Source: Chromatiaceae bacterium (lineage in GTDB: Bacteria > Pseudomonadota > Gammaproteobacteria > Chromatiales > Chromatiaceae). Taken from it: DNA of 35,391 nucleotides. The DNA lies in assembly GCA_024639005.1 (NCBI GenBank), contig JAHEJD010000024.1, positions 1 to 35,391 of the forward strand. The letters are read 5' to 3'. Positions 1-35,391 of the stretch are shown here, one piece after another. Position 1 is the stretch's first letter; each line of letters opens with the position of its first letter. The position numbers and the translations under genes are program-made. Under the pieces are notes generated by a model. The model saw nothing but the letters and a program-made list of their open reading frames with translations. It was not told where the DNA came from and searched no databases.

Positions 1-60
1 AATAAACCCAGGCGAATGCAATGCCCTTGAGCAGAAACAAGCGCGGATTAATCGATGCCT

Positions 61-189
61 TCACTCATAAGCTTTTCGGTAGATTCTGATACTGCAAGGA
101 CTCAATGTGAAAGGAGGCTCAACCAAATGCAGTTTCAGGATCGCCACCTTCTCCTTGGGCAAAAAGTTCCGTCGGGTCTTCTTCGTCAT
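61..189 (-). pseudogene. Transposase N-terminal stub (IS3 OrfA-like HTH)
   Basis: Read on the minus strand, a strong Shine-Dalgarno (GGAGGAAG) precedes an ATG at 189. The peptide starts MTKKTRRNF and continues PKEKVAILKLHLVE. This resembles the opening of IS3-family OrfA-type helix-turn-helix proteins, which usually read RRKFTPEEKVAILR. The similarity stops after about 24 residues (near base 118) and the frame ends at 61. Only the first third of the DNA-binding domain is left, so it cannot act as a transposase. The family call comes from the short N-terminal motif alone. It marks the left edge of the degraded region. Confidence 0.5.
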
Positions 190-258
190 GTCTTCCTCCA
201 CGAGTTATTACTAACTCAATTCAAGGAAAACTCCAATTCCGACTGAAGCGGGACAATA

Positions 259-651
259 ATGAAACGCAAGTATCTACAACTCGCGACCTTGCTGTTCGCT
301 TCCGCTCTCATCGCTGCACCAACTGCAGCATATGATCGCGGCGAAGCTGATGCGTATGCTCAGATGTTCGCATCTGTGTAAGGGCCGAAAGCTGGCAAGC
401 ATCTACACCTGATCAAGCCTGACAAGTTTGTCGAACAGGTGCATGCTGGGAAAGAGTATGTGACGGTCGATATCCGGACCCCGAAGTAAACCAGGTTCTT
501 CACCGGCAACCTGCCGGGGCATCTCGTTATTCCGATGAGCGAGCTTTTCAAACACGAGCAGCTCGCCAAGTGGCCCAGCGACAAGCCGATCGTTGTGCTG
601 TGCAAGTCAGGGACTCGTGCAACTGCCGTAGCTACGGCGCTTTGCGATGTG
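259..651 (+). pseudogene. Rhodanese-like domain protein, broken (two in-frame stops, intron-interrupted)
   Basis: An ATG at 259 opens a frame with a signal peptide (MKRKYLQLATLLFASALIAA, cleavage near AYD). It continues through rhodanese sequence: HLIKPDKFVEQV, VTVDIRTPK, FFTGNLPGH, then the active-site loop [13 protein letters not shown] with the sulfur-carrying cysteine and the downstream helix ALCDV. Two TAA codons interrupt the frame, at 379-381 and 487-489. Homology continues unbroken across both, so they are nonsense changes and not the gene ends. At 651/652 the coding sequence stops exactly at a codon boundary, where a group II intron begins. The second exon is not present downstream. 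The intact protein would be a periplasmic single-domain sulfurtransferase of roughly 150 residues. An internal restart at 535 would give only the C-terminal half and is unlikely to be functional. Confidence 0.75.
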
Positions 652-1350
652 GTGCGCCCGGCAGGGCGCACCTACTTGGAGGTGAAAGTCCTCTACACAC
701 CCGGCAAGGGGAAGTGTTAGCCGAACGGCAAGCGTGTCGCGGGTGACCGCGAATCTGGAGGAAGCCGAAGGTAAAGCGCAGGCCTGACGAACAGGAAGCG
801 GATAGTAGGCGACGTGTCTGGGTGAGGCGGCCATTATTGTCAAAGCCCAATACTTGCACGGAAAGGCACGGCGTAAATCCGACAGGCATAAGCGTGAAGG
901 TGGGTGCGTCATACCCGGGGAGATCTGCAAGGGTGCCTTGTGCTACTGGCACCGTGAGGTGCTGGGATGTTCTTGCAGAAGTCAGCAGAGGCCATAATAG
1001 GTGGCGACACTGAAGGGCCGAACATGGAATGCCGTAAGTAGGCGGCGGGGACACGTCGATAGTCGATGAAGGCAGAACATTCACGATCAGTGAATGCCCA
1101 CGCAGCGGCGCCTGGGTGGAACCCAGTCAGTGCTGAGTGCGGTGCCGAGGCTGCGACGACGACCCGAGTGCGGACGAAAGCGGAGTTTAGCGGGCTGATG
1201 GAGGCCGTGTGTGAGCGCGGCAACCTATGGCTTGCGTACGAGCGGGTGATCCAGAACAAGGGTGCGGCCGGTGTCGATGGCATCGGCGTGGCCGAGTTCA
1301 AGGATCATCTCAAGCGACACTGGCCGACGATCAAGGCCAACTTGCTGGCG
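652..1350 (+). mobile_element. Group II intron, 5' part only
   Basis: The element begins with GTGCG, the group II 5' splice-site consensus. A perfect 8-bp hairpin follows (gtgcgccc/gggcgcac, 652-671). The non-coding stretch to about 1065 carries text typical of bacterial group II introns: a 'gaatctggaggaagccgaa' block near 750, and 'gcagaagtcagcagaggcc' followed by 'gaagggccgaac' just before the reverse transcriptase gene. The reverse transcriptase reading frame starts at 1066 and breaks at about 1350. Catalytic domains V and VI and the 3' splice site are not seen, so the element can neither splice nor move. It is inserted in the rhodanese gene. The sub-class was not determined. Confidence 0.75.
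1066..1350 (+). pseudogene. ltrA: Group II intron reverse transcriptase/maturase, N-terminal fragment
   Basis: About 95 residues are left. The region LMEAVCERGNLWLAYERVIQ, then NKGAAGVDGIGV and the segment around LKRHWPTIKANLLA match the RT-0/RT-1 start of LtrA-type intron-encoded proteins. In that family the next residues are G-x-Y-x-P-x-P-V. Here the frame switches at codon 96 into transposase sequence (FERGFKVIKSE). The YADD catalytic block, the maturase domain and the endonuclease domain are absent. The start at 1066 is the first in-frame ATG after the intron RNA part and has no clear ribosome site. The open frame runs on to 1584 only because the fusion is in frame. Confidence 0.75.
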
Positions 1351-1679
1351 TTCGAACGCGGCTTCAAGGTGATCAAGTCCGAGATCGAGATCGGCCCGAT
1401 CTACCACCGGTTGCCTGACCGCATCCGGGCGCATGCGCAGATCTGCTTCATCGCCCTGATTCTTCACCGCGTCATTCGCAGTCGCCTGAAAGCAGCCAGC
1501 ATCGGCTTGTCGCCGGATCGCGCCTTGAAGCAGCTCACACGCATTCAACACCATCGGATCCAAATTGCGCAGAGTGACCCATGACCGGCGTGTCGACGAT
1601 CGCCAAAGAATACGCTGAGGTCTTCAGCGCGTTGCGGGTGAAGAAGCCCATCGCGTCACAGCAATTATCGCTGTTGTAG
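1351..1679 (+). pseudogene. IS1634/IS4-like transposase, C-terminal fragment (frameshifted)
   Basis: From 1351 the frame reads GFKVIKSEIEIGPIYHRLPD, then RIRAHAQICFIALILHRVI. This is the C-terminal block of IS1634/IS4-type DDE transposases (KS-x-L-x-x-R-P-I-Y-H, R-I-x-A-H, hydrophobic helix). The original frame stops at 1584. The family-like tail continues in another frame from 1581: MTGVSTIAKEYAEVFSALRV, then KKPIASQQLSLL and TAG at 1677-1679. The fragment therefore carries a frameshift near 1580 and has lost its N-terminus and the DDE catalytic core. It has replaced the 3' part of the group II intron, so an insertion and a deletion happened after the intron entered the rhodanese gene. The family assignment is by motif memory. 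Confidence 0.65.
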
Positions 1680-2035
1680 TGGAGCGTTTTTAACTCGCCG
1701 TCAACAAAGAAACCGCTTACGCGCCTAACTGTCGAACCCGGGAGGCCCGCACATCGATCATCGATTTCATTCATCGCAGTCAGAACGATGCGGCCCCATT
1801 TGCTGACAGTGACGCGTTCATTTTGAGAGTGAATGTCGTCCCAGGTTAATCCCTGGTCCGCAAAAAAGATGCTTGGCGTGGAGGCCGTGAAGTTCAAGCC
1901 AGCGCCAGAAAATGTGACCGCTGGTAGGTAGTGCCGTATCCATAGGCGCATTCTGCCATGCCGTTGGATTGTGGCGGAAGATGCTAAAAGATTGGCCGAA
2001 CAAGACAAGCAGCACGATACCGGCATAGGCCACAC
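1535..2035 (-). CDS. Hypothetical protein, 3' end running into transposase debris
   Basis: This is an open frame of 166 codons. The middle section (FADQGLTWDDIHSQNERVTV, SKWGRIVLTAMNEIDDRC) has the composition of a real protein, but I recognise no family. Its last 50 or so codons (below about 1680) are antisense to the transposase remnant, so the native C-terminus is probably lost. The first codons look poor. A second minus frame starting at 2033 gives a better N-terminus (MAYAGIVLLVLFGQSF, a possible membrane anchor). That suggests a frameshift between the two frames near 1930. Either a degraded gene or a small hypothetical protein is possible. No clear ribosome site is seen. Confidence 0.3.
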   Translation of the reverse strand: MWPMPVSCCLSCSANLLASSATIQRHGRMRLWIRHYLPAVTFSGAGLNFTASTPSIFFADQGLTWDDIHSQNERVTVSKWGRIVLTAMNEIDDRCAGLPGSTVRRVSGFFVDGELKTLHYNSDNCCDAMGFFTRNALKTSAYSLAIVDTPVMGHSAQFGSDGVECV

Positions 2036-2068
2036 TCGGCGGTGTTAAAGGAGCCGGAACCCAGCTTA

Positions 2069-2251
2069 ATGAAAAACCTGACTACACAGGACTTTGCCGT
2101 CATCGGTATCAGTGAGGGAAACGTGTTCTTGGAGGCTAACGAGTGGGATATATCGCAAGGCTTCTATCGCACGGTGACGCTCTACCTAAGTCCAGAATAC
2201 GCAAAGAATCTGGCCGACCAACTCGCCGTTTGTGCGGTGGTGCGGATCTAG
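2069..2251 (+). CDS. Small hypothetical protein
   Basis: This is a 60-residue protein starting MKNLTTQDFAVIGISEGNVF and ending LADQLAVCAVVRI. It has a balanced composition with a short predicted beta region followed by a helix, and no signal peptide or membrane segment. I chose the ATG at 2069. An in-frame GTG at 2042 would add nine residues. The AAGGAG at 2048-2053 lies about 15 bases upstream of the ATG, which is farther than usual, so the start is uncertain. No family was recognised. The segment EYAKNLADQLAV could be a small fold, but nothing more can be said. Confidence 0.4.
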   Translation: MKNLTTQDFAVIGISEGNVFLEANEWDISQGFYRTVTLYLSPEYAKNLADQLAVCAVVRI

Positions 2252-2420
2252 ATGGCGCAACAACGCACTAGGGAAGATGAAACCCCAACAAGACAATGCG
2301 CCGACCAAACGGATCTATCTGGCAGCCTCTCCCTGTATTGCCCAAGAACTGATGACGACCGAGTTTAGGAGAGGGCAGCGACCGATGGTAAGACAGCAGC
2401 AGATTTTCTAACATTCACGG

Positions 2421-3257
2421 ATGCATACGCGGCGTAATCTGATCATCGCTCACTCCCGCCGCTCGGTTGTGAGTCTCTTGGTGTTGCTGCTGGTCCTGCC
2501 GACGGCAATTCCGGCATCGACCCTCGCGGAGGCGCAGGGCTGCGCGGCCGCGCTGGGCGGTGAGTTGAGCGGCACCGGGGAACAGCTGGACACCTCGCTG
2601 CGTTTTCTCAGCTGGAATATGCAGAAGGCAAGCAACCAAGGCTGGCGCGAGGACCTGCGAAACTTCACCAGCGATGTCCACCTGGCCTTTATCCAGGAGG
2701 CTGCGGTACAGGCAGGGATTGCCCGCGCCCTGCCTGTGCGTCTGCACCAGGCCTTTGCCGCCGGCTATACCACCAGCAAGCGGGAAACCGGCGTCCTCAC
2801 GCTGAGCAGCGGCGCGCCTAGCCTGCGCTGCCATCTCACGGCGTGGGAGCCCTGGCTGGGTACGCCCAAGGCAACCAGCATCACCGAATACCCGATCCGC
2901 GGTCGCCAGGAGCGCCTGCTGGCGGTGAATATGCATGCGGTGAACTTCGCCCTCGGCCTGGCGGAATTCCGCGAGCAGGTACACGCACTCGAGGCGGTGA
3001 TGGACCATCATCGCGGGCCGGTGGTCTTCGCCGGTGACCTGAACACCTGGAGTGCCGGCCGGCAGGCGCTGGTCGATGCCTTCATGCGCAAGTACGGTCT
3101 CCAGCCCGTGGGTTTCGCCCCTGACCTGCGGACCACCTTTTTTGGCAACGCCCTGGATCACATCTATGTGCGCGGAATTCGTGCCGAGTCCGCGCGCGTC
3201 GCGCCGGTGTCCAGCTCCGACCACAATGCTCTGCTGGTCGACCTGGAGATCCTGTGA
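2421..3257 (+). CDS. Exported endonuclease/exonuclease/phosphatase (EEP) family protein
   Basis: A 278-residue protein with a basic N-terminus and a hydrophobic segment (about 15-32) that acts as a signal peptide or membrane anchor. The EEP metal-dependent phosphodiesterase motifs are in order: SWNMQKA (Asn66), FIQEA (Glu93), AVNMHAVNF (Asn170, His172), FAGDLNTW (205-210), ALDHIYV (Asp246) and SSDHNALLVDLEI (Asp267, His268). All expected catalytic positions are present, so an active Mg-dependent phosphohydrolase facing the periplasm is likely. It resembles the YafD-like branch. The substrate (nucleic acid, lipid or nucleotide) cannot be told from sequence. The stop codon overlaps the GTG start of the DUF5329 gene, so the two are translationally coupled. 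The gene looks intact, unlike most of its neighbours. Confidence 0.85.
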   Translation: MHTRRNLIIAHSRRSVVSLLVLLLVLPTAIPASTLAEAQGCAAALGGELSGTGEQLDTSLRFLSWNMQKASNQGWREDLRNFTSDVHLAFIQEAAVQAGIARALPVRLHQAFAAGYTTSKRETGVLTLSSGAPSLRCHLTAWEPWLGTPKATSITEYPIRGRQERLLAVNMHAVNFALGLAEFREQVHALEAVMDHHRGPVVFAGDLNTWSAGRQALVDAFMRKYGLQPVGFAPDLRTTFFGNALDHIYVRGIRAESARVAPVSSSDHNALLVDLEIL

Positions 3258-3619
3258 TTTCGCGACGCCTTCGGGCAGGTACGATCGGAGCTATCCTGCT
3301 TGTCACTCCACTCATCGCTGCCGCTGGTACGGATACGGAGGTGGACTACCTGCTGCACTTCGTGGCGGCAAGCGGCTGCGAGTTTCAGCGCAACGAAAGT
3401 CGGCATGATCCGGTGTCAGCGGCGGACCATCTGCGCCTGAAGTACAGCCGCGGCAAACGCTATGTGAATTCAGCCGAGCAGTTCATCGACCGGCTGGCGA
3501 GCGAGAGCTCCTGGTCCGGCAAGCCCTACACGGTGAATTGCGACGGTGTCGAGGAGCCCTCGGGCGTTTGGCTGCATCGTGCCCTAGACGAATACCGGGC
3601 CGGCGGTGATCGCAGCTGA
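3254..3619 (+). CDS. DUF5329 family periplasmic protein
   Basis: A 121-residue protein starting at GTG 3254, which overlaps the preceding stop (GTGA). The N-terminus is a signal peptide (ISRRLRAGTIGAILLVTPLI, then AAAG). The mature part has the DUF5329 pattern: a helix YLLHFVAASGCEFQRN, then SAADHLRLKYSRG, EQFIDRLASESSWSGKPY, and a C-terminal VWLHRALDEYR. Family members are small secreted proteins of unknown function. The two family cysteines are present (Cys43 region and VNCDGV). The overlap with the EEP gene points to a shared transcript and perhaps a joint periplasmic role, which is inference. Confidence 0.75.
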   Translation: MISRRLRAGTIGAILLVTPLIAAAGTDTEVDYLLHFVAASGCEFQRNESRHDPVSAADHLRLKYSRGKRYVNSAEQFIDRLASESSWSGKPYTVNCDGVEEPSGVWLHRALDEYRAGGDRS

Positions 3620-3979
3620 TTCGGTATGCTGTGCTTGCATCGGGCGCAGGCCGTGTTCCGGCAGGCGTCCGGCGACCACGCTGGCGTGTGCCGGGTTTGT
3701 GTCGGTCGCTGACGTCAGCGAGACCGATGGCTGACGGTGCTTCTCCCACCGGCGGCTTAAGACAGCAGTCAGCACACTGCGGTCATGCCCCTAACACCCT
3801 CCGGACCATTTCGGGAAAGGCAGGGCCGTGCCCAGAAGTATCAAAGTTCTCCAAAAACCGCCGATTAATCTCACAGTGGCAAGCCAGTCGGAACTATCCA
3901 GAAGGGCCGTCTCCCCTTGGGGTGCGCATGGATTGCCCTGATTGATACATCTCAAATAGCAGTGCAGGACAGAAACACC
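3620..3979 (+). other. Intergenic, 360 bases, no gene seen
   Basis: Open frames here have no recognisable product. The notable structure is a 16-bp perfect palindrome at 3706-3721, listed separately. The end of the stretch supplies the leader of the lipoprotein gene at 3980. No convincing terminator follows the DUF5329 gene. Confidence 0.5.
3702..3726. repeat. Palindrome centred on ctgacgtcag
   Basis: Bases 3706-3721 read tcgctgacgtcagcga, a perfect 16-bp palindrome. Allowing one bulged base, pairing extends four more pairs on each side. There is no loop and no T-run, so it is not a normal terminator. It could be a dimeric-regulator operator or a chance palindrome. Confidence 0.4.
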
Positions 3980-4303
3980 ATGATCAGACTATTACCACTG
4001 GTCTTCGCTATCACAACCATCGTGCTCTTACAGGGATGTGCTCAGACGCCGGCCGAAGCTGGCGCCAGCATGGCGAGAACGCACTTGGAAATAGGTACCA
4101 ATCCATCCCCACAATCGAAGGCCAGGATGCAGACAGAGATGAATGAAAAGGCCTCCGACTACAACATGAAGGAAATGCAGGAATTCATGCAGGCCTACCT
4201 GACCACCATCATGGAAGAGAGCCCGGCGATGATCCAACTCCAGGGCAAGGCGATGGAGGAACTCGGCAAAGCAATGCAAAGCCAGGCTGAATGGTCCCGA
4301 TAA
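3980..4303 (+). CDS. Small lipoprotein, helical
   Basis: A 107-residue protein. I chose the ATG at 3980 because it puts the lipoprotein signal (MIRLLPLVFAITTIVLLQGC) at the N-terminus, with the lipobox LLQG-Cys20. The mature part is charged and helical, rich in Met, Glu and Gln (MNEKASDYNMKEMQEFMQAY and repeated MxxL/MEEL heptads), so a short coiled coil is likely. The residue after the lipid cysteine is Ala, which fits outer-membrane sorting. No family was recognised. It lies in the accessory region near a second lipoprotein gene at 4535, which has different sequence. Confidence 0.6.
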   Translation: MIRLLPLVFAITTIVLLQGCAQTPAEAGASMARTHLEIGTNPSPQSKARMQTEMNEKASDYNMKEMQEFMQAYLTTIMEESPAMIQLQGKAMEELGKAMQSQAEWSR

Positions 4304-4534
4304 TTTTACTCGAGTTGCTAACGACCATTAATGGCCGAAAGCCCCCATAGCTAGAACCAAATAGGCCATCTTGACGGGTGGCCTTGTCGATTGTGCGGCG
4401 CCTCAAGCGGCGTCTGACACGAACGCGACGAGGGTAAAGCTTTTCTCGAAAATGGTCGCTAAGACTGCCTGTACCCATAAACCCAGACTCGGAGTTCGGA
4501 TGGCGAACCGTCCAGTCAGAATGAGTGGAAGACT
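4304..4534 (+). other. Intergenic, no gene seen
   Basis: About 230 bases between two lipoprotein genes. I see no convincing gene, RNA or terminator. The last bases (gagtggaagact before 4535) supply a GGA-type ribosome site for the next gene. Confidence 0.4.
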
Positions 4535-4963
4535 ATGAATAAGTATCCAATGCAGTATTACTTTCTGTTTGCCCTGTTCCTACTCGTCACGGCTTGCAGC
4601 GAGCAGGCACCCCCATTGGATAAGAATGGCAAATCGCCGGACACCGTGCTACTTGAAACTTACCAGCTAATACTCAACGGCAAGCTCAACGAGGCCAAAG
4701 TCGCCTTCGACCCACGACTCCTTCAGGCAGTGCTACCGCCGACAAATCCCGACACGTTCGAAAGTTTCTACGAGAAGCAGACTGCCGATTGGAAACGCGA
4801 ACTGCTAAAGACAGCGGTAGTAGGAAACGACTACAGTGACGCGGTCTGGCGGGTCCGGATCTGGAACGATGACGGGACCGGCTCAGCAGGTGCCAAGCAG
4901 GACCTCGCTATCATCGACGGCGAATGGAAGATTGTCTTATGGAGTGACTTCTCCAAAAGCTGA
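4535..4963 (+). CDS. Lipoprotein with DUF4878/NTF2-like fold
   Basis: A 142-residue protein. The N-terminus MNKYPMQYYFLFALFLLVTAC is a lipoprotein signal with lipobox LVTA-Cys21. The mature domain starts with SPDTVLLETYQLILNGKLNEAK, typical of the first helix of DUF4878/NTF2-like proteins. It ends in a beta-strand part with AVWRVRIWNDDGTGS and a final strand DLAIIDGEWKIVLW. Such domains usually bind a small ligand or mediate protein contact at the cell surface. The specific function is unknown. The ribosome site is GTGGAAG, a few bases upstream of the ATG. Confidence 0.65.
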   Translation: MNKYPMQYYFLFALFLLVTACSEQAPPLDKNGKSPDTVLLETYQLILNGKLNEAKVAFDPRLLQAVLPPTNPDTFESFYEKQTADWKRELLKTAVVGNDYSDAVWRVRIWNDDGTGSAGAKQDLAIIDGEWKIVLWSDFSKS

Positions 4964-5354
4964 GCATTAAGTCAGCATCCCCTCAATATGACCGTTGTTG
5001 GCCGGGAGCGCCAGTTAGCCGACCCAGGCATGTAAAGCATCCTGACAGTTGAATCACCCAGCCGGGTAATGACGCTACTGTCTACTGTCATTGCCCGCCA
5101 CGAGGTGGTCGCGGTCCAGCACCGGTCCCGGTGAACGACAGCAAACGACACGGCGCGGTCATCCGACGAGGGGGTCGATTCGACGGGAACTAACCGGTGA
5201 AACTTGAACTGAAAGGTTTCTGGTCAATCCGCAAGCAGCTTTGCCCTTAGGTGGACCGGGCAATCTTCACACCAATTTCACAACCAACCAACAAGGGCGT
5301 GGCGTTGAATCTGGTACGATTCGTGCGCTGCAAACTGCTCGGAGATGCGTACAA
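4964..5354 (+). other. Intergenic, 390 bases, no gene seen
   Basis: No recognisable gene. A hairpin at 5063-5097 is listed separately. The open frame that begins at 5241 joins the fasciclin pseudogene, but its first 38 codons have no signal peptide and are probably leader. Confidence 0.4.
5063..5097. repeat. Hairpin, 11-bp stem with 13-base loop
   Basis: cgggtaatgac at 5063-5073 pairs with gtcattgcccg at 5087-5097, with one G-U pair. No T-run follows, so it is not a standard terminator. It lies about 260 bases before the fasciclin remnant. Confidence 0.35.
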
Positions 5355-5756
5355 ATGCTGGTAGTAACGAAAAGGTTGCAAACACACTTGATCGCTTTGG
5401 TGCTTTCGCTGATGACAGCACCAACGCTCGCCACCAACTTCAATGGGTACCGAGGCACCCCTACGATCCTGGAAAAACTGATTGATACAGACGGGGCTCA
5501 GGCCCTGGTTGCCGCTGTTTTGGTCGTTGACGAAGCCGACGTCTTTGACTTTGACATCGCCAATTTGCTCGGAGACAAACGGGAAGAGATCGTGCTACTC
5601 GCGCCCACTAACACCGCGTTCTAAGCACTCCTGGGCCTCCCGGAGGGCGTTCTAGATGAGAGATAGATTGAGGACATGGAGGCGGCCTTACAGGACATTT
5701 TCGACGATCTTGGGTTAGGTGCCGACGCAATCGCAGCCGTTTTGTTGAAGCATGCC
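5355..5756 (+). pseudogene. Fasciclin (FAS1) domain protein, broken
   Basis: The ATG at 5355 gives a signal peptide (VTKRLQTHLIALVLSLMTAP, then TLAT). It is followed by FAS1-like text: TILEKLIDTDGAQALVAAVL, and the H1 motif VLLAPTNTAF. A TAA at 5622-5624 ends the frame there. In the same frame homology continues with ALLGLPEGVLDER, a TAG at 5664-5666, then IEDMEAALQDIFDDLGLGAD and AIAAVLLKHAA, which is the LLKHV block of FAS1. The domain is thus interrupted by two nonsense codons and cut off at about 5756, where minus-strand dsbD sequence begins. The intact gene would encode a secreted adhesion-type protein. No active product is expected. Confidence 0.7.
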
Positions 5757-6696
5757 GCGCCTCCTTGATCGACAGGACCGGCAGTACGCAAGGCATCAGG
5801 TTGAGCAGGACGCTGCCGAGCAGCGCGAGGCCCATGGCCAGCAGCACGATCAGATCGGTGGCCGCGGCCGGCGCCACGATGTCGAAGCTGCGCGTGATGG
5901 CGCCGTCCTCGCCGGACTCGGTCATCACCAGCAGGCCTCGCAATGGGGCAGCGGGAGCCAGCGGTGCCTCGCCGAGGGGCAGGTTCCGCAGAAGGTCGTC
6001 GCCGTCGCTCGTCCAGGACTGAGCCCCGGATGCGGCGATCGGTCTTCAGTCGTTGCTGGCAAACCACAGGTCACCGATCCGCTGGGCAGGCCAGTCGGTG
6101 TTGCGCAGGCGCATCTGCACCGACTCCGCTGCCGTTTTATAGACGGCGTCACCGGGCTGGGGCAGCGGCCACTGGCTGCGGATGGTCTCGAAGCGATCGG
6201 GCCTCGGCCCAGCCGATGGCCCGGTCTCAATCGCCACGTCGATGGCCAGGCTCGCCTGCTCCGGGATGCACTCCTCGCGACACACCAGCCAACTGACATC
6301 TGCGCCGATCCGGACGCTGTCGCCGGCGCGCGCCGCCCCGACGGGGTAGATTGGCACCAACAACGTCACGCTGTCTTCGTAGCCATAGTTGGTCAGCGGA
6401 CCGACCGGAATACGTGTCGGCAACGGCCACCGGATATCCCCGGCGCGCCAGCCCGTCGGCAGCCGCCAGTCCACCTTGGGTGCCTCGCCCGAGTCGCCAG
6501 GATTGCGCCAGTGCGGAATGAGATCGAAGCGCAGCCCAAGCCACAGGGTCTCACCCGGTGGCGTCGAGGGTTGCTCCGCCTCGAGCGTCAGCTGCACATG
6601 CGGCGTGCTGGCCGAGATGGCGGTGCCGGCCATCGCGGCGGTGCCCAGCGGAGTCAGCAGGCCGGCGATACAGCAGAGTAAGAAGGTCCTGAGCAC
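5757..6696 (-). pseudogene. dsbD: Thiol:disulfide interchange protein DsbD, truncated with an in-frame stop
   Basis: On the minus strand a GTG at 6696 follows GGAGAG and starts a signal peptide (LRTFLLCCIAGLLTPLGTAA, then MAG). The periplasmic DsbD/ScsB N-terminal domain follows, with VSWLVCREECIPEQASL holding its cysteine pair. A TGA just after DLWFASND (near 6046-6048) breaks the frame. The same frame then continues through LLRNLPLGEAPLAPAAPLRG to the first membrane helices LIVLLAMGLALLGSVLLNL and MPCVLPVLSIKEA, with the membrane-domain cysteine of the MPC motif. Sequence homology ends at about 5757. Lost are the rest of the membrane domain and the C-terminal thioredoxin domain. The protein would pass electrons from cytoplasmic thioredoxin to periplasmic partners. 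The stop probably replaced a Trp codon. Confidence 0.8.
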
Positions 6697-7080
6697 GTTC
6701 TCTCCAGACACGTCCACCGGCGCATACGTTCCCGCGCCTTCTGCGGTGCTGCAACCGGGCTTTCGCAATGGCCGGCGCGAGGAGGCGGACATCGAATCCG
6801 ATGCTGCTGCGGCGTGCGCCGAATAAGCTCAAAGGCGGGAAGAGTAGCGCGGCCGAGAGGATCGGAGATCCCTTTTTTCCGCAAGGATTTAAGACAGGTT
6901 ATCGGCCTTGGCTGGAGACGATTTCTTGCGAAATCGCAATGACCCGCGGGTGCTGTCCGCGTAAGTTTCAGTCTGCACACGGCGAACGTTCTCACGATCC
7001 CTGTGCATTATCGGTCTCCTCCGATGTTGCCCCGCGTTCGCGCGGGGCCTTTTCATCAGCCGCCGTTACTCAAGGCGCAC
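6697..7080. other. Gap between two pseudogenes, no gene seen
   Basis: About 380 bases between the start of the dsbD remnant and the end of the RND remnant. The only clear structure is a plus-strand terminator at 7029-7053. It has no surviving upstream gene on that strand, so a plus-strand gene was probably lost here. Confidence 0.45.
7029..7053 (+). terminator. Rho-independent terminator, UUCG loop
   Basis: gccccgcg at 7029-7036, loop ttcg, then cgcggggc at 7041-7048 form a perfect 8-bp stem, followed by cttttc. The T-run is on the plus strand only, so it serves plus-strand transcription. No intact plus-strand gene ends just upstream. Confidence 0.7.
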
Positions 7081-9269
7081 CCCGCGCCCATCCGACGACC
7101 GGCGATCACCACCGCGAGCGGCGGCCAGAAGTCACCGCCGCTAAACAGCAGCAGCGGCATAAAGCCGGCGACGGTCGTCAGCGTGGTCGACAGGATGTGT
7201 CGTGTGCCGGCGACGGTCTCGTCGATGATCGCGGCCGGCTCACCAAGGCGCGCGAGTGGATTGCCTCGGATCGCCGCCAGCACCACGATGCTGCCGTTGA
7301 TGGCCACACCAACCAGGTCTGCGCTGCCAATGATCGGATTGAAGCCGAGTGGGTAACCACCGACCCACAGCGACAACAGACCCAGACCCACCGAAAACAC
7401 GGCCACGATGGCGATCAATCCGGCCAGCGCGAAGGAGCCAAAAGACAGCACCAGCACACCGATCATCAGCGTGGCGAGTACCGGCACGTAGGCGAGAAGC
7501 TGACGGATGGCCTGCTGCTGCTCGGCGCTGTCGCCGGCCACCTCGACACGGTATCCGGCGGGCAGGTTCAGGATCCCGGCATCCAACCGGGACTGCACCG
7601 CGCGTGTGACCTCGATCGGCAATGTGCCCTGTTGCAGGAAGCCGTGGATATGGTTGACCCGTTCGCCATTGCGCCGGGTGATGCTGGCCGGTTCCGGCCG
7701 CAGCTCCATTCCGCCCAGCGCGGTGGCCGGAATCCAGGTGTCACTCCCCGGGGTGTGCAGACGCAGGGTACTGGTCTGATCGAGCGGGCCGCGCTGCTCG
7801 GGCGCGTAACGAATGCGAACCGGGAGGTCTTCGAGGACGCGTCCGCCGATGCGGCCGTCGAGTGCGGCCTGGAACTGTGCGGCCTGGAACTGTGCGGCGA
7901 TGTCGCCGAGGGTGAGCCCGGCCAGGCGCGCTGCGTGTTCATCCGCGGCGAGCCAGAGTTTCGGCTCGCCGCCGAGGATCGATGCGCGGGTCGTGATCAC
8001 GTCTGGATGCCTATGCAGCAGCGCCCGCAGCCGTTCACCCAGGCGTCGCAACTGGTCCGTCTCCGGCCCGATGATCCGGAAGCCGATCGGGGCGCTGATC
8101 GGTGGTCCTTGTCCAAAGGCCCTGACCACCACCTGGGCGTCACGAAAGCCCTCCGTCAGACGCCCTTGCAGCCCGTCCTCCAGGGACTTGGCCATCGCCG
8201 CGTCAGCGACCTTGATGATGCCGCGCGCATAGTCCGGGTTGTTGTCTTGTTCGCGCAGCTGATTGTAGTAGACGGGCGGCGAACTCGCGCGGGCAACCCA
8301 GGTAACGGTCTCAACGCCCGTGTGTCCCCGGATCGCCGCCTCGATCTCGTGCAGGCGGCGCGCGGTGTGCTGTATCGCCGTGCCGCTCGGCATCCAGACC
8401 TGCACCTCGAGCTGATCGCGGTCGGCCGGTGGAAAGAACTGCATCCCCAGTCCGCCGGCGAGCAGGAGTCCGGTGAGCGGCAGGACGGCGGTCAACACCA
8501 GGGTCGTCACGGGTCGGCGCAGGGCCTGACGCAACAGGCCGCGGTAACCCTGGGTCAAGGCCTGGTTCTGTACCCCATCGCGCCACCAACGGCGGCCGGT
8601 GCGTCGCTCCGTCTCGGCGAGCAGGCCGGCCAGCGCCGGGATCACGGACATCGCCAACGCAAAGGAGGCGATCAGCGCCAGCACGACCGCAATCGCGATC
8701 GGACCGACGAAATCACCGACGTTACCGGGCAGCAGAAAGATCGGCAGGAAACCGAGCACCGTGGTGAAGGTCGAGGCGAACAGCGACGAAAACAGGTGTT
8801 GGATGGCGCCGCTGACCGCTTCGGTGGCGGAGGCGCCCGCGCGCCGTCGGGCGACCACGTTGTCGGTCGTGACGATGGCGTTGTCGATCAGCAGGCCGAT
8901 CGCGACGATCATGCCAAAGATGCTCATCTGGTGGATCTGCTCGCCGAACGCGCCCAGGCCGAACAGCGTGGCGCCGGCGGACAGTGGCAGCGCATCATCG
9001 AGCCGGTCGCGCACCTTGGAGAAGACCTGCCCGTTGTCCTTGGCGGTCACCCAATCCTGCAGCTCGACCGCGACCACCGAAATGCCGTTGCGTGAGGTCG
9101 ACTCGATGTGCTTGACCTCCGACAGCTCGCGCAGCCTGTCTTCGATCTTTTTCGAGACCAGGGCCTCCACGCGTTTTGCAGGGGCCCCGGGATAGGGGGT
9201 GATGATGGTGGCATTTCGCGTGGTGATGCGCGGATCCTCGATCCGCGGCAGCGTGTGCAGCGCCGACAC
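7080..9269 (-). pseudogene. RND efflux transporter permease, multiply deleted
   Basis: The frame is open but heavily cut. The 5' end lacks the first membrane helix: it begins inside SALHTLPRIEDPRITTRNAT and a stop lies just upstream. After DALP (about codon 95, base 8985) it jumps to LSAGATLFGLGAFGEQIHQM, which belongs to membrane helix 4. Most of the first porter domain and helices 1 to 3 are therefore missing. From there the order is normal: GMIVAIGLLIDNAIVTTDNV with the helix-4 aspartate, helices 5 and 6, the second porter domain and helices 8 to 11. The 3' end breaks after AVVIAG (near 7100) into unrelated residues. A 15-bp tandem duplication at 7864-7893 repeats AAQFQ. The family is HAE1/CzcA-like RND. 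About 737 codons remain of a usual 1020-1050. Not functional. Confidence 0.8.
7864..7893. repeat. 15-bp tandem duplication inside the RND remnant
   Basis: The unit gcggcctggaactgt occurs twice in tandem and keeps the frame. It doubles the peptide AAQFQ in the porter domain. It is likely a replication-slippage event in a gene no longer under selection. Confidence 0.7.
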
Positions 9270-9329
9270 CGGGCGCCGTCACAGCGAGCATAATGGCGTC
9301 CGCAGTAGGAAGTTGGTGCGATTAAGCGG

Positions 9330-9572
9330 CTAGTTCAGGCCACACATCCCGCCCGCACCGCAGGCCGGCGCCTCCGGGTTCGACAACGAGGAACTGGATA
9401 CCACTGCGCCACCGGTAATCAGCCGGTCTACCTTGGCGTCTGCCGGCGTGCCGTCCAGGTCGAGGCCGGCCTGCGCACAGACTTCGCCCCAAGTCGAGAG
9501 TTTCTCGCTCATGGTGTGGCGGACCTCCACCACGCGGCCATTAGCTGCACACTGGTAATCGTAACTGGGCAT
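9330..9572 (-). CDS. FmdB-like small zinc-ribbon protein
   Basis: An 80-residue protein. It begins MPSYDYQCAANGRVVEVRHT, the start typical of the FmdB regulatory-protein family, and contains the segment MSEKLSTWGEVCAQAGLDLD and a C-terminal Gly/Cys-rich tail (CGAGGMCGLN). The ribosome site GGAG lies seven bases before the ATG. Classic FmdB proteins have two CxxC knuckles. Here only four scattered cysteines are left, so metal binding may be altered. Family members are small and poorly characterised. It follows the cytochrome genes on the same strand after a 106-base gap and may be transcribed with them. Confidence 0.75.
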   Translation of the reverse strand: MPSYDYQCAANGRVVEVRHTMSEKLSTWGEVCAQAGLDLDGTPADAKVDRLITGGAVVSSSSLSNPEAPACGAGGMCGLN

Positions 9573-9678
9573 ATTGAGTCTCCATTAGCAAAATCTAATG
9601 CCAGTATTTTTCCGTGTCCCGGCTCTGTCGTCAACCGTGGCCGTGGGGGTCAATGTCGGGATCGGCCGATGCCACCGC

Positions 9679-10500
9679 TCAGGGTCCGGGGAACGCCTCG
9701 ACTGCACGCAGGTAGCTGACCATCGCCTGGCGATCCGCGACGCGGAGTTTCGAGGTGGTGTTGTCGACCACGTCGGCCATAAGGCTGCCGGTGTAGTCGC
9801 CGTCGGGCAGTTGGCCGGTCTCCAGGAAGTAGGCCAGATCGTCGGCATCCCATTTGCCGATGCCGTCGGCGCGCTCAGGCGTAATATTCGGCACTTTCTC
9901 ATCCTCCGGGCCAAGGTCTGTCCCGGCCAGATAGCGTGTCCGAATCGAGGCCCCCAGCCAGTTGCGCGGGGTATGACATTCGCCGCAGTGGCCCAGGGCG
10001 TCGACCAGGTACCGCCCGCGCTCGAGTTCCTGATTGGTTTGCGCCGGCGCCGGCTCGTCCAGGGCCCACCACTGCCACAGCTTCATCATCCAGCGGAACA
10101 GCCACCAGGGGGTGTCATGTTCGCGGTTGGTCTGCGACCGCGCGGTGCGGGTCTGCAGATAGTCGAAAATCTTGCCCGCATCGGTATTCGTCATCAGGCG
10201 ATAGGAGGGATACGGGAAGACCGGATAATAGGCGCTTCCATCGGGCGCCGTCCCGTGTTTCAAAGCGTCGATGAATTCGCGCCGCGACCAGGTGCCGATG
10301 CCGGTCTTCCGGTCCGGGCTGATGTTCGGCGCATAGAATGTACCGTAGGGGGTCTCGAAGGGACGCCCGCCCGCGAGCGGCGCGCCGTCCTTCGCAGTAT
10401 GGCAGGCGAGGCAGCCAGCGGCATGGAACAGGTATTCCCCGTCGTCAGCGTATGCGGCGGCCGACCCCGCGAGCAGGATCAGCAGCGGCCAGGGCGTCAC
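9679..10500 (-). CDS. Diheme cytochrome c
   Basis: A 273-residue periplasmic protein with a short signal peptide (TPWPLLILLAGSAAAYAD). Two heme-attachment motifs are present, Cys30-Leu-Ala-Cys33-His34 and Cys172-Gly-Glu-Cys175-His176, each in a class I cytochrome c fold. The likely distal methionines lie in the segments around YRLMTNTDAG and SLMADVVDN. The family is the two-domain cytochrome related to alcohol dehydrogenase cytochrome subunits. Such proteins carry electrons between a periplasmic dehydrogenase and terminal oxidases. The gene starts three bases after the cytochrome c' gene, so the two form an operon. No dehydrogenase gene is adjacent, so the electron donor is unknown. Confidence 0.88.
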   Translation of the reverse strand: MTPWPLLILLAGSAAAYADDGEYLFHAAGCLACHTAKDGAPLAGGRPFETPYGTFYAPNISPDRKTGIGTWSRREFIDALKHGTAPDGSAYYPVFPYPSYRLMTNTDAGKIFDYLQTRTARSQTNREHDTPWWLFRWMMKLWQWWALDEPAPAQTNQELERGRYLVDALGHCGECHTPRNWLGASIRTRYLAGTDLGPEDEKVPNITPERADGIGKWDADDLAYFLETGQLPDGDYTGSLMADVVDNTTSKLRVADRQAMVSYLRAVEAFPGP

Positions 10501-10503
10501 CGC

Positions 10504-10944
10504 TCAGTTCTTTTTCTGTCGGAACTGTTTGTGGCAGGTCTTGCAAGACTCGCCGACGTCTCGATAGGCCGCCCCGATTTTTTCCTCGTCGCCAGCCGCG
10601 ACAGCGGCGGCGAAGGCGGCGGTGGCGGTCTTCGCGTCACCCGCGGCCTTGTCGAATGCGGCCCGGTCGCTCCAGATCTCCTCCTTGGCCCTGGTCTCGC
10701 CGAAGTCCGATCCCTCGGGGAAGAGGCTGCCGATATCGGTATTTAGCGTAGCCAGTGCATTGGCATGCATCGCCAGCGCGCCCTCGGGTGACACCTTGCC
10801 GCGCACGATCTGACCGGCGGCCCCGGTGTGGCCGCCGATCGCCGACATCATGGCCTGGCGGTACTTGATGTAGTTCTCGGGTTCTTCCGCCTGGGCGGCG
10901 GCAGTGGCGATCAGTGCAGCGGCGATAACAGCGGTCTTGTGCAT
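10504..10944 (-). CDS. Cytochrome c'
   Basis: A 146-residue protein. I chose the ATG at 10944 because it gives a signal peptide (MHKTAVIAAALIATAAAQA) and has GAGGA six bases upstream. The mature part begins YIKYRQAMMSAIGGHTGA, the first helix of cytochrome c' (class II). It ends with the C-terminal heme site Cys134-Lys-Thr-Cys137-His138 in the helix GESCKTCHKQFRQ. Cytochrome c' is a four-helix-bundle periplasmic heme protein that binds nitric oxide and can protect against it. It is the first gene of the cytochrome operon. Confidence 0.9.
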   Translation of the reverse strand: MHKTAVIAAALIATAAAQAEEPENYIKYRQAMMSAIGGHTGAAGQIVRGKVSPEGALAMHANALATLNTDIGSLFPEGSDFGETRAKEEIWSDRAAFDKAAGDAKTATAAFAAAVAAGDEEKIGAAYRDVGESCKTCHKQFRQKKN

Positions 10945-11148
10945 AGTGATCCTCGATGTTGAATGGCCCATGCCACCGAAATGTAGCAATCGTTTGCCGG
11001 TTCGGTATGGCGGAGTTCCCGGCAGCTTGTGCGGTTTTCGGCCGCTTGCGAGTGCGCAGACTACGACGGCCGCTGACCCGCGACGGGCGCGCGAGCTAGA
11101 ATTGAACGACAAGGATCCGCAAACGGCGGACTATCCGACCCGCCAGCC
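10945..11148. promoter_or_regulatory. Divergent promoter region, cytochrome c' / metallophosphoesterase
   Basis: About 200 bases separate two genes that read away from each other, so promoters for both must lie here. I could not assign -35 and -10 boxes with confidence. Confidence 0.4.
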
Positions 11149-12087
11149 ATGCAAGACGACATCCTGCAACTGCTTCAACAGCGCCTCGGCCCGGTGCATG
11201 CCCGTCAGCGCCTCGGCATCGAGTCCGAAAAGGAACCGCGGGTGTTCGGCGGGGGCTTGAATTTCTTTCACCCGGAGAACTGGTATTCCGCGCATGTGCT
11301 GATCGAATACGCGCTGCGCCTCTCCGGCCTCTACTGGATCGGCTACCGCAATACCCTGAAGATTCAGGTGCGCCGCAACGAAGTTCGCATTGCGGGTCTC
11401 CCTGCCAAGTTCGACGGCTTCACACTACTGCATCTGACCGATCTGCATGCCGACCTTAATCCGCCGGCGATCGCAGCATTGGCCGAGTTGGTGGCAGGCT
11501 TGGAGTATGACATCTGCGTCCTGACCGGCGATTACCGCGCCCAGACTTACGGTCCGCATGAACCGGCAATCGACGCCATGCGCGCGCTGTGCACCCAGCT
11601 CTCGCAACCCGTGTACGGGGTATTCGGCAACCACGACAGCATTCGCATGCTGCCCGGTATGGAGTCGATGGGGATTCGCATGTTGCTCAATGAACACGTC
11701 GAGATCAAACGGGGAGAGGACGCGCTGTTCCTGGTCGGCGTCGACGACGCCCATTACTACCGCGTCGACAGTGTCGCCACCGCAGCCGCCGAGGTCCCGC
11801 CGGAGGCTGTGTCCATGCTGCTGTCACATACCCCGGAGATCTACCGACAGGCGGCGCACGCCGGATTCGACCTGATGCTGTGTGGGCACACGCACGGTGG
11901 GCAGATCTGTCTTCCGGGCGGCATCCCGCTGACCCTGGATGCGAAGTGTCCACGCGACATGGGGTCCGGGGCGTGGAGCTACCGTCAGATGCAGGGCTTC
12001 ACCTCGGTGGGTGCGGGCACCTGCATCGTGCCGGTCCGTTTGAATTGCCCGCCGGAGGTCGTTCTGCATCGTCTGCGTTGCCATTGA
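11149..12087 (+). CDS. Calcineurin-like metallophosphoesterase (YkuE/YaeI-like)
   Basis: A 312-residue protein. All dinuclear-metal motifs are present in order: LTDLHAD (Asp98, His100), LTGDYRA (Asp128), FGNHDS (Asn161, His162), LLSHTPE (His227) and CGHTHGGQ (His247, His249). The family includes phosphatidylglycerol- or UDP-diacylglucosamine-type hydrolases at the membrane, and many of unknown substrate. The first 85 residues lack a signal peptide. A short hydrophobic stretch (SAHVLIEYALRLSGLYWIGY) could associate with the membrane. The start at 11149 has no strong ribosome site, so a later start is possible. It stands alone between the cytochrome operon and pckA. Confidence 0.8.
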   Translation: MQDDILQLLQQRLGPVHARQRLGIESEKEPRVFGGGLNFFHPENWYSAHVLIEYALRLSGLYWIGYRNTLKIQVRRNEVRIAGLPAKFDGFTLLHLTDLHADLNPPAIAALAELVAGLEYDICVLTGDYRAQTYGPHEPAIDAMRALCTQLSQPVYGVFGNHDSIRMLPGMESMGIRMLLNEHVEIKRGEDALFLVGVDDAHYYRVDSVATAAAEVPPEAVSMLLSHTPEIYRQAAHAGFDLMLCGHTHGGQICLPGGIPLTLDAKCPRDMGSGAWSYRQMQGFTSVGAGTCIVPVRLNCPPEVVLHRLRCH

Positions 12088-12327
12088 CCCCGCCCGCCGG
12101 AGCGGGAAGAATCGGGCCTCGGTACGCAATGCCGGGTGGGGTCCGCCGGGTCTACGGAGGACTTCCACCTGATGCGTGATCGAAACTAATGGTAGGGTTG
12201 GTCCCGCGGTTAGCTGTCAAGCGACGGGCGACGCGAGTCCTTTTGCTCCACTTCGGTGTGGCTGCCCGGCGTGGCTGAGCCCAAATGGGGCATGCCTCGC
12301 ACGTCCTATTCTGCGGAGGTAAACGCG

Positions 12328-13941
12328 ATGTTCAGTACGGGTCCCGATCGGTCGACGCGTGGCTTGGAGAGCCACGGTCTCTACAATCTCAACGAGATCT
12401 TCTGGAACCTGCCGACCGCGGCGCTATACGAGCACGCGCTGCGCCGCCGCGAGGGTTCGCTGTCACATCTGGGGCCACTGGTCGTGCGCACCGGTCACCA
12501 CACCGGTCGCTCCGCCAACGACAAGTTTATCGTCGATGAGGCCGAGAGCCACGACCAGATCTGGTGGGGCACCATCAACAAGCCGATCCCGGAGCAGAAT
12601 TTCGACATCCTGCATCAACGCATGGCGTCTTATCTGCAGATGAAGGACGTGTACGTGCAGGACTGCTACGCCGGCGCCGATCCCGACTATCGTATTCCCA
12701 TCCGGATCATTACCGAATACGCCTGGCACAGCCTGTTTGCGCGCAATCTGTTCATCCAGCCGGACCGGAAACAGATTGTGGATCATGAGCCTTATTTCAC
12801 CGTCATCGATTCGCCGCGATTCCACGCCGTCCCGGGCCAGGATCAGACGCGCAGTGAGACGTTCATCCTGGTCAACTTCCGCCAGCGCCTGGTGCTGATC
12901 GGTGGTACCAGCTACGCCGGGGAGATCAAGAAATCGATCTTCTCAGTGATGAATTTTCTGCTCCCGGACCGGGGCGTATTGCCGATGCACTGCTCGGCCA
13001 ATATCAGCGGCGACGGCGAGACGGCGCTGTTCTTCGGTCTCAGCGGGACCGGTAAGACGACGCTCTCGGCGGATCAGGCGCGCACGCTGATCGGTGACGA
13101 CGAGCATGGCTGGAGCGACAACGGTATATTCAACTTCGAAGGCGGCTGCTACGCCAAGATGATCAAGCTGTCGGCCGAGAACGAGCCCGAGATCTACGCG
13201 ACGACGCAGCGTTTCGGCACCGTGCTGGAGAACGTCACCATGGACGCAGGCAGCCGATCGCTCGATCTCGACGATAGCTCTTTGACCGAGAACACGCGCG
13301 GCGCCTACCACATCAGTGCGATCCCCAATGCGACCCTGGACGGCGTCGGCGGGCATCCGCACAACGTGATTTTTCTGACTTGTGATGCGTTTGGCGTGAT
13401 GCCGCCGATCTCTCGGCTAACGCCGGAGCAGGCGATGTATCACTTCATCTCCGGCTACACCGCGCGGGTCGCGGGAACCGAGAAAGGGGTCACCGAGCCG
13501 TCACCGGTATTCAGCGCCTGCTACGGCGCACCTTTCATGCCGCTACATCCGCGGCGCTACGCGGAGTTGCTGGGCGATCGCATCAAGCGGCACCAGTCCG
13601 ATGTCTGGCTCATCAATACCGGCTGGACCGGCGGCGCCTACGGCACTGGGGAGCGCATTGCGATTCCGCACACGCGCGCAATGGTCAACGCCGCACTGGA
13701 TGGCAAACTCGACGATGTGCCGACCTGGCAGGATCCGGTCTTCGGGTTCGCGGTACCGGAGTCCTGCCCGGGTGTTCCGGACCAGATCCTGCGCCCACGC
13801 GACAGCTGGTCCGATCGCGCCGCCTATGACGCCCAGGCGTCGAAGCTCGCTGCGATGTTTCACGAAAACTTCGCCAACTACCGGGACGATGTCGCAGAGG
13901 AGGTTTCTGCGGCCGGTCCCCGTGTGGAAAGCTCGGTCTGA
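12328..13941 (+). CDS. pckA: Phosphoenolpyruvate carboxykinase (ATP)
   Basis: A 537-residue cytosolic enzyme that converts oxaloacetate and ATP to phosphoenolpyruvate, CO2 and ADP, the first step of gluconeogenesis. I chose the ATG at 12328 because GCGGAGGT lies eight bases upstream and the length matches the family. An upstream in-frame start at 12256 would add 24 unrelated residues. Motifs: RSANDKF (61-67), the P-loop GLSGTGKTTLS (237-247), the metal-binding GDDEHGWSD (256-264) and NFEGGCYAK. The ATP-type family is clear from the P-loop form. The gene at 13962 follows 20 bases later on the same strand. No key residue is missing. Confidence 0.96.
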   Translation: MFSTGPDRSTRGLESHGLYNLNEIFWNLPTAALYEHALRRREGSLSHLGPLVVRTGHHTGRSANDKFIVDEAESHDQIWWGTINKPIPEQNFDILHQRMASYLQMKDVYVQDCYAGADPDYRIPIRIITEYAWHSLFARNLFIQPDRKQIVDHEPYFTVIDSPRFHAVPGQDQTRSETFILVNFRQRLVLIGGTSYAGEIKKSIFSVMNFLLPDRGVLPMHCSANISGDGETALFFGLSGTGKTTLSADQARTLIGDDEHGWSDNGIFNFEGGCYAKMIKLSAENEPEIYATTQRFGTVLENVTMDAGSRSLDLDDSSLTENTRGAYHISAIPNATLDGVGGHPHNVIFLTCDAFGVMPPISRLTPEQAMYHFISGYTARVAGTEKGVTEPSPVFSACYGAPFMPLHPRRYAELLGDRIKRHQSDVWLINTGWTGGAYGTGERIAIPHTRAMVNAALDGKLDDVPTWQDPVFGFAVPESCPGVPDQILRPRDSWSDRAAYDAQASKLAAMFHENFANYRDDVAEEVSAAGPRVESSV

Positions 13942-13961
13942 TCCCCCGGCGGAGCGTCGCG

Positions 13962-14603
13962 ATGACCGATTCGATCAATATCGACGGCCGCCGCTATCCC
14001 GCCTTCGATGTCGCATGGGGCGGTTTCGCGGAAGAGCTTTTTCACTATACCTCGCGCTACTACTGCGCCACGGAGTCCTTCGTCCGACACCTTGCGGACG
14101 ACGAGGCCTTCAGTATGAGCGGCTACAAGGCCGCGCAGCTCAGCGAGGCGCAGCGCGATCTGATGGCGGCCGTGCTCTCCTGCACGCCGGATCGGCCCGC
14201 GGGCCAGGCGGTGGTCTCCGTCGTCTCTGCAGTGATTAGGAAGGAAGATGGCGTAGAGCCTGTCTGGGCGGCGCGTTTTCTGCATCGCCTGTCGCAGGTG
14301 CCGAAGGAGGATATGGCCGATCACCAATACCACGTGCCCGCAGTACCGACGAGCGAGGCTGCACCGTTGGATCCATTTCTCAGTATCGCCGAACGCCTGC
14401 AGATGCCGGTGGCCGTCTGCGACCGCCATGTCGAGGTATCGATGCAGCATCTCGCACAACACCTGAGCTCGGTGAACATCGCGCTGCGCACCAATCTACA
14501 CAACGCCATTATCGACTTGCACAATGCGGGGTATGTGTTGCGCAATCACCCCCACCTAACGCACTCGGAGGCGCACACCATCGCAGACGGTGACGCCGTC
14601 TGA
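13962..14603 (+). CDS. Hypothetical protein downstream of pckA
   Basis: A 213-residue soluble protein of no family I recognise. It starts MTDSINIDGRRYPAFDVAWG and has a predicted helical C-terminal half (SMQHLAQHLSSVNIALRTNL, then HNAIIDLHNAGYVLRNHPH). It is rich in His and Asp. There is no signal peptide, membrane segment or obvious catalytic motif. A GGAG sequence lies eight to nine bases before the ATG. The 20-base gap to pckA suggests one transcript, so a role near gluconeogenesis or its control is possible but unproven. Confidence 0.75.
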   Translation: MTDSINIDGRRYPAFDVAWGGFAEELFHYTSRYYCATESFVRHLADDEAFSMSGYKAAQLSEAQRDLMAAVLSCTPDRPAGQAVVSVVSAVIRKEDGVEPVWAARFLHRLSQVPKEDMADHQYHVPAVPTSEAAPLDPFLSIAERLQMPVAVCDRHVEVSMQHLAQHLSSVNIALRTNLHNAIIDLHNAGYVLRNHPHLTHSEAHTIADGDAV

Positions 14604-14612
14604 GCGCCTGCG

Positions 14613-15227
14613 TCAGCCCCGGGTCGCGACAACACCGCCGGTAACGATCAACAAGGTGCCGGCGATGCGGTTTAGCAGGCGCGTCGCCGAGCCGTCGCTC
14701 AACAGCTCGCGGGCGTTGGCAGCAGCGTAGGCATAGGCTAGCAGGATGCTCCCGAGCACGAGCGCAACTACGGCGGCAAGCAGCACGGTGTCGAGGCCGT
14801 TCAGTCGCGTAAGATCGACGAACGCCGGCAGGAAACCCAGGTAGAACAGGATCACTTTGGGATTGCTGAGGGTGATCAGCAGACCGCTGAGCAGGTTTTG
14901 CGACCAGGCGGGCTCTACGACGGCAGCGACGGCGGTATTCGCCGGGTTGCTGCGCCACAGGGTCAGACCGAGCCAGATCAGATAGGCGGCGCCGACATAT
15001 TTCACGACCGTGAACAAGTCGCCCATCCACTGTGCGACCGCGGCCAGGCCGTAGATCGCGAACATAAGAAAGATCAGATCACCGATGACGATACCCAGGA
15101 CCACGACCGCGGCATGCGCAAAGCCCGAGGCCAGTGCCCGGCCTACGGTCGCAAATACCCCGGGCCCCGGCGTTGCGGCGAGTGCCGCCATGGCGACCGC
15201 AAAGGCGGCGAGAGAAAGCAGGGTCAT
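14613..15227 (-). CDS. LysE/RhtB family amino-acid exporter
   Basis: A 204-residue membrane protein with about six hydrophobic helices. The start MTLLSLAAFAVAMAALAATP then GPGVFATVGRALA carries the family TPGP motif in helix 1. Later blocks YLIWLGLTLWR and LLITLSNPKVILFYLGFLPA are typical RhtB/LysE landmarks. I chose the ATG at 15227 because it gives the family length and has GGTGGA upstream. In-frame starts farther upstream would add 25 residues without similarity. The family exports amino acids such as homoserine, threonine or lysine by proton antiport. The substrate is not predictable. The gene converges with the gene at 13962. Confidence 0.85.
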   Translation of the reverse strand: MTLLSLAAFAVAMAALAATPGPGVFATVGRALASGFAHAAVVVLGIVIGDLIFLMFAIYGLAAVAQWMGDLFTVVKYVGAAYLIWLGLTLWRSNPANTAVAAVVEPAWSQNLLSGLLITLSNPKVILFYLGFLPAFVDLTRLNGLDTVLLAAVVALVLGSILLAYAYAAANARELLSDGSATRLLNRIAGTLLIVTGGVVATRG

Positions 15228-15370
15228 GTGTCGATGTCCACCGGCGATGACGGCCTGGTCGGCCAGAGGCCGCATGATCGAGACCCTGAGGCCGGTTTTC
15301 AAGCGGCTCGCCGGTCGGCGCCGTGGTGTAGACTCGCAGGCTGCACCGCTTCAGGGGAGGCCTTGAGACC

Positions 15371-15967
15371 ATGAGACTGTGCGACAGGGATATCATCGCT
15401 GCACTCGAGGATGGGCGCATTCGTATCGATCCACGCCCGGATGATCGCGTGATCAGTGGCGTCAGCGTCGATCTGCGCCTGGGTCACCGCTTTCGCGTCT
15501 TCAGCTCCCACACTATCGCCTACATCGATCTGTCTGGGTCGCGTGAGCAGGTAGACCATGCGGTCGAGAAGGTGATGGGCGACGAGGTCTATATCAGCGA
15601 GGACGAGACCTTCGTCCTGCATCCTGGCGAGTTGGCACTGGGAATCACCCTCGAGGCCATTACCCTGCCGGACGACCTGGTGGGCTGGCTGGACGGGCGG
15701 TCAAGCCTGGCCAGGCTGGGGCTGATGGTGCATGTCACGGCACATCGCATCGATCCGGGTTGGAGCGGCAATATCGTGCTGGAGTTTTTCAATTCCGGAA
15801 AGCTGCCGCTGGCGATGCGGCCGGGGATGGCGATCGGCGCGATGAGCTTCGAGACGCTGACCGGCCCGGCGCAGCGACCCTACACCCAGCGTGACGATGC
15901 CAAATACCGCGGCCAGAGCGGTCCACTCGCCAGTCGGATCAGCGAGGATCGCTCGGACGCCCGCTGA
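15371..15967 (+). CDS. dcd: dCTP deaminase
   Basis: A 198-residue enzyme that deaminates dCTP to dUTP, feeding dTMP synthesis. The sequence follows the E. coli type closely: [34 protein letters not shown], the substrate loop [18 protein letters not shown] and [20 protein letters not shown] with the catalytic Glu138. Arg110 and the SSLAR loop are intact. It forms a homotrimer in the cytosol. A strong GGGGAGG lies about ten bases upstream of the ATG. The 3' end overlaps the convergent DUF3108 gene by 29 bases. Confidence 0.96.
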
Positions 15968-16676
15968 GTGACTCCAGCTGCATCTCGACGCGGTTGCCGT
16001 CGGCCTCGTGCAGCACCCGCAGTGGCAGGGGGCTCAATGCGGTGTCGAACCACAGCAGCCGGGCTTCCGCCACGGCAGGCGCGATCCTGCGCACCCTGCT
16101 GGCCGGATAGGTCCCGAGCGGGACAGTGACCGTCTCTTCGCCGGTGACCTCGAGCCGAACCTCTTCGGTGGATTCCAGCGCCGCGATCTTTATCGATTGT
16201 GCCGCGCCGCCGCGCGCCGCAACCCGGTTTGCAGCGAGCAGGTAGCTCAGTCTGTCGTGCGTGTCGGGGAGCAGGGCGACGCGCTGCGTGCCGTTGCGGC
16301 CGCGCAGCTGCAATGCGTGCGCATCCCAGTCGAACTGCAGTTCGACGACCTCGATGTCTTCATCCTGCATGACGCTGTGCTCGAAGCGCCATGGTCGAAT
16401 CCCGGCGTCATCGATAGTGCCGCGACTGATCTCGAGCACCTCGTGGCCCGCGGCCTGGTGCATCTTCCCGGCCGGCGTGGTGAACGCCTCGAGCTGGTAG
16501 CTGCCGTCGGCGTGAATCTGCAGCGCGAACAGTGCCATGCCAACCAGCTGCTCGTTGAACAAGAGACGGTAAGTCGCCTCCACTGCCATAGGCTGACTCA
16601 GGGTCTGCGGCAGGGGCGTGCAGCCCAGCAGCAACGACAGCGCCATGCCGACTACCGGACCGTGCGTCTTCAACAC
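15939..16676 (-). CDS. DUF3108 domain lipoprotein
   Basis: A 245-residue protein whose signal [19 protein letters not shown] ends in a lipobox (LLLG-Cys19). The mature part is a mostly beta fold of the DUF3108 family, with the usual segments [30 protein letters not shown] and [12 protein letters not shown]. The family is envelope-located and of unknown function. It starts at GTG 16676, which overlaps the last codons of purN (GTGTTGA), so it is translated from the purM-purN transcript. This gene order is recurrent in gammaproteobacteria. Its 3' end overlaps dcd on the other strand. Confidence 0.85.
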
Positions 16677-17317
16677 TGTACCGGGCGGCGCAAGGGTGCG
16701 CCGTCGAACCAGACCTGGTCACCGCGCATCGCCAGCCGATCCTGCGCGAACCAGCTGACGACCCGCGGTAACAGCTCGTGCTCGCGCGCCAGGACGCGGG
16801 CCGCCAGGGTCGCCTCGTCGTCGTCCGCATGCACCGGGACACGGGCCTGCGCGATCACCGGTCCGCCATCCAGTTCCGTGGTCACGAAGTGCACGCTGGC
16901 GCCGTGCTCATCGATGCCGGCCTCGAGCGCCCGGCGATGGGTATGCAGGCCCTGAAATCGGGGTAGCAGCGAGGGATGGATATTCAACATCCGACCGACA
17001 AAGCGGTTGACGAGTGCATCGCTCAGGATACGCATGAAACCCGCCAGTACAACCAGCCCGGGCGAAAAGGCCGCGATGCCGTCGCCCAGGGCGTCGTCGA
17101 AGCGGGCGCGGTCGGGGAACCGGGTGTGGTCGACTACCCGCGCCGGGATACCCGCGGCGGTTGCGCGCGCGAGCCCGGGCGCGGCCGGCCGATTACTGAT
17201 CACGCCGCAGATCTCGAACGGCTGCCCGGTCGCGGCCGCGTCGATAAGGGCCTGCAGATTTGTGCCGCTGCCGGAGATCAGCACGACCACCGGCAGCCTT
17301 GTGGCGGCCGGCGTCAT
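16670..17317 (-). CDS. purN: Phosphoribosylglycinamide formyltransferase
   Basis: A 215-residue enzyme that transfers a formyl group from 10-formyl-tetrahydrofolate to GAR in purine synthesis. Motifs: the GAR phosphate loop ISGSGTNLQ (14-22), the catalytic Asn112 and His114 in [10 protein letters not shown], and Asp150 in [10 protein letters not shown]. Length and order match the family. The ATG at 17317 overlaps the purM stop (ATGA), so the genes are translationally coupled. Confidence 0.96.
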
Positions 17318-18402
17318 CGGTAGCGAACGCTTGGCGTTTGATCCTCGCTCGTGACGATCGTCCCGATCCGGTGAACCTGCTCACCTGCCGACTGCAGAAC
17401 CGTGGTCGCGCGATCGGCCGCATCGGCCGGGACGCAGACCACCATGCCGATGCCGCAGTTGAAGGTGCGCAGCATCTCCGCGTCCTCGATGTTGCCCGCC
17501 GTCTGCAGCCATTCGAAGACCGCCGGCAGTGTCCAGCTGTCGCGAGTGATCTCCGCGCCGCTGTGGGGCGGAAGAACACGCGGCAGATTTTCGGTCAGCC
17601 CCCCACCGGTGATGTGCGCCAGCGCATGCACCTCTGTGTCGGCGAGCAGCGCGAGCAATGCCTTGACATAGATCCTGGTCGGCGCCAGCAACGCCTCACC
17701 CAATGTGGTCTCCCCCAGGCCCTGGTCGAGCGGCGCCTGACTGACCTCCAGGACCTTGCGAATCAATGAATAGCCGTTGGAGTGCGGCCCCGAGGCGGCG
17801 AGCCCCAGCAGGACGTCGCCGACGGCGACGTCCGTGTTGGTCAACAGGGCTGCCTTCTCGACGATGCCGACGGCGAAGCCGGCCAGGTCATAGTCGTCGC
17901 CCCCGTACATGCCGGGCATCTCTGCCGTCTCGCCGCCGGTCAGCGCGCAGCCGGCCAGTTCACAGCCGTGCGCGATCCCGCCGATCACCGCAGTCGCGGT
18001 ATCCAGGTCGAGCCTGCCGGTGGCGTAATAGTCGAGAAAGAACAGTGGTTCGGCGCCGGCCACCACGATGTCGTTGACGCACATCGCGACCAGGTCGATG
18101 CCGATAGTGTCGTGCCGGCCCATCTGTATCGCCAGTTTGAGCTTGGTGCCGACCCCGTCGGTGCCGGACACCAAGACGGGTTCACGATAGCGCCCGATCG
18201 GCAGTTCGAACAGGGCACCGAATCCCCCGAGGCCGGTCAGTACGCCGGGTCGAAAGGTATTCTTGACGACCGGCTTGATGCGCTCGACCAGTGCGTTGCC
18301 GGCGTCGATGTTCACACCTGCCTGGGCATAGCTCAGCCCGGCAGTGGGCTTCGGGGGTTGCTTGCTCAAGGCTGACTCCGCTGCAATCGCCAAAGCCGGC
18401 AT
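17314..18402 (-). CDS. purM: Phosphoribosylformylglycinamidine cyclo-ligase
   Basis: A 362-residue enzyme that closes FGAM to AIR with ATP in purine synthesis. Signature blocks are present: [58 protein letters not shown] and the C-terminal [17 protein letters not shown]. The first 20 residues ([20 protein letters not shown]) are variable. The start could instead be nearer the SYAQAG motif, but no better codon is visible. It is the first gene of a purM-purN-DUF3108 operon. Confidence 0.96.
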
Positions 18403-18535
18403 TTTAGCAGCCGGTCAGCGGCTGGATGTAAATTCGGCCAACAGCGAATGGTGGAACCGGCGGTGAGGACAATCCAAGTAGCGCCACTGCGCCAGGTTTC
18501 TCGCTCGCGGCGGCCGGGCTGGTACACTGGGCAGT
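18403..18535. promoter_or_regulatory. Divergent promoter region, purM / DUF2066
   Basis: About 130 bases separate the divergent genes. A sequence tggtacact at 18519-18527 could act as a weak extended -10 for the rightward gene. No purine-repressor operator was recognised by eye. Confidence 0.35.
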
Positions 18536-19651
18536 ATGCATTGTGGTTTCATCAGGCTGATCTCCGGCATACTGCTGTTGCTGTCGTGTGCGTGCGCCTG
18601 GGCAGTCGATTCGGCCGACCTTTTTGCGGCCGAGACGCGGGTCTCCGATGAGAGTAGCGAGACGCGCAATGCCGCCTTGTCCGAACTCTTGGCCGTCGTG
18701 CTGGGACGGGTCAGCGGCAACCGGGCGGTCGCCGGCCGGCCGGCGGCGCGCGAGATCCTCGACGAGGCGCCCTCGCTGGTGCAGCAGTACCGCTACCGGA
18801 CCGCGGCCGGCGATGTCGAAGTAACGCGTTACCTCTGGGCTCGGTTCGACCCATCGGGTGTCGAACGCAGGATGCGCGAAGCGAACCTGCCGGTGTGGAC
18901 ACAGCGCCCCAGGGTGTTGCTGTGGCTGGCGACGGAACAGGCCGGCCAGCGCAGTCTGCTGAATATTGACGGCGAGGCATCGCTGCGCACCGCGGCGATC
19001 TCCCAGGCGCAGCAGCGCGGTATGCCGCTGCAGCTGCCGTTGTTGGATCTGGAAGACCAGGGGAAGCTGACGCCAGCGGATGTGTGGTCGGATTATCAGA
19101 CCGCGATCCGTCTTGCCTCGGCACGCTACCCGCATGATCTCATCCTGACCGGGCGCCTGCGCGCCCAGGACAATGGCAAATGGCGCGGCATCTGGTCGTT
19201 GCTCGGAGGTAGCGACAGTCAGACCTTCGAGACGCCGCCGCAGGTCCTCGATCAGGCGATCGCCTTTGCAATCGATCAGACGCAGAACCTGCTCGCGGCG
19301 CGGTATGCGCCGATGCCGGGGTCGGGCGGGGCAGGCGGCACCCTGGTGCGATTTTCGGGGGTCTTCGACCTGGCCGCCTACGGCCGGCTGATCGCCACGC
19401 TCGACGGCTTGGAGCCGGTGATGCAAAGCGCGCTACGTCACGCGCAAGGCGACGCCTTCTGGTTCGATCTGCAGCTGCGCGGCAGTCAGCAGGACCTGCA
19501 GCGTGCGCTCGATATCGATGGTCGGGTGGCCGCCGAGCCCGGCCCTGTGCGACCGATGCCGTTATTTTTGCCGAATGCCAACACGCCTGACGCTCCGGCT
19601 GCCTCCGCCGCGGAACCTGAGGCCGACCTGCACTACCGCCTGTTGAACTGA
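18536..19651 (+). CDS. DUF2066 domain protein, exported
   Basis: A 371-residue protein with an N-terminal signal (HCGFIRLISGILLLLSCACAW). The cysteines at its end resemble a lipobox, so it may be a lipoprotein. The DUF2066 core follows: SSETRNAALSELLAVVLGRV, then SGNRAVAGRPA and RPRVLLWLATEQ. The C-terminal part is a poorly conserved beta region and a proline-rich tail. Family members sit next to purM in many gammaproteobacteria, and their function is unknown. It heads a run of three plus-strand genes, with a 25-base gap to the phosphatidyltransferase gene. Confidence 0.85.
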   Translation: MHCGFIRLISGILLLLSCACAWAVDSADLFAAETRVSDESSETRNAALSELLAVVLGRVSGNRAVAGRPAAREILDEAPSLVQQYRYRTAAGDVEVTRYLWARFDPSGVERRMREANLPVWTQRPRVLLWLATEQAGQRSLLNIDGEASLRTAAISQAQQRGMPLQLPLLDLEDQGKLTPADVWSDYQTAIRLASARYPHDLILTGRLRAQDNGKWRGIWSLLGGSDSQTFETPPQVLDQAIAFAIDQTQNLLAARYAPMPGSGGAGGTLVRFSGVFDLAAYGRLIATLDGLEPVMQSALRHAQGDAFWFDLQLRGSQQDLQRALDIDGRVAAEPGPVRPMPLFLPNANTPDAPAASAAEPEADLHYRLLN

Positions 19652-19676
19652 GACCGCTGCCGAAGCCCGAGCCCGA

Positions 19677-20243
19677 ATGAAGTCCTACCTGCGCCATCTG
19701 CCCAACGTCATCAGCATGGCACGCATCGTCCTCGTCGGTCCGATCATCTGGAGTCTGTTGACGCAGGAATTCGGTCTCGCGATCTGGTTGTTCCTGATCG
19801 CCGGCGCGTCCGACGGCCTCGATGGTTTGCTGGCCAAGCGCTTCGGTTGGAGTTCTCGCCTCGGCGGGATTCTCGATGCGCTGGCCGACAAGTTCCTGCT
19901 GATCTCCACTTTCGTGTGCCTGTGGTGGTTGGGCCTCTTTCCCTGGTGGCTGGTGTTAAGCGTGCTGGCGCGTGACCTGGTGATCGTGATCGGCGCCACC
20001 GTCTATAATTTTCGGATCGAGACGGTGCAACCCGAGCCGAGCATGATCAGCAAACTGAATACCTTTTTGCAGATCGCGCTCGCGGCGACAGGCGTCATCC
20101 AGCTGGGGTTCGGTGGGGTGCCCGACTGGCTGCTGCTGGGCTTGATCTGGGCCGTGATGGCGACCATCGTCTTCAGTGGTGCCGGCTATGTCCGCGAATG
20201 GAGCCGCCGCGCACGGGTGCTTGGCAGTCACGCCGGTGACTGA
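19677..20243 (+). CDS. CDP-alcohol phosphatidyltransferase family protein
   Basis: A 188-residue integral membrane enzyme. The family signature is complete except for one conservative change: Asp46-x2-Asp49-Gly50-x2-Ala53-Lys54-x8-Gly63-x3-Asp67-x3-Asp71. The usual Arg after Ala is Lys54 here. The rest is hydrophobic, about five to six helices. It should move a phosphatidyl group from CDP-diacylglycerol to an alcohol such as glycerol-3-phosphate. The true acceptor cannot be read. Its last eight bases overlap the start chosen for the next gene. Confidence 0.85.
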   Translation: MKSYLRHLPNVISMARIVLVGPIIWSLLTQEFGLAIWLFLIAGASDGLDGLLAKRFGWSSRLGGILDALADKFLLISTFVCLWWLGLFPWWLVLSVLARDLVIVIGATVYNFRIETVQPEPSMISKLNTFLQIALAATGVIQLGFGGVPDWLLLGLIWAVMATIVFSGAGYVREWSRRARVLGSHAGD

Positions 20244-21306
20244 TCTCCATCGCCTCTGGCTGCTCAGTGTGCTGCTGTTCACCGGTTGGCTACTATATCT
20301 GCTCTCACCCATTCTCACCCCGTTCGTGATCTCGGCCTTGCTTGCCTATCTGGGCGATCCGCTGGCGGACCGGCTCGAGGCCCGTGGGCTCAAACGCACA
20401 CCGGCGGTCGCGCTGGTGTTCAGTGTCCTCTTTGTGGTGCTGCTGTTGCTGCTGTTGCTGCTGATCCCGCGCATCGAGGCGCAGATCAGCCAGCTGCTGC
20501 AAAAGTTGCCGGGCTACCTGGCGTGGCTGCGCGGCACGGCATTGCCCTATCTGCAATCGATTCTGCCGGGCGATGCCGAAGGACTGGACCTGAGTCTACT
20601 GCAGGAGACCTTGCGCAAGCACTGGCGCGAGGCCGGTGGTCTGGCGGCCACGCTCTGGTCCTCGGTCTCGGGCTCGGGGATCGCGCTGCTCGGGCTGCTG
20701 GCCAATATCGTGCTCGTGCCGGTGCTGACCTTTTATCTGCTGCGCGACTGGGACCGGCTGGTGGCAGGGGTGCGTGCGCTGCTGCCGCGCCGCAGCGAGC
20801 CCACGGTGTCACGTCTCGCAGCAGAGGCCGACGAGGTCCTGGGGGCCTTTCTGCGCGGCCAGCTGATGGTGATGTTTGCGCTCGGCATCATTTACACCAC
20901 CGGCCTGTGGCTGGTCGGCCTCGACCTGGCGCTCTTGATCGGGATGTCTGCCGGCCTGGTCAGCTTCGTGCCCTACCTGGGCCTGATCGTCGGCATCTTT
21001 ATCGCCGGGCTCGCCTCGATCCTGCAGTCACAGGGCGTTGCGGACTTGCCCTGGGTGATCATGGTCTTCGTGGTCGGGCAGCTCCTCGAGGGCAGTGTGC
21101 TGACCCCACGGCTGGTCGGAGAACGCATCGGCCTGCATCCGGTCGCGGTGATTTTCGCCGTCATGGCCGGTGGGCAGCTGTTTGGTTTCTTCGGCATCCT
21201 GCTGGCGTTGCCGGTCGCTGCCGTGTCCATGGTCCTGGTCCGCTATCTGGTGCAGAGCTACCGATCCAGTGCGCTCTATGGCCCGGGTCAGACGCCTGGA
21301 GAGTGA
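20236..21306 (+). CDS. perM: AI-2E (PerM/TqsA) family permease
   Basis: A 356-residue membrane protein with about eight helices. It starts at GTG 20236 (VTDLHRLWLLS), inside the end of the preceding gene. Longer in-frame starts at 20176 or 20188 would add residues that read over the previous gene. The family landmarks are LLSPILTPFVISALLAYLGD, VPVLTFYLLRDWDRL, YTTGLWLVGLDLALLIGMSA and EGSVLTPRLVGERIGLHPV. Substrates of this family vary (AI-2, Na+/H+, others). The downstream gene is convergent, with a ten-base gap. Confidence 0.85.
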   Translation: MTDLHRLWLLSVLLFTGWLLYLLSPILTPFVISALLAYLGDPLADRLEARGLKRTPAVALVFSVLFVVLLLLLLLLIPRIEAQISQLLQKLPGYLAWLRGTALPYLQSILPGDAEGLDLSLLQETLRKHWREAGGLAATLWSSVSGSGIALLGLLANIVLVPVLTFYLLRDWDRLVAGVRALLPRRSEPTVSRLAAEADEVLGAFLRGQLMVMFALGIIYTTGLWLVGLDLALLIGMSAGLVSFVPYLGLIVGIFIAGLASILQSQGVADLPWVIMVFVVGQLLEGSVLTPRLVGERIGLHPVAVIFAVMAGGQLFGFFGILLALPVAAVSMVLVRYLVQSYRSSALYGPGQTPGE

Positions 21307-21316
21307 GCGGCGGCGG

Positions 21317-22008
21317 TCAACCCTGGTGCAGCAGGTCCCGCACGAACGGGATGGTCAGGCGCCGCTGTTCGGCCAGTGAGGCGCGATCGAGCCGCTGGAC
21401 GATATCGATCAGGTCCCCAGGGTCGCGCGAGCTGCGCGTAAGCACATAGCGGGCAACCTCGTCAGGCAGGGCCAGCGCATGCCGCGCCGCCACAGACTGC
21501 AGCAGCGCCAGACGCCCCCGGTCGTCCAGGGGCTTGAGTGCGAGCGTGAGACCTGAGGCGAGGCGGCTACGCAGGTCGGGTAGGCACAGCGGCAGCGCGG
21601 CCGGGCCGCGGTCGCCGCTGAACAGCAGGCGGGTTTCGCGATCCAGGCAGCGATTGAACAATGCGAACAAGGCCTGCTCCCAGGGCAGATTGGCGGCGGC
21701 GCACTGCACGTCGTCGATGGCGATGAGGTCGAGGCCCTCCAGACCGTCCAGCATGGCCGGGGCGAGATCACGGTGCTGCGCCAGCGGCACATAGGCAGAC
21801 TGCAGTCCGCGTGCCTGAGCGGCGCTGCATTGGCCCATCAGCAGATGGCTGCGGCCGCTGTCGGAAGGCCCGGTAAGAAACACAATACGTTCACCGCTGC
21901 CATCCAGCGCACGGTGCAGGGCATCGATCACCGCCTCGTTTCGACCGACCACGAAGTCCTCGAGATGTGGTTCATGCCGCAGCGTCAGCGCGAGGGGCAG
22001 TTGCCGGG

Positions 22009-22012
<4 letters not shown>
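21317..22012 (-). CDS. hda: DnaA regulatory inactivator Hda
   Basis: A 231-residue AAA+ protein that with the sliding clamp promotes ATP hydrolysis by DnaA and so limits re-initiation. I chose the ATG at 22012, which overlaps the DUF2069 stop (ATGA). The N-terminus MTRQLPLALTL holds the clamp-binding QLPLAL motif (4-9). The nucleotide site is the family's degenerate Walker A (GPSDSGRSHLL), followed by LIAIDDVQ and the sensor regions. A longer frame to 22126 would add unrelated residues. Confidence 0.9.
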
Positions 22013-23308
<1,296 letters not shown>

Positions 23309-23343
23309 GAGGGCACGCCTTTGGGAGATCGTCAGATGCGCGG

Positions 23344-24663
23344 ATGTTATCAGTCTTGCCCGGCGAGGGTCGCGTGGCTAGCGTGAATTCGGTCGCCCAT
23401 GTCGAGAACATCGTGACGGCGCTGGGCCGACTGCGTGGCTTTCTCGCGCTGGTGGCCGCGCGCTTCACGCGCCATGAGGCGCCGCAGAATGCGGCGGCGC
23501 TGACCTACACCACCCTGTTGTCTCTGGTGCCGTTAATGACGGTGATGCTGGCCGTGTTGTCGGCCTTTCCGGTGGCCGACCGTGTCAACGAGATCATTCA
23601 GGACTTCGTGTTCAAGAACTTCGTACCGGCGTCCGGCGAGCTGTTGCAGCAGTATCTCCTGGAATTCAGTGCCAAGGCCTCGCGCCTGACCGGTACCGGC
23701 GCCGTATTTCTGGTGATCGTGGCCCTGCTGATGATGGCCACCATCGATCGGGCGCTGAATGTGATCTGGGAGGTCAAGGCGCAGCGCGGTTTTGCGAGCA
23801 AGTTTCTCATCTACTGGGCGGTGCTGTCCTTGGGTCCGGTGCTTATCGGCGCCAGCGTGCTGGTGACCTCCTACCTGATCTCGCTGCCCATTTTATCGGA
23901 GGCCGCGAGCAGCGGGGTGGGGCGCAGCCTGCTCGGCCTTACCCCGGTCACCGCCTCCGCGGTGGCCTTCACCATGATATATGCCGTTGTCCCGAATCGA
24001 AGGGTGCGCATGGGTCATGCGCTCATCGGGGGGGTCTTCGCCGCGGTCCTGTTCGAGATCGCGAAGCGCGGCTTTGCATTCTATATCACCCAGTTTCCGA
24101 CCTACGAGGCGATCTATGGCGCCGTGGCAACCGTCCCGATATTCCTGGTCTGGGTATATCTGTCTTGGATCGTGGTGCTGCTGGGTGCCGAGGTGACGCA
24201 CTGTCTGAGCATCTACCGCTGGAGTACCAGCGATCAAAGCCGATGCAGGATCGGCATGGGCGATGCTATCGCGGTGCTCTTGGCGCTGGACGAGGCGGCC
24301 AGCCGCGGGCTCGCACCGAGCACCCCAGAGCTTTCGGCCTACAAGAAACGCTGGATGGAACCCCAACTGGAGGATCTCCTGGCCGAACTCAAGGGCTTGC
24401 AGTGGGTTCACATGACGCGCGATGGCGGCTGGGTGCTGGCCCGGCGCCTGGCGGATTCGAGCCTGCTGGAGCTTCTCGAGAGTCGGCGGTTCAGTCTGCC
24501 GCGTGAGAGCGACCCGGACTGGCCGACCGACGGGCCGTTGGCGGACGCGATGCGCGCCGCACATGCCGGCGTTGCGGCAGCGCTGGACGTCCCGCTCGGT
24601 GGATTCCGACTGCAGCGCGCCGATCCGGTAGCACTGCGCAACGAGTCCAAGCCCCGCGGCTAG
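23344..24663 (+). CDS. YihY/virulence factor BrkB family membrane protein
   Basis: A 439-residue protein with six helices and a long soluble tail. The YihY core begins RFTRHEAPQNAAALTYTTLL and continues with SLVPLMTVMLAVLSAFPVAD, ALLMMATIDRALNVIWEV and VPIFLVWVYLSWIVVLLGAE. Residues 300-430 form a cytosolic helical domain, present in the long gammaproteobacterial form. The start is uncertain: the first ATG is at 23344, but GTG at 23374 has GAGGG close upstream and fits as well. Family members were once called ribonuclease BN, which is not supported for this protein. Function is unknown. Confidence 0.88.
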   Translation: MLSVLPGEGRVASVNSVAHVENIVTALGRLRGFLALVAARFTRHEAPQNAAALTYTTLLSLVPLMTVMLAVLSAFPVADRVNEIIQDFVFKNFVPASGELLQQYLLEFSAKASRLTGTGAVFLVIVALLMMATIDRALNVIWEVKAQRGFASKFLIYWAVLSLGPVLIGASVLVTSYLISLPILSEAASSGVGRSLLGLTPVTASAVAFTMIYAVVPNRRVRMGHALIGGVFAAVLFEIAKRGFAFYITQFPTYEAIYGAVATVPIFLVWVYLSWIVVLLGAEVTHCLSIYRWSTSDQSRCRIGMGDAIAVLLALDEAASRGLAPSTPELSAYKKRWMEPQLEDLLAELKGLQWVHMTRDGGWVLARRLADSSLLELLESRRFSLPRESDPDWPTDGPLADAMRAAHAGVAAALDVPLGGFRLQRADPVALRNESKPRG

Positions 24664-24832
24664 CCCGTATCCGTCACCGGCATCACGGATGCTGGTGGAT
24701 TTCGCGGCCGCTCCGGCGCCGGGCTGGAGCGAAAGTGGTAGCCGTAGCTACCACTTGAGTGAAGATCAAGCCGGAGCGTGCGAGAAACCGCCAGGACCGG
24801 GAAAGGAAAGCGGCGAAACAGCGTGTCAACCC
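24664..24832 (+). other. Intergenic hairpins after the YihY gene
   Basis: Two hairpin-forming sites lie here. At 24706-24728 cgctcc and ggagcg pair around a GC-rich loop. At 24733-24756 aagtggtagc pairs with gctaccactt around cgta, a perfect 10-bp stem. Neither is followed by a T-run on either strand, so they look like extragenic palindromes and not terminators. No gene is seen. Confidence 0.5.
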
Positions 24833-25080
24833 AGCCTGCAAATTGCATGAAGGCGGACTGTAGATTTGAGTCTGCAGCAGTATGGAAAGCGTTTGAATAG
24901 TTTCAGCTTTCAGTTTCGCAGTTACAGTTTGTCCTGTTTGGGCTCAGGCCGCGCTGGACTTCGCATTTGCGCCGATCCCCCTCAAACCATAGCTACGGCT
25001 ATGCTTTTTCGGCCGATCCGCCCAACTGCTTTGACCATCACGCCCTGATTCCCAAACCCTTCATGCAATTTGCAGGCTAG
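24831..25080. mobile_element. Miniature inverted-repeat element (MITE-like), about 250 bp
   Basis: The 21-base sequence agcctgcaaattgcatgaagg at 24833-24853 returns as its exact inverse at 25058-25078. The enclosed 200 bases have no gene and include a hairpin near 24990 (catagc/gctatg). The ends read cccagcctgca on the left and tgcaggctag on the right. No clear target-site duplication is visible. The length, perfect terminal repeats and lack of a coding region fit a non-autonomous element. The same terminal words occur at the elements near 30168-30349. Confidence 0.7.
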
Positions 25081-25175
25081 GGCTACACGCGGATTGGTTC
25101 ATTTCTGTAGAAGGTTCGGTATCTTTTAGCGCAGTCGCTTTCCGGCCGGTGAGGGATGCGGGCAAACCCAGGCGT

Positions 25176-26678
25176 TCAGTTCTCGGCGATTTCCACTACG
25201 ATGTAGGCGATGCGCTGATAACCCGCGAGGAGCCTGAGCATGCGCAGGTTGTAGCGTTGCTGTGCGCCCTCGACGACCACCATGTCGCCCTCGCGAAAGA
25301 TGCTGCTGGCCGCCAGCAGCAGGTGCTGCGTGCCCTCGGTCGCGTGCTGCAGCACTGCATAGTTGGTGCCCCGCGTGCGTTCGGTGGCGCTGCCGGTGAT
25401 CGCCACGGGTATCAGGCGGCCCTGCAGTTTCTCCACGCCGATCTCGATGTGTTGCTGATCTGCTGTGACTAGGCGTTGGATACGTCCGGCAAAGCCGATT
25501 GGCGCAGTCTTGCTCCCTGCGGCCTCGGCCTCCGCGAGGATGGGTTCGCCGACGCTCAATGGCGGGTTCAGCGGGCCCTGCAGCGTGAATGCCGCGCCGG
25601 TGGGTGATTGATTGATCTGCCGGCAGGGGACCGGCGCGAGTTCATGGCGGCTCGGACTCTCACTATCGGTCAATTCGGTCAGGCGTCGGTGCATGCTGTG
25701 CAGACCGTGCAGCAGACGAAACGGATGATTGCGCGCCCGGCGCGGGCTTTTTCGCTGTTCCGGCGTCTTGCGGCCCTTGATAGGCTCGTTGAACGCCTGC
25801 AGCAGACCCTTTGGTGCCATCGGGTCATCTGCCAGCTGCTGCACGAAGCGGTCGCTCGCCAGATAGCGAATGCCCGGCCCGGGTTTGCTGCGCCGGGCCG
25901 CCGCCAGCGGCATCTGCGAGCCGCTAATATCCACCGGTATCGCCGCGGCGCCCTGCGGCAGCAGCGTGAGTTCCAGTAGCTCGCTGTTAGCACCCGTCCA
26001 GGCATGCCAGCGCTGGATGTCACCCGGCAGATGCTGGTGCGGATCACACAGGGTGATCACCAGCACACGAGAGAACAGGCCGCGTATCGTCCGCGGATGG
26101 TCCGGCTCGCCCGATACTGCCGCCATCGGCTGGTCGGCCAGCTGCAGGTGTTCCGCCAGCAGGAATATGTGCAGCAGCAGCCCCCAGGCCTGCGGCGCCA
26201 GTCTGCGATAGTGCAGACGCTCGATGTTCAGCCCGCTGTCGAGCAGACTCATCGCCCGGAAGAGCGCGTCGGCCTGCGGTGCCTTGCCGCTCTCGAGCAG
26301 CTGATTGGCCATGCGCAGATGGCCGTAGGCGGACTCGTTCAACAACTCGATCGTCAGGTATTCCAGCTGACCCAGCGGGACGGCATTGTCGGGGTTGTTC
26401 TTGAGACGCTCTTGCACGATCTGTAGCAGCTGATCGATGGGTTGGTCATACAGCGTCAGCAGTACCGCAAAGCGCGGACCCGGGGACGGGTCGCGCACCA
26501 GCAGACGCAGCTGATGCAGCAGATGCTCGGCAGCCTTCGGAGGATTGCCTAGCGGCAGGCTGTCGACCCAATGGCGCAGGTCGCGTGGCGACAGCAGCGC
26601 GGCCGGATGTCGTGCGACGGCAACCGGGGGAATCGGAAATGGGCCAGGGTTGGGTTGATTGGATGGACCGTTTACCAT
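25176..26678 (-). CDS. Large protein with a C-terminal PilZ-like domain
   Basis: About 500 residues, soluble, with no signal peptide. The first part after a proline-rich start carries the pattern LRHWVDSLPLGNPPKAAEHL and LLTLYDQPIDQLLQIVQERL, a helical N-terminal region I recall from some long gammaproteobacterial PilZ proteins. The C-terminal 120 residues look PilZ-like: INQSPTGAAFTLQG, VGEPILAEAEAAG and IGVEKLQGRLIPVAI. The usual c-di-GMP motif RxxxR is not clear, and NQSPTG replaces the D/NxSxxG box. Ligand binding is therefore doubtful. I chose ATG 26678. An upstream GTG at 26723 is possible and has a weak GGGA. Confidence 0.6.
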   Translation of the reverse strand: MVNGPSNQPNPGPFPIPPVAVARHPAALLSPRDLRHWVDSLPLGNPPKAAEHLLHQLRLLVRDPSPGPRFAVLLTLYDQPIDQLLQIVQERLKNNPDNAVPLGQLEYLTIELLNESAYGHLRMANQLLESGKAPQADALFRAMSLLDSGLNIERLHYRRLAPQAWGLLLHIFLLAEHLQLADQPMAAVSGEPDHPRTIRGLFSRVLVITLCDPHQHLPGDIQRWHAWTGANSELLELTLLPQGAAAIPVDISGSQMPLAAARRSKPGPGIRYLASDRFVQQLADDPMAPKGLLQAFNEPIKGRKTPEQRKSPRRARNHPFRLLHGLHSMHRRLTELTDSESPSRHELAPVPCRQINQSPTGAAFTLQGPLNPPLSVGEPILAEAEAAGSKTAPIGFAGRIQRLVTADQQHIEIGVEKLQGRLIPVAITGSATERTRGTNYAVLQHATEGTQHLLLAASSIFREGDMVVVEGAQQRYNLRMLRLLAGYQRIAYIVVEIAEN

Positions 26679-26879
26679 GCGACGGGTTCGTTCAGGCTTA
26701 GATCGACGCACTTGACGCGGCACCGCACTTTCCCGTTCGGTCGTGGTCTATAGACGAATTCGACAGCCTGGAACTGATGCCGGTCGCCGGCGGCGCGAAT
26801 GTCGCTCCCGCTGTTGAATATCTCTGCCATGCGCTGCATCCCTATGCGTTGGCTCGACTTTATTACGGGGCTCGTATTG

Positions 26880-27401
26880 ATGTCACGCCAGAATACACTT
26901 TCTCCCCCGGTTGGGATCATGCTCGCCCTTCTTGCTGCGCTGTGGACTGGTGCCTCGGCCGCGAATGCAGAGCAAGGCAATTTCACGCTGCCGGACCTTC
27001 AGGGGCAATCGCACAGTCTGTCCGACTACCGCGGTAAATGGGTGGTGGTCAATTACTGGGCAACCTGGTGTCCACCCTGTCTGGAGGAGCTGCCCGAGCT
27101 CGAGGTGTTCCATAGCGCCGCCGAGGGCAGGGCTGTAGTACTCGGCGTCAATATGGAGTCGATCGACGAGCCGAGGCTGCGCACCTTCGTCGAGGAACAG
27201 TTCCTGTCTTTCCCGATACTCATCGCCACGGAGAATCCCCGCCGCGATCAACTGGTCGGCCCGGTGGAAGGCCTACCTACCTCCTACCTGGTCGCACCGA
27301 GTGGCGAGGTCGTGGCTCGGCAGGTCGGTCAGATCACCGCCGACGCCCTAAACACCTTCATCGAACGCTACGAACAGAACGGCGCGGGAGCAATTAAATG
27401 A
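26880..27401 (+). CDS. TlpA-family thioredoxin-like protein
   Basis: A 173-residue periplasmic thiol protein. The ATG at 26880 starts a signal or anchor segment (SPPVGIMLALLAALWTGASA). The mature part FTLPDLQGQSHSLSDYRGKW, then VVVNYWATWCPPCLEELPEL, is the TlpA/ResA pattern with Cys64-Pro-Pro-Cys67. The cis-proline block is VEGLPTSYLVAPSG. It should reduce or oxidise periplasmic thiols, for instance in cytochrome c assembly. It heads a run of four overlapping genes. An upstream in-frame start at 26799 is open but has no similarity. Confidence 0.87.
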   Translation: MSRQNTLSPPVGIMLALLAALWTGASAANAEQGNFTLPDLQGQSHSLSDYRGKWVVVNYWATWCPPCLEELPELEVFHSAAEGRAVVLGVNMESIDEPRLRTFVEEQFLSFPILIATENPRRDQLVGPVEGLPTSYLVAPSGEVVARQVGQITADALNTFIERYEQNGAGAIK

Positions 27402-27925
27402 TCGCACGCCTGCTAATTGTGGTCTCGCTGGTGAGTACTGGTTGGGCTCTGGCCGCCGAGGCACCGCGCGACCCCGGTACCTATTTCTTCAACGACTCCT
27501 TCGGAAATTTCGAAGAAGAACTGGCCAATGCACGTGAGGCGGGCAAAAAGGGCATCCTGCTGATGTTCGAAATGGACGAGTGTCCGTTTTGCCATCGCAT
27601 GAAGAGGACGGTGCTGAACCAGCCGGTTGTACAGGAATACTTCCGCGAGCACTTCCTGATTTTTCCGGTCGACATCGAGGGCGACATCGAGGTGACGGAC
27701 TTTCAGGGTAGGGTCACGACCATGAAGGATTTCGCATTTCAGCAGTATCGCGTGAGGGCCACCCCGGTGTTTGCATTCTTCGACCTTGATGGCAGCTACA
27801 TCAAGCGCGCGCGCTTCACTGGCGCGACGCGTGACAAAGACGAGTTCCTGTTGCTCGGCCGCTACGTGGTCGAGGGGGCCTATGACGACCAGCCCTTCGC
27901 CCGGTATAAACGCGCCGCACGTTGA
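27398..27925 (+). CDS. SoxW-like periplasmic thioredoxin
   Basis: A 175-residue protein with a signal peptide (IARLLIVVSLVSTGWALAAE) and a thioredoxin fold. The redox site is Cys62-Pro-Phe-Cys65, in EMDECPFCHRMKRTVLNQP. The cis-proline region is RVRATPVFAFFDLDG. This CPFC form is seen in SoxW and related thioredoxins linked to sulfur oxidation. No sox genes are in the window, so the link to sulfur oxidation is inference. The ATG overlaps the stop of the TlpA gene (ATGA), and the stop overlaps the tolC-like ATG by one base. Confidence 0.85.
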   Translation: MIARLLIVVSLVSTGWALAAEAPRDPGTYFFNDSFGNFEEELANAREAGKKGILLMFEMDECPFCHRMKRTVLNQPVVQEYFREHFLIFPVDIEGDIEVTDFQGRVTTMKDFAFQQYRVRATPVFAFFDLDGSYIKRARFTGATRDKDEFLLLGRYVVEGAYDDQPFARYKRAAR

Positions 27926-29220
27926 TGAGAGGAGGTTCGGGTTGGAGGCTCGCGGCTGTCGCGCTGGCCCTGATCGCACAGGCGATCGCTGCTGACGAAC
28001 CAGCGTTGCCGGAACCGCTGTCGCTCGCCGATGCGCTGGCGCTGGCCCGCACCGATCTGCCGCAGATCGAGCTGGCCATGGCCGAGCGCGATGCCAGCGC
28101 GGCCTCGCTGGCGGAGGTGGAAGCGCTGGGTGGGGTGCGCCTGAGCGCGATCGGCGAGGCACGCGCCGTCAGACCGGTCTACAAGTCGCCCGATCGCGAC
28201 AAAAACGACAGCAGTGCACGTATCGCGCTGACCAAGCGGCTTTACGATTTCGGCTACAGTGAGGCCCGCGAGGCCGCAGCCCGTCTGGCCGGCGATAGCA
28301 GCGAATGGGGACATCTCGACGCCCGACAGCAGGCGCGCCTGAATATTATGCAGCGCTTCTTCGACGTCATCCTCGCCGACCTGCAGTTTGCGCGCGACAA
28401 CGAGGCGATGGCCGGTGCCTTCATCGACGCCGATAGGGCACGCGACCGGCACGAATTGAATCGCGTCTCGGACGTCGACCTGTTGGCGTTCGAGGCCGCG
28501 TATCAGCAGGCGTTACAGCTGCGTGTGCAAAGCCAGGCACAGCAGCGCGCGGCGCGCTCGCTGTTGGCGCTCGCAATGGGCAGACCGGATGATCTGGCGG
28601 CAAACCTGCTGCGGCCTGCGGCACCGGAGATCCCGTCGGCCCAGCCGGACTACGACAGCCTGCTGGCCGCAGTTTTGCAGGGCAACCCCCGGCTGCAGGG
28701 ACTGCGCGCGCAAGTCGATTCGGCGCGGGCCGCGGTCGAGGCGGCGCGCAACGCCTATGGACCGGTACTCAGTGGCGAGCTGGATGCCTCGGTCTACAAC
28801 CGTCAGACCGCTTCGACGCATCCGCTGGGTGGTGGGCTGGTCCTCGAGGTACCGCTGCTGACCGGCGGGGCGAAAGATGCGGATGTGGCTGCGGCGCGTG
28901 CCGCGCTGCGCCGCAGCCGCGCCGCGCTCACAGCCGCGGAATACGGGCTGCGCCAGCAGGTACTGGAGCTCTGGCTGCGCCTGGGCAATCTGCGCACCCG
29001 GCTGAACGGTCTCAAGGTCAGAGGGGACTATCGGGAGCTGTATCTCGACCGCAGCCGTGCGCTCTACGAACTGGAGGTCAAGACCGACCTGGGTGACGCA
29101 ATGACCGAGATATCGGCGGTGGAACTGGATCTGGCGCAGGCGGAATTCGACTGGGTCATGACGCAGGCCCGACTGGATGCATTGGCGGGTAGTCTGTTGC
29201 CTGAGGAGCAAGCGAAATGA
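27925..29220 (+). CDS. TolC-family outer-membrane efflux protein
   Basis: A 431-residue protein with a signal peptide (RGGSGWRLAAVALALIAQAI). The family repeat of two similar halves is visible: LSLADALALARTDLPQIELA near the start, and the helical barrel segments ADLQFARDNEAMAGAFIDAD and LDLAQAEFDWVMTQARLDAL. It should form a trimeric channel across the outer membrane with a long periplasmic tunnel. The ATG at 27925 is chosen over TTG 27922. It shares one base with the previous stop. The next gene overlaps by ATGA. Confidence 0.87.
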   Translation: MRGGSGWRLAAVALALIAQAIAADEPALPEPLSLADALALARTDLPQIELAMAERDASAASLAEVEALGGVRLSAIGEARAVRPVYKSPDRDKNDSSARIALTKRLYDFGYSEAREAAARLAGDSSEWGHLDARQQARLNIMQRFFDVILADLQFARDNEAMAGAFIDADRARDRHELNRVSDVDLLAFEAAYQQALQLRVQSQAQQRAARSLLALAMGRPDDLAANLLRPAAPEIPSAQPDYDSLLAAVLQGNPRLQGLRAQVDSARAAVEAARNAYGPVLSGELDASVYNRQTASTHPLGGGLVLEVPLLTGGAKDADVAAARAALRRSRAALTAAEYGLRQQVLELWLRLGNLRTRLNGLKVRGDYRELYLDRSRALYELEVKTDLGDAMTEISAVELDLAQAEFDWVMTQARLDALAGSLLPEEQAK

Positions 29221-29993
29221 CGAAGATGGCGTTCGTACGGGTGACCTGGCTTTTCGCGGCGTGCGCGGCAACCCTCGCGCAGGCAGCGGACGTGCCCGCG
29301 TTAGTCGGTTGGTCGCAGCGTGTTGAACTCGGCACCCTGGTCTCCGGTATCGTCGCCAACGTGCACGTCCAGCCCGGCCAGACGGTCAACAAGGGCGATG
29401 AGCTGATCAGCCTGGACGACCGCGAGTTTCGCAGCGAGGTCCAGCGCCGGCTTGCCGAATATGGCCATGCCCAGGCCGTGCTCGAAGAGGCACAGCGCGA
29501 AGACGAGCGCGCGATCGAGCTCTACGACCGCACCGTGCTGTCGGATTTCGAGCGTAATCAGGCACTGATCGCCCTACAGGCGGCACGTGCGGCCGCCGAG
29601 CGGGCACGGGCGGTATTGCTCGAGGCGCGCCTGAATCTCGAGCGCAGCGTGGTGCGTGCACCGTTCGACGGCCTGGTGCTGGCGGTCAATGCGGCACCCG
29701 GTCAGACGGTCGTTAGCGATCTGCAGAGCCGGCCGCTGGTGACCGTTGCCGACAACACCCTGCTCCGTGCGCGCGCCCAGGTGGATGCCGCCCAGGCCGC
29801 GCGCCTCGAAACGGGTCAAGCGCTGCGTGCCATTGGCCGGGGCCGGGCGCTCGAGGCCGCCGTCATTTTTGTCGGTCTGGAACCCGTCGGCATGGCCAGC
29901 GAGGGACCGCGTTATGAACTGGTGGTGGATATCGTCACCGACGAACAGATGGAATTGCGCATCGGCGAGACCGTTACCCTGGATCTGGAGTAA
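29217..29993 (+). CDS. Efflux periplasmic adaptor (membrane-fusion protein)
   Basis: A 258-residue HlyD/AcrA-type adaptor. After a signal peptide (AFVRVTWLFAACAATLAQAA) comes the lipoyl half GTLVSGIVANVHVQPGQTVN and KGDELISLDD. A helical hairpin follows (residues 75-140), then the second lipoyl half SVVRAPFDGLVLAVNAAPGQ. The beta-barrel part is short, so it is a small adaptor. It should link an inner-membrane pump to the TolC channel. No pump gene follows: an inverted-repeat region begins eight bases after the stop. Confidence 0.85.
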   Translation: MTKMAFVRVTWLFAACAATLAQAADVPALVGWSQRVELGTLVSGIVANVHVQPGQTVNKGDELISLDDREFRSEVQRRLAEYGHAQAVLEEAQREDERAIELYDRTVLSDFERNQALIALQAARAAAERARAVLLEARLNLERSVVRAPFDGLVLAVNAAPGQTVVSDLQSRPLVTVADNTLLRARAQVDAAQAARLETGQALRAIGRGRALEAAVIFVGLEPVGMASEGPRYELVVDIVTDEQMELRIGETVTLDLE

Positions 29994-30000
29994 GGGGTGG

Positions 30001-30169
30001 CTAGGAGCCTGCGCGGTAGAACTGGCGGATGCCGAGGGTTGCCCAGTTCGAGTGCGGTCTGGTGGTAGTTTGAGGAGCATAGTGGGTACTACGCGACGAA
30101 GACGCGCGCCGGAGCGCGCCGAAGTGGGGAAGCCACAGGCCCGTCATGTTCTGCCGCGCAGACTCCCAG
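30001..30169. mobile_element. Inverted-repeat element A (169 bp)
   Basis: ctaggagcctgcgcggtagaac at 30001-30022 returns inverted at 30148-30169 with three mismatches in 22. The inside has no gene and includes short pairing segments (aactgg/ccagtt). It starts eight bases after the adaptor gene and its right end runs into element B. It is probably a non-autonomous element or half of a composite. Confidence 0.6.
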
Positions 30170-30349
30170 CCTGCGTATCCCACCGATTTCCTGCTGCGGC
30201 CCCCGATACCCTCGCCATGAAGGGGCGTACTCGTTGCACGCGGTTCGACGTAGTGTCGACTACGCCTTCACCGCCCTCCACGCCGTGCACCCCGCCATAG
30301 CGGCGTCTTGGCGGCCTCGTTACGAAAAACGGTGAGATATGCAGGCTAG
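30165..30349. mobile_element. Inverted-repeat element B (about 185 bp)
   Basis: The left end agcctgcgtatcccaccgattt (30168-30189) matches the inverse of the right end (aaaacggtgagatatgcaggct, 30326-30347) with three mismatches in 22. Its outer words, cccagcctgc on the left and tgcaggctag on the right, are the same as in the element at 24831-25080. The right end contains the ATG used by the acylphosphatase gene. An internal hairpin gacgtagtgtcgactacg lies at 30247-30264. No open frame in it is convincing. Confidence 0.65.
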
Positions 30350-30608
30350 TCGGCGATTCTTAGTCAGCGGTCGGGTGCAGGGCGTCTGGTTTCGCGCCGC
30401 GACGCGCGACAAGGCCATAGGTCTGGGCCTCAGTGGCCATGCGGTCAATCTGCCTGATGGCCGGGTCGAGGTGGTGGCCTGCGGCGCGGAGTCGGCCCTC
30501 GATGCGCTGGCGGCCTGGCTCTGGCATGGCCCCGAACTGGCCCATGTCACCGAGGTTGACAGTGAGGCGCTGCCGGCGCAGCAGCTGTCGGGATTCCGAA
30601 CGGGGTGA
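30339..30608 (+). CDS. acyP: Acylphosphatase
   Basis: An 89-residue enzyme that hydrolyses acyl phosphates. The active-site loop is [16 protein letters not shown] with catalytic Arg19, and Asn37 is in [15 protein letters not shown]. The tail holds [14 protein letters not shown], as in the family. The only start that gives the full domain is ATG 30339. That start, and the codons for Gln-Ala-Ser that follow, lie in the right end of inverted-repeat element B. GGTGAG just upstream may serve as ribosome site, although the spacing is short. The enzyme itself is intact. Confidence 0.9.
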
Positions 30609-30622
30609 ATCTCGCCGGCGGG

Positions 30623-31267
30623 TCAGCGACCGGTTGGCTCCGACGGGCGGAAGACCGGCGTCTGGGGCATGCGTCGCGCGGGCTCCCCGCTATCCACTGG
30701 TGAACGCGGCCGACCGGTACGGAAAGCAGATGCGCTATGGCCCACCCGGGCATCGCCGGACGCGGAATCTGCGCTCGTGTCCATCAGGTCACCAGGACGG
30801 TTTGACGCCGAGGAGGCGCGGCTCGGCGCGCCAGGCGTCGCGTCGCGGCGCTCTTCAGGGTTGGCCGGATAAACGCGATCGCCCGGTGACAGCGGCGTCG
30901 CGGCGGGGCGGGGCAGCGCCGGCGGTTGAGAATACTCGGTGGCGGCCGCGGGCCGAAAGCTCTCGGCCGCACTGTCCCTGGATGTGGATCCAGACCGTGC
31001 GGCCGCCTCATAGCGGCCTCTGGTCGTTTCGCGCCCGCCCGATCCTGTTGAGAGGACCTGCGCAGTAACCTCTGGGAGCGCAGAGACCGCTTCGTCGGAT
31101 TGCCGCCCGACCCTGACCGCTGGCGATATCCCGGGCAGCGCGCCCGGCTCGCTTTGAAACGGCCCGGGCGGCGGTGGATAGTCGTTGGCCGGGGCGCTGT
31201 GAACAATGACGGTCAGGCAGGCGGTGAGCGCCAGCCTTGCCATGGCCGGCGCGGCGCGGCGTATCAT
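30623..31267 (-). CDS. Secreted low-complexity, proline-rich hypothetical protein
   Basis: About 214 residues from the ATG at 31267. A signal peptide (RRAAPAMARLALTACLTVIV, then HSAPA) is followed by DYPPPPGPFQSEPGALPGIS and a long Ser, Arg, Pro, Ala-rich stretch with no regular fold predicted. It is probably an intrinsically disordered exported protein. I know no family. The start is uncertain because no clear ribosome site is visible, and high GC favours open frames, so the gene may be spurious. It follows cpdA on the same strand after 70 bases. Confidence 0.45.
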   Translation of the reverse strand: MIRRAAPAMARLALTACLTVIVHSAPANDYPPPPGPFQSEPGALPGISPAVRVGRQSDEAVSALPEVTAQVLSTGSGGRETTRGRYEAAARSGSTSRDSAAESFRPAAATEYSQPPALPRPAATPLSPGDRVYPANPEERRDATPGAPSRASSASNRPGDLMDTSADSASGDARVGHSASAFRTGRPRSPVDSGEPARRMPQTPVFRPSEPTGR

Positions 31268-31337
31268 TGGCGGCGTGCCGGATGGTATAGCGGGATCACC
31301 GTGTCTGGCCCGCGCTACCGGCGACGGTGCCGGCCGC

Positions 31338-32186
31338 TCAATAGCCTGACGAGGCACGTTCGAGTCCGCGCGGAATCCCGTCGATGCGCACCACCTCGCT
31401 GCGGATGCCGCCGTCGGGAAGCAGGGCCAGCAGACGGAAGCCGGGCGGCTCTTCATCGACTCGGAAATCCGCCATGTGCGGCGTGAATTGCACGCAGGTC
31501 GAGGGCGATGCCATAAGCCGAACCTGTCTGCGTCTGGCCTCGTATGTCTGGTGGATGTGGCCCCACAGCAGGCCGCGTACATGCGGGTTGTGGTCAATGA
31601 CCTCGAACAGCGGATCGGGGTTGTCGATCATCATGGTGTCGATCCATGCGCTGCCGACCTCGACCGGTTGATGATGCATACACACCAGGGTCGGACGGTC
31701 GGTCGATGCCAGTGCCCGTTCGAGCTTTGCGATCTCAGCGGCGGCCAGATGCCCGCCTTCCTCACCGGGTATCACCGAGTCCAGCATCACAAAGCGCCAA
31801 GCACCCAGGTCACACACCGTCTCCGTGGTCACCGACTCGGCGCGAAGATGCGCCTTCATCACCAGCGGCACATCATGGTTGCCCGGCAGGCAAAATACCG
31901 GGACGCCGAAACTCGACAGTATTTCAGCCAAGCGGGCGTAGCCCTCGGGGCTGGCGTCGTGGACAAGATCGCCGGTGGCGAGCAACAGGTCCAGCGGCCA
32001 GTGGTAATCGCGGACGTGCCCAACGACTTCTTGGAGGGACTCCAGGGTATTCAGCCCGAGTAGGGTACCGCCGGGATTGGCGTAGAGGTGCGTGTCCGTG
32101 AGCTGTAGCACGCGCAGCGTGCCCGCTGGGAGATGGGCCTCACGCAGATTGGTTTCCGGCGCAGTGCCCGGGATACTCGCCGTCAT
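31338..32186 (-). CDS. cpdA: 3',5'-cyclic-AMP phosphodiesterase CpdA
   Basis: A 282-residue metallophosphoesterase that hydrolyses cAMP. The class III cyclic-nucleotide phosphodiesterase motifs are complete: TDTHLY (Asp31, His33), ATGDLVHD (Asp73), LPGNHD (Asn103, His104), CMHHQPVEVGS (His171) and LLWGHIHQ (His210, His212). Length fits the family. It would lower cAMP and so affect CRP-controlled genes. It is transcribed away from oxyR. Confidence 0.92.
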   Translation of the reverse strand: MTASIPGTAPETNLREAHLPAGTLRVLQLTDTHLYANPGGTLLGLNTLESLQEVVGHVRDYHWPLDLLLATGDLVHDASPEGYARLAEILSSFGVPVFCLPGNHDVPLVMKAHLRAESVTTETVCDLGAWRFVMLDSVIPGEEGGHLAAAEIAKLERALASTDRPTLVCMHHQPVEVGSAWIDTMMIDNPDPLFEVIDHNPHVRGLLWGHIHQTYEARRRQVRLMASPSTCVQFTPHMADFRVDEEPPGFRLLALLPDGGIRSEVVRIDGIPRGLERASSGY

Positions 32187-32308
32187 TGTCGCTATGAGCC
32201 CGCCAGGGTCCCCCTATCTCGATTAAGGGTATAGTAGCCCATACGCCAGTAGGCACAAATGCTGCATTTTGCGATTAGTTCCTGTTTTGTGAGCAGTTTC
32301 CCGCGCCA
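32187..32308. promoter_or_regulatory. Divergent promoter region, cpdA / oxyR
   Basis: About 120 bases between divergent genes. A rightward -10-like tagtag/tatagt sequence appears near 32230. I found no convincing two-half OxyR site here by eye. Confidence 0.35.
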
Positions 32309-33235
32309 ATGACCCTGAACGAGCTCCGCTACGTCGTTGCTGTGGCACGCGAGCGCCACTTCGGTCGCGCGGCCGAGGCGTGTTTCATCAGTCAACCGAC
32401 CCTCAGTGTGGCGGTCAAGAAACTCGAGGAAGAACTCGGGCTCAGTCTGTTCGAGCGCCGCAAGGGCGAGATCAGCGTCACACCGATTGGGGAACAGATT
32501 GTCGCCCAGGCGCAGCGTGTGCTGGAGGAGGCGGGCAACGTTCGCCAGATCGCGCGGCAGGGTCAGGATCAGCTCGACGGTACCCTGCGTCTGGGCGCGA
32601 TCTACACCATCGGCCCCTACCTGCTGCCCTACCTGATCCCGCAGCTGAGCGAGCGTGCGCCCAAGATGCCGCTGCTGATCGAGGAAAACTACACCGCCAG
32701 ACTCAGTGAACAACTCAAGCGTGGCGATCTCGATGTGATTCTGATCTCGCTGCCGTTCGACGAGCCGGGTATCCTGACGCTGCCGCTGTACCGAGAGCCG
32801 TTCGTCCTGCTGCTGCCGCGCAGCCATCCCTTGAATCAGAAAAAGGATTTCTCGATCGACGATCTAAGGGAGGAAGACGTCCTGCTGCTCGGGCCGGGAC
32901 ACTGTTTTCGGGACCAGGTGCTGGAGGTCTGTCCGGACTGCATGCAGCGCAGCACCACCGAGGGCAGCGCCGCCAAGACGATGGAGGGCGGCTCCCTGGA
33001 GACCATTCGGTACATGGTCGCGAGTGGATTGGGTGTGACTATCCTGCCGTGTTCCGCGGCCGGCGCGGAGCGGTTTTCCGAACGACTGCTGAGTATCCGC
33101 CGCTTCGGCCGCAAGACACCATCGCGCATCGTCGCGCTGGCCTGGCGCAAGAGTTTTCCGCGCCCGGATGCGATCACGGAGCTGAGCGATGCCGTACTGG
33201 CCTGCGGTATGTCCTGTGTCGAGGCGCTAGACTGA
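32309..33235 (+). CDS. oxyR: Hydrogen-peroxide-sensing regulator OxyR
   Basis: A 308-residue LysR-type regulator. The N-terminal winged helix reads MTLNELRYVVAVARERHFGR, then AAEACFISQPTLSVAVKKLE. The redox pair is present at exactly the E. coli numbers, Cys199 in GPGHCFRDQ and Cys208 in LEVCPD. In E. coli these form the disulfide that switches OxyR on. The C-terminal GGSLETIRYMVASGLGVTIL is typical of OxyR. It lies directly upstream of a rubrerythrin operon that carries a candidate OxyR site. Confidence 0.95.
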   Translation: MTLNELRYVVAVARERHFGRAAEACFISQPTLSVAVKKLEEELGLSLFERRKGEISVTPIGEQIVAQAQRVLEEAGNVRQIARQGQDQLDGTLRLGAIYTIGPYLLPYLIPQLSERAPKMPLLIEENYTARLSEQLKRGDLDVILISLPFDEPGILTLPLYREPFVLLLPRSHPLNQKKDFSIDDLREEDVLLLGPGHCFRDQVLEVCPDCMQRSTTEGSAAKTMEGGSLETIRYMVASGLGVTILPCSAAGAERFSERLLSIRRFGRKTPSRIVALAWRKSFPRPDAITELSDAVLACGMSCVEALD

Positions 33236-33307
33236 GCTGCCTTGTCGAGCCGCCTGATCGCCAGAAAAAAATAGCCTCAGATGGAGCCTGGGATCTCGGG
33301 ATAGACG

Positions 33308-33344
33308 ATAGGTATCCTCTATAAGTTCGATTGCCAGAATCAAT
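33308..33344 (+). promoter_or_regulatory. Candidate OxyR-binding site upstream of rubrerythrin
   Basis: The E. coli OxyR consensus is ATAGnTnnnAnCTAT, seven bases, then the same again. Bases 33308-33322 match the first half at 9 of 10 conserved positions. After exactly seven bases, 33330-33344 match the second half at 7 of 10. The site ends directly at the predicted -35, the position expected for class I activation. The match was counted by eye. Confidence 0.6.
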
Positions 33345-33373
33345 TTCATGCGGAGTTCGCCGCCGACTATAGT
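33345..33373 (+). promoter_or_regulatory. Predicted promoter of the rubrerythrin operon
   Basis: A weak -35 (ttcatg, 33345-33350), a 17-base spacer and a good -10 (tatagt, 33368-33373) lie 60 bases before the rubrerythrin ATG. A poor -35 next to an activator site is usual for activator-dependent promoters. Confidence 0.5.
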
Positions 33374-33433
33374 CAGAACGCCAAACGCCGGGTGATCCCG
33401 GCATCCGTTCCAACACAGACTGGAGGATAAGTC

Positions 33434-33853
33434 ATGTCTCTCAAAGGATCGAAGACCGAAGAAAACCTGAAGGCCGCATTCGCCGGCGAATCGCAGGCCA
33501 ATCGCCGCTACCTCTACTTCGCCTCAAAGGCCGACGTGGAAGGCTACAATGACGTGGCCGCCGTCTTCCGTTCCACTGCGGAAGGCGAGACCGGGCACGC
33601 CCACGGCCACCTGGAGTACCTGGAGCAGTGTGGTGACCCCGCAACAGGTCTGCCGTTCGGCGGGACCTCAGACAACCTGAAGACCGCGATCGCTGGTGAG
33701 ACCCACGAGTACACCGACATGTACCCCGGGATGGCGAAGACCGCGCGTGACGAGTCACACGACGAAATCGCCGACTGGTTCGAAACCCTGGCCAAGGCGG
33801 AGCGCTCGCACGCCAACCGCTTCCAGAAGGCATTGGATCAACTCAACGACTGA
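33434..33853 (+). CDS. rbr: Rubrerythrin (single ferritin-like domain)
   Basis: A 139-residue di-iron protein that reduces hydrogen peroxide in the cytosol. The four-helix ligands are in place: Glu19 (AFAGES), Glu52 with His55 (EGETGH), Glu89 and Glu92 (AGETHEY), and Glu123 with His126 (KAERSH). The C-terminal rubredoxin domain with two CxxC pairs, present in classical rubrerythrins, is missing, so electrons must come from a separate donor. GGAGGA lies six to eight bases before the ATG. A terminator-like hairpin follows, and then the GlpC-like Fe-S gene 77 bases on. Confidence 0.93.
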
Positions 33854-33860
33854 TCCCAGG

Positions 33861-33890
33861 CAGGGGAGGGCAAGCCTCCCCTGTTTCTGT
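33861..33890 (+). terminator. Strong hairpin with T-rich tail after rubrerythrin
   Basis: caggggagg (33861-33869) pairs with cctcccctg (33875-33883), nine perfect pairs with loop gcaag, followed by tttctgtttctg. It should end many transcripts after the rubrerythrin gene, with partial readthrough into the Fe-S gene. Confidence 0.75.
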
Positions 33891-33930
33891 TTCTGTACGT
33901 AAATTCACCGTCGCCTGAAGGAGACGAACC

Positions 33931-35259
33931 ATGGCTGGTGCGCGCGAAGGCAGTCTGGAGGCACCTACCCGGCATGCGCTGGATTGGAAAAACCCCGATT
34001 ACTACGACGAAGGCAAGCTATTCGCCGAGATGGAGCGGGTGTTCGACATCTGTCACGGCTGTCGTCGATGCGTCAGCCTATGCCAGAGCTTCCCGGTACT
34101 CTTCGATCTTGTCGACGAATCGTCGACGATGGAGGTCGACGGGGTCGCCAAGGACGATTATTGGAAAGTTGTCGATCAGTGTTACCTGTGCGACCTGTGC
34201 TTCCTCACCAAGTGCCCCTATGTACCGCCCCATGAGTGGGATCTCGACTTCCCGCACCTGATGCTGCAGGCGAAGGCCGTGAAATTTAAGAAACACGGCG
34301 CCTCTGTGCGCGACAAGACCCTGACCAGCACCGACAGGGTCGGCTCGCTGGCAGGCATCCCCGTGGTCAACGGCTTAGTCAATGCCCTCAATCGCAACAA
34401 GACCTTTCGCGGCATCCTTGAGGACGGCTTCGGTGTGAGCCGCGACGCCAAGCTCCCAAATTATCACAGCAAGACACTGCGCGACCGAATCAGTCCGGAT
34501 AGCGGAGAGGCCGCCGAGGCGGCCGGCCCGACGACCGGCAAGGTCGCCTTGTTTGCGACCTGCTACGGCAATCGCAACGATCCGCAGAGCGGGGAAGACC
34601 TGGTGGCGGTGTTCCGCCACAACGGCATCGCGGTAACGCTTGCCGACAAGGAGAAGTGCTGCGGTATGCCCAAGCTCGAGCTGGGCGACATGGAGGCCGT
34701 GGCGCGCTCAAAAGAGACCAATATCCCGGTACTCGCCGGGCTGGTCGACGCGGGTTGGGACATCATCGCACCCGTGCCTTCCTGCGTGTTGATGTTCAAA
34801 CAGGAGCTGCCATTGATGTTTCCGGACGACCCGGATGTGGCCAAGGTGCGCGACGCCATGTACGACCCTTTCGAGTACCTGATGCTGCGGCACAAATACA
34901 ACAGACTGCGAACGGATTTCAAACAGCCGCTCGGCAAGGTGGCCTACCACGCAGCCTGCCACCAGCGCGTACAGCGGATCGGCCCCAAGACCAAGGAGAC
35001 ACTCGCGCTGATCCCCGGCGTGGAGATCGACGTGATCGAACGCTGTTCAGGGCACGACGGCACTTATGCAGTGAAGAAAGAGTCGCATGAGCTGTCCATG
35101 AAGATTGCGCGACCCGTGGTCAACCGCGTCAAACAGGATGCGCCCGATCACTACAGCAGCGACTGCGCGATGGCCGGCCATCAAATCTCGAACGGCCTCG
35201 CCGACGGCACCGAACCTGAGCACCCGATCACGTTGATGCGGATCGCCTACGGTATCTAA
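33931..35259 (+). CDS. GlpC/HdrD-like iron-sulfur oxidoreductase
   Basis: A 442-residue protein. Two ferredoxin-type 4Fe-4S sites are at Cys41, 44, 47, 51 (CHGCRRCVSLC) and Cys84, 87, 90, 95 (CYLCDLCFLTKCP). Two CCG-type cysteine-rich domains follow. The first has the typical EKCCGMPKLE and PSC. In the second the CCG has become RCSGHDGTY, with HAACHQRVQ and SDCAMAGHQI around it. It is related to the GlpC subunit of anaerobic glycerol-3-phosphate dehydrogenase and to heterodisulfide reductase. Next to rubrerythrin it is a good candidate electron donor, which is inference. No glpA or glpB is nearby. The spacer holds AAGGAG about eight bases before the ATG. Confidence 0.88.
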   Translation: MAGAREGSLEAPTRHALDWKNPDYYDEGKLFAEMERVFDICHGCRRCVSLCQSFPVLFDLVDESSTMEVDGVAKDDYWKVVDQCYLCDLCFLTKCPYVPPHEWDLDFPHLMLQAKAVKFKKHGASVRDKTLTSTDRVGSLAGIPVVNGLVNALNRNKTFRGILEDGFGVSRDAKLPNYHSKTLRDRISPDSGEAAEAAGPTTGKVALFATCYGNRNDPQSGEDLVAVFRHNGIAVTLADKEKCCGMPKLELGDMEAVARSKETNIPVLAGLVDAGWDIIAPVPSCVLMFKQELPLMFPDDPDVAKVRDAMYDPFEYLMLRHKYNRLRTDFKQPLGKVAYHAACHQRVQRIGPKTKETLALIPGVEIDVIERCSGHDGTYAVKKESHELSMKIARPVVNRVKQDAPDHYSSDCAMAGHQISNGLADGTEPEHPITLMRIAYGI

Positions 35260-35282
35260 ACCAATCGCCCAAGGAGACCCAG

Positions 35283-35391
35283 GTGGAAACAATGAACAAA
35301 TTGTCTCGTGAAGATCTTTTTACACTGGAAAAATACGCCGAGGTACGTCCCGAATTCCGGGCCCGCGTGATGGCGCACAAGAAGAATCGGC
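35283..35391 (+). CDS. DUF3501 family protein, 5' part (runs off the window)
   Basis: The first 36 codons are in the window. GTG 35283 has AGGAG six bases upstream and is preferred to the in-frame ATG at 35292, which would be too far from it. The sequence reads NKLSREDLFTLEKYAEVRPE and then FRARVMAHKKNR, the start of DUF3501 proteins. This family usually follows rubrerythrin and the GlpC-like Fe-S gene, as here. Function is unknown. The rest of the gene lies outside. Confidence 0.8.
   Translation, partial: METMNKLSREDLFTLEKYAEVRPEFRARVMAHKKNR

Follow-up and report, generated by a model that had tools for sequence, protein, structure and literature searches.

A predicted OxyR operator at the rubrerythrin promoter of a Chromatiaceae bacterium, and possible exchange of regulators on the same operon in other Proteobacteria

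In the 35,391-base stretch of Chromatiaceae DNA analysed here (the window), a two-half motif at positions 33308-33344 is, with a probability that we put at about 0.9, the OxyR operator of a peroxide-activated rubrerythrin promoter, much as an earlier, sequence-only reading of this DNA had proposed. The basis for this assignment is the sequence and spacing of the motif, its conservation, its phase relative to the -10 hexamer, its occurrence before other peroxide genes and the cysteines of the adjacent regulator. The features of the locus are collected in Table 1.

Table 1. Features of the oxyR-rubrerythrin locus (window coordinates)
Feature	Position	Strand	Evidence or remark
oxyR, LysR-type regulator, 308 aa, Cys199 and Cys208	32309..33235	+	Pfam HTH_1, LysR_substrate
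Distal OxyR half-site (predicted), ATAGGTATCCTCTAT	33308-33322	.	9/10 conserved positions
Proximal OxyR half-site (predicted), ATTGCCAGAATCAAT, form ATTG-N7-CAAT	33330-33344	.	7/10 conserved positions
Weak -35 hexamer TTCATG, abutting the OxyR site	33345-33350	+	3/6 to consensus; 17 bases before the -10
-10 hexamer TATAGT	33368-33373	+	5/6 to consensus; sequence
Rubrerythrin, 139 aa, without rubredoxin domain	33434..33853	+	Pfam Rubrerythrin
Terminator-like hairpin, possible partial terminator, between rubrerythrin and Fe-S gene	33858..33886	+	Hairpin scan
GlpC-like Fe-S protein with CCG domain (the RFO of Cardenas et al.)	33931..35259	+	Pfam CCG above cut-off
Presumed DUF3501 gene, first 33 codons, cut by the contig end	35292..35391	+	Translation

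The sequence-only reading had described a 9/10 match to the E. coli OxyR half-site followed seven bases later by a 7/10 match, and both scores, as well as the 7-base gap, were reproduced. Taken together, the halves match 16 of the 20 conserved positions of the E. coli two-half consensus. This is the highest score in the window (the runner-up scores 12), and among 10,000 dinucleotide shuffles of the intergenic sequence 33236-33433 none reached 16, 10 reached at least 15 and 40 reached at least 14. A strict 37-base OxyR pattern with up to three mismatches did not report the site because it has four, and score counts were used in place of that pattern. Single half-sites were no rarer than chance (four found with at most two mismatches, 2.7 expected); the strength of the evidence is in the paired halves and their conservation, not in the half-sites alone. 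When the 3.2-Mb genome was searched with ATAG-N7-CTAT-N7-ATTG-N7-CAAT, the rubrerythrin site was the only place without a mismatch; seven further places brought the total to eight matches, compared with three for the reversed control pattern, and every match to either pattern other than the rubrerythrin site carried three mismatches. In PMC7041247 the OxyR binding motif is described as ATAG repeated four times, with one element every 10 bp.

A weak -35 at the end of the site, a 17-base spacer and a TATAGT -10 had also been proposed, and all of these lie at the claimed positions. A sigma-70 promoter scan listed no promoter around 33345-33373, where the hexamers match at 3/6 and 5/6. Among 30 promoters of relatives with an OxyR site, 27 have a -10 of at least 4/6, and in 20 of those 27 it lies exactly 23 bases past the site, as in the window. 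A TTGACA-like -35 hexamer of at least 5/6 is found at only 2 of these 30 OxyR sites, compared with 686 of 2740 control windows. In E. coli, an OxyR site that abuts a weak -35 is the layout of an activated promoter.

The rubrerythrin leader also contains a perfect stem, GCCGGG-TGAT-CCCGGC (33387-33402), between the -10 and the Shine-Dalgarno sequence, and a similar stem is present in the seven loci of the genus. A consensus fold of the 5' leader contained no predicted pairs. For the named stem in 14 sequences, two pairs had changes in both partners (a level reached by 42 of 500 shuffles) and 80% of cells were paired, compared with at most 50% when the stem was slid; pairing support for this putative structure is thus weak.

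The regulator encoded upstream has both Pfam domains (PF00126 and PF03466) above cut-off, and its closest solved chain is the P. aeruginosa-type OxyR 4x6g (E-value: 1.1e-103). Cys199 and Cys208 (own numbering), which the sequence-only reading had noted, align with the residues of the same numbers in the solved P. aeruginosa OxyR chains. Among the NCBIfam models listed, OxyR scores best, though below its cut-off (223.5 versus 329 bits); this equivalog cut-off is a curated naming threshold rather than a functional feature, and six adjacent regulators of other loci also fall under it (228.6-327.9). Both redox cysteines are aligned in 39 of 40 adjacent regulators, the remaining one (L095) having an alignment gap at position 208. 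The architecture is the LysR type common to the OxyR proteins of P. aeruginosa (4x6g, 4y0m) and E. coli (1i69, 1i6a), with which the system also shares Cys199/Cys208, a two-half motif of the E. coli type and, as predicted targets in genomes of the genus, katG, a dps-type gene, an ahpC-family gene and a peroxiredoxin-glutaredoxin/glutathione reductase operon. It differs from them in its predicted control of rubrerythrin and in the ATTG-N7-CAAT form of the proximal half. The protein has one more cysteine, Cys211, which together with the resolving Cys208 forms a C-P-x-C motif (codons 199-211 at 32903-32941). All 23 adjacent OxyR proteins of at least 60% identity share Cys211 in the alignment, whereas the aligned P. 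aeruginosa OxyR lacks it; this residue could modulate the redox switch.

Conservation was assessed in loci from two sources. Rubrerythrin relatives were sought in 93 genomes at increasing distance, of which 68 matched; 60 with a match of at least 69% identity were used (the match in G005 covers 96 residues only), while G022, represented by two short fragments, was excluded along with weaker matches. To these were added the best 80 of at least 589 rubrerythrin matches in named genomes, and removal of 3 duplicates from the 140 loci left 137 distinct ones. Seven of the nine genomes of the genus have the rubrerythrin gene, with no match in G004 and G007. In all seven, oxyR lies directly upstream, the site scores 15-17 and stops 86-90 bp short of the ATG, and the alignment keeps GATAG, CTAT, ATTGCCAGAA[TA]CAATTTC and a TATA-type -10. 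Within the distal half, ATAG and CTAT are kept in 7/7 loci while the middle drifts; the proximal half reads ATTGCCAGAA[TA]CAAT in 7/7. The sequence-only reading had named loss of the halves from relatives that keep the promoter as evidence against it; in these seven loci the halves, their spacing and the -10 are instead retained together.

Across the whole set of 137 loci, 40 have oxyR at most 600 bp upstream of rubrerythrin, on either strand, and 30 of these 40 have a site of at least 14/20 within 250 bp (shuffles gave a mean of 0.05 of 40). The ten others comprise L030 and L038, where an OxyR site lies further upstream than 250 bp, L065, in which no OxyR site was found beside the adjacent oxyR, and seven loci with sites scoring 11-13 (L055, L066, L068, L070, L073, L094 and L096). 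Because the search selects consensus-like words, the fair test of these sites is at positions outside the consensus; shuffles and newly found targets are likewise free of this bias. In the 23 sites from outside the genus, A34 and T43 are present in 23/23 and A36 in 22/23, all at positions outside the E. coli consensus. Upstream of rubrerythrin in L055, L066, L068, L070 and L073 there is a variant half-site, ATCG-N7-CGAT, adjoining divergent OxyR-type regulators (38-40% identity), and in these loci the regulator and its motif may have diverged together.

A matrix built from the sequences of the 23 rubrerythrin sites of other genera (R1) was then applied to the nine genomes of the genus. At E ≤ 10 it gave 35 rows, and 30 of them were examined; since L185 repeats the G006 rubrerythrin site on the opposite strand, these stand for 29 distinct places. 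Seven lie before rubrerythrin, so that the site was recovered in 7/7 genus genomes with the gene, and seven lie before a peroxiredoxin-glutaredoxin gene (PGdx) that is adjoined by a glutathione reductase gene. Five more are before katG or the start of a katG gene, one is before a ferritin-like (dps-type) gene and one before an AhpC-family gene. Because R1 leads to PGdx, katG, dps-type and ahpC-family genes, and because the cysteines align, the two-half motif is very probably that of OxyR. The remaining eight places are not before a classical target: they are before or near an arsenic_eff-family gene, gpm-type genes (two), cfa, lpxC, hypD, or are L172 and L186, for whose neighbouring genes no family was found. 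The matches at the arsenic_eff-family gene, the gpm-type genes in two genomes, cfa and lpxC (L165, L171, L175, L178 and L181) may be either unusual OxyR targets or chance.

In the window's own genome (G000), R1 has exactly two matches at E ≤ 10, the rubrerythrin site (6.1e-5) and a site before PGdx and the glutathione reductase gene gor (9.6e-4). The latter, at 211-254 of L170 (G000:C77), is a second predicted OxyR site, and OxyR very probably also drives the peroxiredoxin-glutaredoxin/glutathione reductase operon. The proposal of an OxyR peroxide circuit at rubrerythrin is supported by conservation and by the classical targets, with qualifications; in particular the circuit is not strictly self-contained, since PGdx-gor is a second predicted target. 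A comparable target is known from H. influenzae, in which OxyR control of the fused peroxiredoxin-glutaredoxin PgdX was shown experimentally according to the accessible text of PMC3511568; there pgdX neighbours oxyR, whereas here rubrerythrin does.

Three other explanations of the motif were weighed. It could be a true OxyR site that serves mainly in repression or in tuning oxyR itself, so that rubrerythrin would not be induced by peroxide. OxyR represses some genes in other bacteria, and R1 found no second OxyR site before oxyR in the window's genome, which leaves autoregulation of oxyR from elsewhere unexplained. Against these points stand the activator-like arrangement of the site, which directly adjoins a weak -35 and keeps a constant distance to the -10, its position downstream of oxyR, where it begins 73 bases past the stop codon, and the presence of the motif before katG, PGdx and others in genus-mates, and we regard this explanation as improbable.

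A still smaller probability is given to binding by a different LysR-type regulator, with oxyR as a mere neighbour. The genome has seven further LysR-type matches and the site, without the box described below, is present in 20 of 97 loci without an adjacent oxyR; but those seven are all distant (23-29% identity to OxyR), the 20 loci may have oxyR elsewhere, and the targets of the motif are the classical ones of OxyR. Chance likeness of two half-sites, to which the ordinary frequency of single half-sites might point, is the least credible of the three and highly improbable given 0/10,000 shuffles and conservation in 7/7 genus loci and in further genera.

Under the preferred reading, in which 33308-33344 is an OxyR operator, events at the promoter can be predicted from what is known of OxyR. 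The product of the upstream gene would bind both half-sites; peroxide would oxidise Cys199, which would pair with Cys208; and the oxidised protein would aid RNA polymerase at the weak -35 and TATAGT, raising rubrerythrin transcription, and at least some of the transcripts would continue into the Fe-S gene and the presumed DUF3501 gene. Rubrerythrin would then reduce peroxide, with electrons presumably arriving via the Fe-S protein, a role suggested by gene neighbourhood and the literature. The closest solved chains to the rubrerythrin are the rubrerythrins 9onm and 4di0, and peroxidase activity has been reported for ferriperoxin, another rubrerythrin without a rubredoxin domain (PMC3317640, accessible text). 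For the Fe-S/CCG protein, the NCBIfam GlpC model scored below cut-off; the RFO was proposed as an electron carrier by Cardenas et al. (2016; PMC5114695, accessible text). A DUF3501 gene is identified by Pfam at the equivalent place in L060, L115 and L117. The hairpin after rubrerythrin is a weak prediction, since three terminator-like hairpins were found in 1.8 kb where 1.2 were expected; it may lower expression of the downstream genes and so set the rubrerythrin level above that of its partners.

The rubrerythrin lacks a rubredoxin domain and adjoins an RFO, as in an aerobic-type rubrerythrin operon. The locus shares with the cluster of Cardenas et al. the succession of such a rubrerythrin and a CCG Fe-S protein, followed up to the contig end by the presumed DUF3501 gene. 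The accessible text of that paper (PMC5114695) names no OxyR, PerR or "regulator", whereas here a regulator adjoins the operon. In the open-access literature searched, we recognised no paper on OxyR or Irr control of the rubrerythrin-RFO-DUF3501 operon.

A different element is found at the same operon in other loci. A TTAGA-N5-TCTAA box (at least 9/10) is present in 42 of the 137 loci, compared with 0 or 1 in five shuffled sets. It is found in 0 of the 40 loci with an adjacent oxyR (Fisher p = 2e-8, a value that treats related loci as independent). An OxyR site is present in 22 of the 97 loci without an adjacent oxyR, and two of these (L057 and L061), or 2 of the 42 box loci, carry both elements. 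Of the 40 box-only loci, 38 have a TTGACA-like hexamer of at least 5/6 no more than 45 bp upstream of the box, and in 32 the hexamer is perfect; the frequency is to be set beside the 2/30 for OxyR sites and the 686 of 2740 control windows. A strong -35 with a downstream box would suit a repressor, while an activator would go with a weak -35 that has a binding site immediately upstream.

The box resembles the Irr box (ICE). A regular-expression search for Fur-family proteins across the loci found none; a Pfam scan of the neighbouring genes found one Fur-family gene, near the operon in L115, whose product lacks the motif of that regular expression. This protein scores best to IrrA, although below cut-off (112.3 versus 150), followed by Irr and then PerRA, and for this reason a classical PerR box is ranked second to Irr. 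Irr-like genes, defined as relatives of the L115 gene at E ≤ 1e-20, were found in 9 of the 11 box genomes, compared with 11 of the 49 others (p = 0.0004, again calculated as if loci were independent, while the genomes are related); on these counts such a gene is neither required for the box nor enough for it. An Irr-like gene is divergent to rubrerythrin in L028, L057 and L061. In Rhodobacter and Bradyrhizobium, Irr boxes precede rubrerythrin-like (MbfA-type) genes according to the accessible text of PMC3413700, an arrangement of Fur-family regulator and box like that proposed for the 42 box loci. MbfA is nevertheless a different protein from the rubrerythrin of this operon, which the NCBIfam MbfA model matches only at an E-value of 3e-4.

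A FastTree tree was built for the 101 of 137 loci whose RFO rows were usable, and on it at least nine changes are needed between the OxyR-site and box types. The count is rough because 30 of the 98 inner branches have weak support, and comparison with shuffled labels shows no more than a clustering of the two types. Neither element is found in 35 of the 137 loci, and other switches therefore exist. From the motifs and their co-occurrence, a single operon seems to have swapped activator and repressor several times.

No match to KatG or to a haem catalase was found in the window's genome. Among the genus-mates, KatG is present in 8/8 and some haem-catalase match in 5/8, two of them short. As the genome is 95.8% complete and in 155 contigs, the absence may be either a loss or a gap. 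On balance, we lean towards a broader reading in which Proteobacteria have repeatedly exchanged an OxyR-activated for an Irr/Fur-repressed promoter on the rubrerythrin-RFO-DUF3501 operon, the two being nearly mutually exclusive, with a few lineages having both, and in which the rubrerythrin and PGdx-gor regulon of the window's species replaces the missing catalases.

Because KatG and haem-catalase matches are lacking, rubrerythrin may carry much of the peroxide scavenging in this organism. The aerobic-type rubrerythrin operon gains a specific predicted peroxide regulator, one that goes unnamed in the accessible text of the literature cited here. More novel than the OxyR site itself is the apparent exchange of its regulators, and an activator-repressor exchange on a conserved operon would make it testable how promoters are rebuilt when the regulator changes.
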